DNA of 64,000 nt from Rouxiella sp. S1S-2 (lineage in GTDB: Bacteria > Pseudomonadota > Gammaproteobacteria > Enterobacterales > Enterobacteriaceae), in NCBI RefSeq assembly GCF_009208105.1, contig NZ_WFKL01000001.1, positions 4,464,001 to 4,528,000 on the forward strand. The letters run 5' to 3'. Below the pieces are notes generated by a model that was given only the letters and a program-made list of their open reading frames with translations, was not told where the DNA came from and ran no database searches. The position numbers and the translations under genes are program-made. Of this stretch, positions 1 to 64,000 are shown one piece after another (within the stretch, counting starts at the first letter, position 1; every line of letters begins with the position of its first letter).

Positions 1-660
1 CGCCTGCACGAAATGCTGCGGCGTTTTCAACCTTGCCACCCAGCTGTTGAACTCTAGGGTTAATTTATCCGTACTCAGTTGAGCAATATTTAATCCGGCA
101 TCATTAAACATGTGCAGCCACTCGCCGGTAGAATAACTTCTCACGTGTGAGGTATCGCGCAGTTTCTCGACGGTTTGCAGGTAGATATCCAGGACCGGAT
201 GCCCCGGTGAACAGGTATCCATCATCACGACGTTGCCACCCGGCTTTAAAATGCGGCGTACTTCCCGCAGCGCCCGCCCCACGTCGTGCCAGTGATGGGC
301 TGAATAACGGCTGATAACAATATCCACGCTGGCGTCCGCAAAAGGCAAGACTTCGGCATATCCCTGCTGTACCTCTATATTGGTCAGTCCTTTATCCGTC
401 GCAGCGTGCTCGACCACTGCCAGCATCTCCGCAGACAAATCATAGGCAATAACTTTTTTGGCAAATCTGGCAGCGGTGAAGCTAGCGTGCCCTGCCCCGC
501 AGCCTAAATCCACCACCACGGCGTCGGAGAATGGCGCAAGCAGAGTCGCCAGTTTTTCCAAATCGGCCCCCTGCGCGTGAACCTTGCTGGTTAAATAATT
601 ATGGGCGTTTGGGCTGAACTGGTGACTAACACTCTGCGTATGGCTATTTTTGTTATCCAT
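1..660 (-). CDS. Class I SAM-dependent methyltransferase (3' end outside window)
   Basis: The reading frame is open from an ATG at 660 to the window edge (220 codons), so the C-terminus is missing. Near residue 48 it has VVVDLGCGAGHASFTA, the glycine-rich motif I of class I methyltransferases, followed by an acidic motif (AYDLS) and a later LKPGG turn typical of the UbiE/Methyltransf_11 group. It probably transfers a methyl group from SAM to a small molecule; the substrate cannot be read from sequence. It is divergent from the XRE regulator at 787, which is likely to control it. Confidence 0.85.
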   Translation of the reverse strand, partial: MDNKNSHTQSVSHQFSPNAHNYLTSKVHAQGADLEKLATLLAPFSDAVVVDLGCGAGHASFTAARFAKKVIAYDLSAEMLAVVEHAATDKGLTNIEVQQGYAEVLPFADASVDIVISRYSAHHWHDVGRALREVRRILKPGGNVVMMDTCSPGHPVLDIYLQTVEKLRDTSHVRSYSTGEWLHMFNDAGLNIAQLSTDKLTLEFNSWVARLKTPQHFVQA

Positions 661-786
661 GGGCTTCTCTTCTTTCGATAGATGATGAACTCAAAAACAC
701 TCTATACTGCGTTTTATACGGGTACAATATGACCATTTATACTGGTATGAGTCACTTCCTGCTTACCGGCAATGAACGAGTAAATC

Positions 787-1584
787 ATGACTTCTTTAGA
801 CCTTTTAAGCGGACCGAAAGCACTGGGCGCATTTTTACGTGCTCACCGAGAAAGGACTTCTCCAGAAATGGTGGGACTGCCGCACTCAACGAGGCGTCGC
901 ACCAGTGGCCTGCGCCGCGAAGAGCTGGCGCAAATCAGCGGGATCAGCACCACCTGGTACACCTGGATTGAACAAGGCAGAGACGTTTCAATTTCAGCCA
1001 CTACCTTGAGCAGGCTGGCGCAGGCGCTGCGTTTGCAGCCGGCCGAAGAGGACTATTTGTTTAGTCTGGCAGGCGTTAAAAACCCTCAGGAGCCCGCTCA
1101 TGCACCGACCGTTTCTGAGCATCTTGCACAGTGCATTCACCAGCTTAACTGCCCCGGCTATCTGATTGACAGCTGCTGGAACATGCTGGCCTGGAATACC
1201 CAGGCCGAGCAGCTTTTTCAGGGCTGGTTAGACAATGAGGAACACCCCAACTTACTGCGTTTTGTGTTTCTTCACCCGCTGGCACGCACGCTGCTGGTTA
1301 ACTGGGAAGCGCGCGCAAAGCGGAGTGTGGCCGAGTTTAGGGCCGAAACCAGCCACTATGCACATTCTGAGGCTATCCGCCAATTAGTGATAAATTTACG
1401 TCAGCAGAGCAGCGAGTTTGACAAGTGGTGGGCGCAGCAGGAAGTGCTGGCGCGAGAAGGCGGAGAAAGGCGCTTTGAACATCCTCAACGTGGACCTGTG
1501 CGCTATCTGCAACAAACATTTTTACCCTCAGGAAACAGTGAGTTAAGGATGGTGATGTTGATAGAACAACCGCCTGCAGGATAA
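787..1584 (+). CDS. XRE-family regulator with MmyB-like ligand domain
   Basis: 265 aa. Residues about 10-80 form an HTH_XRE domain containing SGLRREELAQISGISTTWYT, the signature of the MmyB-type regulators. The remaining about 180 residues resemble the PAS-like MmyB ligand-binding domain (LIDSCWNMLAWN, then a VNWEARAKRSVAEFR-type helix). Such proteins often repress a neighbouring oxidoreductase or transferase gene. The divergent methyltransferase 127 bp away is the obvious target, which is inference. Confidence 0.85.
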   Translation: MTSLDLLSGPKALGAFLRAHRERTSPEMVGLPHSTRRRTSGLRREELAQISGISTTWYTWIEQGRDVSISATTLSRLAQALRLQPAEEDYLFSLAGVKNPQEPAHAPTVSEHLAQCIHQLNCPGYLIDSCWNMLAWNTQAEQLFQGWLDNEEHPNLLRFVFLHPLARTLLVNWEARAKRSVAEFRAETSHYAHSEAIRQLVINLRQQSSEFDKWWAQQEVLAREGGERRFEHPQRGPVRYLQQTFLPSGNSELRMVMLIEQPPAG

Positions 1585-1680
1585 GTCGGTTAGCGGCTTC
1601 ACCTCGCTTCATTGACATCCCTTTAGCGAATATGTGAGTGTGAGTCTCATGCTATAGGCCAAAGGATGGAGAAAGGAAGT

Positions 1681-2232
1681 ATGACGAGCCGTCTGATTTT
1701 TCAGAATGAAAGTTTGGAAATACGTTTGCCGACGGAGCTGGAAGCGCCGCTGCATTTTGAGGCCATTCAAGCATCTATTGATGATATCTCAGCCTGGGAG
1801 AGCTGGTGCACCGCAGGCTACAGCCTGGAAGACAGCCGCACTTATCTGCTCGACTCCTATGTTAAACGTCAGCGCGGGATAGAATACCGCTTTTGCCTGT
1901 TTGATCTGGCCAGTGGGAAAATTGTCGGCTCAATTGCGTTAAATCGTATTGTTCATGAATATAAAACGGCCAATATAGGATACTGGATACGCAGCGATTT
2001 CACCGGCCGTTCATTGGCGGTTACCGCCGTTAAAGCGTTGGCCCGTTTCGCGTTTGATGAGTTATCCATGACACGTTTGGAAATTGTGGCGATGGAAAAA
2101 AACCACCGCAGCCGTCGGGTTGCAGAAAAGGTCGGGGCCTTTGACGAAGGCCTGCACCGCAATCGCCTTTATTATCAGGGAAACCCCGTAAACGCCTGGT
2201 TATATTCGCTGATACCCGGCGATTTGGCGTAA
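1681..2232 (+). CDS. GNAT acetyltransferase, RimJ/RimL type
   Basis: 183 aa. The N-terminal pattern LIFQNESLEIRLPTELEA and the distal block EIVAMEKNHRSRRVAEKVGA fit the RimJ/RimL/SpeG-like Acetyltransf_3 fold that uses acetyl-CoA on protein N-termini or small amines. The substrate is unknown. The start at 1681 is preceded by AAAGGAAG; an in-frame ATG at 1666 would add five residues and cannot be excluded. It stands alone, 82 bp after the regulator and 37 bp before the sulfurtransferase. Confidence 0.8.
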   Translation: MTSRLIFQNESLEIRLPTELEAPLHFEAIQASIDDISAWESWCTAGYSLEDSRTYLLDSYVKRQRGIEYRFCLFDLASGKIVGSIALNRIVHEYKTANIGYWIRSDFTGRSLAVTAVKALARFAFDELSMTRLEIVAMEKNHRSRRVAEKVGAFDEGLHRNRLYYQGNPVNAWLYSLIPGDLA

Positions 2233-2269
2233 ATTCGGCACTTAAATGTTGACACAGGATCAGGAAATA

Positions 2270-3109
2270 ATGAGTTCATCTATCGTATCAACCGACTGGC
2301 TGGCTTCACACCTCAACGAACCTAGCCTGGTTATTATCGATTGCCGTAAATCTAAACCTGGCATCACTCCGGCGATTGATTTCCATGGAAAATATCTTGC
2401 CGAACACATTCCCGGGGCTATTTATGTTGAGGTCGATGATATCTCTGACTGTAGTACCGGTCTGCCCCACATGCTGCCCACTGCCGAAGCATTCAGCCAA
2501 TCAATGAGCGAACGCGGCATCAGCAATGACAGTTCGATTATTCTCTACGATGAAGGCGACTTGTTTAGCGCGCCGCGCGTGTGGTGGATGCTGAAAAGCT
2601 TTGGTGCGGCCAGCGTACGCATTCTCGACGGCGGGCTGAACGCCTGGGTCAAGGAAGGAAAAACCGTCGAAGCCGGTGAGAATGTTCTGCCTACAGCGAC
2701 CTTCACCGCCACACTGCCGGGTGAAGTGGTGGTCAGCGCCGACCAGGTGAAACAGGCTATTGGTAAGGTGCAAATCATTGATGCGCGTTCGCTTGGGCGT
2801 TTCAAGGGCGAATTGCCAGAACCCCGTCCGGGTCTGCACGGCGGTCATATTCCCGGTAGCCTCAGCGTGCCCTTTACTGAACTCACCCAAGACGGGCAAA
2901 TAAAATCACCGCAGGCGCTGGAAGAGACCTTTATTCGTCTTGGCGTGGCGCTAAATCAGCCGACTATTGCCAGCTGCGGTTCGGGTGTAACGGCGGCGGC
3001 GCTCCTGTTTGGGCTGCATTTGCTGGGTTCAGAAGAGGTGAAGATTTATGACGGCTCGTGGGCCCAATGGGGTGATATTAACGAAGATTACCCCATTGAA
3101 ACGCACTAA
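2270..3109 (+). CDS. sseA: 3-mercaptopyruvate/thiosulfate sulfurtransferase
   Basis: 279 aa, close to the usual SseA length, with two rhodanese domains in tandem (about 10-130 and 160-275). The second holds the active-site loop CGSGVTAA, the CG[ST]GVTA form found in SseA rather than in GlpE. It moves sulfur from 3-mercaptopyruvate to cyanide or thiols in the cytoplasm. The start ATG at 2270 has AGGAAATA just upstream; the in-frame ATG at 2246 lacks one. Confidence 0.85.
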   Translation: MSSSIVSTDWLASHLNEPSLVIIDCRKSKPGITPAIDFHGKYLAEHIPGAIYVEVDDISDCSTGLPHMLPTAEAFSQSMSERGISNDSSIILYDEGDLFSAPRVWWMLKSFGAASVRILDGGLNAWVKEGKTVEAGENVLPTATFTATLPGEVVVSADQVKQAIGKVQIIDARSLGRFKGELPEPRPGLHGGHIPGSLSVPFTELTQDGQIKSPQALEETFIRLGVALNQPTIASCGSGVTAAALLFGLHLLGSEEVKIYDGSWAQWGDINEDYPIETH

Positions 3110-3126
3110 CGACCTTTGAGACCGAC

Positions 3127-3156
3127 CGTTTGTGCAGGCCAGCACCTGCGCAAACG
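3127..3156. terminator. Hairpin between convergent genes
   Basis: Twelve-base arms (CGTTTGTGCAGG and CCTGCGCAAACG, one G-U pair) around a 6-base loop lie between the stops of the sulfurtransferase and the SDR gene. There is no T-run on either side, so a weak bidirectional terminator or RNA 3'-end stabiliser is inferred. Confidence 0.5.
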
Positions 3157-3167
3157 TCAAAAACGGC

Positions 3168-3935
3168 TTAGAGCACCATACCGCCAGAAACTTCAATGCG
3201 TTGCCCGTTGACCCAGCGATTATCCTCAGAAAGCAGTGAGGCGATCATGGGGCCAATATCATCAGGCAACCCCGGCCGCCCCAGAGCCGTCATGTTCGAC
3301 ACCCTTTTATTGACCTCTGGATTATCACGCACAATACCGCCGCTAAAATCAGTTTGGACGGCTCCCGGTGCGACGGTATTGGCGGTAATTCGCCGCTCGC
3401 CCAACTCTTTGGCAAGATAACGCGTGAATACTTCGAGTGCGCCTTTCATAGCGGCATAAGGCCCGCTATCAGGCACGCTGACGCGCGTGAGGCCGCTGGA
3501 GATATTCACGATGCGCCCGCCGTTATTGATAATCGGCAGCAGTTGCTGGGTTAGAAAAAATACCCCTTTAAAATTGACCTGATAAATCAGGTCAAGCTCG
3601 GCCTCGCTGGTTTTGGCAATCGAGTTGTGGTGAGAAATACCGGCGTTATTGACTAAATAATCGAGTCGATCGCGCCCCATCTCAGTCAATGCGGTTTGCA
3701 CCTGGCCAATAAAACCGGCAAAGGTGGCGCTGTTGGCGGTATCAAGCTGCAGGGCAATAGCCTGAGCCCCTGCAACCCTTGCGGCTTCAACCACTTTTTC
3801 TGCTTCGGTCAGATTGGTGTTATAGGTGAAAATACTGCGTACGCCACGCGCCGCAAGAGCCAGCACAGTGCTTCGTCCAAGCCCCCGGCTGCCGCCGGTT
3901 ACCAGCGCAATCGGTTGTGAAAAAGTAGTAGTCAT
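3168..3935 (-). CDS. Short-chain dehydrogenase/reductase
   Basis: 255 aa, classical SDR length. It shows the nucleotide-binding motif TGGSRGLG near residue 12, NNAG at about 92, the catalytic Ser region (NISSG) and a YAAMK Tyr-Lys pair near residue 158, so it should be an active NAD(P)-dependent oxidoreductase. The start at 3935 follows GAGGATAACGCC; a longer frame to 3980 has no ribosome site. It is divergent from the AraC regulator at 4088, a common arrangement in which that regulator activates the SDR gene. The substrate is unknown. Confidence 0.88.
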   Translation of the reverse strand: MTTTFSQPIALVTGGSRGLGRSTVLALAARGVRSIFTYNTNLTEAEKVVEAARVAGAQAIALQLDTANSATFAGFIGQVQTALTEMGRDRLDYLVNNAGISHHNSIAKTSEAELDLIYQVNFKGVFFLTQQLLPIINNGGRIVNISSGLTRVSVPDSGPYAAMKGALEVFTRYLAKELGERRITANTVAPGAVQTDFSGGIVRDNPEVNKRVSNMTALGRPGLPDDIGPMIASLLSEDNRWVNGQRIEVSGGMVL

Positions 3936-4087
3936 GGCGTTATCCTCATTGCGGTGAGTCCCCTCACCCGGTTTGAGCATAAATCATAGAGCGCGACGCG
4001 GCGCTCGCCCATGCCGAAAGCCAGCCTATTCTTGCCTAATTCCACCTCCCGCGATAAGTTAAAATCATAGTTTTACGGAGGCATGCG

Positions 4088-4987
4088 ATGACTGACATGA
4101 AACAATTGCGCGAAGCTGTCGAGCAGGCAATAGCGCAGCGAGGAAATATCAGCCCCTGTTACACCGAGGCTGAGGGCATGATCCTGCTGAAGTCGCAAAC
4201 GCATCGCCATCCTATGCACTTAATTCATAAGCCTGCGCTATGCATCGTGGCGCAGGGAGAGAAATGGACCAGCTTTGGTGACGAACGTCTTTACTACCGA
4301 GCAGGTGAGGCCATGTTAGTCAGCGTAGAGATGCCAGGCGCCAGTCAGGTGGTGGAGGCCAGCGCCGAAGCATCCTATCTTAGTGTCGTGGTCGAGTTGG
4401 ACTTGGCTATTATGAACGACGTTTACCAGCAAATGGCTTCTCCCCCCGAGCCAGACCCCGGTTCAAAAAATGCGGCTCAGGTTATTCAACTCTCCCCGCG
4501 CCTCATTGAGTGCGTATTGCGTGCCTTAAAACTCCTTAACTCTCCGGAAGCTATCCCACTTCTCTATCCGGGCCTGATGAGAGAATTATGCTATTGGCTA
4601 CTTACGGGTCCGCACGGCCCATTGCTGGCAACCACCTTGCTGGGAGGAGAGCGCAATCATAGACTGCTCGAGGCGGTACACGTGCTGCGAAAAAACTTTA
4701 ATAAAACGCTGCGTATTGACACGCTTGCCGGTGTCGCGGGACTCAGCCCCACGGCTTTTCATCGGCACTTCAGGGTGATGACGTCAATGACGCCGGGCCA
4801 ATTTCAGAAAAAAATTAGATTACTGGAGGCGCGCCGGCTGTTGCTTTCAGGCGCTACGTCGGCAGAAAGCGTGGCTTTTCAGGTGGGTTATGCCAGTCCT
4901 TCACAGTTTAGTCGTGAATATGCTCGGCTATTTGGTGCGCCGCCCCGTCGCGACATCGTCAACTTGCAGGCCCAGCTCAGGGAATAG
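4088..4987 (+). CDS. AraC-family transcriptional regulator
   Basis: 299 aa. The N-terminal AraC_N-type cupin domain (HRHPMHLIHKPALCIVAQGEK) is followed by two C-terminal helix-turn-helix units; the second reads VAFQVGYASPSQFSREYARLFG, the usual AraC signature. Overall it resembles the YqhC group, which senses reactive aldehydes and activates aldehyde reductases, fitting its divergent SDR partner. The effector is inferred from that resemblance only. Confidence 0.87.
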   Translation: MTDMKQLREAVEQAIAQRGNISPCYTEAEGMILLKSQTHRHPMHLIHKPALCIVAQGEKWTSFGDERLYYRAGEAMLVSVEMPGASQVVEASAEASYLSVVVELDLAIMNDVYQQMASPPEPDPGSKNAAQVIQLSPRLIECVLRALKLLNSPEAIPLLYPGLMRELCYWLLTGPHGPLLATTLLGGERNHRLLEAVHVLRKNFNKTLRIDTLAGVAGLSPTAFHRHFRVMTSMTPGQFQKKIRLLEARRLLLSGATSAESVAFQVGYASPSQFSREYARLFGAPPRRDIVNLQAQLRE

Positions 4988-5014
4988 TTCGACTATATTT
5001 TGGGTTTTGTGGGC

Positions 5015-5042
5015 AAAAAAAAAGCCCGCACGAGGTACGGGC
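5015..5042 (-). terminator. Rho-independent terminator of agp
   Basis: Stem GCCCG...CGGGC followed on the minus strand by an uninterrupted run of nine T. It works only for leftward transcription, i.e. agp or the small RNA candidate, not for the AraC gene. Confidence 0.8.
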
Positions 5043-5103
5043 AGAACAAACTGGTCTATCAGAGAGAGTATGCTTTCTTCTGGGTCTTTCTAACCCACAC
5101 TCT
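5015..5103 (-). ncRNA. Candidate small RNA or processed agp 3' UTR
   Basis: Reading on the minus strand, a nested hairpin (outer AGAGT/ACTCT, inner TGGGT/ACCCA) at 5065-5103 is followed by a spacer and by a GCCCG/CGGGC stem at 5024-5042 that runs into nine T residues (5015-5023). The block starts 73 bp behind the agp stop codon and is too structured to be only a terminator. It could be an Hfq-type sRNA with its own promoter or one cut from the agp mRNA. I do not recognise the family. Confidence 0.35.
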
Positions 5104-5175
5104 ATAACAAATAAATAACAAATTCGTCACTTAAATATCATTAAATAAGAGCCAGCTTGTTTTATCAGAAAAAAA

Positions 5176-6477
5176 TCAGCTTTTTAAGCCTTCCTGTACC
5201 ACCTGATTAAAGGTTTCTGCTGAGCAAAATCCTTTACTATCAATAGGACAGCCTTCAGCTTGTAACACCACTTTGTGCATCGGGCTTTTTAAGCTATACG
5301 TGCTGCCGTTGCGGATCTGCAGAGCCGTTGGATAAACGTACTCAATTTTCATCAGATCTTTATTGGTTTTCTTGTCATGCCAGCGTTGGAATACCACGGC
5401 TCCGGCAATCGGCGTACGCTCGTATTGGCCCGGCAGCGTGAAGTTTTTGATTTTCAGCGCCGACAGGAATGCGGCGATGTTTGAATCGTGGCCTACGAGC
5501 AGGGTTACGCGAGCCTGTTGAGCGGCGTGCTGATCGTCGGTTTTAGCCAGCGATTTATCGAGCACACCAGACATAAAGGTCAGCGTAGTCGCCGCCGCGT
5601 TTTTACCAATCTGCGGTGAGCTAAAAATGGCCTGTTGATCGGCATTTTTAAACTCTTCGACCTGGCGCCACTGTTCAGGCGTGGTAATTTTGCCCCACGC
5701 CACGTCTTTAGCTGGCAGGCCTTCATAATATTGCAGCATGAAGGCATCACTGATACCGGTCCCCAGTGACAGCGGACCAGAGATGCCTGGCTCTTTGCCC
5801 TGATTCACCACCAGCTTAGAAGGCTGCGTGCTCAGGTCGCACACTTTATCTTCTTTACAGGTTTTCGAGTTTTGGAAATCCATGACCTTGGCAACCAGCG
5901 CGTAATTAGGTTTCAAACGCTTGTTCAAGCCATCAAGACCGCCCTCACCGGCAAGTTTATCGGTCGCGCTAATGGCATCAGATCTGAATTGATCGGTCAC
6001 GTCGGCGGTAATGATCGGGTTAAACACCGGATCCATTTTCCCCACTTCAACACGGTTTACCACAGGAAGTTCGCAGCCCGGAAAAGCGCCGATAAGGAAA
6101 TGCTTGGCGGTATCAATGGTGCGCGGCAGGCTGTTGGCATAGGTGAAGACTTCACCGGCCTGTGGACAGCCTTTCGCTGGCAGCAGTTTATTTTGCGCTA
6201 ACCACAGGCGGTAGTACCCACCAACGTGCTCTTCAACTTTCCCGCCCTTCGGCGTTAATAATCCACCTTCAGTATTCCATACCGGCCAGGTGCGGGTAGT
6301 CGCGTTGCCCAATGCATTGTTGTAGTTGGCCAAAGGGGCGCGAATGCTGTGACGGCTGAAAATGAGCACCTGCTGTAGCTCAAGATTATTTTCTGCGGCA
6401 ACGGCGGCGGCAGGCAGCGATGCCGATACCAGGCAAGCCAGGGTGCTCAATAGCGCATAGCGGGAAAATCTTTTCAC
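5176..6477 (-). CDS. agp: Periplasmic glucose-1-phosphatase
   Basis: 433 aa with a Sec signal peptide (about 28 residues ending AAAVAA). It belongs to the histidine acid phosphatases: the phospho-accepting motif is RHSIRAP at residues 42-48 and the proton-donor region is GHDSNIA near residue 340. The HD-SNIA form and the long match to E. coli Agp (YANSLPRTIDTA, ERTPIAGAVVFQRWHD, GCPIDSKGFC) separate it from AppA phytase. It frees glucose from glucose-1-phosphate in the periplasm. A perfect palindrome sits 26 bp upstream of the start. Confidence 0.92.
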   Translation of the reverse strand: MKRFSRYALLSTLACLVSASLPAAAVAAENNLELQQVLIFSRHSIRAPLANYNNALGNATTRTWPVWNTEGGLLTPKGGKVEEHVGGYYRLWLAQNKLLPAKGCPQAGEVFTYANSLPRTIDTAKHFLIGAFPGCELPVVNRVEVGKMDPVFNPIITADVTDQFRSDAISATDKLAGEGGLDGLNKRLKPNYALVAKVMDFQNSKTCKEDKVCDLSTQPSKLVVNQGKEPGISGPLSLGTGISDAFMLQYYEGLPAKDVAWGKITTPEQWRQVEEFKNADQQAIFSSPQIGKNAAATTLTFMSGVLDKSLAKTDDQHAAQQARVTLLVGHDSNIAAFLSALKIKNFTLPGQYERTPIAGAVVFQRWHDKKTNKDLMKIEYVYPTALQIRNGSTYSLKSPMHKVVLQAEGCPIDSKGFCSAETFNQVVQEGLKS

Positions 6478-6502
6478 GTGTAACTCTCCTGTTGTTATAA
6501 AT

Positions 6503-6534
6503 AATTATCTATAACCAGATAGTTATAGATAATT
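6503..6534. promoter_or_regulatory. Perfect 13-bp inverted repeat upstream of agp
   Basis: Arms AATTATCTATAAC and GTTATAGATAATT are exact complements separated by six bases. The element is 26-57 bp before the agp start, where a regulator could overlap the promoter or a 5' UTR hairpin could form. Function is inferred from position and symmetry. Confidence 0.5.
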
Positions 6535-6676
6535 TGCTATCAAATTATTGTTTGAGTGTTGCCATAAAGTTTATAGCGGGTATTGCATGACAAAAACAAG
6601 GAAAATCAAGCATAAAGGATCAGGCTGTGGCAGAGGGAGATCTGGCTCACAGCACTGATTTAACAGGAGATATGAC

Positions 6677-7282
6677 TTAAAATTGAAATCTTAACCAGGC
6701 AAAGAAAACGTTGCCGTTATTATGCGTACCAGGGATATAGGTCGCCTGGAAGGTGAGGCGCTCGTAGCCAACTGATGCCAAAGGCAATATCAAAGGTAAA
6801 GGCACATAGTCGTAGTTGTTACGTGCCGTCACCGCCGCCGTATAGCCTAAGCCAAGTTTGAAGTCTTGACCTTGAATCGGACGCCAAATTTTTTCGTAGC
6901 CATAGCCACCGATAGGCTCCCATTTGTTAAAGGAATCCTTGAAGGCCATAAAATAGAGGCCGTGCCAGTCACCGTTTTCATCATAGCGCGAAATACCGTA
7001 ACCCCCGCCCCAAGGACGTTCGTTGTACTTGTCGATTTTCTCGCGATCATACGTTGCGCGGTTATGCCAGGTAATCGCCGGCAAATACAGGTCATGATTG
7101 GGCGACGCACTCCAAGTAGTCGACACATCATTTTTCCACGACGCCCACCAGCCATTAAAGCCTGGCTGTTGTGTCGCACTAGACGTTGCTGTTACCGGTG
7201 TTGAATTATCGGCCATCACTGATGTTGTAAACAGAGAGAGTACGATAAGTAATGTACTGCTTATTCTTTTAAAAATACCCAT
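6677..7282 (-). CDS. pagP: Lipid A palmitoyltransferase
   Basis: 201 aa with a signal peptide to about residue 25. The mature part is an eight-stranded outer-membrane barrel ending in Phe (LRFQF), as expected for Bam-dependent insertion. The PagP catalytic set is visible: His in [14 protein letters not shown] and Asp-Ser in [10 protein letters not shown]. It moves palmitate from phospholipid to lipid A, raising resistance to cationic peptides. In relatives it is PhoP/Q controlled; I could not confirm a correctly spaced PhoP box in the AT-rich upstream region 7283-7491. Confidence 0.93.
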
Positions 7283-7491
7283 ACAAATATTCTTCTAACG
7301 AGCTTCATTTAATTATTTCGGTACTTAATAATAACCTAATGTTGCTCTAAAAATACTAAATGACGCATTAATAAAAATTAAATTAAACCCATCTTATTGA
7401 TTTAACATCATTTAACTTAACACCCTTAACTGTAAATTAAGATAAATCACGCACACTGAACGGTTTGATATTTACACAATCCTTATCAAAC

Positions 7492-7510
7492 AATAATGAT
7501 AATCAATATG
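7492..7510. promoter_or_regulatory. Fur-box-like sequence
   Basis: AATAATGATAATCAATATG matches the 19-base Fur consensus at 16 positions by eye. It lies about 210 bp upstream of pagP and 33 bp behind the importer permease, so which gene it would serve is unclear. The AT-rich background raises the chance of coincidence. Confidence 0.3.
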
Positions 7511-7543
7511 AGAATATTATTAATTATGAGGGATTTTTACCCA

Positions 7544-8314
7544 TTACTCGCTGGGCGAAAGGATATTTCCTTTCATATGCTTACCCCTTCTTGAGAAGCA
7601 CCAAAGCGGAAAAGGCAGTGTAGAAATGAGCAGGATCCAAAGCAGAGAATAGACCGAGTCGACGCCGTCATTTTGCAGATTTATAAACAGTTTTACCGGG
7701 ATACCCTGCGGGAAATAGCAAAATACCATCACTATACCGAACTCCCCGATAACCCTGACCCACGCAATAGCCAGCCCAGTAGCCAGTCCTCTTGATGCTA
7801 TCGGCAGCGTCAATTTGGTCAGAATATTCCACCGCGAGGCACCCAGGGTTTTACCTGCTTCTTCAACATCGGCAGGCACGCCTTCAAACGCTGCTCGCGC
7901 CGACATCACGAAATAGGGAAGCGCACCATAGATCTGAGCTAATACAAAGGCACCGGCATTATTGGTTAGTGAAACCCCCAAACGAGAAAGGCCTTCCCCC
8001 AGACTGCCGTAGGGCCCGTAAACCGAAACCAGCAGGATCCCCATGGCCAACGGCGGCGTCAGTAAAGGGACCATCACTGCCGCCTCAACCCACGCACGCC
8101 ATCGGCTTTCACTGCGCGCCATCCACAGCGCCAGCGGAATACCCATCACCACGATTATGGGTATCGCGATGGCACTCAGCCCCAGCGAAATGCTAACCGA
8201 GTGCCAGTCGCCATAGGCCAGATGAAATCCGCGCCACGGCGTAACCGAGATAAGCGTGAGGAAGGGGATGGCTAACAGGGCAAGGGCCGGAATAGCTAAC
8301 CACAGACTTAACAT
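7544..8314 (-). CDS. ABC permease, molybdate/tungstate type (WtpB/ModB-like)
   Basis: 256 aa with about six membrane segments. The cytoplasmic loop EEAGKTLGASRWNILTKLTLP is the EAA motif that docks on the ATPase. The motif and length fit the ModB/WtpB family. It follows the binding-protein gene by 30 bp in one transcription unit. No ATP-binding subunit is encoded next to it, so the pair must borrow one or be non-functional. Confidence 0.82.
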   Translation of the reverse strand: MLSLWLAIPALALLAIPFLTLISVTPWRGFHLAYGDWHSVSISLGLSAIAIPIIVVMGIPLALWMARSESRWRAWVEAAVMVPLLTPPLAMGILLVSVYGPYGSLGEGLSRLGVSLTNNAGAFVLAQIYGALPYFVMSARAAFEGVPADVEEAGKTLGASRWNILTKLTLPIASRGLATGLAIAWVRVIGEFGIVMVFCYFPQGIPVKLFINLQNDGVDSVYSLLWILLISTLPFPLWCFSRRGKHMKGNILSPSE

Positions 8315-8344
8315 CCGGCGTCACCTCTTTGTGGGTAATTTGGC

Positions 8345-9304
8345 TTAGTAATCATGACCCTTAGGTTTGTCATAGCCGTTTTGCTGGAACAACTTCTGCC
8401 CTTCCGCACTTTTCATAAAGGCCACAAACTCTTTGGCAGCCTGAGGGTTTGGAGCATTTTTTAGCACCGCCGCATAGAACACCAGCGGTTGAGTATGCAG
8501 CGTTTTGTCTTTACCTGCGTTGTCTTTGATAGTGAAGCTGACGGTATCGTACCATTTTGCGGACATGTCAGGATTGCTCAGGTTAATTTCATCCGGCAAC
8601 TCAATATACGGCAGCTTAGCGGAACGAGTCGCACTCTTGTAGCCCGACGCTGCATCAACCTGACCCGCTTCAAGACGCGTTAACAAACCGCCTTCAGCCA
8701 GTACCTGCGCAGGATTGGTTGTTTCTCCCAGCACACTTTTGGTCAACCCCGGCTGGTGATAATACTTTTCTGCCAGCATCATGGTGAAAATAATGTTTTG
8801 TCCCTGCGGATCGGTAGCAGGATCGGTACGCCCAAAGTGCAGCCCCGGCGATTGCAGCACTTTCCACCAAGGTTCGGCACCGGTTTTATGGTCTTTAATC
8901 GCTGCAAACTGCTGTGCAAACTTACCTTTAGGGTTGTAAGCAATCACCATGCTGGTGCTGGCAACCGGAACAGAGGTATCCACCAGACCGGCTTTTTTAA
9001 GCACGTCGATAGGTCCCGGAGTGATGGAAACAAACACGTCTGCGACGACTTTCTTGGAAGCCAGCAGGTTCGCCATTCCGTAAGCGCCCTGACCCTGCCC
9101 CTGATAATTTACATTATGCTGTTTGGCAAACGTCGGACCGAGATATTTATCCATCACCACGCCCATCGAACCGGCATAAGTGACGTTGATGTTATCTGCC
9201 GCATTGGCTGCGGCCGCACTGCCCATTACCAGCGCACCGAGCAGGAAGCCAGCACCGATAGTATGTATTTTTTTATGCAGATCTCTTTTTTTTACGTCTC
9301 GCAC
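8345..9304 (-). CDS. Periplasmic oxyanion-binding protein, WtpA-like
   Basis: 319 aa with an N-terminal export signal (hydrophobic stretch about 16-36 ending ANAAD). The mature protein has the AGS start (YAGSMG), STSMVIAYN, a LHFGRTDPATDPQG block and ETTNPAQVL, the order seen in WtpA/ModA-type molybdate or tungstate binders. It should deliver the anion to the permease encoded just downstream. Assignment to tungstate rather than molybdate is uncertain. Confidence 0.8.
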   Translation of the reverse strand: MRDVKKRDLHKKIHTIGAGFLLGALVMGSAAAANAADNINVTYAGSMGVVMDKYLGPTFAKQHNVNYQGQGQGAYGMANLLASKKVVADVFVSITPGPIDVLKKAGLVDTSVPVASTSMVIAYNPKGKFAQQFAAIKDHKTGAEPWWKVLQSPGLHFGRTDPATDPQGQNIIFTMMLAEKYYHQPGLTKSVLGETTNPAQVLAEGGLLTRLEAGQVDAASGYKSATRSAKLPYIELPDEINLSNPDMSAKWYDTVSFTIKDNAGKDKTLHTQPLVFYAAVLKNAPNPQAAKEFVAFMKSAEGQKLFQQNGYDKPKGHDY

Positions 9305-9522
9305 GATAAACCACCGCTATGTATAAAGGGATATAACGATAGTGTTTAGGCGCAGACTAAATCAAGCGGCTTTTAAATGTATAAATGTAAGCAGAACTGT
9401 CTGTATATCAGTCCCCTTCACAACGTATCGCCGCTTAAACGGCTTGTTGAGCGAAAATTAATATTTTAACGACACTAAAAATATTACCGTATCTGCTCCC
9501 CGCTTTGGCTAAGTAGAGGCCC
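9305..9522. other. Intergenic region between divergent genes
   Basis: 218 bp separating the leftward importer operon from the rightward unknown gene. It must hold both promoters. I see no convincing operator. Confidence 0.5.
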
Positions 9523-10362
9523 ATGACTATCATGATAATACCCACTACAAGCGCACTAATACCGCCCTACGCTGTTGCAAACATTGAAGACTTTTCGGTG
9601 CATCGTCTGGTGGACGCTTCACCTACGGTAAGCAACAGTCAGTGGCTTCCCGGCTCTATAAATAAAAATGATTATCTCAACATTAAAATAGAAGCTATCT
9701 CGATGACGTTGAAAGCCAGCCGGGCAAAATATGCCGTTCAGCGCGAGTGTCTTAAACAAGTGATCCGCGATCTCCACTTACTGGATGAGGTGATCCGCCC
9801 ACAGATTGAAGAAAGCGAAATATGCAGCGAAATGGGCGAAATTAATCAACGGGCCGAGGACAAGCTCACGATCAAACTAGTGAAAATCCCCCCAACCAGC
9901 TGCCTGAAATTTTGTGAAGAGACCCACGCGCAGCTGCGTGAAAATACCGTTACTCTCGACTTTAAGGCTAATCATCTGGATTTTGAAGAAACAACGCTGA
10001 ACAGGCATCAGTCGACTGATTTCGATGTGACGTCGGTTCGTGAGGTTATTCATGATAAGAAACGCGCAGTACAGCAGGCAATAGACGCCTCAAGCCGCCT
10101 GGAAAAGGAGTGCAACTCGGTGCTGGATAATGAAGCGAAAAACATTGCAGACTCATACGGCAACAAACAGACGTTTGATGTTAAATGCAGTCCGAACTTT
10201 AGCAAGGAGGTAGTTTATCCGATTTTCCCCACCGCGCTCGACATCGCCTATGACGGCGTGACTCGACACCGGGCTAATCTGATAGCCACCTGTGCGCGAA
10301 TGCTGCAAGAGCACGTGGCGCTGGCCTATGCGAAAATTTGGCAAAAAAAATCCACAGCCTAA
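9523..10362 (+). CDS. Hypothetical protein, helical
   Basis: 279 aa with no family that I recognise. There is no signal peptide or membrane segment. The middle is rich in charged heptad-like stretches (LKQVIRDLHLLDEVIRPQIEE; KKRAVQQAIDASSRLEKE), suggesting helical bundle or coiled coil. It has one clear start at 9523 and its stop codon lies inside a strong terminator hairpin. It occupies a variable slot beside purL, so recent acquisition is possible. Confidence 0.65.
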   Translation: MTIMIIPTTSALIPPYAVANIEDFSVHRLVDASPTVSNSQWLPGSINKNDYLNIKIEAISMTLKASRAKYAVQRECLKQVIRDLHLLDEVIRPQIEESEICSEMGEINQRAEDKLTIKLVKIPPTSCLKFCEETHAQLRENTVTLDFKANHLDFEETTLNRHQSTDFDVTSVREVIHDKKRAVQQAIDASSRLEKECNSVLDNEAKNIADSYGNKQTFDVKCSPNFSKEVVYPIFPTALDIAYDGVTRHRANLIATCARMLQEHVALAYAKIWQKKSTA

Positions 10363-10376
10363 GTGCTGTGGATTTT
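10347..10376. terminator. Bidirectional rho-independent terminator
   Basis: Perfect 12-base arms (AAAATCCACAGC / GCTGTGGATTTT) around a 6-base loop, with A-rich and T-rich flanks, overlapping the stop codon of the unknown gene. It can end transcription from that gene and from purL, which converge here. Confidence 0.85.
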
Positions 10377-10399
10377 AATAATCAGCGCAGGCAGATCAC

Positions 10400-13300
10400 T
10401 CAGCCAAGCTGTTTACGCGCGTTGCGGAACATGCGCATCCAAGGGCTGTCTTCGCCCCAGGTTTCTGGGTGCCATGAGTTGCTCACGGTGCGGAATACGC
10501 GCTCTGGATGCGGCATCATCACCGTGACGCGGCCAGAGAGGTTAGTGACCGCCGTGATACCGTTTGGTGAACCGTTAGGGTTCGCTGGATAGTTCTCGGT
10601 CACACGTCCGTTGTTATCCACAAAGCGCAGCGAGACCAGATTGGCGTGCTCAAGCTGTGACAGATGCACCGCATCACGGACTTCTACGTGGCCTTCTCCG
10701 TGCGATACGGCGATTGGCATACGCGACCCTTCCATCCCCTGCATCAGCAGTGACGGACTGGCGGTCACTTCAACCAGGCTAAAACGTGCTTCAAAGCGGT
10801 CTGACAGGTTGCGTACGAAGCGCGGCCAGTGCTCAGCGCCAGGAATCAGCTCTTTCAGGTTAGACATCATTTGGCAGCCGTTACACACGCCCAGCGCCAA
10901 AGTCTGTGGACGATGGAAGAAATCTTCAAACTCTTCACGTACGCGCTCGTTGAACAGCACGGACTTCGCCCAACCTTCGCCGGCACCCAATACGTCACCG
11001 TAAGAGAAGCCGCCACAGGCCACCAGCGTGTGGAAGTCCTGCAGGTCACGACGTCCCGACAGCAGATCGCTCATGTGCACGTCAACCGCATCGAAACCGG
11101 CACGGTGGAACGCCGCCGCCATCTCGACGTGGGAGTTAACGCCCTGCTCGCGCAGAACCGCCACTTTAGGACGCGCACCGGTCGCGATGTAAGGTGCAGC
11201 AATGTCTTCCTGCGGCGCGAAGGTCAGATTGACGTTCAGGCCCGGATCGTTATTGTCTTTCTTGGCTTCGTGCTCCTGATCGGCGCACTCAGGGTTGTCG
11301 CGCAGGCGCTGCATCTGCCAGGTAGTTTCTGCCCACCAGGTACGCAGCGTGGTGCGGCTTTCGCTGTACACCGGCTTGTCGCCAGAAGTGATCACGAAAC
11401 GATCGCCCTGATTGACGCTGCCCAGGAAATGCGTGCAGTCGGCCAGGCCATGCTGTGCAAAAATCTGCTCAACCTCGGCGCGTTGGTCATCACGGACCTG
11501 GATCACCGCGCCCAGCTCTTCGTTGAACAACGCTGCAAGAGCAGACTCGCCCAGCGCCGAAATGTCCGCGGTCAGGCCGCAGTGACCGGCAAAGGCCATC
11601 TCCGCCAGCGTCACCAGTAGGCCACCGTCTGAACGGTCGTGGTAGGCCAGCAGTTTTTGCTCGGAAACCAGTTTTTGCATCGCATTGAAGAAGCCGGCCA
11701 ACTGCTCAACGTTGCGCACGTCGGCAGGTTTATCACCAAGTTGGCGATAAACCTGCGCCAGCGCCGTTGCGCCCAACGCGTTGTGGCCTGCACCGAGGTC
11801 AATCAGCAACAGAGAGCTTTCGCCCTTGTCGGTACGCAGTTCTGGTGTCACGGTATGGCGAACGTCTTCAATACGGGCAAATGCGGTGATAACCAGCGAC
11901 AGTGGAGAGGTCATCTCGCGCTGCTCGGTGCCTTCCTGCCAGCGGGTTTTCATCGACATGGAGTCTTTACCCACGGGAATAGTGATACCCAGCGCAGGAC
12001 AAAGCTCTTCGCCTACCGCTTTAACCGCGGCGTACAGACCCGCGTCTTCGCCCGGATGACCGGCCGCCGACATCCAGTTGGCCGAAAGCTTAACGCGCTT
12101 GAGGCTGCCGATTTCGGTAGCTGCAATGTTGGTCAGCGCTTCGCCTACCGCCAAACGCGCGGAGGCGGCGAAGTCTAGCAAGGCCACCGGCGCACGTTCG
12201 CCCAGAGACATCGCTTCGCCGTGGTAGCTGTCGAGGCTGGCAGTAGTAACCGCACAGTCTGCAACCGGTATCTGCCACGGACCGACCATCTGGTCGCGTG
12301 CAACCATACCGGTTACCGTGCGGTCACCGATGGTGATCAGGAAGGTTTTTTCAGCAACCGCTGGCAGATGCAGAATGCGATTCACCGCATCGGCAATCTG
12401 AATATTCTCGCCATTTAGCATGTCACCCACGGCTTTCAGGGTTTGCACGTCGCGGGTCATTTTTGGCGTTTTGCCCAGCAGCACGTCGAGCGGCATGTCA
12501 ATCGGCTGGTTGTCGAAGTGACTGTCTTCCAGTGTCAGGTGCATTTCTTCAGTGGCTTCACCGATAACCGCATACGGCGCGCGCTCACGTTTACAGATAG
12601 CGTCGAACTGAGCAAGCTGCGCTGGCGCAACCGCCATCACGTAGCGTTCCTGAGATTCGTTACACCAGACTTCGAGCGGGCTCATACCCGGTTCATCGTT
12701 AAGAATATCGCGCAATTGGAAACGCCCGCCGCGCTCACCGTCGCTGACCAACTCAGGCATGGCGTTGGAAAGCCCACCCGCGCCAACGTCATGGATAAAC
12801 AGAATCGGGTTGGCTTCGCCCAACTGCCAGCAGCGGTCGATAACTTCTTGACAGCGACGCTCCATTTCCGGGTTGTCGCGCTGAACCGAGGCAAAATCGA
12901 GGTCGGCATCAGACTGGCCAGAAGCCATAGAGGAAGCGGCACCGCCGCCCAAACCGATGTTCATTGCCGGTCCACCCAGCACGATCAGTTTAGCGCCAAC
13001 GGTGATTTCACCCTTCTGCACGTGGTCGGCACGAATGTTACCGATACCGCCCGCCAGCATGATTGGCTTATGGTATCCGCGCAGTTCTGGGCCATTATGG
13101 CTGTTGACTTGCTCTTCATAGGTACGGAAATACCCCAGAAGCGCCGGACGACCAAATTCGTTGTTGAATGCTGCGCCTCCCAGAGGACCGTCGGTCATTA
13201 TCTCTAAAGCGGTCACAATTCTGTCAGGTTTGCCGAAGTTTTCTTCCCAAGGCTGTTCAAATCCGGGAATACGCAGGTTAGAAACCGAGAAGCCTACCAG

Positions 13301-14290
13301 GCCCGCTTTCGGCTTGGCGCCGCGGCCGGTTGCGCCTTCGTCACGGATTTCACCGCCCGAACCGGTGGCTGCACCTGGCCAAGGAGAAATAGCGGTTGGG
13401 TGGTTGTGGGTTTCTACCTTCATCAGGATATGAGCATCTTCCTGATTAAAATTGTACAGGCCAGACTCGGCGTTGGCATAGAAACGGCCTACCTTTGAGC
13501 CTTCCATCACGGCGGCGTTGTCTTTATAAGCAGACAGCACGTGATCTGGGGTATGTTCAAAGGTGTTCTTAATCATTTTGAACAGCGATTTAGGCTGCTC
13601 TTTGCCGTCGATAACCCAATCGGCATTGAAAATCTTGTGGCGGCAATGTTCGGAGTTGGCCTGCGCGAACATGTACAGCTCGATGTCTGTCGGGTTGCGG
13701 CCCAGGTTGGTGAAGGCGTTGACCAGATAGTCAATTTCGTCTTCCGCCAGTGCCAGACCAAGTTTGATGTTGGCCTGTTCCAGCGCAACGCGGCCTGCAC
13801 CGAGCAGGTCAACGTGCTGAACCGGTGCCGGTTGGTGCTGGGCAAACAGTTTTTCAGCGTCGTTAAGGTCGGTAAATATGGTTTCCATCATGCGGTCGTG
13901 CAACAGCGCGCCGAGTGATTGCCACTGTGCTTCGGTCAGTTGTAGTGCCTGAACATAAAACGCCAGGCCGCGCTCAAGACGCCGAACCTGCGACAGTCCA
14001 CAGTTGTGGGCAATGTCGGTTGCCTTGGAGGACCACGGAGAAATAGTGCCCGGACGCGGCGTTACCAGAATCAGGCGGCCAACGGGTGCGTGTTCAGCGA
14101 GAGAAGGACCATATTTGAGCAGGCGTTGCAACTTGGTTTGCTCATCCGCTGTCAGAGGAGCGCTGACATCGGCGAAGTGTACGAATTCGGCGTAGACGTC
14201 GTTAACCGGAAGCTGAGCTTCCTGAAAACGGGAAAGCAGTTTGTTAATGCGAAAAGCCGACAAAGCGGGCGAACCACGCAGTATTTCCAT
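10400..14290 (-). CDS. purL: Phosphoribosylformylglycinamidine synthase
   Basis: 1296 aa, the length of large enterobacterial PurL. It makes FGAM from FGAR, glutamine and ATP in purine synthesis. Recognisable are the linker and synthase domain ([41 protein letters not shown]) and the C-terminal glutaminase with the catalytic Cys in [11 protein letters not shown] and His in the [10 protein letters not shown] block. The ATG at 14290 gives the conserved [19 protein letters not shown] start; a TTG two codons earlier is unlikely. A PurR site lies in its promoter. Confidence 0.97.
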
Positions 14291-14366
14291 AATCAAATAT
14301 CTCTCGTCTTCGAAGCAACTGACCGTAGGTGCTTCATTGGGCGCAACAGGGGGGAAAACGCGGCCT

Positions 14367-14405
14367 ATTATAGAGAATCCTCGAGCCTGACGAAACCGTT
14401 TGCGC
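14367..14405 (-). promoter_or_regulatory. purL promoter with PurR operator
   Basis: On the minus strand the 16-mer GCGCAAACGGTTTCGT (14390-14405) differs by one base from a typical PurR box (ACGCAAACGGTTTCGT) and is followed 17 bp later by a perfect TATAAT (14367-14372). The box covers the -35 position, so PurR with hypoxanthine or guanine should block RNA polymerase. Confidence 0.8.
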
Positions 14406-14571
14406 AGGGAATATTAATAATACCTTTAACCACACAGTTTACATGGGTTATCAGGAATAAAGTTGCAGACTGGCGTTTTGTTGAGCAAAATGCGTCGGCA
14501 CCGGGATTTTAGCCCCTTTATCAGCACCGTTTTATCTTATTAAAAGAATAGCGCCGCAGAGAGATAACTAT

Positions 14572-16038
14572 TTGAAGCGCATAAAAATAACGTATTTAAT
14601 CGTGGGCCTCATCACCCTGTTGCTGGCGCTGGCCCTGTGGCCTAGCATTCCATGGCAGCGCGGGTCAGGTGACCAGCTCCAAAACATTCTGTCTCGTGGT
14701 GAACTGCGCGTCAGTACGCTCGACTCTTCACAGACCTATTTTAACGGCACCGCAGGTGACCGGGGATTTGATTATGAATTAGCCAGCCGCTTTGCCGACT
14801 ACCTCGGCGTGAAGCTGGTCATGACCTCACATAAAGATATCGACCAACTGTTTGGCGATCTTAAAAGTAATAAGGCCGACATGCTGGCCTCGGGACTTAT
14901 CTATAACCCTGAGCGTTTAAAGTCATTTCGTACCGGGCCGGAGTACTACACCGTTTCCCAGCAGGTACTTTATCGGCTTGGTACGGCACGCCCAAAATCC
15001 TATGACGATATTAAAGGCAACCTGGTCGTTTCTGCCGGTGCGGCCCACATCACGACGCTTGAAGACGCGAAGAAAAAGTTTTCGGACCTCAGTTGGGGTG
15101 TCACCCACCGCTACTCCCCTACGGAGCTGATGCAACAGGTTGCTCAGGGTAAGCTCAAATACACGCTCGGTGATTCAGTGACAGTGGCCCTGCTACAGCG
15201 CGTTTACCCGCGCCTGGCGGTCGCTTTTGACGCCACCGAGGACGAACCGGTTACCTGGTACTTTACTAAAACAGCCGATGACGACAGCCTCTATGCAGCG
15301 ATGCTCGATTTTTTTAGCCAAATTTCCGAAGACGGTACTCTTGAGAGGCTGGAAGAGAAGTATTTAGGCCACGTCGGTAATTTTGACTTCGTGGACACCC
15401 GCGCCTTTCTTAATGCCATTGATGACAAGCTCACTACGCTGCAACCGCTGTTCGAGAAGTATGCCGACAAAATCGACTGGCGACTGCTGGCGGCCATTTC
15501 CTATCAGGAGTCGCATTGGGATCCTAGTGCCACCTCACCGACCGGCGTGCGCGGTATGATGATGCTGACAAGTGCCACCGCTCAGGGGCTGGGCGTGAGT
15601 AATCGCCTGGATACCGAAGAGAGCATTCGCGGCGGCGCGCTTTATCTGAACAAAATTATTGCGACCCTGCCGGACACGATTGCCGATGACGATAAAATCT
15701 GGTTTGCGCTGGCAGCCTACAATATGGGATATGGCCACATGCTCGACGCCAGGCAGCTGACTACGGCGCAAAAAGGCAATCCTGATAGCTGGGTCGATGT
15801 AAAACAGCGTTTGCCCATGCTTAATCAGAAACGCTACTACAGCAAAACAACCTATGGCTATGCGCGTGGCACTCAGGCCTTTAACTACGTTGAGAACATC
15901 AGGAAGTATCAAATCAGCCTCGTAGGCTATCTGATGGAGAAAGAGAAGCAAAAGGCGCAGGCTGCTGCGCTAAAAGTGCAGCTTGGCGCGGGATATCCCG
16001 CCGTGACGCTGGAGCAGTTAAAAAGCGCGGGCGGTTAA
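14572..16038 (+). CDS. mltF: Membrane-bound lytic murein transglycosylase F
   Basis: 488 aa. An N-terminal membrane anchor (residues 7-25) leads into a periplasmic solute-binding-like domain (about 45-265) and a C-terminal SLT domain with the catalytic Glu in [20 protein letters not shown]. It cleaves peptidoglycan glycan strands to 1,6-anhydro ends at the inner face of the outer membrane. The start is a TTG: only this codon gives the conserved [12 protein letters not shown]-terminus. It is divergent from purL as in E. coli; the tail is about 30 residues shorter than the E. coli protein. Confidence 0.95.
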
Positions 16039-16050
16039 CCGTCGCCCTTT

Positions 16051-17324
<1,274 letters not shown>

Positions 17325-17329
17325 TGCGT

Positions 17330-17683
17330 TACTCCTCGGGATCGTTGAACCCCATAATCCAGGTAAAAATAAAGCCGGCCACCATGGTTATCAGTACGCC
17401 AGTCAGATAAAGCATTACTTTACCGGAGATAATGGTCAACGCCAAAGGAAGACCTGAAATCCCGAAAGTAATCACCGTCGCCACCAGCAGGACTGCAATC
17501 ACGCCACCGCGCCCCGGCTACCAAAGAGCGTAATTTGCACCAGCTGAGGGCTGGAAAGAATACCGGCCATCACCCCGCCCATCGCCTGAGAACCCCCAAA
17601 GACTCGAGCGGCATTGACGCCTACCAAGATATTCATGATGGCGAATACTGCACCGCCAATACCTGAGTTTTATCCGCTGCCAT
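17330..17683 (-). pseudogene. murP: Degraded PTS EIIBC permease, murP-like
   Basis: The frame starts well (GAGGGG then ATG at 17683, MAADKTQ) but shifts twice. One frame gives IGGAVFAIMNILVGVNAAR and FGGSQAMGGVMAGILSSPQ, matching the MurP stretch LVGYNAAQAFGGTGVNGAI. A second gives RGGVIAVLLVATVITFG and the PTS EIIC tail ending GFNDPEE. About 118 codons remain of roughly 470, so large internal deletions and frameshifts have removed the EIIB domain and most of EIIC. It is downstream of murQ as in the E. coli murQP operon. MurP imports and phosphorylates MurNAc; that route is lost here. Confidence 0.75.
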
Positions 17684-17736
17684 GACAACCCCTCGAAAAT
17701 GATGACTCTGTATGAGTCAGTAAATAAAGCTAAAAA

Positions 17737-18633
17737 CTACTCCGCCAGCGCAGCACGCAGAAAACCGTTGTGCCGAGCAAGGCGTTCGATGGCCTCTTCG
17801 GCGCTGACCTGTGCCAGAATGATCAAAATAGCCGGCTTCACCTCAAAGCCGGTTTGCTGCAGAGCGGCTTCGGCATCCTGGCGTTCGGCTCCCGTGGCCT
17901 CAACGACGATCCGGCAGGCGCGATCCACTAGCTTGACGTTAGTGGCTTTCACATCAACCATCAGGTTCTGATAGACCTTACCGATTTTGACCATCGCACC
18001 CGTGGAGATCATATTCAGCACCAATTTTTGTGCAGTACCCGATTTAAGGCGGGTTGAACCCGTCAGCGCCTCAGGTCCAACAACGGGCGAGATGGCAACC
18101 TGTGCCTCGTGAGCGATGGGGGAATCCGGGTTACAAGAAATAGCAACCGTGGCACAGCCTAGATGACGTGCATAGCGCAGTGCGCCAATCACGTACGGAG
18201 TACGGCCAGACGCGGCAAGTCCCACCACGGTATCATCGGCGGTAAGGTTAAGGTTTTTTAAATCCTCAACACCGAGTTCAGCATTGTCTTCAGCCCCTTC
18301 TACCGCCTTGAGCAGAGCACCCGGTCCACCGGCAATCAGCCCAATGACCATGCCATGCTGCACGCCAAAGGTCGGCGGACATTCCGATGCATCGAGTACG
18401 CCGAGGCGTCCGCTGGTGCCCGCGCCCAGATAAATTAAACGTCCACCGGCGAGAAAAGAGGCCGCCGCCCGCTCTACGGCTTCGGCAATTTGCGGCAATA
18501 CGGCTTGAATGGCCAACGGCACTTTGCGGTCTTCATTATTGAAGCAAGTGACCATTTCCAAAGTGGACATTTCGTCCAGCCTTGAGGTCGCCGGATTGCG
18601 GGTTTCAGATACCAATGCGCCTAAGTTCATCAT
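17737..18633 (-). CDS. murQ: N-acetylmuramic acid 6-phosphate etherase
   Basis: 298 aa with a SIS domain. It has the MurQ signatures [25 protein letters not shown] and the downstream EGAED and [18 protein letters not shown] blocks. It removes lactate from MurNAc-6-P to give GlcNAc-6-P in cell-wall recycling. With murP degraded, it can only serve MurNAc-6-P formed inside the cell, for example by AnmK from anhydro-MurNAc. It is divergent from the RpiR regulator at 18754. Confidence 0.95.
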
Positions 18634-18753
18634 GACCTCTAGAATATTTAATTCGAAATTTAACTAATATATTTGAATAGTTTATTCAGCAAAGCGAGTT
18701 TTTTTTGTTAGTTTAAAGACATCAGGACAAAACTCACGACAGGACTCAGCATC
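18634..18753. promoter_or_regulatory. Divergent murQ/yfhH control region
   Basis: 120 bp, AT-rich, containing the palindrome AATTTCGAATTAAAT-like core around 18650-18662 (AATTCGAAATT) and a second TATATTTGAATA block. RpiR-family repressors usually bind such dyads between their own gene and the target; the exact operator is not determined. Confidence 0.4.
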
Positions 18754-19602
18754 ATGAGCAGTATGATACGCATCCGTCAGATGTATCCGCAATTGGCAGA
18801 GAATGACCGAAAACTGGCCGACTTCTTATTGGCCCAGCCCGATAAAGCGCGTCACTTAAGCTCGCAAAAATTGGCCGAGTTGGCGGGGGTAAGCCAATCG
18901 GGTGTAGTCAAGTTTGCGCAAAAATTGGGATATAAGGGTTTTCCTGCCCTGAAGTTGGCGATGAGTGAAGCGCTTTCAGCACCACTGGCGGACCCGGCCA
19001 TTACAGTACATAACCAGATACTGAGCACCGACAGCATGCTTATTGTCGGCGAAAAACTGCTGGCGGAGAAACAGGCAGCGCTGCGCGCCACGCTCGACGT
19101 TAACAGCGAGCAGCGACTCCAGCAGGCGCTGTTTATGCTGTCCAGTGCGCGTAAAATTGTGCTCACTGGCCTAGGCGCTTCTGGGCTGGTGGCAAAGGAC
19201 TTTGCCTATAAGCTGCTAAAAATCGGCATTACCGCGATTGTTGAGTCAGACACCCACGTGCTGCTGGCAACGGTTCAGGCGTTATCGGAACAGGATTTGC
19301 TGCTGGCTATCTCTTTTAGCGGTGAACGGCGCGAGATAAATCTGGCGGCAGAAGTGGCGCGCAAGGCGGGAGCAAAAACGCTGGCGCTGACCAGTTTCTC
19401 TCCCAATACCTTACAGCAGCAGGCCGATCACTGCCTGTATACGCTGGCCGAGCTGCCCGTGACGCGCGGTGCCGCCATCTCGGCCAGCACCGCCCAGTAC
19501 TCACTGACCGACATTCTTTTTATGGCGCTGATTCAGCAAGATACCGAACATGCTCCTGGCAGAATAAAGCACAGCGAAAATCTGGTGAACAAGCTGAGTT
19601 GA
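18754..19602 (+). CDS. yfhH: RpiR-family regulator YfhH (MurR-like by context)
   Basis: 282 aa, equal to E. coli YfhH. The N-terminal HTH_6 domain (about 1-80, LSSQKLAELAGVSQSGVVKFAQ) is followed by a sugar-isomerase (SIS) domain (about 125-255, LTGLGASGLVAKDFAYK; ISFSGERREINLA) that binds phosphosugars. In E. coli yfhH has no murQ beside it; here murQ is divergent, suggesting control by MurNAc-6-P. That is inference from position. Confidence 0.88.
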   Translation: MSSMIRIRQMYPQLAENDRKLADFLLAQPDKARHLSSQKLAELAGVSQSGVVKFAQKLGYKGFPALKLAMSEALSAPLADPAITVHNQILSTDSMLIVGEKLLAEKQAALRATLDVNSEQRLQQALFMLSSARKIVLTGLGASGLVAKDFAYKLLKIGITAIVESDTHVLLATVQALSEQDLLLAISFSGERREINLAAEVARKAGAKTLALTSFSPNTLQQQADHCLYTLAELPVTRGAAISASTAQYSLTDILFMALIQQDTEHAPGRIKHSENLVNKLS

Positions 19603-19715
19603 TCCCGATCAGCTTTAGGGCTGATATCCCGTTAAAGCACCCGTTTTTCCGGAAGATAGCCGCAGTAAATTTGGTATAATTTGCGCCCCTGAAAACGCCC
19701 GGTCAATGAGAAATT

Positions 19716-19970
19716 ATGGCGCTGTTAATTACCCCAAAATGCATCAATTGCGATATGTGCGAGCCAGAGTGCCCGAATCAGGCGATAGCGATGGGGGAAG
19801 TGTTTTACGAAATTGACAGCGGGCGCTGTACGGAATGCGTGGGGCATTATGATGCCCCAACCTGCCAAAAAGTATGCCCGATCGACAATACGATTATCAT
19901 CGACCCGCTACGCCAGGAAACTAACGAACAGCTGTGGGACAAATTTGTAGCGCTGCACCATTCTGCTTAA
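19716..19970 (+). CDS. yfhL: 4Fe-4S ferredoxin YfhL
   Basis: 84 aa. Two cluster motifs are present: CINCDMCEPECP at residues 9-20 and the variant CTECVGHYDAPTCQKVCP at 37-54, the latter with the insertion typical of the YfhL/Alvin-type ferredoxins. It is a soluble electron carrier in the cytoplasm. A TATAAT is present at 19675, 36 bp upstream. Confidence 0.93.
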   Translation: MALLITPKCINCDMCEPECPNQAIAMGEVFYEIDSGRCTECVGHYDAPTCQKVCPIDNTIIIDPLRQETNEQLWDKFVALHHSA

Positions 19971-20005
19971 CTGTGAGCAGCACAACGATACAGAACCGGA
20001 GTGAC

Positions 20006-20386
20006 TCAGTTCTCAATAATCACCGTGGCACAGGCGTAATGGCGCTCGTCTGCCAGCGTGACGTGTACCGATTTCACGCCAAACTCGGCGGCCATTTCTG
20101 CTGCGCGGTCGTGAAAAATCAGGCTCGGTTTTCCCAGTGCATCATTGACCACTTCAAACTGCTCAAACGCCAGTCCGTTGCGTATCCCCGTTCCTAACGC
20201 TTTTGCCGCCGCCTCTTTTACAGCAAAACGCTTGGCAAGAAAACGCACTGGCTGCTGATGTTTAAGATACAGCTGCCATTCGTTGGCGCTCAAGATACGC
20301 TTGGCCAGTCGGTCGCCACTGCGTTCAACCACCGCTTCAATGCGGACGATTTCGACAATATCGGTGCCCAGCCCAAGAATAGCCAT
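20006..20386 (-). CDS. acpS: Holo-[acyl-carrier-protein] synthase
   Basis: 126 aa. It has the AcpS motifs LGTDIVEI near the N-terminus and [14 protein letters not shown] around residues 53-66, which bind Mg-CoA. It loads the phosphopantetheine arm from CoA onto apo-ACP. Its start shares one base with the pdxJ stop (TAATG), giving translational coupling. Confidence 0.95.
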
Positions 20387-21117
20387 TATCGACGCGCTTC
20401 ACGCATCAGCGCTTTCATTTCACTGACCGCACCGGCCAATCCATCAAAGACTGCCTGACCAATAATGGAATGGCCAATGTTCAGCTCGTGCATTTCCGGC
20501 AGTGCGGCAATCGGTTGAACGTTTTTATACGTCAGTCCGTGTCCGGCATTGACCTTTAATCCTTTCGACGCTGCATAGGTTGCCGCATGCTTGATGCGCT
20601 GAAACTCGGCTTCGCGATGAATGCCTTCAGGGGCTTCAGCATAGGCACCGGTGTGGATTTCGATGTAGGGCGCACCCACGGCAACCGCGGCGTCAATCTG
20701 GCGAACGTCTGGGTCGATAAACAGCGACACCAGGATCCCAGCTTCGGACAGGCGCTCTACGGCCACGGTCATTTTGTCTTTTTGACCGGCAACGTCAAGC
20801 CCGCCCTCTGTGGTCACTTCTTCACGTTTTTCAGGCACCAGGCAGCAAAAATGCGGTTTGATATCGCAGGCAATGCCGACCATTTCGTCGGTCACCGCCA
20901 TTTCGAGATTCATGCGCGTCTGAATAGTTTCACGCAAAATTCGCACATCGCGATCGGTGATGTGGCGGCGGTCTTCGCGCAGGTGCACGGTGATGCCGTC
21001 GGCGCCGGCCTGTTCGGAAACGAAAGCGGCCTGAACGGGATCCGGATACGCGGTACCGCGTGCGTTTCTCAAGGTAGCGATGTGGTCAATATTGACGCCC
21101 AACAGTAATTCAGCCAT
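20386..21117 (-). CDS. pdxJ: Pyridoxine 5'-phosphate synthase
   Basis: 243 aa TIM barrel with the conserved [17 protein letters not shown] start, HLREDRRHI and the C-terminal [18 protein letters not shown] phosphate-binding segments. It condenses 3-amino-acetone phosphate with deoxyxylulose 5-phosphate to form pyridoxine 5'-phosphate (vitamin B6). It lies 98 bp downstream of recO and is coupled to acpS. Confidence 0.96.
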
Positions 21118-21215
21118 GAAACACTCCTAAATTTGAGGTACCCAACAGGGTTCGAGACGCAGCAGGACTTAGCATATAGGCGGCAGTTTACACGCTATCG
21201 CGCGCACAGACAAAA

Positions 21216-21953
21216 TCAGTCGGCAGGATTTTCTGCAGAAGGGGAAGGTTTTTTTAATACAAACTGACGGAACAGCTCTCTGCTTTTCAATGGTTTACCG
21301 CCAAGGTAGGGCTTCAGCGCCATGCGAGTAAAACGTTTGGCCGCGCGCAACGTGTTGATGTCGGGAAATTCTCGGCTGGCCAGCGCTTTAAGGTCACGCC
21401 CGGTAAAACTGGCGTTATCCACCACCAGGCTGGCAATAAAGCCTTTCTCTTCACGATAGCGGTAGGTCATGGTTTCGCTGACCTCCTCACCGCTGCCCGC
21501 ACAGTGCAAAAAGTCTACGCCATAGCCAAGATTATGCAGCAATGCCAATTCAAACTGGCGCAGCGCCTGCTCGGGCGAAGTGCTGGCCGCGGCCAAATTT
21601 TGCAAACAGTGGAGATAATCGAAAAACAGCGAAGAGTAATTGGTTTCTTGCTCAAGGACGCGGGAGACCAGTTCGTTAACGTAAAGGCCGCTGTAAAGAA
21701 TAGAGCCTGAGAGGGGAAGCGCCAGCGAGACGGCTTCAGCATTGCGCAGAGTTTTCACTTCACCGCGCCCCGTCCAGCGGACCAGCAGCGGAGTAAAGGG
21801 CTGCAGGCAGCCCTTTAGATTCGACCGACGGCCACGCGCACCTTTTGCCAGTATGCGTACCCGTCCTTGCCCTTCAGTGAACAAATCCAGCAATAAACTG
21901 GTTTCACTGTAAGGTCGCCCATGCAAGACAAATGCTCGTTGCCAGCCTTCCAT
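21216..21953 (-). CDS. recO: DNA repair protein RecO
   Basis: 245 aa. The N-terminal OB fold is recognised by [25 protein letters not shown], followed by a helical body. RecO helps RecR and RecF load RecA on SSB-coated gaps. The single Cys in [16 protein letters not shown] shows that the zinc site is incomplete, as usual in enterobacteria. It starts 11 bp after era. Confidence 0.95.
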
Positions 21954-21964
21954 AGGCGCAGACC

Positions 21965-23781
<1,817 letters not shown>

Positions 23782-24759
23782 TTATTGAATTCCACCAATA
23801 CGGCTTAAACGTATACCCGTTGGCCATTCGCCTTCTTGCTTCTTAAAGCTCATCCAAATACCTGACGCTCTGCCCACCAGATCTTTCTCTGGCACAAAGC
23901 CCCAATAACGGCTGTCGGCGCTGTTATCGCGGTTGTCACCCATCATGAAATAATGACCGGCGGGAACAACCCAAGTACCCAGAGGTTGACCTGGTTGCTG
24001 ATAATAGCCGCCTAACTGGTCGCGAGCACCGGGAACAATAAGAATATTATGAGTCACGTCACCCAGTGTTTCTTTACGACCCAGTAAACGAACGCCGTCT
24101 TGTGGAACGGGTGCGGAGGGAGCCGTTTCAAAGAAACCGCTGGTTGCCTCACTGCCAGAAGCCTGACCAAAGGTTTGTACAAAAGCGCTGGCTTCATTGG
24201 CGCTGTAGGTAATAGGCAAGGCTTTATCACAGACCTGGCCATTATTACACGCCGGTTGAACCGTCACTTCTTTGCTCACGGGGTCGTAGCTTACGCGGTC
24301 ACCCGGTAAACCTACCAAACGCTTAATATAATCCAGCTGCGGATTAAGCGGATATTTAAATACCACAACATCACCGCGCTTTGGCTCACCGGTCGGGATA
24401 AGCTTGGTCTGGGTAATCGGGTCTTTAAGACCGTAAGCGTATTTTTCGACCACAATGAAATCACCAATAAGCAATGTTGGCATCATTGAACCTGATGGAA
24501 TCTGGAAAGGTTCGTAAATAAAAGAACGAACAACAAATACCACCAGCAGCACCGGAAATACGGAAGCACAAGTTTCGACCCAGCCCGGCTGTTTTGCAGC
24601 CTTGTTGAGGATTTTCTCGTCAACCGCACCTGCCGTTTCGGCTTTCAAACGTGCGATTTTCTCCCGACGTGCAGGAGCCAGTTTAAAACGATCCAAACAC
24701 CAGATTATCCCAGACACCAGCGTTGCAATAGCCAGTATCAGGGCAAACATGTTAGCCAT
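23782..24759 (-). CDS. lepB: Signal peptidase I
   Basis: 325 aa with two N-terminal membrane segments. The catalytic Ser lies in IPSGSMMPTLLIGDF and the general-base Lys in YIKRLVGLPGDRV; the GDNRDNSADSRYWG box is intact. It removes Sec and Tat signal peptides on the periplasmic face. It sits 29 bp downstream of lepA. Confidence 0.97.
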   Translation of the reverse strand: MANMFALILAIATLVSGIIWCLDRFKLAPARREKIARLKAETAGAVDEKILNKAAKQPGWVETCASVFPVLLVVFVVRSFIYEPFQIPSGSMMPTLLIGDFIVVEKYAYGLKDPITQTKLIPTGEPKRGDVVVFKYPLNPQLDYIKRLVGLPGDRVSYDPVSKEVTVQPACNNGQVCDKALPITYSANEASAFVQTFGQASGSEATSGFFETAPSAPVPQDGVRLLGRKETLGDVTHNILIVPGARDQLGGYYQQPGQPLGTWVVPAGHYFMMGDNRDNSADSRYWGFVPEKDLVGRASGIWMSFKKQEGEWPTGIRLSRIGGIQ

Positions 24760-24788
24760 TCCTACTCCTTGACCTATTTCTCAAAGAC

Positions 24789-26588
24789 TTACTTGCTGTC
24801 TTTACCTACGTGCAGAATCGCAAGGAACGCTTCCTGTGGTAACTCAACGTTACCCACTTGCTTCATGCGCTTCTTACCATCTTTCTGTTTCTGTAAGAGT
24901 TTCTTCTTACGGCTAACGTCGCCGCCGTAGCACTTGGCCAACACGTTTTTACGCAGCTGTTTCACGGTCGCACGGGCAATAATGTGGTTGCCGATAGCCG
25001 CCTGAATGGCGATATCAAATTGCTGACGCGGGATCAGCTCTTTCATTTTTTCGACCAGATCGCGACCACGATAATGCGAGTTGTCGCGGTGGGTTATTAG
25101 TGCCAGGGCATCAACGCGCTCACCGTTGATTAAAACATCAACACGTACCATGTCAGAAGTCTGGAATCGTTTGAAATTGTAATCAAGAGACGCATAGCCG
25201 CGTGAGGTAGATTTCAGGCGGTCGAAGAAATCCAGCACCACTTCTGCCATCGGGATTTCATAGGTCAGCGCAACCTGGTTACCGTGGTAAACCATGTTGG
25301 TCTGCATGCCGCGCTTCTCGATACACAGGGTGATCACGCTGCCCAGATACTCCTGCGGCATCAGCATGTGACACTCGGCGATGGGCTCGCGCAGCTCTTC
25401 GATATTATTCAGCGCTGGCAGCTTGGACGGGCTGTCAACGTACACAGTTTCGCCAGCGGTGGTAACAACTTCATACACAACCGTGGGTGCCGTGGTGATG
25501 AGTTCGAGGTCATATTCGCGCTCAAGACGTTCCTGAATGATTTCCATGTGCAGTAAGCCCAGGAAACCACAGCGAAAGCCGAAGCCCAGCGCGGTCGAAC
25601 TTTCTGGCTCATAGAACAGTGACGCGTCGTTGAGGCTCAGTTTACCCAGCGCATCACGGAAGTTTTCATAGTCGTCAGAGCTGATGGGGAACAGGCCGGC
25701 GTAAACCTGGGGTTTAACCTTTTTGAAGCCCGGCAGCGCTTTCTCAGCAGGCTGGCGAGCCAGAGTCAGCGTATCGCCGACCGGTGCGCCAAGAATGTCT
25801 TTAATAGCACAAACTAACCAGCCTACTTCACCGCAGTGCAGCACGTCTTTGTCGACACGCTTAGGGGTAAAGATGCCCAGACGGTCGGCGTTGTACGTCT
25901 GCCCGGTGCTCATGACTTTAATCTTGTCACCTTTGCGCATGGTGCCGTTTTTAATACGCACCAGTGACACAACGCCGAGGTAGTTATCAAACCAGGAATC
26001 GATGATAAGCGCCTGCAAAGGAGCTTCAGGGTCGCCTTCAGGCGCCGGGATATCACGCACCAGACGCTCAAGAATGTCAGGAACACCCACGCCGGTTTTG
26101 GCAGAACAGCGCACGGCGTCGGTTGCATCGATGCCGACGATATCTTCAATTTCCTGCGCCACGCGGTCAGGATCGGCAGCCGGCAGGTCAATTTTGTTCA
26201 GAACCGGCACAACCTCAAGATCCATCTCCATCGCGGTATAGCAGTTGGCCAGCGTCTGGGCCTCTACACCCTGTCCGGCATCAACCACCAGAAGAGCACC
26301 CTCACAGGCCGCCAGAGAGCGAGAAACTTCATAGGAGAAATCAACGTGACCCGGGGTGTCGATAAAGTTGAGGTGATAGGTTTCACCGTTGAGCGCTTTG
26401 TAATCCAGCGTAACGCTCTGTGCCTTGATGGTAATGCCGCGCTCACGTTCGAGATCCATGGAGTCAAGGACCTGAGCAGCCATTTCACGATCAGACAACC
26501 CACCGCAGATTTGGATAATACGGTCAGAAAGTGTCGACTTGCCATGGTCAATGTGGGCAATAATGGAGAAGTTTCTTATGTTCTTCAT
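24789..26588 (-). CDS. lepA: Elongation factor 4
   Basis: 599 aa. G1 is [10 protein letters not shown]2 RGITIKAQ, G3 DTPGH and G4 NKID, followed by domains II, III and V and the LepA-specific C-terminal domain ending LHVGKDSK. It is a ribosomal GTPase that acts under ionic stress and in initiation. It is in a unit with lepB. Confidence 0.97.
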
Positions 26589-27143
26589 TTATAAATGATT
26601 TTCTCTGATTAATAGCGCTTAAAGCTTTTTCATGGACACAGCATTGGACTAAACGCCCAATCTGCCCACGCAAATATGGGCGCATCTTACACTGTATGCG
26701 GGTTACACGAAAGGATGCGATAGCGTTACCACGATTCTGGCGAAGTGAATCGCGGCGGTAAAAATCGATGAGGCTTCGTGTAGAAGGATACTTTCGAAGC
26801 TAGGTGCAAGCCGCGAGCAGATTATTGAGGCGATTTTACAGCTTTTGTTCTACGCCGGTGCTGCCGCTGTGCGTAATGCGTTGATGAATATTCGCGATAT
26901 TATCGGCGAAATAATGACGCAGATAAATAATATCAATCTGAATTATTGAGTTAGCGAATTCACTTTTCGTGCTTTACACCAAGCCTTTTTCAGTTTAGGA
27001 AAATGCTCATTTACTGGACGGGGGAAATACAATTAACTGATTGTTATAAAAATAAATTTTTGTGATACATAACTCATATTTTTCTTTAAATAATTTTAAC
27101 TATTTACAATCTTTATTATTCAATCGGTCACAAGGTTAATGTC
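26589..27143. other. Long intergenic region behind lepA
   Basis: 555 bp where E. coli has lepA and rseC almost adjacent. It must contain the leftward lepA promoter and the promoter of the rightward membrane-protein gene; 26950-27143 is very AT-rich. The only coding trace is the decarboxylase remnant described separately. Confidence 0.6.
26770..26949 (+). pseudogene. Carboxymuconolactone decarboxylase-family remnant
   Basis: The plus strand from about 26790 to the stop at 26947 reads LSKLGASREQIIEAILQL then LFYAGAAAVRNALMNIRDI, the second helical half of a CMD/AhpD-like domain. No start codon or N-terminal half with the CMD Cys pair can be found upstream, so it is a truncated relic. Its presence explains part of the unusually long lepA upstream gap. 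Confidence 0.6.
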
Positions 27144-27965
27144 ATGATCAATGAAGGTCGGCTGCTTAGCCGGCATGGCTTTGCAAGAGTAAATTCATGG
27201 GTAACCATGGTTCTCGCTACGCTGTTGATGGTAGCGGGAGCCGTGCAGCTAGTGATTTTGCTCACGTTTGGAAAAAACGGCTATTTCGGCCAGCACACTA
27301 TTCTTATGTCGACTATTTTCAGCATTTCGCTGGGAATACTGCTGATTATTTTACGCCAATTTATTAAACCCCGACAAATATTCCAACTCTATGAAAATGG
27401 CGTATTGGTCATTTCAAAACCGGATAATAAAAATAAATTTATTCCATTCGAGACAATTAACGACATCTATCGTTACCGCTCCGGAAAATATACCAGAAAG
27501 ATATTAAATACCATGGCCTTCCGCGAAAGCTCAGATAAACCCTGGTACAAAATATCGCCCAATATTGCGCACGCAGATCGGCTAATTGAAGTCATTAAAA
27601 ATGAGCAATTATTACTTCGTGGGCCTCAGGCGTTGAATACGCTCGCACAGGGAGGCGCGGTTGGTTTTAGCTATCTGACTGAGAGTAAAAGTAAGATACG
27701 CCGCTTTCTGCGCGGTAACTTTTTGATGATGAATGAGAAGAAATTGCAGCTCTCCGCCCGCTCTCTGGACTGCGATGACGGCCACCATATTGCAATCGGG
27801 GAAGTTCACTTTATCAGCGGCGGCAGCAACAGCCAGACGATAAAACTGCTAGACATGCACGGCAGATCGCTATTCTCAGTCGCTTATACGTCGTTATTCA
27901 GTGCAGATTTGTTTATCGCACTTATTGAGCACATGATTCAAAACCGCATCCCGATACGGGGTTAA
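27144..27965 (+). CDS. Membrane protein of unknown function
   Basis: 273 aa. Two membrane segments (about 19-40 and 52-74) are followed by about 200 soluble residues in which two similar modules, each starting with a strand-rich block (IFQLYENGVLVISK; LQLSARSLDCDDG), suggest PH-like or bacterial-PH folds. No family name can be given safely. It is inserted between lepA and rseC, facing rseC, and has its own AT-rich promoter region. Confidence 0.7.
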   Translation: MINEGRLLSRHGFARVNSWVTMVLATLLMVAGAVQLVILLTFGKNGYFGQHTILMSTIFSISLGILLIILRQFIKPRQIFQLYENGVLVISKPDNKNKFIPFETINDIYRYRSGKYTRKILNTMAFRESSDKPWYKISPNIAHADRLIEVIKNEQLLLRGPQALNTLAQGGAVGFSYLTESKSKIRRFLRGNFLMMNEKKLQLSARSLDCDDGHHIAIGEVHFISGGSNSQTIKLLDMHGRSLFSVAYTSLFSADLFIALIEHMIQNRIPIRG

Positions 27966-28092
27966 GTCCCAGGACAAACAGAGGTTGAAGAGTTAAAAGC
28001 GCCCGCCATTGATTAGTTCAACGGGACGCTTTTGCAGATGCAGTGTAGTGTAGTGTTTAGGGGGAGAAAACGTTGGGCAGAGAAGACAGTAT

Positions 28093-28566
28093 TTAAATAC
28101 TTTTGCTTTCAGGTTGAAAACGGAACGCGTTTGGCGGCAAACCTACCTGCAAGATAACCGGTTGATAGGCTGATTTCTCGGAAACTTTAGCCGCGAAATA
28201 GCGCGCAACCCCGAAACCCACCAAACCACCCACTATCGCCCCAATCAGGGCAAAAACATCAGCCTTAAACATCCACTGCAGCATCCCACCACCGAAAATC
28301 ACACCAAACAGCGGCGTCATGTACACCAGCAGAGCAGAACGCAGCAAACTGCCTTCCATTATTCCCAGCTCAACTTTCTGACCTGGTTCAAGCTGCTCGA
28401 CACTATGCACCTGCAAGTTATGCTCGGTTTGCGGACCAAGTTCATTGAGAACGCGGGAACCACAACCTGAACGCGAATGACAGCTGCTGCATCCTGCCTG
28501 CGTTTCACAACGCAGTTCTGCAACGCCATTTTGCCACGAAATCACCGTAGCCCATTCTTTCATCAT
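28093..28566 (-). CDS. rseC: Sigma-E modulator RseC / SoxR reducing factor
   Basis: 157 aa with the four-Cys region CETQAGCSSCHSRSGCGS near residues 20-37 and two membrane segments (about 78-98 and 103-123). E. coli RseC works in the Rsx complex that reduces SoxR and has a mild positive effect on sigma-E. It is the last gene of rpoE-rseA-rseB-rseC, 40 bp after rseB. Confidence 0.93.
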   Translation of the reverse strand: MMKEWATVISWQNGVAELRCETQAGCSSCHSRSGCGSRVLNELGPQTEHNLQVHSVEQLEPGQKVELGIMEGSLLRSALLVYMTPLFGVIFGGGMLQWMFKADVFALIGAIVGGLVGFGVARYFAAKVSEKSAYQPVILQVGLPPNAFRFQPESKSI

Positions 28567-28605
28567 CGTCGTTACCCTGCCCGTTACCCGGAAAATTCGG
28601 ACCTG

Positions 28606-29562
28606 TTACTGTCCAGAGAACACAATACTATCAGAAATGCGCTTGGCTGTGGAAGGCGGTAGCTCGCCAACCAGGGTAATTTCATTGCCGTTGCGCACTT
28701 CAGTCTGTACGGTTCTTCTGCCCTGCCGAACGATTTGTTCAGAGGTCACGCTATTGGTCGGGTTCACGTTAATTGAGAAGCTGAAAACGCCGTCACTGAA
28801 AAGTCGCGATTCGATGTTAACCGGTAGATTAGGCAAGTTACGTTTGCTGCGAGAAACCTCTTTGACGCCCTCAGGCAGCCATTTCGGGCTCCAGCTAAAC
28901 TGCGCAGTGCTGCTTTCGGGAATGCTGAGCACCGGCGGTAAATTGGCTTTTTCGATTCCATTGAAGGCTTCAGCAACACCAGGGTCGACGGTCAAGGAGA
29001 TCACGCGGAACTGCTCAAGCGTTTCGCCGTCTTTATCGAGAAGATCGACACGCAAAGGCAGTTTGTCTTGCTCGTCTATCCAGATGATAAAGCTGAAACG
29101 GGTGCCATCACGTGAAACCACGCGGATTACCTGGCTTGTACGGTCTGCAGCGCGAGCTCGTCCTACGGCGATAAAATCGTAGTATTTAGAAAGCTTGGCA
29201 ATATCACTAAAAGCAAGTTCAGGCAGTGAATCAACAATATGATCACCAGCCAGCGTGAACGGCTGGAGTCCGCTCTCGAAATAGCTAATGTCGTTCCCGC
29301 GTTGCACAACTTCGCGACGAGGGCCGTCCATCAGGAGCAGATCACCGAGCTGCTTTCCATCCGTTTTAGCGTGACGATAGCGATATGAATCAATGCCTTG
29401 CTTCGTAATACTGATAAAGGCGAGTTCATAATCCAATGATTGACTGGCAGCACTCATTTGTTGCAATAACGCCTCGGGAGAAGGTTGACTCTCGGCCGAG
29501 GCGGTATGAATTGCAAACAAACTGCTTGTCAGTAGAGAAACAGCATACAAAAATTGCTTCAT
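28606..29562 (-). CDS. rseB: Periplasmic sigma-E regulator RseB
   Basis: 318 aa with a Sec signal peptide (about residue 23). It has the LolA-like N-terminal domain and a smaller C-terminal domain. RseB binds the periplasmic part of RseA and shields it from DegS until lipopolysaccharide intermediates release it. Its start abuts the rseA stop by one base. Confidence 0.93.
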   Translation of the reverse strand: MKQFLYAVSLLTSSLFAIHTASAESQPSPEALLQQMSAASQSLDYELAFISITKQGIDSYRYRHAKTDGKQLGDLLLMDGPRREVVQRGNDISYFESGLQPFTLAGDHIVDSLPELAFSDIAKLSKYYDFIAVGRARAADRTSQVIRVVSRDGTRFSFIIWIDEQDKLPLRVDLLDKDGETLEQFRVISLTVDPGVAEAFNGIEKANLPPVLSIPESSTAQFSWSPKWLPEGVKEVSRSKRNLPNLPVNIESRLFSDGVFSFSINVNPTNSVTSEQIVRQGRRTVQTEVRNGNEITLVGELPPSTAKRISDSIVFSGQ

Positions 29563-30209
29563 TACTGCGTTTGCGTTCCTAATGACTGGTTACCTGGGAC
29601 TTGAATAGCGGCCTGCTGTGGAGCAGTTGAGTCCAGCTGAAGCTGATCGGAATGCAATCTGCGCTGCAACTCATAATCCTGCAGAATAGCGTTAATGCGT
29701 TTACGCTGCTCTTGCATGTTCTGCGGCCCGCTTGCGGTGCTGCCTTCGTTCGGCACGCCGAAGCTAACAGGCGAGGCTTTGCCCATCATTGGCAATGTGT
29801 TAAATGCGGGTGTTTCGGGCGATGCACCGGTCGCATCTGACTGACCATAGTGCTGCACGCCAACGATAACGGCCAAAGACACACAGGCGGCAACGCCAAT
29901 CTGCGTAATCTGGCTGGCCCAAGGGCGAACTTTGTGCCAGAAAGGCATCTTTTGCCAGGTATGTGGCAAAGGTTGCGATTCTTTAGTCGCGCCAGGAACA
30001 AGTTTGGCAGGTTCATTTGCCAAAGCAGCAGCGACTCTATCAGCGATATCCAGATGCACAACGTTGCCCATATCACCGCGCATAGTGTCGCGGATCAAAT
30101 GGTAACTTTGCCAACTTTCCTGGAGCGTTTTATCGTTTGAAAGCGAACTTAACAGTTCGGAATCAACCGATTCACCATCCATCAGAGCTGAAAGCTTTTC
30201 TTTCTGCAT
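29562..30209 (-). CDS. rseA: Anti-sigma-E factor RseA
   Basis: 215 aa. The N-terminal cytoplasmic anti-sigma domain begins MQKEKLSALMDGE, one membrane segment follows (about 95-115, GVAACVSLAVIVGVQHYG) and the rest is periplasmic. DegS and RseP cleave it in envelope stress to free RpoE. Confidence 0.95.
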   Translation of the reverse strand: MQKEKLSALMDGESVDSELLSSLSNDKTLQESWQSYHLIRDTMRGDMGNVVHLDIADRVAAALANEPAKLVPGATKESQPLPHTWQKMPFWHKVRPWASQITQIGVAACVSLAVIVGVQHYGQSDATGASPETPAFNTLPMMGKASPVSFGVPNEGSTASGPQNMQEQRKRINAILQDYELQRRLHSDQLQLDSTAPQQAAIQVPGNQSLGTQTQ

Positions 30210-30239
30210 GCCTAAATACCCTTTAAGTGTCCGCCATCG

Positions 30240-30815
30240 CTAACGCTGAATCAGCGGTTGAACTTTATTATCAATAGCTTCTCGAGCACGGAAAATACGG
30301 GATCTCACCGTGCCCACCGGGCAATCCATGATGGCGGCTATCTCTTCATAGCTCAAACCATCCAACTCCCTGAGAGTAATTGCCATCCGCAAATCTTCAG
30401 GAAGCGCTTCAATAGTCCGAAAAACAATCTGTCTCAACTCTTCTGACAACATTAAGTTCTCAGGGTTCGATATTTCTTTTAGTGCACCACCACTTTCGAA
30501 GTTTTCAGCATCTATTGCATCCACATCGCTAGAGGGAGGGCGTCGGCCCTGCGCAACTAAGTAGTTCTTCGCCGTGTTGACGGCAATTCTATATAACCAG
30601 GTGTAAAAAGCGCTATCCCCACGAAATGACTCCAGTGCGCGATAGGCCTTTATAAAGGATTCCTGAACCACATCGGGAACATCGCCCTGTGGAACGTAGC
30701 GGGAAACAAGGCTCGCCACTTTATGCTGGTAGCGAATAACCAGTAAATTGAACGACTTTTGATCACCTTTCTGGACCCGCTCGACCAGAACCTGATCTGC
30801 TAACTGCTCGCTCAT
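30240..30815 (-). CDS. rpoE: RNA polymerase sigma-E factor
   Basis: 191 aa, identical in length to E. coli RpoE. Region 2 (YQHKVASLVSRYVPQGDVPD; AFYTWLYRIAVNTAKN) and region 4 (LRELDGLSYEEIAAIMDCPVGTVRSRIFRAR) are intact. It directs transcription of envelope-stress genes. It is coupled upstream to the rseD leader ORF and driven by a sigma-E-type promoter. Confidence 0.97.
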   Translation of the reverse strand: MSEQLADQVLVERVQKGDQKSFNLLVIRYQHKVASLVSRYVPQGDVPDVVQESFIKAYRALESFRGDSAFYTWLYRIAVNTAKNYLVAQGRRPPSSDVDAIDAENFESGGALKEISNPENLMLSEELRQIVFRTIEALPEDLRMAITLRELDGLSYEEIAAIMDCPVGTVRSRIFRAREAIDNKVQPLIQR

Positions 30816-30877
30816 CCGAGGTAATCTCTCCCCAAAGCTATCTCCACGCTAAAAGTCGTACTGCCAGCTTTCATCAT
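30812..30877 (-). CDS. rseD: RseD leader peptide
   Basis: 21 codons starting ATGATG after AGGAAAATA and ending LGRDYLG, which matches the end of E. coli RseD (LGRLYLG). Its TGA overlaps the rpoE ATG (ATGA). In E. coli translation of rseD couples to rpoE and gives CsrA-dependent control. This one is much shorter at the N-terminus than the E. coli peptide. Confidence 0.65.
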   Translation of the reverse strand: MMKAGSTTFSVEIALGRDYLG

Positions 30878-30900
30878 TATTTTCCTGAGCAAGTACTGCT

Positions 30901-30927
30901 TGGAGTTTAAACAGAATGTTAAGTTCC
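30901..30927 (-). promoter_or_regulatory. Sigma-E promoter of the rpoE operon
   Basis: GGAACTT (30921-30927, minus strand) is followed after 16 bp by TCCAA, fitting the sigma-E -35/-10 pattern. It lies 24 bp upstream of rseD and would give autoregulation. Confidence 0.7.
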
Positions 30928-31029
30928 ATAAAACAAAAAGTTTTTTAAACCGATGATTGTGCTCGTGGCTTTTGCCAGTCCATTTAGGCTAACATGAATT
31001 TCCTTCTTCTTCTGCAAACATCATACGTT

Positions 31030-32628
31030 ATGCAACCTTCATCCGACTTTGTTAGTGATGTATTGATTATAGGAAGTGGTGCCGCCGGCCTTTCATTAGC
31101 ATTACGCCTCGCAGACCACTGTAAAGTCACGGTATTGAGCAAGGGGCCACTCAATGAGGGCTCCACGTTCTACGCACAAGGCGGTATAGCGGCCGTTTTT
31201 GATGAAACAGACAGCATTGACTCCCACGTTGACGACACGCTTATCGCAGGCGCAGGACTGTGCGATAAGGAAGCGGTCGAATTCATCGCCAGTAATGCCA
31301 AGCACTGCGTGCAGTGGCTAATCAATCAGGGCGTTTTGTTTGACACTGAAACCAGCGACAGTACCGAACGTTATCATCTCACGCGAGAAGGCGGCCACAG
31401 CCATCGGCGTATTCTGCATACTGCTGATGCAACTGGCAAAGAAGTAGAAACCACGCTGGTAGGTAAAGCAAGAGCCCACCCCAATATTAGCGTAAAAGAG
31501 CGCTATAACGCGGTTGACCTTATTACTTCAAGCAAACTGGGCCTGCCCGGTACACAGCGGGTTGTTGGCGCCTACGTATGGAATCGCGATATTGAGCAGG
31601 TCGAAACGATGCGCGCCAAATCGGTGGTGCTGGCGACCGGCGGGGCTGCCAAAGTCTATCAATACACCACCAATCCCGACGTTGCCTCAGGTGACGGCAT
31701 CGCCATGGCCTGGCGTGCGGGTTGTCGAGTCGCCAATCTCGAATTCAACCAGTTTCACCCAACCTGCCTTTACCATCCTCAGGCACGCAATTTTCTACTG
31801 ACAGAGGCGCTGCGCGGTGAAGGCGCATACCTCAAGCGCCCTGACGGCACGCGCTTTATGCCCGATTTCGACCCGCGTGGCGAGCTGGCACCGCGTGACG
31901 TAGTGGCTCGCGCTATCGATCACGAGATGAAACGGCTCGGCGCCGACTGCATGTATCTGGATATCAGCCATCGCCCGCCTGAATTCATCAAACATCACTT
32001 CCCGATGATTGACGAAAAACTGCTTTCATTAGGCATTGACCTGACCCGGGAGGCGATCCCGATAGTGCCTGCTGCACACTACACCTGTGGCGGCGTGATG
32101 GTGGACCAACACGGCAGAACGGATCTTGATGGGCTGTATGCCATTGGTGAAGTCAGCTATACCGGGTTGCACGGCGCGAATCGCCTGGCGTCTAACTCAT
32201 TGCTCGAGTGCCTGGTGTATGGCTGGTCAGCGGCCGAGGATATTTTACAGCGCCTGCCGAACATCAAAATGCCCAAAAGCCTGCCGCCATGGGACGAAAG
32301 CAAGGTAGATGACTCAGACGAAAAAGTGGTTATACAGCACAACTGGCACGAGCTGCGGCTATTTATGTGGGACTACGTCGGTATTGTTCGTACCACCAAA
32401 CGTCTGGAACGCGCACTGCGCCGCATCACTACCCTGCAGCTGGAAATTGACGAATATTATGCCAATTTCCGTATCTCAAATAATTTGCTGGAGCTGCGTA
32501 ACCTGGTTCAGGTAGCTGAGCTCATCGTACGCAGTGCCATGGCAAGGAAAGAGAGTCGCGGCTTGCACTTCACGCTTGACTATCCAGACTTGCTCGAACA
32601 CTCACAGCCGACGATTTTACAACCATGA
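31030..32628 (+). CDS. nadB: L-aspartate oxidase
   Basis: 532 aa flavoprotein. The FAD dinucleotide motif [20 protein letters not shown] is at about residues 10-29, and the [11 protein letters not shown] and [12 protein letters not shown] blocks carry substrate-binding Arg and His. It oxidises aspartate to iminoaspartate, the first step of NAD synthesis. The start at 31030 aligns with E. coli NadB; an ATG at 30994 with a better ribosome site would add 12 hydrophobic residues. Divergent from rpoE. Confidence 0.95.
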
Positions 32629-32683
32629 ATTCCCTGACCTCAGATTTAAATCAAAAATGAATCGGAAAGAAATCAGGAATAAC

Positions 32684-33427
32684 TCAGTAATTCAGATAAA
32701 AATCAGTAATCAAAGCTCTGAACTCCGCGCTATAAACGTTAAGTTTCTCGCGGAGTGCCAGCTCCTGATAGTCGGGCAGCTGAGCCTGCTTTGATAGCGC
32801 GAGCAGCATGCGATTTAAGGGTTTTTCTGGCCGGTCACGAATATCGAGACGCGCCTGAGTGTGCCACCCAAGGGCCTGCCCCGCCTTTTCGAACGACAGC
32901 CCTATGTCATAAGGCAGTACCACGCAAAAAGTGCCGTTTGCCGTGAGAAGATTATTAGCGCACTCCAACAGCGCATGGTGAGTTAATGTTTCAGTGTAAC
33001 GTGCGGCGTTTCTCGCTTCATCACGACAGGCAACGGCGGCCTCAAAATAGGGCGGATTACTCACAATCAGGTCGTACTTATGCAACGTATCGTGGGCAAA
33101 ATCGTTAATGTCTTGCGCGAACACGCTCAGGCGGGAAGACCACGGAGATTCGGCAAAATTTTCTCCCGCCTGCAAGGCTGCAACGGATTCAAGCTCGACG
33201 GCGTCAACGCAAACGTCGTCTTGCGTTCTCTGTGCGAGCATAAGAGCCACAAGTCCGGTCCCGGTTCCAATATCAAGAATACGAGAAACATGATCTACTG
33301 GAGCCCATGCGCCTAGCAGCACGCCGTCGGTGCCTACTTTCATTGCACATCTGTCGTGAGCAACAAAAAATTGTTTAAAAGTAAACCCGTTACGCCGTAA
33401 AGGCTTGTTGCTGGCGGCTTCAGTCAC
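32684..33427 (-). CDS. trmN6: tRNA1(Val) adenine-N6 methyltransferase
   Basis: 247 aa. Motif I is LDIGTGTGLVALMLAQRT and the catalytic NPPY of N6-adenine methylases is at SNPPYFEAAV. It methylates A37 of tRNA1(Val); formerly yfiC. It is divergent from srmB and convergent with nadB. Confidence 0.92.
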   Translation of the reverse strand: MTEAASNKPLRRNGFTFKQFFVAHDRCAMKVGTDGVLLGAWAPVDHVSRILDIGTGTGLVALMLAQRTQDDVCVDAVELESVAALQAGENFAESPWSSRLSVFAQDINDFAHDTLHKYDLIVSNPPYFEAAVACRDEARNAARYTETLTHHALLECANNLLTANGTFCVVLPYDIGLSFEKAGQALGWHTQARLDIRDRPEKPLNRMLLALSKQAQLPDYQELALREKLNVYSAEFRALITDFYLNY

Positions 33428-33587
33428 TACGCTTTCCTGTTATATTCACCCGAGTATCAGGGTGCTAATGGCACAATGGGCTAAGCATAAGACAAAGCCT
33501 TTATGAGTAAAAGCGACCGTTTACGCTTAAATAGGTGAAGATCGCGGCCAACACGTCTATAATCGGCGCCCCAAGTAGAGGTAGACC

Positions 33588-34904
33588 ATGACTGTAACGA
33601 ATTTTTCCGAACTCGAACTCGATGAACGCCTGATCGAAGCACTGACCGATAAAGGCTATAGCCGCCCGACTGCTATTCAGGCAGAGGCAATTCCGCCCGC
33701 GATGGACGGACGCGATGTGTTGGGTTCGGCGCCTACCGGCACCGGCAAGACCGCAGCATTTCTGTTGCCCGCATTGCAACATTTGCTGGACTTTCCGCGT
33801 AAAAAGTCTGGTCCACCGCGTGTTTTAATCCTGACGCCAACGCGTGAGCTGGCGATGCAGGTTGCTGACCAGGCGCGCGAGCTTGCTGCACATACTGACT
33901 TAGACATCGCGACCATTACCGGCGGCGTTGCCTATATGAACCACGCTGAAGTTTTCAGCGAAAATCAGGACATCGTTGTCGCGACTACTGGTCGTTTGCT
34001 TCAGTATATTAAAGAAGAAAACTTCGACTGCCGCGCGATTGAAACGCTGATCCTCGATGAAGCCGACCGCATGCTCGACATGGGCTTTTCCCAAGATATT
34101 GAAACGATTTCTGCCGAAGCACGTTGGCGTAAACAGACGTTGCTGTTTTCCGCAACGCTTGAAGGCGAAGCAATTCGTGAGTTTGCCGAACGTATTTTGA
34201 CTGAGCCGGTTGAGATTGAAGCCGACCCGTCACGACGTGAACGCAAGAAAATTCTGCAGTGGTACTATCGCGCCGATGATTTAAAGCATAAAACTGCCCT
34301 GCTGTGTCATTTGCTGAAACAGGAAGACGTGACCAAGTCCGTTATCTTTGTGCGTAAGCGCGAGCGTGTGCACGAGCTGGTTGCCCTGTTACGTGAAGCA
34401 GGCATCAACTCTTGTTACCTTGAAGGCGAGATGGTGCAGGTCAAGCGTACCGAGGCGGTTAAACGTATGGTCGAAGACCGCGTTAACGTGCTGGTTGCTA
34501 CTGATATCGCCGCCCGTGGTCTCGATATCAACGATATCAGCCATGTATTCAACTTTGACATTCCGTTGACCGCAGACACCTACCTGCACCGCATTGGCCG
34601 TACGGGTCGCGCAGGCCGTAAAGGCACGGCAATTTCACTGGTAGAAGCGCATGACCATCTGCTGTTGGGTAAAATTGAACGTTACCTGGATCAGCCGCTT
34701 AAATCGCGTGTGATCGACGAACTTCGTCCGACCACTAAGGCGCCTAGCGCTAAAACAACCGGCAAACCTTCTAAAAAGGTGCTGGCCAAGCGTAAAGAGA
34801 AGCAGAAGCAAGAGACTGAAAAATCGAAGGTAAAAGTGAAAGTACGTCATCGCGACAGTAAAAACGTCGGTAAACGGCGTAAGTCGAGTACAGAAGCAAG
34901 TTAA
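33588..34904 (+). CDS. srmB: DEAD-box RNA helicase SrmB
   Basis: 438 aa. The Q motif (GYSRPTAIQAEAIP), Walker A APTGTGKT, DEAD, SAT and HRIGRTGR are all present, with a basic C-terminal tail (about 385-438). It promotes early assembly of the 50S subunit. Gene order and length match E. coli. Confidence 0.95.
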   Translation: MTVTNFSELELDERLIEALTDKGYSRPTAIQAEAIPPAMDGRDVLGSAPTGTGKTAAFLLPALQHLLDFPRKKSGPPRVLILTPTRELAMQVADQARELAAHTDLDIATITGGVAYMNHAEVFSENQDIVVATTGRLLQYIKEENFDCRAIETLILDEADRMLDMGFSQDIETISAEARWRKQTLLFSATLEGEAIREFAERILTEPVEIEADPSRRERKKILQWYYRADDLKHKTALLCHLLKQEDVTKSVIFVRKRERVHELVALLREAGINSCYLEGEMVQVKRTEAVKRMVEDRVNVLVATDIAARGLDINDISHVFNFDIPLTADTYLHRIGRTGRAGRKGTAISLVEAHDHLLLGKIERYLDQPLKSRVIDELRPTTKAPSAKTTGKPSKKVLAKRKEKQKQETEKSKVKVKVRHRDSKNVGKRRKSSTEAS

Positions 34905-34930
34905 TCACAATTGTTGCCTCGGTTTATTCT

Positions 34931-34961
34931 CAGCGGGCCCTGTCTATGACAGGGCACGCTG
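34931..34961 (+). terminator. Hairpin behind srmB
   Basis: Arms CAGCG-GCCCTGT and ACAGGGC-CGCTG pair with one internal mismatch around a 5-base loop, 27 bp after the srmB stop. The following T-run is short (CTTTCT), so termination strength is uncertain. Confidence 0.55.
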
Positions 34962-35208
34962 CTTTCTGATAAAGCGACAGATTCCGCAGGCAAAAAAAAT
35001 CCCGACCATTGTGAATGGCCAGGAGGCGCAATATAAGCGCTAACACCAATGGAATACCTCTTACTGTGACAAGCACCCAGCAGAAGATAAGCGAATCATC
35101 GATGTAACGCCATGATTGACATATGATTTACTTGTGAAGATCTTCTGATGAAAACCACAGTTCTCATCCTTATGAATGAGCGACTCCCGATTTTCACCTG
35201 ATTTTGAT
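34962..35208. terminator. grcA 3' region with terminator
   Basis: A minus-strand stem GGCCATT/AATGGTC (35004-35020) followed by eight T (34992-34999) is a clear leftward terminator. It is almost 190 bp downstream of the grcA stop, leaving a long structured 3' UTR in which no ORF is visible. Confidence 0.65.
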
Positions 35209-35592
35209 TTACAGACTTTCGGTAAAAGTACGCGTTATTACATCACGCTGTTGCTCAGGCGTCAGCGAATTAAAGCGAACGGCATAGCCCGAAACGCGAA
35301 TAGTTAGCTGCGGATATTTTTCAGGATTTTTTACCGCATCTTCCAGCGTTTCACGACGCATCACGTTCACATTAAGATGCTGACCACCCTCAACGCGGAC
35401 GGTCGGTGCGAACTCCAAAGGCACCTCACGATACTCAAACTTCCCAAGCTCGCTTAAGGCAATAATCTGATCTTCCTCATAGCCAGATTGCGCACAAACG
35501 CATCTTGCCTCGTCTTTTTCATTGTCTAACAGCCAAAATGAATTTTTCAACGCTTCATTATTGGACTGAGTTATCTGGATCCCAGTGATCAT
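35209..35592 (-). CDS. grcA: Autonomous glycyl radical cofactor
   Basis: 127 aa, the standard GrcA length. The C-terminus carries the glycyl-radical loop [17 protein letters not shown], as in pyruvate formate-lyase. It restores PFL activity when oxygen has cut the PFL radical site. The start MITGIQ follows AGGGAG; frames further upstream lack a ribosome site. Confidence 0.95.
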
Positions 35593-35797
35593 CATTTTTC
35601 TCCCTACTTTTATAAGAGAACGGGTCAACGATTGCTGGTTCAATTATCCAGCAATCCTCCTTAGTGTGATCCCTGTATACCAATTTCGGAGAAAATGAGC
35701 CTTGATAGAAATCAATTTAAGGCCAGAGAGAGTATCTCTGGCTGACACGAGGAGGTAAGCTACACATATTAAGATTTCGCATAAATGGAGAGCGCTT

Positions 35798-36478
35798 ATG
35801 GCAGCCCCGCTCACTTGGCACGACGTGATTGGCCAGGAAAAACAGCAGAGTTATTTTGTCGATACCCTGAAATTTGTCGCCACTGCGCGCGCAGCAGGGA
35901 AAACAGTTTACCCCCCCCAGGAAGACGTTTTTAACGCGTTCCGCTCAACCGAGTTCTCACAGGTAAAAGTCGTTATACTCGGCCAGGATCCCTATCACGG
36001 ACCTAATCAGGCCCACGGGCTGTCTTTCTCGGTAAAGCCCGGCGTTCCTGCGCCCCCTTCCTTGGTTAATATGTATAAAGAACTGGCGACGGATATTCCG
36101 GGTTTTGTTCGCCCAAACCATGGTTATCTGCAAAGCTGGGCAGATCAGGGCGTGCTGCTGCTTAACACCGTGTTAACTGTGGAAGGTGGACAGGCCCATT
36201 CGCACGCAAAATTGGGCTGGGAAACCTTTACCGATAAAGTGATCAGCACGCTGAATACGCACCGTGAAGGCGTGGTATTTTTACTTTGGGGCTCTCACGC
36301 ACAGAAAAAGGGCAGCATCATAGATACTGCTCGGCATCGAGTGCTCAAAGCCCCCCATCCGTCACCATTGTCGGCCCACCGAGGATTTCTTGGCTGTAAA
36401 CATTTTTCAATGACTAATGAATTGTTGAAACAACAAGGCCTGACGCCGATTGACTGGATGCCCAAATTGCCAGAATAA
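35798..36478 (+). CDS. ung: Uracil-DNA glycosylase
   Basis: 226 aa family-1 UDG. The catalytic water-activating motif [13 protein letters not shown] and the distal [11 protein letters not shown] are intact. It excises uracil from DNA to start base-excision repair. Confidence 0.97.
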
Positions 36479-36503
36479 GCAGCATGGCCATTAAGTTAGC
36501 GAT

Positions 36504-36528
36504 AAAAAAGGCACCGCGTGGGTGCCTT
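36504..36528 (-). terminator. grpE terminator
   Basis: Minus-strand stem GGCACC/GGTGCC with a 5-base loop and six T follows grpE; its plus-strand face may also serve ung. Confidence 0.75.
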
Positions 36529-36550
36529 AGTTATTTGATGCTGAATTAAA

Positions 36551-37138
36551 TCACGCTTTAGCTTTGGAAACTGCAACCATTGCAGGACGCAGCAAACGCC
36601 CATTTAGCGTATAACCTTTTTGCATAACCATGATTACATGGTTTGGCTCGAGCTCTGCAGACTCCATCAGGGTCATTGCCTGATGCAGCTCTGGGTTAAA
36701 CGGTACATGAACGTCGGCAACGACTTCCAAACCGAACTTGTGAACGGCACTCAGCAACGACTTAAGCGTCAGCTCAACACCTTCAATGATTGAAGTGAGT
36801 TCAGCATTAGACTTGTCGGCCAGGTCCAGAGCACGCTCCAGATTATCGATAACAGGCAGCAGTTCACCTGAAAATTTCTCAAGGGCAAATTTGTGCGCTT
36901 TTTCGATATCCAGCTCGGTGCGACGACGAATATTTTCAACTTCGGCTTTGGCACGCAGCAGGCTTTCACGCTCACGCTGCTGGGCCTCTTTCAGTTGTGC
37001 TTCCAGCTCGGCAATACGTGCATCACGCGGATCAACGACGTCAGCCGCCTCAGTTTCCGCTTCCGCATGCAGCACTTGTTCCTGATTCAGTTCATCCGAG
37101 GCTTGCTCGTTAGGCGTCTTATGTTCTTTACTACTCAT
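36551..37138 (-). CDS. grpE: Nucleotide exchange factor GrpE
   Basis: 195 aa. A long N-terminal coiled coil (about 35-95) precedes the four-helix and beta-wing region ending [13 protein letters not shown] and [18 protein letters not shown]. It releases ADP from DnaK. A heat-shock promoter lies upstream. Confidence 0.96.
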
Positions 37139-37179
37139 GAATCTCTCCGCGTTTTAGCTTTAGTCTTGCTAGTTGGCTT

Positions 37180-37208
37180 ATTATGGGGATCAAAACTGGG
37201 GTTTCAAG
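37180..37208 (-). promoter_or_regulatory. Sigma-32 heat-shock promoter of grpE
   Basis: Minus-strand CTTGAAA (37202-37208) and CCCCATAAT (37180-37188) separated by 13 bp are close to the canonical sigma-32 promoter, 42 bp before the grpE start. Confidence 0.85.
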
Positions 37209-37275
37209 GCCTGTTATCTCATTTACAGGTCATACTTCAGGTGTCATACATGCGTTATCGAGGATAACCAAAGCA

Positions 37276-38154
37276 ATGAATAAAAAATTTGAGTGTATTG
37301 GGATTGTCGGTCATCCCCGCCATCCTTCTGCTCTGGCTACCCATGAAATGCTTTATCATTGGCTCGTGTCTAAAGGACATAAAGTTATTGTAGAGCAACA
37401 GGTTGCACAAGAATTAGCATTGGAAAACGTGCAAACCGGCAGTCTCTCGGATATCGGAAAACTCGCCGATCTTGCTGTCGTTGTGGGTGGCGACGGTAAC
37501 ATGCTCGGTGCAGCCAGAGTACTGGCGCGCTATGACATAAAAGTGATTGGAATTAACCGCGGAAATTTGGGATTCCTTACTGACCTGGACCCCGATAATG
37601 CGTTACAGCAGCTCGATGATGTGCTGAAAGGCGAATATATCAGCGAACAACGCTTCCTGCTAGAAGCGCTGGTGCGCTGCGGCGACAAGCAGTGTCGGGT
37701 TAGCACAGCCATTAATGAGGTGGTTCTGCATCCTGGCAAGGTTGCGCACATGATTGAATTTGAAGTTTATATCGATGATCGCTTTGCATTTTCACAGCGT
37801 TCCGACGGTCTGATTATTTCGACGCCGACCGGTTCAACGGCCTATTCACTCTCGGGCGGTGGTCCGATCCTGACGCCAACGCTTGACGCCATTGCGCTGG
37901 TGCCGATGTTCCCGCACACCCTGTCGGCTCGCCCTCTGGTGATCAACAGCAGCAGTACCATTTGCCTGCGTTTTTCACACATGAGTACAGACCTCGAAAT
38001 AAGCTGTGATAGCCAAATAGCGCTGCCTATTCAGCAAGGTGAAGAAGTGATTATCAGGAGAAGTGATTATTATCTGAATCTAATACACCCGAAAGACTAT
38101 AGCTATTTCAATACGTTAAGCACAAAATTAGGGTGGTCTAAAAAATTATTCTGA
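37276..38154 (+). CDS. nadK: NAD kinase
   Basis: 292 aa. The [12 protein letters not shown] nucleotide motif and the [15 protein letters not shown] motif are characteristic. It phosphorylates NAD to NADP. The ATG at 37276 begins the conserved [17 protein letters not shown]-terminus; it is divergent from grpE. Confidence 0.96.
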
Positions 38155-38185
38155 TTTTTTTATGAAATCAGACTTGCTGGGGCTT

Positions 38186-38243
38186 TACTGTATATAAAAC
38201 CAGTTTATACTGTACGAAATTACAGGTCTGTTTTTTTATACAG
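38186..38243 (+). promoter_or_regulatory. Three LexA boxes in the recN promoter
   Basis: TACTGTATATAAAACCAGTT (38186-38205), TACTGTACGAAATTACAGGT (38208-38227) and CTGTTTTTTTATACAG (38228-38243) each fit CTGT-N8-[AC]CAG. The arrangement is almost that of E. coli recN and predicts tight SOS control; the last box touches the ribosome site. Confidence 0.88.
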
Positions 38244-38253
38244 GAAGGTGATC

Positions 38254-39915
38254 ATGCTAGCGCAATTAACCATTAATAACTTTGCCATTGTTCGCGAGTT
38301 AGAAATTGATTTTCATGCGGGTATGACAGCAATAACCGGCGAAACCGGTGCAGGTAAATCCATCGCCATCGATGCTTTGGGCCTTTGTTTGGGCAGCAGA
38401 GCCGATGGCAATGCTGTTCGCTTGGGCACCCAACGTGCCGATGTCTGTGCACGCTTTACGCTTGCAGATACACCTTCAGCCAAACAGTGGCTCATTGACA
38501 ATCAGCTCGATGAGGGTCAAGACTGCCTTCTGCGCCGCACAATCAGCGCCGATGGCCGCTCTCGCGGCTTTATAAACGGTACGCCGGTGCCTTTGTCACA
38601 GCTTCGCGAAATCGGCCATCATCTGATTCAGATCCATGGCCAACATGCACATCAGCTTTTGGTTAAACCAGAGCATCAAAAGCAATTGCTTGACGCCTAT
38701 GCAGCGCAGTCATTCCTGCTTTCACAAATGCGTGCCGCCTACCAAAACTGGCACCAAAGCTGCCGCCTGCTGGCGCAATTTCAGCAGCAGGTCAACGAAC
38801 GAGAATCTCGTCGTCAGCTGCTACAGTATCAACTCAAAGAACTTAATGAATTTGCTCCACTGCAGGGCGAATATGAGCAAATTGATGAAGAGTACAAACT
38901 TTTGGCCAATAGTGGTCAGTTGCTCTCTCTTAGCCAGAGTGCGCTGTATCTATTGAGCGACAGTGAAGATCAAAACATCAGCACCCTGCTCTACATGGCT
39001 AAAACCAAGCTCACCGAGCTGGCAGAGCTAGATGGAAAGATGAATGACCTGATCGTCATGCTCGACGACGCGTCAATTCAGATTAGCGAAGCCAGCGATG
39101 AACTGCGTCATTACAGCGAAAGGCTTGAGATGGATCCTAATCGCCTTTTTGAGCTCGAACAACGCATGTCACGGCAGATGGCCCTGGCGCGTAAGCACCA
39201 CGTGTCGGCGGAAGAGCTACCCGAGCTGCATCGTCAATTGCTTGAAGAACAAAGCGCCCTGGACCAGCAGGAAACCAATCAGGCTGAACTGAGTGAGGCA
39301 GTAAGCATTCATCACCAACAGGCAATAGACATTGCCCACGCGCTGCACCAGCAACGCCAGCATTTTGCCGATGAGTTGACTCAACTGATCACCCAAAGCA
39401 TGCAAACACTCTCAATGCCTCACGGAAAATTCAATATTCAGGTACAATTTGTTCCGGAAAATTTGAGTATCGAAGGCGCTGACCGTATCGAGTTTCAGGT
39501 GACCACCAACCCGGGACAACCTTTGCAAGCCTTGGCAAAAGTAGCTTCCGGGGGCGAACTTTCCCGTATTGCCTTGGCAATTCAGGTGATCACCGCACAA
39601 AAAATGGAAACTCCAGCGCTAATTTTTGACGAAGTTGACGTCGGTATCAGTGGCCCAACCGCTGCGATTGTCGGTAAACTACTGCGCCAGCTAGGTGAGT
39701 CAACGCAGGTTATGTGCGTTACCCATTTACCTCAGGTTGCAGGTTGCGGTCATCAGCACTATTTTGTTAGCAAAGAAACAGATGGCGAAGTGACTGAAAC
39801 TCAGATGAGCCGGCTTGATAAAAAAGCACGTTTGCAGGAATTAGCCCGTCTGCTGGGAGGGAGTGAGGTCACACGTAACACCCTTGCCAATGCAAAAGAG
39901 TTGTTAGCGGCGTAA
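38254..39915 (+). CDS. recN: DNA repair protein RecN
   Basis: 553 aa, the E. coli length. SMC-like: Walker A GETGAGKS at about 29-36, a central coiled coil, signature motif [12 protein letters not shown] and Walker [15 protein letters not shown]. It acts on double-strand breaks with RecA. The ATG at 38254 gives [10 protein letters not shown]; a GTG six bases earlier is less likely. Confidence 0.96.
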
Positions 39916-40027
39916 AAACCTCAACTTTTTTACATTTCAGCGGTCATACTGGTGCCCTGCAAAGGTTTCAAACTGATGAAAGGTCTATTATCATCTGCAT
40001 CTTATGCCCTAAAGGAATGTAAAGACT

Positions 40028-40375
40028 ATGCGCTGTAAAACGCTGACTGCCGTTGCCGGAGCACTTTTGATGCTTACTGCCGGTTGTTCCACTCTGGAAA
40101 AGGTCGTTTATCGTCCTGATATTAATCAGGGAAATTACCTGGCTCCTGCTGATGTACAGAAGATCCATACCGGGATGACCAAGCAACAGGTTGCTTATAT
40201 CCTTGGTACACCAATGATGGATGACCCATTCGGCAACAACACTTGGTTCTATGTGTTCCGCCAGTGGCCAAGCCATGAAGACGTCAAGCAACAGACATTG
40301 ACTCTGACCTTTAATGAGGCAGGTGTGTTGACGAACGTTAACAACAAGCCAAAAATTGACGACCAGAACTCCTGA
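40028..40375 (+). CDS. bamE: Outer membrane assembly lipoprotein BamE
   Basis: 115 aa lipoprotein with lipobox LTAGC (Cys at about 20). The SmpA/OmlA domain contains [11 protein letters not shown] and [19 protein letters not shown]. It stabilises the BamABCDE complex that inserts outer-membrane barrels. Confidence 0.95.
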
Positions 40376-40424
40376 TATCCCGGTTTTGATGCCCATTGGC
40401 ACCAGCCAGTAACATCTTTCAGGG

Positions 40425-40460
40425 TAAAAAAATAAGGCGCTTTAAGCGCCTTATTTTTTA
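40425..40460. terminator. Bidirectional terminator between bamE and rnfH
   Basis: AAAAAATAAGGCGC and GCGCCTTATTTTTTA form a near-perfect palindromic hairpin with A/T tracts on both sides, overlapping the rnfH stop codon. Confidence 0.88.
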
Positions 40461-40735
40461 GACTGTTCAGCCCGTAATCTACGAAGCTCTTTCGGATCGG
40501 CAATAAGAGGCCGATAAATCTCGACTCGATCACCGTCGCTTACCACATCGCTCAACTTTACTGGTCTGCTATAAATACCCACTTTATTGCTGTCCAGGTC
40601 TATCTCACGACGTAACTCCAATAATCCAGAAGCCTCAATGGCCTGTTTGACGCTGCTGCCCTCGGCAAGTCTTACAGTTTTTAGATACTGACGCTCCGGT
40701 AAGGCATAAACGACCTCGACAGAGACCTCAGACAC
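40451..40735 (-). CDS. rnfH: RnfH/RatB ubiquitin-like protein
   Basis: 94 aa beta-grasp protein with the conserved [18 protein letters not shown] start and [15 protein letters not shown] end. Function is not settled; it is always next to ratA. It starts at a GTG (40735) overlapping the ratA stop by eight bases. Confidence 0.88.
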
Positions 40736-41162
40736 TGTAGACCTCTTTCGCGCGCTGGGTAAAAGCCTGCACCATGTTACCAGCCAGCTCTTTGAAAATT
40801 TTACCAAAAGCCAGTTCAATCAGTTTGTTGGTGAATTCAAAATCCAAATTCAACTCAACTTTACATGCCTCTGGGCTGAGCGCAGTAAAATGCCAACCGC
40901 CCATCAACTTGCGAAAAGGTCCATCAACGAGCTGCATATCAATGCTCTGATTACTGGTTAAGGTATTTTTGGTGGTAAAAGTTTTGCTGATACCCGCTTT
41001 AGCAACGTCTACTGCGGCCGTCATTGAGTTATCAGTTTTATCCAGTACGCGACTTCCCGTGCAGCCGGGAAGAAATTGCGGATAAGCATCCACGTCGTTT
41101 ACCAGGTTGTACATCTGTTCCACGCTAAATGGCACTAGCGCAGAACGGCTTATATGTGGCAT
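40728..41162 (-). CDS. ratA: RatA toxin / START-like protein
   Basis: 144 aa START/polyketide-cyclase fold ([25 protein letters not shown]). E. coli RatA binds 50S subunits and inhibits 70S formation; relatives (Coq10) bind ubiquinone. It is divergent from smpB. Confidence 0.92.
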
Positions 41163-41318
41163 ATCATTTTCCAGGTGTCATAAAACATACAGATCATATC
41201 ATTTATCGCGCCTCGGGCAAAAATCTCGGGAAAGATAAAGCACAAGCTGTGAAAAACTACGTCAGTAAACGTACAGGGGATTTCTTTCGCCAGTGCTTAC
41301 AGTATAATAAGTATCACT

Positions 41319-41801
41319 ATGACAAAGAAAAAAGCACATAAACCCGGTTCCGCAACCATTGCAATGAACAAACGCGCTCGCCATGAATATTTCATAGAAG
41401 ATGAAATTGAGGCAGGTATTTCTTTGCAAGGATGGGAAGTAAAATCACTGCGTGCGGGCAAAGCCAACATAGCTGACAGTTATGTGACGTTCAGAGACGG
41501 GGAAGCTTTCCTGTTTGGTGCAACCATTACACCGCTGAACGTTGCTTCGAGCCATGTTGTCTGCGAGCCGATGCGTACCCGTAAACTCTTAATGAACAGA
41601 CGTGAACTTGATAAGCTGTTCGGTAAGGTAAACCGCGATGGCTATACGGTAGTTGCTCTCTCAATGTACTGGAAAAATGCCTGGACCAAAGTCAAAATCG
41701 GTTTGGCTAAAGGTAAGCAAGATCACGACAAGCGCGATAATGCCAAAGATCGCGAGTGGGCAGTTGATAAAGCACGTATTATGAAAAACGCCAAACGTTA
41801 A
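41319..41801 (+). CDS. smpB: SsrA-binding protein SmpB
   Basis: 160 aa with an OB fold ([22 protein letters not shown]) and a basic C-terminal tail ([20 protein letters not shown]). It delivers tmRNA to stalled ribosomes. The ssrA gene starts 50 bp downstream. Confidence 0.97.
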
Positions 41802-41850
41802 GTCTCTGGCCTAACGGGGTAAAGTTCTGATATACTGCTAACAGTTCTTT

Positions 41851-42231
41851 GGGGCTGATTCTGGATTCGACGGGATTTGCGAAACCCAAGGTGCATGCCG
41901 AGGTGCGGAGGCCTCGTAAAAAACCGCAAAAAAAATAATTGCAAACGACTCGCAATTCGAATCTGCTGCTTTAGCAGCTTAATCAGTCTAATACACTGAA
42001 GGTTCCCTTTCTCCCTAGCCTCCGCTCTTAGGACGGGGATCAAGAAAGGTCAAACCCAAAAGAGCTCGCGTAGACATCCTGCCTGGGGTGAAAGCGTTAA
42101 AACTAATCAGGCTAGTTTGTTAGTGGCGTGTCCGTCCGCAGCTAACCGGTGAATGTGATGACTGGACTAAGCATGTAGTGCCAACGGCGTAGTAATTTCG
42201 GACGGGGGTTCAAATCCCCCCAGCTCCACCA
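41851..42231 (+). ncRNA. ssrA: tmRNA (trans-translation)
   Basis: The gene begins GGGGCTGATTCTGGATTCG and ends in an alanyl tRNA-like acceptor with encoded CCA (42229-42231) and a T-arm GGTTCAAATCC. The tag frame at 41941-41982 encodes ANDSQFESAALAA then TAA, ending in the ClpXP/ClpAP degron LAA. TATACT at 41831 is the likely -10. The 3' end is the entry point of the satellite that follows; its sequence is left intact. Confidence 0.97.
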
Positions 42232-42270
42232 AATAGTACTCCGGTTATTACCAGATAAGTCCGGAGAAGT
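42229..42270 (+). repeat. attL, 42-bp direct repeat (left)
   Basis: Forty-two bases starting at the last bases of tmRNA are repeated without mismatch at 54537-54578. Inside are inverted hexamers CTCCGG and CCGGAG, suitable as integrase core sites. The element between them encodes an integrase right beside this copy. Confidence 0.92.
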
Positions 42271-42274
42271 CCTG

Positions 42275-42310
42275 AAAGCCCGCATCCCTTCTAGGTTTGC
42301 GGGCTTTTTT
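42275..42310 (+). terminator. ssrA-side rho-independent terminator
   Basis: AAAGCCCGC and GCGGGC with six T. A diverged copy follows the right att repeat, so the terminator is part of the homologous attachment region. Confidence 0.85.
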
Positions 42311-42353
42311 GTGTCTGTAGAAGTCCGAGAAGATCCGCCTGAAACCGGCGTCT

Positions 42354-42407
42354 ATTGGTATACGAATTGGTATACGCTAAGATATATACCAATAAACGTA
42401 TACCAAT
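42354..42407. promoter_or_regulatory. Left arm-type sites, GGTATAC repeats
   Basis: ATTGGTATACG occurs at 42354-42364 and 42366-42376, and the reverse complement at 42397-42407 with a shorter copy (TATACCAAT) at 42385-42393. Two direct and two inverted copies directly before int, and again near the right att, are what integrase arm or AlpA/Xis sites look like. They also overlap the int promoter, so autoregulation is possible. Confidence 0.65.
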
Positions 42408-42423
42408 TAGGGAAGATCCTTGC

Positions 42424-43617
42424 ATGGCGCGGACTACACGCCCCCTCACCCACACCGAAGTACAAAAAGCCAAAGCCACTGATAAAGACCTCACCTTACA
42501 TGACGGTGACGGACTCTTTCTCCTGGTCAAAACCACCGGCAAGAAAATTTGGCGTTTCCGCTATCAGGTTCCTAACACATCAAAACGCACCATGATCAGC
42601 CTTGGCGCTTACCCTGCACTTTCACTGGCTGATGCCAGAGAAGTCCGAGCTGAGAAGCTGGCGATGTTAGTCAAAGGGATCGACCCGCAAGCAAGAGCTG
42701 GCGAAGAAGCTGAAAAGCTCCAGATCGCTCAGGAAAGCATTTTCGTCAATGTTGCACGTAAATGGTTCGAGCTGAAACAAAGTCACGTCAGCGCTGACCA
42801 TGCTAAAGATATCTGGCGTTCTATTGAGAAAGACATCCTGCCGAGTATTGAAAATGTTCCTGTTCAGGAGCTGAAAGCACGCGCCTTGATCCAGGTGTTA
42901 GAACCAATCAAAGCGCGGGGAGCATTGGAGACGGTCAGAAGGTTAGTGCAGCGCATCAATGAAATTATGATTTATGCGGTGAATGTTGGACTGATTGGGG
43001 CAAATCCAGCTTCAGGTATAGGTAATGCTTTTGAACGCCCGAAGAAGCAGCACATGCCCACAATACGCCCTGAAGAACTGCCCAAGCTAATGCGCACCAT
43101 TTCGATGAGCAATTTATCAATACCAACCCGCTGCCTGCTTGAATGGCAGTTACTGACGTTAATACGCCCTGCCGAAGCATCGGCAACAGCCTGGTCAGAG
43201 ATCGATATAGAGAATAAGCAGTGGTGTATTCCGGCAGAACGTATGAAAGCAAAGCGCGACCATATAGTCCCGTTGTCGGAACAAGCCTTAGAGCTGCTGG
43301 AAATCATGCGTCCAATAAGTGGTAATCGTCAGTACGTTTTCCCTAGCCGCAATGACCCACGTAAGCCTATGAACAGCCAAACTGCGAATGCAGCATTGAA
43401 ACGTATCGGGTATGGGGGAAAGCTCGTTGCCCACGGCCTACGTTCTATCGCTAGCACAGCCATGAATGAAGCAGGATTCAACTCTGACGTAATAGAGGCA
43501 GCTTTAGCGCATAGTGATAAAAATGAAGTAAGGCGTGCATATAATCGTTCGACATATTTAGAACAAAGAGTATCTTTAATGAACTGGTGGGGAGACCATA
43601 CCAGAAATCATTTTTAA
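42424..43617 (+). CDS. int: P4-family tyrosine integrase
   Basis: 397 aa. The N-terminal DUF4102-type arm-binding domain (LTHTEVQKAKATDKDLTLHDGDG, residues 8-30) precedes the core-binding and catalytic domains. Catalytic residues visible are R248 (LIRPAEA), H337 and R340 (HGLR), H363 and Y373. It should integrate and excise the island at ssrA. The start at 42424 follows GGGAAGATCCTTGC. Confidence 0.93.
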   Translation: MARTTRPLTHTEVQKAKATDKDLTLHDGDGLFLLVKTTGKKIWRFRYQVPNTSKRTMISLGAYPALSLADAREVRAEKLAMLVKGIDPQARAGEEAEKLQIAQESIFVNVARKWFELKQSHVSADHAKDIWRSIEKDILPSIENVPVQELKARALIQVLEPIKARGALETVRRLVQRINEIMIYAVNVGLIGANPASGIGNAFERPKKQHMPTIRPEELPKLMRTISMSNLSIPTRCLLEWQLLTLIRPAEASATAWSEIDIENKQWCIPAERMKAKRDHIVPLSEQALELLEIMRPISGNRQYVFPSRNDPRKPMNSQTANAALKRIGYGGKLVAHGLRSIASTAMNEAGFNSDVIEAALAHSDKNEVRRAYNRSTYLEQRVSLMNWWGDHTRNHF

Positions 43618-43643
43618 AAATTGAAAATTGAAAAGGATGATCA

Positions 43644-44825
43644 ATGGTTACCTCTATACATAATCCTGATAGATACATGTTTGATCTTCGTCAAATTGTT
43701 ACAAATGGGAGAAAAAAAATAGGAGTCCTTATTGGTGCAGGGGCTCCTGTAAGTATAAATATTGGTATGAATGGCGTGTATGAACCATTAATACCGAATA
43801 TTGAAGGATTAACAAAGCAGGTCAGAGAACGTTTAAATGAAAGCGAAAATGCCCTTTTCACTAACATTTCGCAAAAATCTGCGGATTTTAACCTAGAAAA
43901 ACTGTTATCAGAGGTACGCACTTTAGCCGATGTTATTGGTGAGCATGTAGTATACGGTGCAAACTCACTGGGTTACAAATCTTTAGAAAAATCAATCTGT
44001 AAAGCAATCAAAGAAGTTGTTAGCAAACAACTTCCTGATGGGCCTAATCCATATTCTGAACTTGTTTCATGGATAAACGGAATAAATAGAATACACGGCG
44101 TTGAAATATTCACAACGAACTACGACTTGTTATGTGAAGATGCCTTAGAGCGTTCCCAAACACCATTTTTTGATGGTTTCACCGGTTCAAGAAACGCATT
44201 TTTTGACCCGTCTAGTATTTCCACTAATGACCTACCTCCCCGCTGGGTAAGGTTGTGGAAGCTTCACGGTTCAATAGGATGGAAGATGAATGATAATGGA
44301 CAGGTAATTAGGGTTCCTGAGTGCGAAGAATCATCAATGGTATACCCGTCACATATCAAATATACACAGACTCAAGCAGCTCCGTTCTCATCATTATTTG
44401 AAAGACTTAAAAACTTTCTAATGGAACCAGATACATTATTGTTAACAACAGGTTTCTCATTTGCAGATGCACATATTTCATCAAAAATAAGCGAATGTCT
44501 TTCAGCAAATCCTACAAGTGCTGTGATTGCGTTTCAATATAAAGACTTAGAATATGAAAATGATGCTATTAATCTAGCTTTAAAAAATCCTAACTTAAGC
44601 ATTTACTGTAGAAATGGCGCAGTTATTAACTCAATAAAGGCTCAATGGAAGACTGGCGAACTTCCTAGCAAGAATTGGGATATAGTCAGGAAAGAATACT
44701 TACATGAAAATAACTTTATTCTTGGCGATTTTAAGTCTCTAGCTAGGTTTTTGGCCATTGCTGGGGGCGAAGTATCAAGCCAATCGCTCATACAACCTCG
44801 CGATGAGGATGAAAATAATGAGTAG
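43644..44825 (+). CDS. SIR2-family NADase (SIR2-HerA defence, component 1)
   Basis: 393 aa. It has the NAD-binding GAG (G31-A-G33), FTTNYD (N159, D161) and the catalytic His in KLHGSIGW (H208), so the active site looks complete. SIR2-HerA pairs are known anti-phage systems in which a SIR2 oligomer bound to a HerA hexamer destroys NAD after infection. AT-rich relative to the core genes, so probably transferred. Its last codons overlap the HerA start by eight bases. Confidence 0.88.
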   Translation: MVTSIHNPDRYMFDLRQIVTNGRKKIGVLIGAGAPVSINIGMNGVYEPLIPNIEGLTKQVRERLNESENALFTNISQKSADFNLEKLLSEVRTLADVIGEHVVYGANSLGYKSLEKSICKAIKEVVSKQLPDGPNPYSELVSWINGINRIHGVEIFTTNYDLLCEDALERSQTPFFDGFTGSRNAFFDPSSISTNDLPPRWVRLWKLHGSIGWKMNDNGQVIRVPECEESSMVYPSHIKYTQTQAAPFSSLFERLKNFLMEPDTLLLTTGFSFADAHISSKISECLSANPTSAVIAFQYKDLEYENDAINLALKNPNLSIYCRNGAVINSIKAQWKTGELPSKNWDIVRKEYLHENNFILGDFKSLARFLAIAGGEVSSQSLIQPRDEDENNE

Positions 44826-46602
44826 TTCTACTTCAATTGGTAATGTCATATCAATATCCAGCTCATCTATAATTTTGAGGCTATCAAGTAAAGTCAGTTC
44901 AGGTCTCCTCATGCTTGAAGGGAGAACGCATAAAGTAGGGCAAGTAGGAAGCTTTATCCGAATACCACAAGGTTATAATAACTTATATGGCGTTATCGCT
45001 GCCAGTAACGAGTCTTCACTAATTGATGAATTTGATGGTATACAATCTGATCGACGATTATTAACAGTTGAACTTATTGGCGAAAGTTCTGGCGGTTTTT
45101 TTGAGCGTGGAATCAGCCAATATCCATCAGTAAATGATGAAGTTCATCTAGTACTAGATAAGGATCTTAGAACAATTTATGGTGATCATGGACAGAACAT
45201 GGTCTGTATAGGGAAACTATCTAGTTCTGAGAGTATAGACGTAAATATTGATGTAGATAAATTAGTAACACGGCACTCAGCAATTCTTGGCTCAACAGGC
45301 TCTGGAAAATCAACAAGTGTTTCTAGTATTTTACGCTCTATAAGTAATAAATCAGTATTAAAAAGCAGCTCAGCCAGGATAATCCTTATTGATATTCACG
45401 GTGAGTATTCGGCTGCACTAAGAGATATATCTAAGACATTTTCTATTGAACCAAAAGAAAATGAAGAGAAACTCGTAGTTCCTTATTGGTCCATATCCCC
45501 AGAAAAATTAATTGATTTTTTATGTGGTAATATAAATGAGACCAGTAAAAATAACGTCCTTGAAATGATTACTGAACATAAGAAAAATCTCGCCAAAATA
45601 AACGACCTCAACTACATTGATGAAGATAAAATTACGGCCTACTCTCCAATTCCTTTTGATATAAAAAAGATTTGGCACGAACTCTGTTATAATGATACTG
45701 TAACATACTTAGATGAAGAAAAAATCAACCCAGCTTATAATAATGATCAGAAAGGTGATAGTAGTAAATTAATTCCCCCTAAGTTTTTGCCAGCTAACCC
45801 CGGAACCAAACCTCCTCAAAAAGGTGGCAACAACCTTATCACAAGAAATTTAGAACAAATGAGGTGTCGGTTATTAGACAATCAATTTTCTTTTTTCCTA
45901 TCGCCTGATGATTATACCCCTCAGCCTAATGGAATAATAAAAAAAGATATTAATGCACTATTAAGTAGTTGGATTGGTCATGACAAGCCCATATCAATAA
46001 TTGATTTGTCGGGAATGCCTTCAACTCAATTAGATATGTTACTTGGCTCAATTCTTGACATCATATTTGAAGCTGCCATCTGGGGTAGGAATTTAGCCAT
46101 TGGAATGAAGAAAAGGCCAGTTCTTCTGGTTCTTGAAGAAGCCCATCGATACTTATCCATTAATGACAGTGGGTTATCTAAATATATGGTGCAGCGGATT
46201 GCCAAAGAGGGTAGGAAATTTGGCGTTGGTGCAATGATTGTCAGTCAAAGACCATCAGAAATAGATGAAACTATACTTTCGCAATGCGGCACTCTCTTTG
46301 CTCTCCGTTTAAGTAATTCTAATGATCGCTCTAGAGTAAAATCAGCAATGTCAGATGGTCTCAGTGCATTAATCGATAGTCTTCCTATCCTCAGGACTGG
46401 GGAAGCTATTGTCATTGGTGAGGCGACTAAACTCCCTTCGAGATGTAAAATAAAACTTCCTCCTGAAGGTTTTTATCCAGATAGTGCTGACCCTCAGGTA
46501 TCTATCTCATGGAATAGTAATAATACTGATACTGAAGATGATTATATCCCTTTAATTAAAGCTTGGCGAAAATCAAAACCACTAAAAGACGAGGAAAAAT
46601 AA
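44818..46602 (+). CDS. HerA-like ATPase (SIR2-HerA defence, component 2)
   Basis: 594 aa. An N-terminal HAS-barrel-like domain (about 1-145) precedes a DUF87 P-loop ATPase: Walker A GSTGSGKST (158-166), IDIHGEY, Walker B VLLVLEEAHRY (about 434-444) and the arginine-finger region SNDRSRV. The ATG at 44818 lies in GAGGATGAAAATAATGAG at the end of the SIR2 gene, giving strict coupling; an upstream in-frame ATG at 44758 is inside SIR2 and unlikely. It should form the hexameric scaffold and motor of the complex. Confidence 0.88.
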   Translation: MSSSTSIGNVISISSSSIILRLSSKVSSGLLMLEGRTHKVGQVGSFIRIPQGYNNLYGVIAASNESSLIDEFDGIQSDRRLLTVELIGESSGGFFERGISQYPSVNDEVHLVLDKDLRTIYGDHGQNMVCIGKLSSSESIDVNIDVDKLVTRHSAILGSTGSGKSTSVSSILRSISNKSVLKSSSARIILIDIHGEYSAALRDISKTFSIEPKENEEKLVVPYWSISPEKLIDFLCGNINETSKNNVLEMITEHKKNLAKINDLNYIDEDKITAYSPIPFDIKKIWHELCYNDTVTYLDEEKINPAYNNDQKGDSSKLIPPKFLPANPGTKPPQKGGNNLITRNLEQMRCRLLDNQFSFFLSPDDYTPQPNGIIKKDINALLSSWIGHDKPISIIDLSGMPSTQLDMLLGSILDIIFEAAIWGRNLAIGMKKRPVLLVLEEAHRYLSINDSGLSKYMVQRIAKEGRKFGVGAMIVSQRPSEIDETILSQCGTLFALRLSNSNDRSRVKSAMSDGLSALIDSLPILRTGEAIVIGEATKLPSRCKIKLPPEGFYPDSADPQVSISWNSNNTDTEDDYIPLIKAWRKSKPLKDEEK

Positions 46603-46811
46603 TGCTAAGAGTCAATGTAGCTTCATCAAACATATCATCTATTGGCTATGATGCCGATACTCAGACGTTGGAAATTGAATTCCTCAGCGGAAGAATCTAT
46701 GAATACTACAATGTTCCTAATGACACATATGACGAATTAATGAATGCGTCATCTATTGGATCATATTTTAGTAGAAATATAAGAAATATATTCCCTACTC
46801 AGCAAGTTTAG
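46602..46811 (+). CDS. KTSC-domain small protein, third gene of the SIR2-HerA operon
   Basis: 69 aa, one KTSC domain from end to end: ASSNISSIGYDADTQTLEIE, then SGRIYEYYNVP and SSIGSYFSRNIRN. Its ATG overlaps the HerA stop by one base (TAATG), so it is translationally coupled. KTSC domains are small beta-rich modules thought to bind nucleic acid or protein; the function is unproven. The tight coupling suggests a regulator, sensor or antidote for SIR2-HerA. Confidence 0.8.
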   Translation: MLRVNVASSNISSIGYDADTQTLEIEFLSGRIYEYYNVPNDTYDELMNASSIGSYFSRNIRNIFPTQQV

Positions 46812-47045
46812 TTTTCTGCGAAAAGGCAGCGCGCGCAATTCTCCCCGCCTGCCCGCTGCTGACTTAGCTCACTGGTTTTAATGCATGAAGTAAAGCCTCT
46901 GAAAGCCAGTGTAGCAAGGGTTTTGAGCCATTTTGAGCATTCCCAATTGCATGCAAAACCATGCGCCCTATGCATGCAGAGCTTACAAGGACAGGCTAGC
47001 CAGAGAAAAGGCTGTCAGGAGGGAGGGTTTTGCACCGTATTAATG
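46812..47045. other. Non-coding gap between cargo and satellite late genes
   Basis: No convincing gene. It contains clustered GCATGC/CCATGC words (46950-46980) and short C-rich tracts. Base composition returns from the AT-rich cargo to that of the satellite here, marking the cargo boundary. Confidence 0.5.
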
Positions 47046-47073
47046 AAAAATGCCGCCTTATTCGAAAGCGGCA
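47046..47073 (-). terminator. Terminator of the psu-ogr unit
   Basis: Minus-strand stem TGCCGC/GCGGCA followed by five T, 40 bp after the Ogr stop. Confidence 0.7.
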
Positions 47074-47112
47074 CTTGAGATCATTTTTTGGGGAATTGAA
47101 ACAAGCTGAAAT

Positions 47113-47289
47113 TTATATTTTCTGCTTCATATTTTCCCTTTTAACGATTTTACTGACGCTTTCATTTGTTTTAAATGCGCATGAACACTCCAGCCTGGTG
47201 CACTGATAATAAGACTCCTTTGTCTGTTCGGTGATATAACGGCTTGTGCGAATGTGAGAAACAGAGCTGCAAAGTGGGCAGCGCATCAT
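47113..47289 (-). CDS. Ogr/Delta-type late transcription activator
   Basis: 58 aa. It starts MMRCPLCSSVSHIRTSRY and continues YYQCTRLECSCAFK, giving the four zinc-binding Cys and the RTSR motif of phage P2 Ogr and satellite P4 Delta. These activate late promoters of satellite and helper. It starts 7 bp after the Psu-like gene's terminal stop, in the same unit. Confidence 0.88.
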   Translation of the reverse strand: MMRCPLCSSVSHIRTSRYITEQTKESYYQCTRLECSCAFKTNESVSKIVKRENMKQKI

Positions 47290-47295
47290 TTGTCG

Positions 47296-48080
47296 TTACT
47301 CCTTACTTGTAGCAGCACGCTCTGCCAGTTTACGGGCCAGTAACTGCCTTTTTATCGGGCTTTTTAATAGCGGCACATCTACACCAGGCAGCGTAGGAGA
47401 ATGCGTCCCAATTTTCTCCAGCACAGGTTCAGCATCCATGTTTAACTGACCGATGCGAGCCGCCACGATAAGCGCCTTGCCAATTTCAGCGCTGATAATT
47501 TTGGCGGGCTCTACATAATGACCGGATTGTGTTTCCTGGTAGCTGACGTTGATAATGCCAGAAGTTTAAGTTTCACAGCGCGCACCAGCGCCGGACTGAG
47601 ATTGTTGATGGCCAGTCGCCACTGATGGTCAGCATAGGCATTGAGTGCGCTGCGGTGGGCGCTAATCAACGCATCCCCGACATTAGCACAATCCAACATC
47701 GCTGATTCTTTCTCGACACTCAATTCCTCAATCAGGTCATCGAACTCTTTAACCAATCCCTGCTGAATAGCCCGGTGACTGTGCGCGTTCTTGAGTTCGT
47801 CAGTCATAACCCCGCGTGACTTGCGAAAACGCGAACGCCAGCTCTCTTCGTTCTCTTTGATTTCGCTGTTCGCCGTTTCTTTTTCCTGGGCGCAGCGGGC
47901 AATCGAACTTTCAATTTCATCAAGTGCACGCTTTTTCTCAGCAAACGCCGCTTTGGCCTGCTCAAAGTGTTGGATAGCACCTTCCGCGTTCCCTGGTGAT
48001 GGCTTTTCGTTGTGACCGGCTTTGACCTGAAGAAAGTCCTGGATAACGGCTTCGACGGTTTTGGTTGAATCGGGTTTCAT
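47296..48080 (-). pseudogene. Psu-like polarity suppression gene, frameshifted
   Basis: From the ATG at 48080 (ribosome site GAGGTATG) the frame encodes a coiled-coil-rich protein of about 189 residues. At about 47565 the frame carrying family-like sequence shifts by one base: SGIINVSYQETQSGHYVEPA and KIISAEIGKALIVAARIG run to a stop at 47296. Joined length would be about 260 aa. P4 Psu blocks Rho termination and decorates the capsid; this gene has the position expected for it, next to the Delta gene. Sequence error, mutation or programmed shift cannot be told apart. Confidence 0.6.
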
Positions 48081-48647
48081 GGCATACCTCAGCAATATGT
48101 TGTCAATGTGAGGATATTGTGGGGGAGGCTGGCACAACATTTCTATTTGAAGGCGTTTGTTCAGCGCTGGTACAACAGACTGAGACGTAAGCCATGAAAA
48201 TGGAGAGAGTTTATATTTCTATAAATACTATTCACTACTGTTCACTATAAAATAAAACATCATTAAATCATTAAGTTAAGCAGTGAACACCTTGCCTAAA
48301 GGTATTCACTTCCTTTTCACTACTCTTCACTGTCTGCAAATCTTTCTCTGGCTAGCCAAAAAATAAATAAATGTTTATTCCTATTGATATATTAATTTCA
48401 ATCGTTAAAACAGCTTAACCAACTGAGCGTTAAATAACCTACTGAGTAGCATTGAGCATTATTGATTAACATTGGCAATCATTGGCAAAGTGGCTCAAAT
48501 CCCATTAAAAAAAATACAAAGCATTTCAGGTGTTTTGTCGTTCGGAGGCTTGTTGCTAAACGCAAAAATATTCTCACAATAGGGGGCTCCTTAACGAAAC
48601 AGCCGGTACTGGACGCTTCCAGTCGGATACAAATATGAGGTAGCACC
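48081..48647. promoter_or_regulatory. Divergent control and putative origin region
   Basis: 567 bp without a gene between the leftward late genes and the rightward AlpA-primase unit. It holds TTGTACCAGCGCTGAACAA (minus strand, about 48156-48174), a dyad-like site placed where Ogr/Delta would bind; a cluster of TTCACT words (48231-48331); repeated CATTGG/CATTGA words (48448-48490); and a hairpin CTGGACGCTTCCAG (48609-48622) before alpA. Confidence 0.55.
48231..48331. repeat. TTCACT iteron-like cluster
   Basis: TTCACT occurs at 48231, 48241, 48305, 48316 and 48326, and its complement AGTGAA at 48282, with about 10-bp phasing inside each group. Copies 10-11 bp apart sit on one face of the helix, as in iterons bound by replication proteins. 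P4-type origins need repeats for the alpha protein; a match to that motif is not established. Confidence 0.5.
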
Positions 48648-48908
48648 ATGCTCTCCACCGCTCAAAATACGCCCCCTTCTTCTGCCCCTGTGATGCCACC
48701 GGTTTACCCACGCGATCGCTTTATGCGACTGCCGGAAGTGATCCACACCACTGGCCTGTCCCGCTCAACCCTGTACGACTTAATCAGCCGTCAGCAATTT
48801 CCTGCCCAGATTTCTCTCGGTGGCAAGAATGTGGCCTGGCTGGCCTCCGAGATTGAGGGCTGGATGAATGACCGCATCGCCGCACGCGCTCAGGAGACCA
48901 TGCAATGA
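48648..48908 (+). CDS. alpA: AlpA-family regulator/excisionase
   Basis: 86 aa with a MerR-like HTH (RFMRLPEVIHTTGLSRSTLY, residues 25-44). AlpA/Vis proteins of P4-like elements activate int or bend att DNA for excision. First gene of the early unit; its stop overlaps the next start (ATGA). Confidence 0.9.
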   Translation: MLSTAQNTPPSSAPVMPPVYPRDRFMRLPEVIHTTGLSRSTLYDLISRQQFPAQISLGGKNVAWLASEIEGWMNDRIAARAQETMQ

Positions 48909-49135
48909 TTTCTCTGTCTGTCGGTCATCATAATATCCAGCTCAATACACAAGAGGCGGCCTATCTGGCTGAAGGCCTGATGGCTGCCGCCTGCGGCAGA
49001 AAAAACCCTTTGCCTGCATTTACCAGCAATACCCTGGGCGTGTTGTCCGTAACAACCGAAAGCGTTATTTCAGGGGATGATTCACACTTCCGATCAAATC
49101 CGCAGCAGTCCGATCAAGTCCTGACCGATTGCTAA
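48905..49135 (+). CDS. Small P4-type early protein, unknown function
   Basis: 76 aa, no named domain. It overlaps alpA by four bases and precedes the Ash-like gene. The first 40 residues (ISLSVGHHNIQLNTQEAAYL) look ordered; the tail is Ser/Asn-rich. Confidence 0.6.
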   Translation: MISLSVGHHNIQLNTQEAAYLAEGLMAAACGRKNPLPAFTSNTLGVLSVTTESVISGDDSHFRSNPQQSDQVLTDC

Positions 49136-49148
49136 GGAGAAACGGCTA

Positions 49149-49673
49149 ATGCTTCAAAAAAGGCTTTTATCTGGCGAGCCCCTGCTCTATAGTTTTTGTG
49201 CTGCCGCAAAATCGGCAGCCGGGCGTAGGAACCCGTGTTTAACTATGGCGACACAACACGCGCCAGGCGTGTTTTTTTATGTCGTAGCCTTAGCGCACCT
49301 GTTACTTGCTCAGTGGTTTTTGTACCTCTGTGCTTATCAAGCAATGGTGGCTCAGGCGGGGCAGCCTTCGGGCTGGCCGGTTTCCATAGTTGCCGGTATT
49401 CCTACCCCCGTCTGGGCTACCACCCAAAAGTGTAGGAACTTCGGTGGTAGCTGTAATCAGCTAACTATGGAGGCCAATATTTTGGCTACTACCCTCGCAT
49501 CCTTACACCCAAAATTTACGTTCCTGTTCGCCGCCGTTCGCCGCGCTGAACCTAAAGCGCCGGTCTGCATGCTGCGCTCCACCGCCGACAGTGAACATTC
49601 TGCTCGTCGCCTGTTAGCCCGCGACTATGTGCTGTGTTTTGCCGGTCGCCTGCCCGCTCAGGAGGCCGCATGA
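49149..49673 (+). CDS. Ash/Icd-like protein (host cell division inhibitor-like)
   Basis: 174 aa. The N-terminal YSFCAAAKSAAGRRNPCLTM and the C-terminal FLFAAVRRAEPKAPVCMLRS plus ARDYVLCFAGRLPAQEAA are the hallmarks of Ash/Icd-like proteins of P4-family satellites. Icd-type proteins block septation when expressed. The 5' half overlaps strong RNA hairpins, including a terminator, so full-length expression may depend on relief of termination. Confidence 0.75.
   Translation: MLQKRLLSGEPLLYSFCAAAKSAAGRRNPCLTMATQHAPGVFFYVVALAHLLLAQWFLYLCAYQAMVAQAGQPSGWPVSIVAGIPTPVWATTQKCRNFGGSCNQLTMEANILATTLASLHPKFTFLFAAVRRAEPKAPVCMLRSTADSEHSARRLLARDYVLCFAGRLPAQEAA
49202..49278 (+). promoter_or_regulatory. Intragenic terminator, P4-immunity-like
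   Basis: A TGCCG/CGGCA hairpin (49202-49217) is followed by ACACGC-gccag-GCGTGT with seven T (49256-49278), a textbook rho-independent terminator inside the Ash-like frame. In P4, lysogenic immunity works by ending early transcription in this position through the CI RNA. Confidence 0.55.
49416..49451 (+). promoter_or_regulatory. Stable RNA hairpin inside the Ash-like gene
   Basis: Perfect 9-bp arms GCTACCACC and GGTGGTAGC around an 18-base loop containing TAGGAAC, a word also present at 49227-49233. Paired words of this kind recall the short complementary sequences of the P4 CI RNA and its targets. Confidence 0.5.
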
Positions 49674-49933
49674 ACAAGCTCGCTTCCTTCTATTTTCCCA
49701 ACACCCATTATCCTATCCCGCATGCTGATTTCCTGCGTCTGCAACACGCGCACAACGTCGGCGTGATGTTCCTCGACATGCTTGATACACAGGACACCTT
49801 CGGGCATGTACCCAGCGGCGATCAGCTGAATTCCATGGCCTCCGTTGTTGCGCTGCTGACTGACCAGCTCGGCAAAGTGGTAGACACCTGCGAGACCGCC
49901 ATAAAAACGCAAATGGAGGATGTCTACGAATGA
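49670..49933 (+). CDS. Small P4-type protein, unknown function
   Basis: 87 aa. The ATG overlaps the Ash-like stop (ATGA) and the stop overlaps the next start, so it is an integral part of the early operon. The text HNVGVMFLDMLDTQDTFG and VALLTDQLGKVVDTCETA suggests a small helical protein. No function known to me. Confidence 0.65.
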   Translation: MNKLASFYFPNTHYPIPHADFLRLQHAHNVGVMFLDMLDTQDTFGHVPSGDQLNSMASVVALLTDQLGKVVDTCETAIKTQMEDVYE

Positions 49934-50271
49934 ATACGACTCAGCAATCCTGCCTGCCGGTTGAAGTGCTCACCGCCCTCTACCGGCGCGCCCTCGCACA
50001 GGCTTATCTCGATGCCTGTACCGCCTACGGCGTTGAAACCGGCTACTCGCTTGATGAACTGCAAATGACCATCGCAAAAGAAGTCGAAAGCTACTATGTC
50101 CGTCAGCACGGCGCAAAGCTGGGTATGGACATCGCCTGTGCCATGCTCCGCGACATGGTGCAGCCCGATATTTTGGTGACAAAACCCCGCCTGACACCGC
50201 TCGGAGAATCCATGATGGACGAGCTGTTCCGGCCTTGTCTTCACACCACTCCACATACCACGCTGCACTGA
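49930..50271 (+). CDS. Small P4-type protein before the primase
   Basis: 113 aa, helical (VLTALYRRALAQAYLDACTA). It overlaps the preceding gene by four bases and ends 11 bp before the primase start. Proteins of this size regularly stand here in P4-like islands; function unknown. Confidence 0.65.
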   Translation: MNTTQQSCLPVEVLTALYRRALAQAYLDACTAYGVETGYSLDELQMTIAKEVESYYVRQHGAKLGMDIACAMLRDMVQPDILVTKPRLTPLGESMMDELFRPCLHTTPHTTLH

Positions 50272-50282
50272 CAGAGGCGCAC

Positions 50283-52613
50283 ATGACACAAATGATTGTT
50301 AAAAACACCGTGAGCGCCGCAAAAGGCCGCTGGCCTCAGCTTCTTTCCGCGCTGGGAATAAACGTTGCCCCTCACGGGCATCATTCTCCCTGCCCCGTTT
50401 GCGGGGGAAAAGACCGCTTTCGCTTCGATAATCGTGAAGGAAGAGGCACCTGGATATGTAACCAATGCGGTGCCGGTGACGGATTAAACTTGGTTGAGAG
50501 AAAACTGGATATCAGTGTGAAAGAAGCCGCCGTGAAGGTGGCTGAAATTCTGGGAGAGGTTCAGCCTCTTACGGTTCATCACGACGAGGCCGCAGAACAA
50601 AAGCAAAAAGACAATGCCCGCCATAGGGCAGCCGGTCAGGCCAGAGCGCTGGTGAATGCCGCCCGTAAAGCGGCAGGCAATGCCTATCTGAAGAATAAAG
50701 GCTGGCCGGATAAGGAAGCGCTGAACTTACAGGGCTGCGGTCTGCACGTGGGCGGCATAGATTTCGCGGCGGGTGACCTGGTCATCCCGCTTTATGATTT
50801 GTCAGGTCACCTGGTCAACGCCCAGCTCATTAACGGGGCGGGGGAAAAATGCACACTTGCGGGTGGGCAGGTTACCGGCGCCGCTCATCATTTTGAAGGG
50901 AACGACAACACTGTTATCTGGATGGCAGAAGGCTATGCAACCGGCCTGACAATACATGCGCTGACGGGCGAAACCGTGTATGTGGCACTGAGTGCCAATA
51001 ACTTCCCTCATCTGGCTGAGTGCCTTCGGGAGAAATACCCTGACGCCGTTCTGTTGATGGCGGCAGATAATGATGAGAACGGAACAGGACAGAAGAAAGC
51101 GAAAGAAGCCGCAAATCTGTTCAGCGGGAAGGTTGTGATCCCCTTGGTTGCCGGTGACTGGAATGATGTATTCATGCAGGAAGGGCGTGATAAGACGCTG
51201 GAACAGCTCCGCGCTTATACTCAGAAATCTCCGCAGAGCTCTTTCGATACGGTCAGTGACGCAGACCTTAAATCCATGAGCGCAAGCGAGAAAGCGGAAC
51301 TATTAATAACCCATTATGAACAACGATTAGCTGTGCCGCAGGTGGGAGAAGATCTCTGCCGCTATGAGAACGGTGCGTGGCAGGTATTACCTCACGGTGT
51401 TCTCAGCCGTGAGATCGCCGCTTTATTTCAAAAAATCCGCGCGCCCTTCTCTGCACCTGGTATTAGCGGGATTATCGATACCTTGAAGCTGATGGTGCCT
51501 CAAACAGGAAAACCGGCGAGAAGATTGATAGGGTTCCGCAATGGAGTGTTTGATACCGTCACAGGACATTTTAGTCCTCATAGTCCAAACAACTGGCTGC
51601 GAACAGTAAACAGTGTTGATTACACACAATATAAAGCAGGTGAAAACCTTGCAGCTCATGCCCCTAACTTCTGGCAATGGCTGACGCGGGCGGCAAACCA
51701 GCAAAGTGATAAGCAAGAGCGCATTCTCGCGGCGCTTTTCATGGTTCTGGCGAACCGGTATGACTGGCAATTGTTCCTTGAAGTGACAGGACCAGGCGGC
51801 AGCGGTAAAAGCGTCATGGCAGCCATAGCGCGCATGCTTGCGGGAGAAGACAACACTACTTCCGCAAGCATTGAGACTTTGGAATCCGCACGTGAGCGTG
51901 CTTCTGTGGTCGGATACTCACTGATTGTGTTGCCCGACCAGGAGAAATGGAGCGGCGACGGCGCAGGAATTAAAGCCATCACTGGCGGCGATGCAGTAGC
52001 GATTGACCCGAAATATCGTGATGCTTATTCAACACATATTCCGGCGGTTATTCTGGCAGTGAACAATAATCCAATGCAGTTCAGTGACCGCAGCGGCGGT
52101 GTCTCGCGTAGGCGCGTGATCATCACGTTCCCCGAGGTGATACCCACGAATGAACGAGATCCACAACTGATAGAGAAAATAGGTCAGGAATTGGCCGTCA
52201 TCGTTCGCCACCTGATGCAACGCTTTGCCGTTCCTAGTGAAGCACGCGAGCTGTTACAGCAACAGCAGAATTCCGATGAAGCACTGGAAATAAAACGCAG
52301 TGCCGATCCGTTGGTAGATTTCTGCGGTTACCTGCTCGCTGTCAGCACACCAAACGGCCTTTATATTGGCAACGCCAACATTATTCCGGCTAACCCGCGC
52401 AAGTATCTCTATCACGCATACCTGTCGTTTATGGAAGCGCGAGGGCATCAGCGCCCTATGAGCCTGACGGCCTTTGGTCGGGCTGTACCGCAAACGTTAA
52501 GGGAGTATGAAATTGAATTTTTGAAGCGGAAGACTAATCAGGGAATGCAGACCAACCTCACCTTAAACGATGACAGTGAGGCGGATTGGTTGCCGAAGTG
52601 CGAAACGCCTTAA
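50283..52613 (+). CDS. P4 alpha-type primase-helicase
   Basis: 776 aa, almost the length of P4 alpha (777). An N-terminal zinc finger uses C37, C40, C59 and C62 (CPVCGG; CNQCGAGDG), a Toprim-like primase region follows (VLLMAADNDENG, about 255-266) and the C-terminal SF3-type helicase has Walker A GPGGSGKSVM near residue 503. It primes and unwinds at the satellite origin. The ATG at 50283 is preceded by GAGG. Confidence 0.93.
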   Translation: MTQMIVKNTVSAAKGRWPQLLSALGINVAPHGHHSPCPVCGGKDRFRFDNREGRGTWICNQCGAGDGLNLVERKLDISVKEAAVKVAEILGEVQPLTVHHDEAAEQKQKDNARHRAAGQARALVNAARKAAGNAYLKNKGWPDKEALNLQGCGLHVGGIDFAAGDLVIPLYDLSGHLVNAQLINGAGEKCTLAGGQVTGAAHHFEGNDNTVIWMAEGYATGLTIHALTGETVYVALSANNFPHLAECLREKYPDAVLLMAADNDENGTGQKKAKEAANLFSGKVVIPLVAGDWNDVFMQEGRDKTLEQLRAYTQKSPQSSFDTVSDADLKSMSASEKAELLITHYEQRLAVPQVGEDLCRYENGAWQVLPHGVLSREIAALFQKIRAPFSAPGISGIIDTLKLMVPQTGKPARRLIGFRNGVFDTVTGHFSPHSPNNWLRTVNSVDYTQYKAGENLAAHAPNFWQWLTRAANQQSDKQERILAALFMVLANRYDWQLFLEVTGPGGSGKSVMAAIARMLAGEDNTTSASIETLESARERASVVGYSLIVLPDQEKWSGDGAGIKAITGGDAVAIDPKYRDAYSTHIPAVILAVNNNPMQFSDRSGGVSRRRVIITFPEVIPTNERDPQLIEKIGQELAVIVRHLMQRFAVPSEARELLQQQQNSDEALEIKRSADPLVDFCGYLLAVSTPNGLYIGNANIIPANPRKYLYHAYLSFMEARGHQRPMSLTAFGRAVPQTLREYEIEFLKRKTNQGMQTNLTLNDDSEADWLPKCETP

Positions 52614-52812
52614 GCTAACGTGAATTTGTACTGTATGAAATCACTGTGCATTTAGATTGATATTTTGGCCTGCTTGCAGGCCTTTTGTCCCATAGGTAAG
52701 GGAAATGCAGTCATTGAATGCCTATTAATAAAACTACTATTTTACTAAATAAATTTATGACAAAATATTTTACTTTTTTCTAAAATCAACAAAACCTATA
52801 ACTCTGGCGGGT

Positions 52813-54126
52813 ATGAACATGGAAATCAACAACAGAGAATATGCGGTGATCATTTACACGCTCATTCTATTCCTGTTTTTTTTTACAAAAAGGAACATCA
52901 GGGAATTGCTTTTTGAGATGTTAAGATTATTTATGCATAGGAAAATACTTTACCCACTAATGATGGCAGCGGGGTGGGTAATGGTTTGCATAACAGTTTT
53001 AAATAATCTAGGGATTTGGAGTATCAACAATCTTAAAACCACTATTGTGTGGAGCATAACCTTTGCATTTGCATCTTTATTTGAAATAAAAAAAGTTGAA
53101 GAAGAAAAATACTTCTTCAAAAAACAAGTTAAAAATACACTGAGCATTACTGTAATATTGATTTTCATAATGGAGTTACAAACATTCTCTTTTATCTCAG
53201 AAATGATCATACTGCCTATAATCACTTTCTTATCTCTACTTATAGTAGTAGGCGATATAAAAGAAGAAACTAAAAAAGTCAGCACTATTATTAAATATTT
53301 ATTATCTATCTTTGTCATTTTTTACTTCATTCACTCATTATATATATCCCTACAATCTCCCTTCGAGACATTTTCAAAAAATAACTTAACTGAGTTTCTA
53401 ACCCCTATAACTCTATCATTGATGTTTTTACCTTTCGTTTACATATTCTATTTAACTCAAGCCTATGAAACTGCCTTTGTTAGCTTGGAGTTTAGATTCG
53501 ATAACAAAGAAATTTTAAAAAAAGCCAAGCTTCTAATCATCATGAAATTCAGAAACGATGTTAATAACATGCGTATTCTTATTCGGGAATTAAATCACAT
53601 TAATAACATCGATGAACTTAATGATAAAATACATGAGATAAAAGAAAGAATTAAAAACCAATCCGACGCATCAATAAATAGACAATACGGCACATGGTCA
53701 CCATTTATTGCCAAAAACTTATTATCTAAAATTGGTTTAGTGACTAATGATTATCATCCTTCAGAAGATGAATGGTGGGCATATAGCCCCATGATTGAAA
53801 TTGGAGAAGGAGAAATCATTAAAGATAATATTGCATTTTATATTTACGGAAACCAGAACTCAGTAAAAAAATTCAAGATACGATCACATATTAATAATTT
53901 ACCGATATCAAATATAACACTTGATTTTCTAAAACTAGCCTGCACGAAACTAATTTCTCAAGCAGCTCCAGAAATCAATGTAGACATAGATAACTTAGTT
54001 AATCATTCAAAGGACATGAAAATAGAACAGAGTAATTATAGAATTTCAGTTACCAAAGAAAATTTTGAAGGTTCAATAAAAGGTTATACGTTAAATTTAA
54101 GTATAGAGAAAACATCCTCTTTATGA
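52813..54126 (+). CDS. Multi-pass membrane protein, satellite cargo, unknown function
   Basis: 437 aa. About seven membrane segments fill residues 8-225; the remaining about 210 residues are soluble and include WSPFIAKNLLSKIGL and DEWWAYSPMIEIGEGE. It is strongly AT-rich and has no homologue I recognise. It sits alone between the primase and attR, a place where P4-like satellites carry anti-phage genes. A membrane anchor joined to a sensor-like domain would suit an abortive-infection effector; that is conjecture. Confidence 0.75.
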   Translation: MNMEINNREYAVIIYTLILFLFFFTKRNIRELLFEMLRLFMHRKILYPLMMAAGWVMVCITVLNNLGIWSINNLKTTIVWSITFAFASLFEIKKVEEEKYFFKKQVKNTLSITVILIFIMELQTFSFISEMIILPIITFLSLLIVVGDIKEETKKVSTIIKYLLSIFVIFYFIHSLYISLQSPFETFSKNNLTEFLTPITLSLMFLPFVYIFYLTQAYETAFVSLEFRFDNKEILKKAKLLIIMKFRNDVNNMRILIRELNHINNIDELNDKIHEIKERIKNQSDASINRQYGTWSPFIAKNLLSKIGLVTNDYHPSEDEWWAYSPMIEIGEGEIIKDNIAFYIYGNQNSVKKFKIRSHINNLPISNITLDFLKLACTKLISQAAPEINVDIDNLVNHSKDMKIEQSNYRISVTKENFEGSIKGYTLNLSIEKTSSL

Positions 54127-54536
54127 AGTTCTGGAACTATTGGTTGATTTATGGACAGGTTATCTTTGATAGCACCTGTCCTAAGAATTTAAGCAAAACG
54201 ATTAACTTATTATAAGACTCGAAAACTGCAAGTTCATTTAATGTGCAGACCATCAACTCGTCACTTATAGTGAACTGATTTCATCTACTAATCACCGCAT
54301 AACTAACTGTTTATTATAATCATTAATACAAAAGTGAACACTGTGACCAGTTTTTCTATAAATCTTTTTGTATCGCGTAGGCTAGTCAGAGGCACCCTAC
54401 TCAAAGCGTTCAAAATATGAACATAACGAAGTACGATTATCTGCATTGGTATACGTTTAGGTATACACCACAAACCTGAATTCGTAATTAACTAGTTAAA
54501 ACATTAAGTTAGCTAATTTTCTCAACTTCCCCCAGC
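54127..54536. other. Right end of the satellite, with arm-type sites
   Basis: 410 bp without a gene. ATTGGTATACG at 54445-54455 and TAGGTATAC at 54458-54466 repeat the left-end arm word. The text after them (ACAAACCTGAATTC, about 54471-54484) returns near 55863 in the older element. Confidence 0.65.
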
Positions 54537-54578
54537 CCAAATAGTACTCCGGTTATTACCAGATAAGTCCGGAGAAGT
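54537..54578 (+). repeat. attR, 42-bp direct repeat (right)
   Basis: Exact copy of 42229-42270. It is also the left boundary of the relic element that follows, so the site has been used twice. Confidence 0.92.
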
Positions 54579-54585
54579 ACGAAGA

Positions 54586-54617
54586 GCCCGCACCCCACAA
54601 GGTCTGCGGGCTTTTTT
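54586..54617 (+). terminator. Second copy of the ssrA-type terminator
   Basis: GAGCCCGCA and TGCGGGC with six T, similar to 42275-42310 in stem but different in loop, showing that it came from a different ancestor. Confidence 0.8.
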
Positions 54618-54673
54618 GTGTCCGTGATAGTCCAGTATCGTCCTCGTATATCCACCATTTATTGGACTGCCTT

Positions 54674-54764
54674 TAGGCCTACGCTACGATGTAGTCCAAA
54701 ACAGTAGGCCTATTCATGGAAGGGGCCAGATATGGCGAATCTATACTGACCTAAAAGCCTGCTT
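54674..54764 (+). mobile_element. Relic satellite, left end with integrase remnant
   Basis: TAGGCCTA at 54674-54681 and 54705-54712 stand where the intact element has GGTATAC repeats, and the bases between them align with the same interval there (TACGCTA.GAT). Then GGAAG and an ATG at 54732 begin MANLY; shifting one base reads TDLKA, the P4-type integrase start (M-A-x-TDLKA). The rest of the integrase is gone; the HNH gene begins 10 bp later. Confidence 0.6.
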
Positions 54765-54770
54765 TACTCA

Positions 54771-55691
54771 TTACTTTGTTTGAAATTCAAACAGCTCTCG
54801 ATGCCGGGCAAGGTACGGCAAGTTCTGCGGCTTGATGGCGGAAATTTCCAGGCTTTTCGAGAGACCTAACTTTTCGAGAACCTCATCGGTAATTAATTTA
54901 CCTAACAACAGTGCGCCTTCATCAGTGAAACTAATAAGGCCCTTATCGAACAACTTATCTATGTTGGGAGATAGCAGAAAACCGTTAAATGGGTCGATGC
55001 GTTCATGTGGTTCACTAAGAGACCAAGGAAGGATATGGGAAGCTATCAGAAGTTCCGTATAATCTAGGCCGGTTGCTGAACACTTGCCATTCCAGATGTC
55101 GATGAGATTCTTTCTGTAGGGCCCCTGTCCGATTCTAGCCTTGATCATAATTTCTCGGACTGTATCTCGATCCGCGACATCCTCTTTTTCAATAGTGTTA
55201 TCAGGCATGTCGAAGTTATCAACTATATATGCAGTACTTTGGATATGACTTAAAAGCAATACGCCAGCTGCTGAAGGGATCGCTGACATATAAAACTGCG
55301 CACATTGTTTTTTTGAAGTGAAAACTTTAGGTATACATTGAGTATTATAATTTTCGATGAAAAAATCTTTAAATTCATCGGCTTTAATAGGATCCGGAAT
55401 TCGGTTAGTTCAACATCTACTTTCCAGCCCTCCTTCTGCCATTTATCAAATGTTAGGTTTTGAGGTCGATCTGCTGGGTAACAATCAGACAGGGCTTTAG
55501 CTAGGCATAAAATTTCACCATTGCGATAGCAAAATATTACATCGCCTTTTTTACCTTAGCTACAGCTGACCAACCTATATTGACATACTTGGTCTCTTTT
55601 ATTTCGTTAAAGCTGAACTGTGGCGCCCACAGAAACTTATGCTCGAGGACCTCGTCGTAACTGCCCCTAAGTTAACCTTAAAAAAATTCAT
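54771..55691 (-). pseudogene. EVE/PUA-like plus HNH endonuclease, frameshifted
   Basis: Reading leftward from an ATG at 55691, three frames must be joined: MNFFKVNLG, then SYDEVLEHKFLWAPQFSFNE through WSAVAKVKK, then GDVIFCYRNGEILCLAKA through EGWKVDVELTEFRIP, then the long 3' frame DPIKADEFKDFFIENYN to the stop at 54771. The N-terminal part has the pattern of EVE/PUA-like modified-base readers; the C-terminus has the HNH core (CSATG, ASHILPWS, NGFLLSPNIDKLFD). Such fusions act as type IV-like restriction enzymes. A 172-aa C-terminal piece is still open. Confidence 0.75.
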
Positions 55692-56059
55692 CCCTAGACT
55701 CGCTGTTGTTAGTGAAAGGTATAACTGCTGGTTTTACCTAATTTGTTAGTAAAACTTTAAGTTAAATCATTTTCAACCAATAACTGTCGATACACTCAGA
55801 ATGTTAAATATGGACAACTTCTAGACCGCAACTCCACCCATTAGCCAACCGATAGGCCTACCCTACAAACCTGAACTCACATTTTCCTTTTACCTACCAA
55901 CCACCTCCGTGCAGAACAACTTTCCCAGCCGACTTGCCCCAGCCCGTTGCCCTCCCCCCAAATTCATTCACTTATTTAACCTGATAAAAACATGCTTGCA
56001 CGTTCGCCTAACATTAATTGACATCGGTCATGTAACTAAGCGAAAGACCTAACATAAGG
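55692..56059. mobile_element. Right end of the relic element
   Basis: 368 bp without a gene. TAGGCCTA recurs at 55853-55860, followed by CTACAAACCTGAACTC, the counterpart of the intact element's right end (CACAAACCTGAATTC). GCAACTCCACCCATTAG at 55828-55844 resembles a tRNA-like 3' end. The relic's right boundary is probably near 55900-55960. Confidence 0.5.
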
Positions 56060-56086
56060 TTGATACTTCGCCACTTAGCCTATAAT
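56060..56086 (+). promoter_or_regulatory. Promoter before the small repeat gene
   Basis: TTGATA (56060) and TATAAT (56081) with a 15-bp spacer, slightly short of optimal; a GTTGA read would give 17. Confidence 0.5.
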
Positions 56087-56168
56087 GTGGAACCTCTTTA
56101 TTTTCATTAAAATCAATAACATAAGAATTATAAATGCATTTCACCTCCTACATAGGTTAAATATATAT

Positions 56169-56417
56169 ATGGCGAAGAATATTAAGAAATCATCTAAAAG
56201 CGTTTCGCATCTCGCGGCAAAAATTCTCAATAATCCCAAAGCTTCAGCCATTGAGAAAAGCTTAGCCGGTTCTGTACTTTCTCAGTCTGGAACTGAAAAT
56301 CAGACTGGCGAAGACCTGCAAACTATCGCCTCCACGGCTTTAAAAAATCCTGCGTCTAATGAGGTGACTCAAACACTCGCAGGCTCCGTTGTTTCACAGT
56401 CGACGAAGGACCGTTAG
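56169..56417 (+). CDS. Small protein with two internal repeats
   Basis: 82 aa. The unit appears twice: ILNNPKASAIEKSLAGSVLS and ALKNPASNEVTQTLAGSVVS, each followed by Q-S. It is basic at the N-terminus (AKNIKKSSKSVSHLAAKIL). Similar short proteins occur in enterobacteria, function unknown. ATG at 56169 chosen because it begins the repeat-bearing part; an ATG at 56085 would lie inside the promoter. A GCCGAGG/CCTCGGC hairpin (56428-56448) follows. Confidence 0.65.
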   Translation: MAKNIKKSSKSVSHLAAKILNNPKASAIEKSLAGSVLSQSGTENQTGEDLQTIASTALKNPASNEVTQTLAGSVVSQSTKDR

Positions 56418-56593
56418 TTCGTTGAAAGCCGAGGATTTATGCCTCGGCAACTCAAACATAGGAGCTGAGCTCTCATTATCAAGCGTTAGCCATCCGCGCA
56501 AATCCTCTATTAAAATCAACGTCCAAAAATCATCGCCCGGTATTGACGAAATCCTCTATGCTTTTCCCACCATTCCTGCCAGTGAGCTAAATC

Positions 56594-56731
56594 ATGCTTT
56601 TTGATTTATCTGATGACGACGTGCCTTATCGCGCACTGATTGCACGCGACCCAGCCTATGACGGCCTTGCATTTGTTGGCGTAAAAATATCGGTATTTTA
56701 CTCATCGATAACTCATCAGTATGCTCATTAG
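56594..56731 (+). pseudogene. Ada-type zinc domain remnant
   Basis: Forty-five codons. DDDVPYRALIARDPAYDG then LAFVGVK is the start of the Ada/AlkA methyl-phosphotriester-accepting domain (family form: RDPRYDGRFFVGVKTTGIYC). The frame breaks just before the active Cys (ISVFYSS), and nothing of the AraC or glycosylase domains follows. It is a truncated repair gene. Confidence 0.55.
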
Positions 56732-56772
56732 ATAAATAATTCACACTATCGTTAGCTAAAGAGGGTTCAGCG

Positions 56773-57165
56773 ATGTTTTCACACATAACATTAGGCATTA
56801 ACGATTTTGAACAAGCCTTCTCTTTCTACAACGCGGTGCTGACTCCGCTTGGCCTGAAGCTGCGTTTTTGCGACCGCAGCGTACCCTGGGCCGCCTGGCA
56901 GCTCGCCGAGGCCGATCGGCCGCTGTTAGTGATCACCCGTCCTCAGAACAAACAGGCCGCTACTCCGGGGAATGGTCAAATGACGGCATTTCTTACATCA
57001 TCACGTGCTCTTGTAGATGAAATTTATAAAACGGCGATGGCATCGGGCGGCGAATGTGAAGGAAAACCGGGCCTGCGCCCTGACTATCACGCAAACTATT
57101 ATGGCGCTTATTTCCGTGACCTCGAGGGTAACAAACTGCACGTTTGCTGCCACAATGATGAATAA
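56773..57165 (+). CDS. VOC-family protein (glyoxalase-like)
   Basis: 130 aa, one VOC module: MFSHITLGINDFEQAFSFYN start and YYGAYFRDLEGNKLHVCCH end with the metal-site His and Glu. Members are lyases, dioxygenases or bleomycin-binding proteins; substrate unknown. AGGG precedes the start. Confidence 0.85.
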   Translation: MFSHITLGINDFEQAFSFYNAVLTPLGLKLRFCDRSVPWAAWQLAEADRPLLVITRPQNKQAATPGNGQMTAFLTSSRALVDEIYKTAMASGGECEGKPGLRPDYHANYYGAYFRDLEGNKLHVCCHNDE

Positions 57166-57293
57166 AACCATGCTAGCCCTTCCTACACCCTCATTTAGGT
57201 GGGCTATGACACGGGGGATTCACTTGACCTTTGCTCAGGCTCAACGCCATTATCGGTGCAGAATTTACTTATAAAGTACTGACCGAGGTAGGG

Positions 57294-57737
57294 ATGGAAA
57301 AGTATCAGTTACAAATGACCGATGTCATTGATGATGAAATAAAAAAGGTCATTGGTGATGGGCTGGATAGCTTTAATGTCGACACTGCTGGCATTCAGGA
57401 CAGGCAGTCGCTGGCTATTGTTGTTAAAGACCCTGAAACGGGCAAAGTGCTGGGCGGCATGCTCGGACGATCTTCCCTCGGTCTGCTGTTTGTGGAACTG
57501 TTTTATCTTCCTAAAGAGCTTAGAGGCTCAGGTCTGGGTTCCAGAATTCTGCGTCAATTTGAGCAAGAAGGCGCGAGACGGGGATGCTCCGCGGCGGTGC
57601 TTTATACCCTCAGTTTCCAGGCCCCCGATTTTTACACCAAGCACGGCTGGCAGCGCTTTGGAGAAGTTCCTTGCCTCCCGACCGGCAGTAGCAGAGTGTT
57701 TATGAGTAAAGCCATACTTTCGCCATCACTCGCTTGA
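57294..57737 (+). CDS. GNAT acetyltransferase
   Basis: 147 aa. The acetyl-CoA site is LPKELRGSGLGSRILRQFE and the distal signature LYTLSFQAPDFYTKHGW. The start ATG at 57294 follows GAGGTAGGG. The family includes aminoglycoside- and histone-like acetyltransferases; substrate unknown. The 128 bp before it hold no gene. Confidence 0.82.
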   Translation: MEKYQLQMTDVIDDEIKKVIGDGLDSFNVDTAGIQDRQSLAIVVKDPETGKVLGGMLGRSSLGLLFVELFYLPKELRGSGLGSRILRQFEQEGARRGCSAAVLYTLSFQAPDFYTKHGWQRFGEVPCLPTGSSRVFMSKAILSPSLA

Positions 57738-57819
57738 GTACCTAAAATACCGCCAATCATTGATTCTACTAACGTCGAGGATGTAACGATTTAAGTAAGG
57801 AATATAAAATGGCGGGATC

Positions 57820-58296
57820 TTATCGATCCCGCCAAATCATCTCAACACAGTCCAGATCCGTTTGTGCTGAGTGAGAGAAATATTTTCCACGCGACACCAC
57901 GCTGAATCCCTGTTTTTCATAAAATCCCACCGCATTCGGTGTAGACGACAACGTCAGTTGTTTGATATCCAGGCTTCTGGCCTGCTGCTTAATGGCCGAA
58001 ATAATCGCCGACGCCAAGCCTTTGCCCTGATACTCCGGCAATGTAAAAATAGCCTCGACATTCCCGGTTACCAAGTCAAGATAACCGCACGCACAGGGCG
58101 TGGTTCCCTCTGATGCGTCGATGAGGAAAACCTGATTTTCTGCGATGACTTTTTTCATTCCCTCCGGCATGATTTCGGGCGTAAAGGCGCTTAAGGTTGA
58201 CGACTCATAAACCTCGGCACAACCATGACGAAACGCGCGATTACGTAATTGCCATAATCCCTGAGCATCTTGTTGTTTTGCAGTTCTGATCTTCAT
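57820..58296 (-). CDS. GNAT acetyltransferase
   Basis: 158 aa. Motif A is LPEYQGKGLASAIISAIKQQ, followed by LTLSSTPNAVGFYEKQGF. Typical small-molecule or protein acetyltransferase of the Acetyltransf_1 family. Divergent from the binding-protein gene at 58508. Confidence 0.85.
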   Translation of the reverse strand: MKIRTAKQQDAQGLWQLRNRAFRHGCAEVYESSTLSAFTPEIMPEGMKKVIAENQVFLIDASEGTTPCACGYLDLVTGNVEAIFTLPEYQGKGLASAIISAIKQQARSLDIKQLTLSSTPNAVGFYEKQGFSVVSRGKYFSHSAQTDLDCVEMIWRDR

Positions 58297-58507
58297 AAAT
58301 TATCCCCCCAAGTATTCAGAGAAAGACTCCCTGCATTTCACTCCCTACCCTATATTCCTCCTGTTCTATCACCTCAGGATGGAGCAATAAACTGTTTTTA
58401 TTTCCTGTGTTTTGAAAGCATCGTCACTCAGGTATTCTCGGATGAAATTTTAAAGATAGGTTGTATCTTACTCAGATCGGCCATCATTTTACCCTGAGGA
58501 TTTTCTG

Positions 58508-59287
58508 ATGAAAAAAAGCGCGTTATTTACCCTGCTGGCTCTGGCCTCGTTTAGCTCTCTCGCCAATGCAGAATCAGTTTTGCGCTTCGGTGTTGATCCA
58601 ACGTTTGCCCCTTTTGAAACTAAGGCGGCAGACGGCAGCCTGGTGGGTTTTGACGTCGACCTGGGCAATGCCATCTGTCAGGAGTTAAAGGTGAAATGCC
58701 AGTGGGTTGAAACCGGCTTTGACAGCATCATCCCAGCTCTCGATGCTAAAAAGTTTGATGCAGTATTGTCCGCCATGTCCGTCACGCCAAAGCGCCAGGC
58801 TCAGGTTGATTTCTCCGACATGCTTTACCATATTCCAAGCGTCTTGGTGGCTAAAAAGGGCAGCGGTATCTTGCCCACTCCAGAATCTTTAAAAGGTAAA
58901 TCCATCGGCGTAGCGCAGGGCACCATTCAGGAAGCCTACGCTCAAGCGCTATGGCAGAGCAAAGGGATTAACGTTGTGTCCTATCAGAATCAGGATTTAG
59001 TGAATCAGGATCTGCAGTCTGGCCGCGTTGATGCCACTCTGACGAATGCCGCGGCGGCCCAGTCGGGCTTCCTTGATACCGCAGCTGGCAAGGATTTTGC
59101 CTTTAGTGGCGAGATGCTGAACGATCCGAAATATCTGGGTGCCGGTACGGCCATTGGTCTGCGTAAAGGCGATAAAGAGCACGTGGATATGATCAACAAG
59201 GCCTTGGTCGCTATTCATCAAAACGGTACTTTTGAGAAAATTGAGAAAAAATACTTTAGCTTTGAAGTCTATAACAAAAAGTCCTAG
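58508..59287 (+). CDS. Periplasmic amino-acid-binding protein
   Basis: 259 aa with a Sec signal (MKKSALFTLLALASFSSLANA). The mature start SVLRFGVDPTFAPFETKAADG and VGFDVDLGNAIC is the SBP_bac_3 signature of the ArgT/HisJ/octopine group, predicting a basic or opine-like ligand. No permease or ATPase genes are adjacent. It is followed after 58 bp by the DUF2817 gene in the same direction. Confidence 0.88.
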   Translation: MKKSALFTLLALASFSSLANAESVLRFGVDPTFAPFETKAADGSLVGFDVDLGNAICQELKVKCQWVETGFDSIIPALDAKKFDAVLSAMSVTPKRQAQVDFSDMLYHIPSVLVAKKGSGILPTPESLKGKSIGVAQGTIQEAYAQALWQSKGINVVSYQNQDLVNQDLQSGRVDATLTNAAAAQSGFLDTAAGKDFAFSGEMLNDPKYLGAGTAIGLRKGDKEHVDMINKALVAIHQNGTFEKIEKKYFSFEVYNKKS

Positions 59288-59345
59288 TGCCACTCGACCA
59301 GCCTGATGCTGGCTGACAATCCAGAAATTAAATAAGGAAATACTG

Positions 59346-60449
59346 ATGCTGCAAGGTTACGTGCGACTCCCAGATTTCAGCGTTCAACGTGATAGCTTTC
59401 TTGCGGCAGCACAAGCAGCAGGTGCCAAGGTTACACACTATCCCCATCCCTTAAAGGGCTTGGTAGGTGAAGCATTGGCAACCGATGTCGCCATTCTCGG
59501 TAACCCGCTTGCCTCACGTTTATTGGTGATAGTGTCAGGCACCCACGGCATTGAAGGCTATTATGGATCGCAAAGCCAGATTGACTGGCTGAAAATGAAC
59601 TCTGCCGATCCCCTGCCTGCCGATACCGCCGTAGTGATGATCCACTTGATCAATCCTTGGGGGACCGCGCACCTTCGCCGAGTTAACGAAGACAACATGG
59701 ATCTGAATCGAAACTTCGTAGATTTCAGTCAACCGCTGCCAGCCAATGCGCGATATGAAGATTTACATGATATTTATCTGAGTAAAGATCTTAATGGCCC
59801 ACAGCGAGCCGCGGCAGATGATTTGATGGATAAACATGCACAGGAGTCTGGGTGGGCTGAGGTGAAGAAAATTGTTGAAGCCGGGCAATACGTTCACGCC
59901 GACGGTATTTTCTTTGGTGGTCAGCAGCCAAGTTGGTCAAACCGCACGCTGCTAAAAATTATTCAGACCCATTTGTCCCACGCCAAAACCATTATCAGTT
60001 TTGATTTGCATACAGGTGCCGGGGCCTACGGTAATCCGATGCTGATGGCTATCGCGCAAAAAGCTTATCCGGCATTACAGCAGGCGCGTGACGTATTTGG
60101 CCCGTGGCTTTATGTGCTGATCACGGGCAAAAATATGGGCAGCGATACCGGCGTAACCGCCACTGCAACCGGCTACCTGTCTCAGTTTATGCTCGACAAT
60201 TTGCCAGACGCGCAGTTGATTCAGTTGGTGATTGAGTGCGGAACCTATGACGGGGAAACGATGCATCATCTGGTCCGCGATGACCATTGGCTACATCTTC
60301 ATGGCGACCCGCAAAGTGCACAGGGCAAAAAAATCAAGGGTGAACTGTTTGAGGGGTTTTATCCGCAGGATAAAGACTGGCAGCAGTTGGTTCAGCTGCG
60401 CACCCAACAAATTTTTAATCGCGCCTTTAGCGCACTGCCAACGCTCTAG
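59346..60449 (+). CDS. DUF2817 zinc-peptidase-like protein
   Basis: 367 aa. It has an M14/aspartoacylase-like metal set: HGIEG (His and Glu), later DLNRNF and FDLHTGAG (third His). Such enzymes cut amide bonds of acylated amino acids or small peptides. No signal peptide, so cytoplasmic. The pairing with an amino-acid binder suggests use of imported N-acyl amino acids or opines; inference. Confidence 0.8.
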   Translation: MLQGYVRLPDFSVQRDSFLAAAQAAGAKVTHYPHPLKGLVGEALATDVAILGNPLASRLLVIVSGTHGIEGYYGSQSQIDWLKMNSADPLPADTAVVMIHLINPWGTAHLRRVNEDNMDLNRNFVDFSQPLPANARYEDLHDIYLSKDLNGPQRAAADDLMDKHAQESGWAEVKKIVEAGQYVHADGIFFGGQQPSWSNRTLLKIIQTHLSHAKTIISFDLHTGAGAYGNPMLMAIAQKAYPALQQARDVFGPWLYVLITGKNMGSDTGVTATATGYLSQFMLDNLPDAQLIQLVIECGTYDGETMHHLVRDDHWLHLHGDPQSAQGKKIKGELFEGFYPQDKDWQQLVQLRTQQIFNRAFSALPTL

Positions 60450-60463
60450 CCAATAATAACAAC

Positions 60464-60505
60464 AGGATGCTGATTCACTCGACGTAGAACCCGCATCCTT
60501 TTTAT
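60464..60505 (+). terminator. Terminator between convergent genes
   Basis: AGGATGC and GCATCCT pair over a 22-base loop, followed by TTTTT; 15 bp after the DUF2817 stop. Confidence 0.55.
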
Positions 60506-60511
60506 AGAAGG

Positions 60512-61294
60512 TTAAATGCGCCCGTAAAAAGTCATTCGCGCCGTTTCTGACAGCGAAATATCAGGCTGAGAATTGTAGGCCAGCACCACCAACATACGCG
60601 TGGTATCTCCCTCAGTAGGCGTAACGCGATGAATGGCATTGCGACCGCGGAACAGTACCAAATCGCCCGCTTCTATACCCAGTTTTTTCGGCTCCGTTTC
60701 TTTATTCAGCAACTTCTCGACGCCAGCATAATTCATGTCGCCAGCGTCGGCGTTGCGCAGATTTTCAACATACTCAAACACACCGCCAGCCTGCGGTTTC
60801 TGAATCAGCAAGGTGATAGCAAACGAGGAGTTGTCAAAATGCCAGCCCAGCTCCTGGCCTTCACTGGCGTAGTGCAAATTGATTGAAGAAAGCTTGTCAG
60901 CGTAGGGATAAAGCTGCTCTTCTCCCAACACGGTGCACAGAAACGCTTGAAAATCCGCAGAATCATACAAAGCTCGCAGCGCCGAATTCTGCGGGATCTC
61001 TTCATCCGTAATACAGCCTTTTGAGGAAACAATCTGCCGATTGCGCGGATGCGTGGACGGCAGTCCAGCGTCAGGTTTCTGTAAATACACATTGTGATTG
61101 CTGCTGGTGTAATAGGCCAGATGACGATTTTCATCGCCTTCCTGCTTAATCGCTGTCAGCGCGGCCGGGCTAAGGAAATGATGCAAGACCAGTGCGCCCT
61201 TTTCATCCAGGGTACGTTTACACTGGGATAAAAAATTCGCATCCAAAATCGGATTAGCCGCCAAATTTACGATCGTATCGAGTTCTTGCATCAT
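60512..61294 (-). CDS. 2-oxoglutarate/Fe(II) oxygenase, BesD/HalD-like
   Basis: 260 aa. The facial triad is visible as H-x-D in GWHFDNSSFAITLLIQ and the distal His in NAIHRVTP, with an Arg ten residues on (TRMLVVLAY) for 2-oxoglutarate. Layout and the QxPxxGGxFxYV segment resemble the BesD/HalD free-amino-acid halogenases and their hydroxylase relatives. Halogenases have Gly instead of the Asp, so this should be a hydroxylase. It converges on the amino-acid uptake pair. Confidence 0.78.
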   Translation of the reverse strand: MMQELDTIVNLAANPILDANFLSQCKRTLDEKGALVLHHFLSPAALTAIKQEGDENRHLAYYTSSNHNVYLQKPDAGLPSTHPRNRQIVSSKGCITDEEIPQNSALRALYDSADFQAFLCTVLGEEQLYPYADKLSSINLHYASEGQELGWHFDNSSFAITLLIQKPQAGGVFEYVENLRNADAGDMNYAGVEKLLNKETEPKKLGIEAGDLVLFRGRNAIHRVTPTEGDTTRMLVVLAYNSQPDISLSETARMTFYGRI

Positions 61295-61368
61295 GGCCTC
61301 AGGAATTAATCAGGAAAAAATCAGTTGCTTCCACTTTAACCAATCAATTAATCGCTGGGAAATGAAAG

Positions 61369-62895
61369 TTACCATCCCTGAGCAGGTAAACGTGAGTTAA
61401 GCCCCTGCGGTCTATTTTTGGGTTCAATCACCACGTTGCGAAAGGAAACAGTTCCCGAAGTTGACATGACTTCACTGGAAGTAATGCCGCTGAAAACAGA
61501 GTCTGAAAAATGGATATTGTCTATTTCGGCACCCTTAAATGAGGCGATATACATCACTCTTGGACTGCTCTTGCTGGTGACTTGCTCAATATACACGTTG
61601 CGGACTACCGGTTTATAAGGCCCTTTCTCACCTTCCTCATACAAGAAGTCGACAGTCAATATTGCCTCGCTAACCTGACCGACGCGAATATTACGCATAA
61701 AAACATTTTCAAGCTTACCGCCGCGTACTGCATTGTTTTTAAAGCGTAATACTCTGTCCAAATGGGGACTGTCCATTTCACAGTCTTCAACAAAAACATT
61801 GTAAATACTACCCGAGCACTCACTGCCCAGCACCACACCACCGTGTCCGTCCAACATTTTACAACCGCGAATAACAATGTTGATTGACGGCGTATTCACT
61901 CGCCGACCGTCGTTGTTTTTGCCTGATTTAATGGCTATGCAGTCATCCCCGGTATCAAAAACACAGTTCTCGATCAACACATCACGGCAGCATTCGGGAT
62001 CACATCCGTCGTTATTCGGCCCGTGGGAATGAATTTGAACGCCGCGGATAGTAATATTCTCGCTGAGGACCGGATGCAGTTCCCACATCGGTGAATTAAT
62101 GATCGTAATATCTTCAATCAAAACGTTTTTACAATGATAAGGCTGAATGAAATTAGGCCGTAAAAAATGTCCAAGACCAAACACCCGTTCGGCCACCGGC
62201 GTTCCCTGTTCCCCCATCTGCATCAGCTTTTTCATGTCGCCATATTGTTTAACCTGCGTGCCGTCGGCCTGTTTCCAGGCCCACCAGTTCTCTTTGCTGG
62301 CCTGCCCGTCGAGCGTCCCTTTACCGGTAATAGCAACGTTTTCGGCATCAACGGCATAAATAAGCGGGGAAAAGTTCATGCATTCAATACCTTCCCAACG
62401 AGTAAGCACGTTAGGGTACTTCTGAGGATCGGTGAAAAATTTCAAGGTAGCGCCGTCGGCGAGGTGCAGATTAACGCCGCTTTTCAACCAAATTGGGCCA
62501 CTGAAATATATACCCTGCGGGATAATAACCCGTCCGCCACCGGCCTGATGGCAGGCTTCAATAGCCTGCTTAATTGCCTGTGAAGCATCCTCTCCCTGCC
62601 GTTTAACACCGAAATCCGTAATCGTGAAATCTCGATGTGGAAATTCAGGCGCTTTTATTCGAGCCAGTATCGGCGGTAAGTCTTGCCATCCCTGCGCCAT
62701 AGAATGGGCAACGGGTGCTGAATTTTCCAACGAAGACGCATTCGAAGGCGACGGGACTGGTGCCTCGGCGGCCAGCGTACTCCGCGGCAGCATTATTGGC
62801 CCAAACGTTATAGCCGCGGCCCCCCACTGCAGCAGATGACGACGAGACAGAGGAGAAGTCTGCTGTTTATTATCTTCAACGTTTTTGTTTTCCAT
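61369..62895 (-). CDS. GH28 polygalacturonase, Tat-exported
   Basis: 508 aa. The N-terminus has a twin-arginine signal (SRRHLLQWGAA, residues 18-28). The right-handed beta-helix carries the GH28 catalytic motifs in order: NNDGCDP, GDDC, GHGG and RFK. It hydrolyses galacturonan, likely exo-acting on oligomers in the periplasm since no secretion system is nearby. Suggests contact with plant material. The terminal 50 residues before the catalytic part are Ser/Pro-rich. Confidence 0.88.
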   Translation of the reverse strand: MENKNVEDNKQQTSPLSRRHLLQWGAAAITFGPIMLPRSTLAAEAPVPSPSNASSLENSAPVAHSMAQGWQDLPPILARIKAPEFPHRDFTITDFGVKRQGEDASQAIKQAIEACHQAGGGRVIIPQGIYFSGPIWLKSGVNLHLADGATLKFFTDPQKYPNVLTRWEGIECMNFSPLIYAVDAENVAITGKGTLDGQASKENWWAWKQADGTQVKQYGDMKKLMQMGEQGTPVAERVFGLGHFLRPNFIQPYHCKNVLIEDITIINSPMWELHPVLSENITIRGVQIHSHGPNNDGCDPECCRDVLIENCVFDTGDDCIAIKSGKNNDGRRVNTPSINIVIRGCKMLDGHGGVVLGSECSGSIYNVFVEDCEMDSPHLDRVLRFKNNAVRGGKLENVFMRNIRVGQVSEAILTVDFLYEEGEKGPYKPVVRNVYIEQVTSKSSPRVMYIASFKGAEIDNIHFSDSVFSGITSSEVMSTSGTVSFRNVVIEPKNRPQGLNSRLPAQGW

Positions 62896-63176
62896 TGCTC
62901 ACTCCCACGTTAAAAAAACCACGACTGACCAAGGATATCACACAGGTTTGAGGGATAATTGGCTTAAATATCATCACAAAGTAAAAGTTGTTATACAACA
63001 TTGCAGAAGGTATGGATGAAAAATAGACGCAGGTTGTGATTCCACTCGCAGTTTGCGGGGCTTGCACTCTGGCCGAAAATTGCTGATGCCAGGTGAAGGC
63101 GGTTGCGGTAGATAGCGACTTCTGATTTTATAATCTCTACGTAAAACGCAACTTATTCAGGCAAAACGGAATAACG
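62896..63176. other. Divergent intergenic region
   Basis: 281 bp between the GH28 gene and the GNAT gene. No gene or clear operator seen; it must hold both promoters. Confidence 0.5.
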
Positions 63177-63890
63177 ATGACCACCCTTAATCATTTTGGA
63201 CAGCCGATTGGTGATGAAGTCTCCGGCTGGCAAGCGCGCCCGCTCCCTGAGCGCAGCACGCTGGAAGGAGACTATTGCCGTCTCGAACCGTTAGACGTTA
63301 ATAAGCACAGCAAGTCGCTGTTTGACGCGTGGCACAGCATTGATGACGATCGCGACTGGACCTATTTCTCAATCGATCGTCCGGCTACTCAGCACGACTG
63401 TGATACCTACATCACTAAAATTTCCAGTCTGAAAGATCCGCTCTATTTCGCCGTGATTGACAAGGCAACCCTGCGCGCGATTGGCGGCGTCTCGCTAATG
63501 CGCCTCGATCCAGTAAACGGTGTAGCAGAAATCGGTTGGGTGAACTGGTCACCGCTGATGAAGCGTTCGCGATTTGGAACGGAAGCGATTTATCTCCTGC
63601 TTACTTATCTGTTTGATAAATTGGGTTATCGCCGCTGTGAATGGAAATGCAACAGTCTGAATGAACCCTCCAACTTTGCGGCTAAACGTTTTGGTTTTCA
63701 GTTTGAAGGTACTTTCCGTCAGGCAATGCTCACCAAAGGCAATAATCGCGATACCTGCTGGTATTCGATGCTCGACGGTGAATGGCCGCCAATCAAGTCA
63801 GCGTTTCAGCAATGGCTTGGCGCCGAAAACTTCACGCCAGAAGGTGAACAAAAACAGAAGCTTGAAAGTTTCAGGGTGGCGATAAAATAA
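63177..63890 (+). CDS. GNAT acetyltransferase, RimJ/RimL-like
   Basis: 237 aa. Acetyltransf_3 fold: GDYCRLEPLDVNKH near 30-43, IGGVSLMRLDPVNGVAEIG and the end YRRCEWKCNSLNEPSNFAAK then RFGFQFEGTFRQAM. This longer group carries an extra N-terminal strand region (GWQARPLPERSTLEG) and is common in proteobacteria; the acceptor is unknown. Confidence 0.83.
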   Translation: MTTLNHFGQPIGDEVSGWQARPLPERSTLEGDYCRLEPLDVNKHSKSLFDAWHSIDDDRDWTYFSIDRPATQHDCDTYITKISSLKDPLYFAVIDKATLRAIGGVSLMRLDPVNGVAEIGWVNWSPLMKRSRFGTEAIYLLLTYLFDKLGYRRCEWKCNSLNEPSNFAAKRFGFQFEGTFRQAMLTKGNNRDTCWYSMLDGEWPPIKSAFQQWLGAENFTPEGEQKQKLESFRVAIK

Positions 63891-64000
63891 ATCCGCAGGG
63901 CTGGCCTGCTGGAAAATCAGCGGCTATGCGCCCTGCTCTTTCTCCAGCAGGCACTTTTTCCTTTCTACTCCCCAGCGATAGCCTGAAAGCGTACCATTAT

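Follow-up and report, generated by a model that had tools for sequence, protein, structure and literature searches.

The DNA window analyzed here (the whole stretch of 64,000 nucleotides from Rouxiella sp. S1S-2) contains an operon of three genes, which, with a probability of roughly three in four, forms a complete anti-phage NADase system of the SIR2-HerA (Nezha) type and belongs to a distinct clade, the small KTSC protein acting as a constitutive C-terminal subunit of HerA that is made in trans. The HerA of this clade would possess a C-terminal KTSC domain, which is usually encoded by a gene of its own whose translation directly follows that of HerA. We infer this function from the gene organization and from relatives. 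The effector-motor pair is already known as the SIR2-HerA/Nezha system; new is the clade itself, which bears a sirtuin and in which KTSC is near-universal as sampled, mostly encoded by a separate gene, repeatedly fused to HerA and mostly of an acidic kind.

All three genes are oriented in the same direction (+) downstream of an integrase gene. The first (43644..44825) encodes a SIR2-like NADase of 393 aa, which matched SIR2_2 (PF13289) with 7.5e-18, and the second (44818..46602) a HerA-type ATPase/translocase of 594 aa with a match to DUF87 (PF01935, 1.2e-34). The third gene (46602..46811) encodes the KTSC protein (69 aa, pI 4.29), whose match to PF13619 (2e-27; 95.1 bits) clearly passed the gathering score of 25; we propose that it is a detached C-terminal domain of HerA. 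Inspection of the open reading frames confirmed the gene borders of the sequence-only reading. SIR2 and HerA overlap by eight bases, the HerA ATG being located at position 44818, and the HerA stop codon ending at 46602 overlaps the KTSC start codon, which begins at the same position, by one base (TAATG); the KTSC stop codon ends at 46811. The active sites had been described as intact, which also holds true. Residues N159 and H208 of SIR2 are present and were invariant in all 91 aligned SIR2 proteins (98 loci less seven with missing or short genes), and neither the Walker A motif G161-T166 nor E440/E441 of HerA varied within the 32-row HerA alignment. The window hence harbors the genes by which SIR2-HerA (Nezha) is recognized, a SIR2 gene with the catalytic Asn and His and an adjoining HerA gene with Walker motifs. 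Among the HerA and SIR2 models of PADLOC, PDLC04094 scored best for SIR2 and PDLC04105 for HerA, and the latter was also the top HerA model in five of five further KTSC-linked HerAs scanned, one of them archaeal. The PADLOC scan of the window proteins gave no match for KTSC. The NCBIfam equivalog cut-offs were missed by SIR2 (SIR2_antiphage, 76.8 versus 500 bits) as well as by HerA (HerA_antiphage_2, 257.3 versus 850 bits), which counts against a formal membership in SIR2-HerA (Nezha), but presumably these are models of other clades. Only a single KTSC gene was found in the host genome, the one in this operon; together with the recurrence of KTSC at HerA in 79 of 80 related loci, this shows that the pairing is not due to chance.

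The operon occupies the slot next to the integrase of a P4-like element of 12.3 kb, which is inserted at the 3′-end of ssrA (tmRNA; 41851..42231, +); the slot and the P4-like nature of the element had already been read from the sequence. An att-like direct repeat of 60 nt at ssrA (42229..42288, +) is followed by the gene of a tyrosine integrase (42355..43617, +), and a right copy with 92% identity to the left one is located at 54537..54596 (+). Between them lie genes for a Psu-like protein (47511..48140, -; phrog_6165 in a PHROGs scan covering nine proteins), an AlpA-type regulator (48648..48908, +) and a P4-type primase-helicase (50235..52613, +), the last of which scored 102.4 with NCBIfam primase_Cterm, slightly below the cut-off of 108.7. 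Together, the integrase at tmRNA, AlpA, the P4-type primase, the Psu-like gene and the att repeats mark a P4-like satellite. The operon was correctly noted to be AT-rich, since the GC content at 43-47 kb is 34-42% versus mostly 45-50% in the flanking kilobases. Three relatives (L002, L083 and L084) show a strong integrase match (844-861 bits) immediately upstream of SIR2, indicating that the integrase-proximal slot recurs; L083 and L084 gave P4-type primase and AlpA matches too. Just inside the right att repeat of the Rouxiella element, there is a further gene (52813-54126, +; 437 aa), whose product has a hydrophobic N-terminal half. This gene is AT-rich (29% GC at 53-54 kb) and had no match in Pfam, PADLOC, NCBIfam and PHROGs scans; it is a candidate for an unknown defence gene in a second cargo slot. 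An HNH endonuclease-like gene (54771-55289, -; PADLOC HNH PDLC04132, 5.5e-26) is situated just outside the repeat.

The occurrence of KTSC beside HerA was determined with a HerA alignment of 32 rows, in which the window protein was joined by 31 homologues showing 55-87% identity to it, and with an HMM based on 56 KTSC homologues plus the KTSC of the window. The genome collection was represented by the best 80 of 394 HerA relatives (L002-L081), a set biased to close relatives, in which KTSC lay directly 3′ of HerA in 66 loci and was fused to it in 13. With 79 of 80 related loci possessing KTSC, its adjacency to SIR2-HerA is clearly not confined to this strain; the sequence-only reading had named such a confinement as refuting its proposal. 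In the only exception (L010, 7751-7795), the start of KTSC is kept and a stop follows after 14 codons, approximately 75 bases from the contig end. A SIR2 match was detected in 79 of these best 80 of 394 loci and in 86 of the 87 loci L002-L088, the exception each time being L041, which starts inside HerA. No effector other than SIR2 was met among L002-L088, loci obtained by scans seeded with close HerA homologues only and for this reason uninformative on the published nuclease variant. All of these counts refer to loci and not to independent events, as near-duplicates (e.g., L083/L084, L085/L086, L051/L055) are included. In L061 and L079, the SIR2 matches upstream of HerA and KTSC are scattered across several short open reading frames, reflecting either a broken SIR2 or sequence errors. 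In all 80 split HerA/KTSC pairs, both genes share one strand; the gap between them had a median of 2 bases (range -8 to +30), which fits a near-equal synthesis of KTSC and HerA. A survey for KTSC genes within 10 bp of HerA, as had been suggested for this operon, found 62 of the 80 split pairs at such a distance. Other genes were seen next to KTSC as well: a SLATT-domain gene immediately 3′ of it in a Pseudoalteromonas locus (L169, 5256-5810), and ADP-ribosylglycohydrolase-family genes annotated right after KTSC, and overlapping it, in the SIR2-HerA-KTSC locus of a Natrinema zhouii plasmid (L166, 5778-6755).

More distant HerAs gave a different picture. On viral contigs (best 80 of 85 relatives), KTSC was present in seven of seven loci with a HerA above 700 bits, once as a fusion, whereas none of the 73 other loci, whose HerA scored below 320 bits, had KTSC beside HerA, 71 of them offering at least 300 bases of downstream sequence. 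A SIR2 match was present in 39 of these 73 loci (38 with at least 300 bases downstream). KTSC thus goes with the clade to which a HerA belongs and does not simply accompany SIR2. To offset the bias of the 80-locus set, genomes were also drawn evenly, 398 from the phylum and 289 from a class. In the phylum sample, KTSC adjoined HerA on the same strand in eight of eight HerAs above 600 bits, the window's own included, while HerA matches below 300 bits, compared by eye among the matches listed, were without KTSC. The class sample contributed three of three HerAs above 500 bits, two seen before and a new one with 547 bits, so that KTSC occurred at nine of nine high-scoring HerAs in both samples combined, again including that of the window. 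Furthermore, SIR2, HerA and KTSC were found together in all of eight hand-chosen plasmid loci with a HerA identity of 34-58%, among them loci from E. coli, Citrobacter, Methylocystis and the archaeon Natrinema; three loci examined at about 30% HerA identity had no KTSC. In E. coli, KTSC accompanies both of two divergent versions, which together occur in 4 of 5426 genomes; megablast of the window operon against E. coli gave no match. Phage records disclosed five weak HerA matches.

In 14 loci (13 from genomes and one viral), HerA and KTSC form a single open reading frame, and in each of them a methionine has been retained exactly at the start of KTSC. A quick tree was computed for 102 HerAs, with four other HerAs as the outgroup; its long branches meet near the root. 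The fused label needed four changes on this tree, and the starred branches force four. Fused HerAs were nested among split ones. Because the basal branches were all split, the split arrangement would, most simply, be ancestral and fusion repeated, with at least four split/fused changes. In 11 of the 14 fused loci, the retained methionine has a Shine-Dalgarno-like run of at least four bases in front of it, as compared to only 25 of 121 other internal methionines. This is a hint that fused genes may also yield free KTSC from an internal start; we keep it as a hint since the fused loci share ancestry (ten belong to one clade) and since decay after fusion may be slow. The fused form is represented among solved structures, too. 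According to its chain sequence, PDB 8wiv_A is a HerA of 696 residues with KTSC at residues 628-691, beginning with Met. A W-R near the C-terminus of HerA was observed in 94 of 98 cases within the clade and in 12 of 73 elsewhere. It was considered as a KTSC-specific docking site and dropped, as other HerAs have a similar tail end.

For the function of KTSC, the sequence-only reading had suggested a trigger, a DNA-binding subunit or an antidote. Loading of HerA on phage DNA by a nucleic-acid-binding KTSC subunit would agree with the label printed for the KTSC of KTSC-HerA-nuclease loci in the section describing them, and with the mostly basic character of KTSCs not linked to HerA: 28 of 35 distinct proteins had a pI above 7 (median 9.26; seven go against the rule), as had 38 of 54 in a second, viral set (median 9.16; 16 against the rule). 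HerA-linked KTSCs, however, were mostly acidic, and only two of 96 distinct ones exceeded pI 7 (median 4.93), the window protein being among the acidic ones. Though the formal significance of this contrast is inflated by related sequences, HerA-linked KTSCs mostly appear to be a distinct acidic subfamily. Direct DNA binding by them is thus disfavoured and a loading function unlikely. An acidic protein that repeatedly became part of HerA would more plausibly mediate contacts between proteins than act as an anchor on DNA. It seems likewise rather unlikely that KTSC is a sensor activating the complex upon receipt of a phage trigger. A constant extra module alongside an otherwise complete effector-motor pair would suit such a task, and there are many viral KTSC genes (best 80 of 342 relatives) with which a sensor could compete or which it could recognize, but KTSC is fairly conserved, with a mean column identity of 58% over 84 rows, while sensors are usually expected to change fast; nor do the natural fusions and the fused solved HerA specially favour a trigger. 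Distances between KTSCs correlated with those of HerA (r 0.75) and of SIR2 (0.72), and the partial correlations were 0.31 for KTSC and HerA given SIR2 and 0.14 for SIR2 and KTSC given HerA, weakly favouring HerA as the partner.

The small size of the KTSC gene, its close coupling and its terminal position in a toxic operon are what one would expect of an antidote keeping SIR2 in check until infection. We regard such a function as improbable, as the toxin would then come first and the antidote last in the operon, the 14 loci as well as the solved HerA show a HerA-KTSC fusion, and the 39 more distant loci with SIR2 (38 with downstream sequence) do without a KTSC beside HerA. The repeated natural fusion and the fused solved HerA speak for a constitutive HerA subunit and against a free antidote; inhibition inside a fused HerA-KTSC protein is possible. 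It is hardly credible that this small gene merely hitchhikes and contributes nothing to the system. KTSC is indeed not restricted to HerA, as 61 of 69 matches in the 398 phylum genomes were located elsewhere, not beside such a HerA. Yet the linkage is near-universal, extending over records labelled as Proteobacteria, Verrucomicrobiota and Bacillota as well as an archaeal plasmid, and both the repeated fusions and the distinct, mostly acidic subfamily argue for a role in the system. Free KTSC genes abound on viral contigs; among L252-L331, the best 80 of 342 relatives, most lie apart from HerA, and their products are mostly basic. It is conceivable, albeit quite a long shot, that the acidic KTSC of HerA is a surface detecting these phage proteins or a part displaced by them to disarm the complex, which would make KTSC an exchangeable regulatory part.

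The preferred reading is that KTSC belongs constitutively to the SIR2-HerA assembly as a C-terminal HerA subunit provided in trans. It would bind to the C-terminal tail of HerA in about one copy per HerA subunit, i.e., approximately six per ring. Less certain is what it does there. Most likely, it would be a protein-protein clip which stabilizes or gates the HerA ring and hence the activation of SIR2. Since the usual arrangement in the clade comprises three genes, two-gene clones would miss a conserved part of the system. The clade can moreover be recognized easily by its KTSC, and where the genes are split, the C-terminal domain of HerA can be removed, swapped or titrated by genetic means. 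To our knowledge, the function of the KTSC domain is unsettled, and the clade offers a testable role for it.

Relatives are described as forming a 12:6 complex, hydrolyzing NAD and restricting phages (PMC12948488, PMC11559045). Table 1 of the former and the passages on the system in the latter name two components for SIR2-HerA/Nezha (12 SIR2, 6 HerA), so that the third coupled gene, as the sequence-only reading had it, extends these descriptions. A search of the open-licence literature found the KTSC domain and HerA together only in PMC9503650; the primary structural papers (Liao 2024, Zhen 2024) and Tang 2023 were beyond its scope and may discuss the domain. Section 3.7.1 of PMC9503650 presents, marked as an unpublished observation, KTSC-HerA-endoDNase loci, in which a HerA-like ATPase is coupled to a KTSC gene and the endoDNase takes the place that the sirtuin has in the window operon. 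In HerA-DUF4297, according to the parts of PMC12198126 on its assembly, the effector is a nuclease, unlike the SIR2 of the window; effector and HerA assemble 12:6, and a C-terminal hook of HerA tightens the link between adjacent subunits. The KTSC clip is proposed by analogy with this hook, of which it would be the equivalent. One locus annotated DUF4297 (L231) gave no KTSC match. Of the solved SIR2-HerA pairs, the 8j4u/8su9 set and 8yhx with 8yho resemble the window in having SIR2 and HerA, but their HerA is only distantly similar, and a KTSC search of 8yhx with 8yho and of 8j4u gave no match, so SIR2-HerA activity can exist without KTSC. Closest to the window is the system of 8wiv. The entries 8wld, 8woc, 8wod and 8wof contain the 8wiv HerA sequence together with the SIR2 chain that the window SIR2 matched best in the PDB (8w9l); a solved SIR2-HerA thus already includes the KTSC domain. 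These entries and 8wiv may stem from the work of Tang et al. (2023) on Nezha. They share the SIR2 and HerA families with the window, and the HerA chain has KTSC as its C-terminal part; what is one HerA-KTSC chain there is encoded by two genes in the window.
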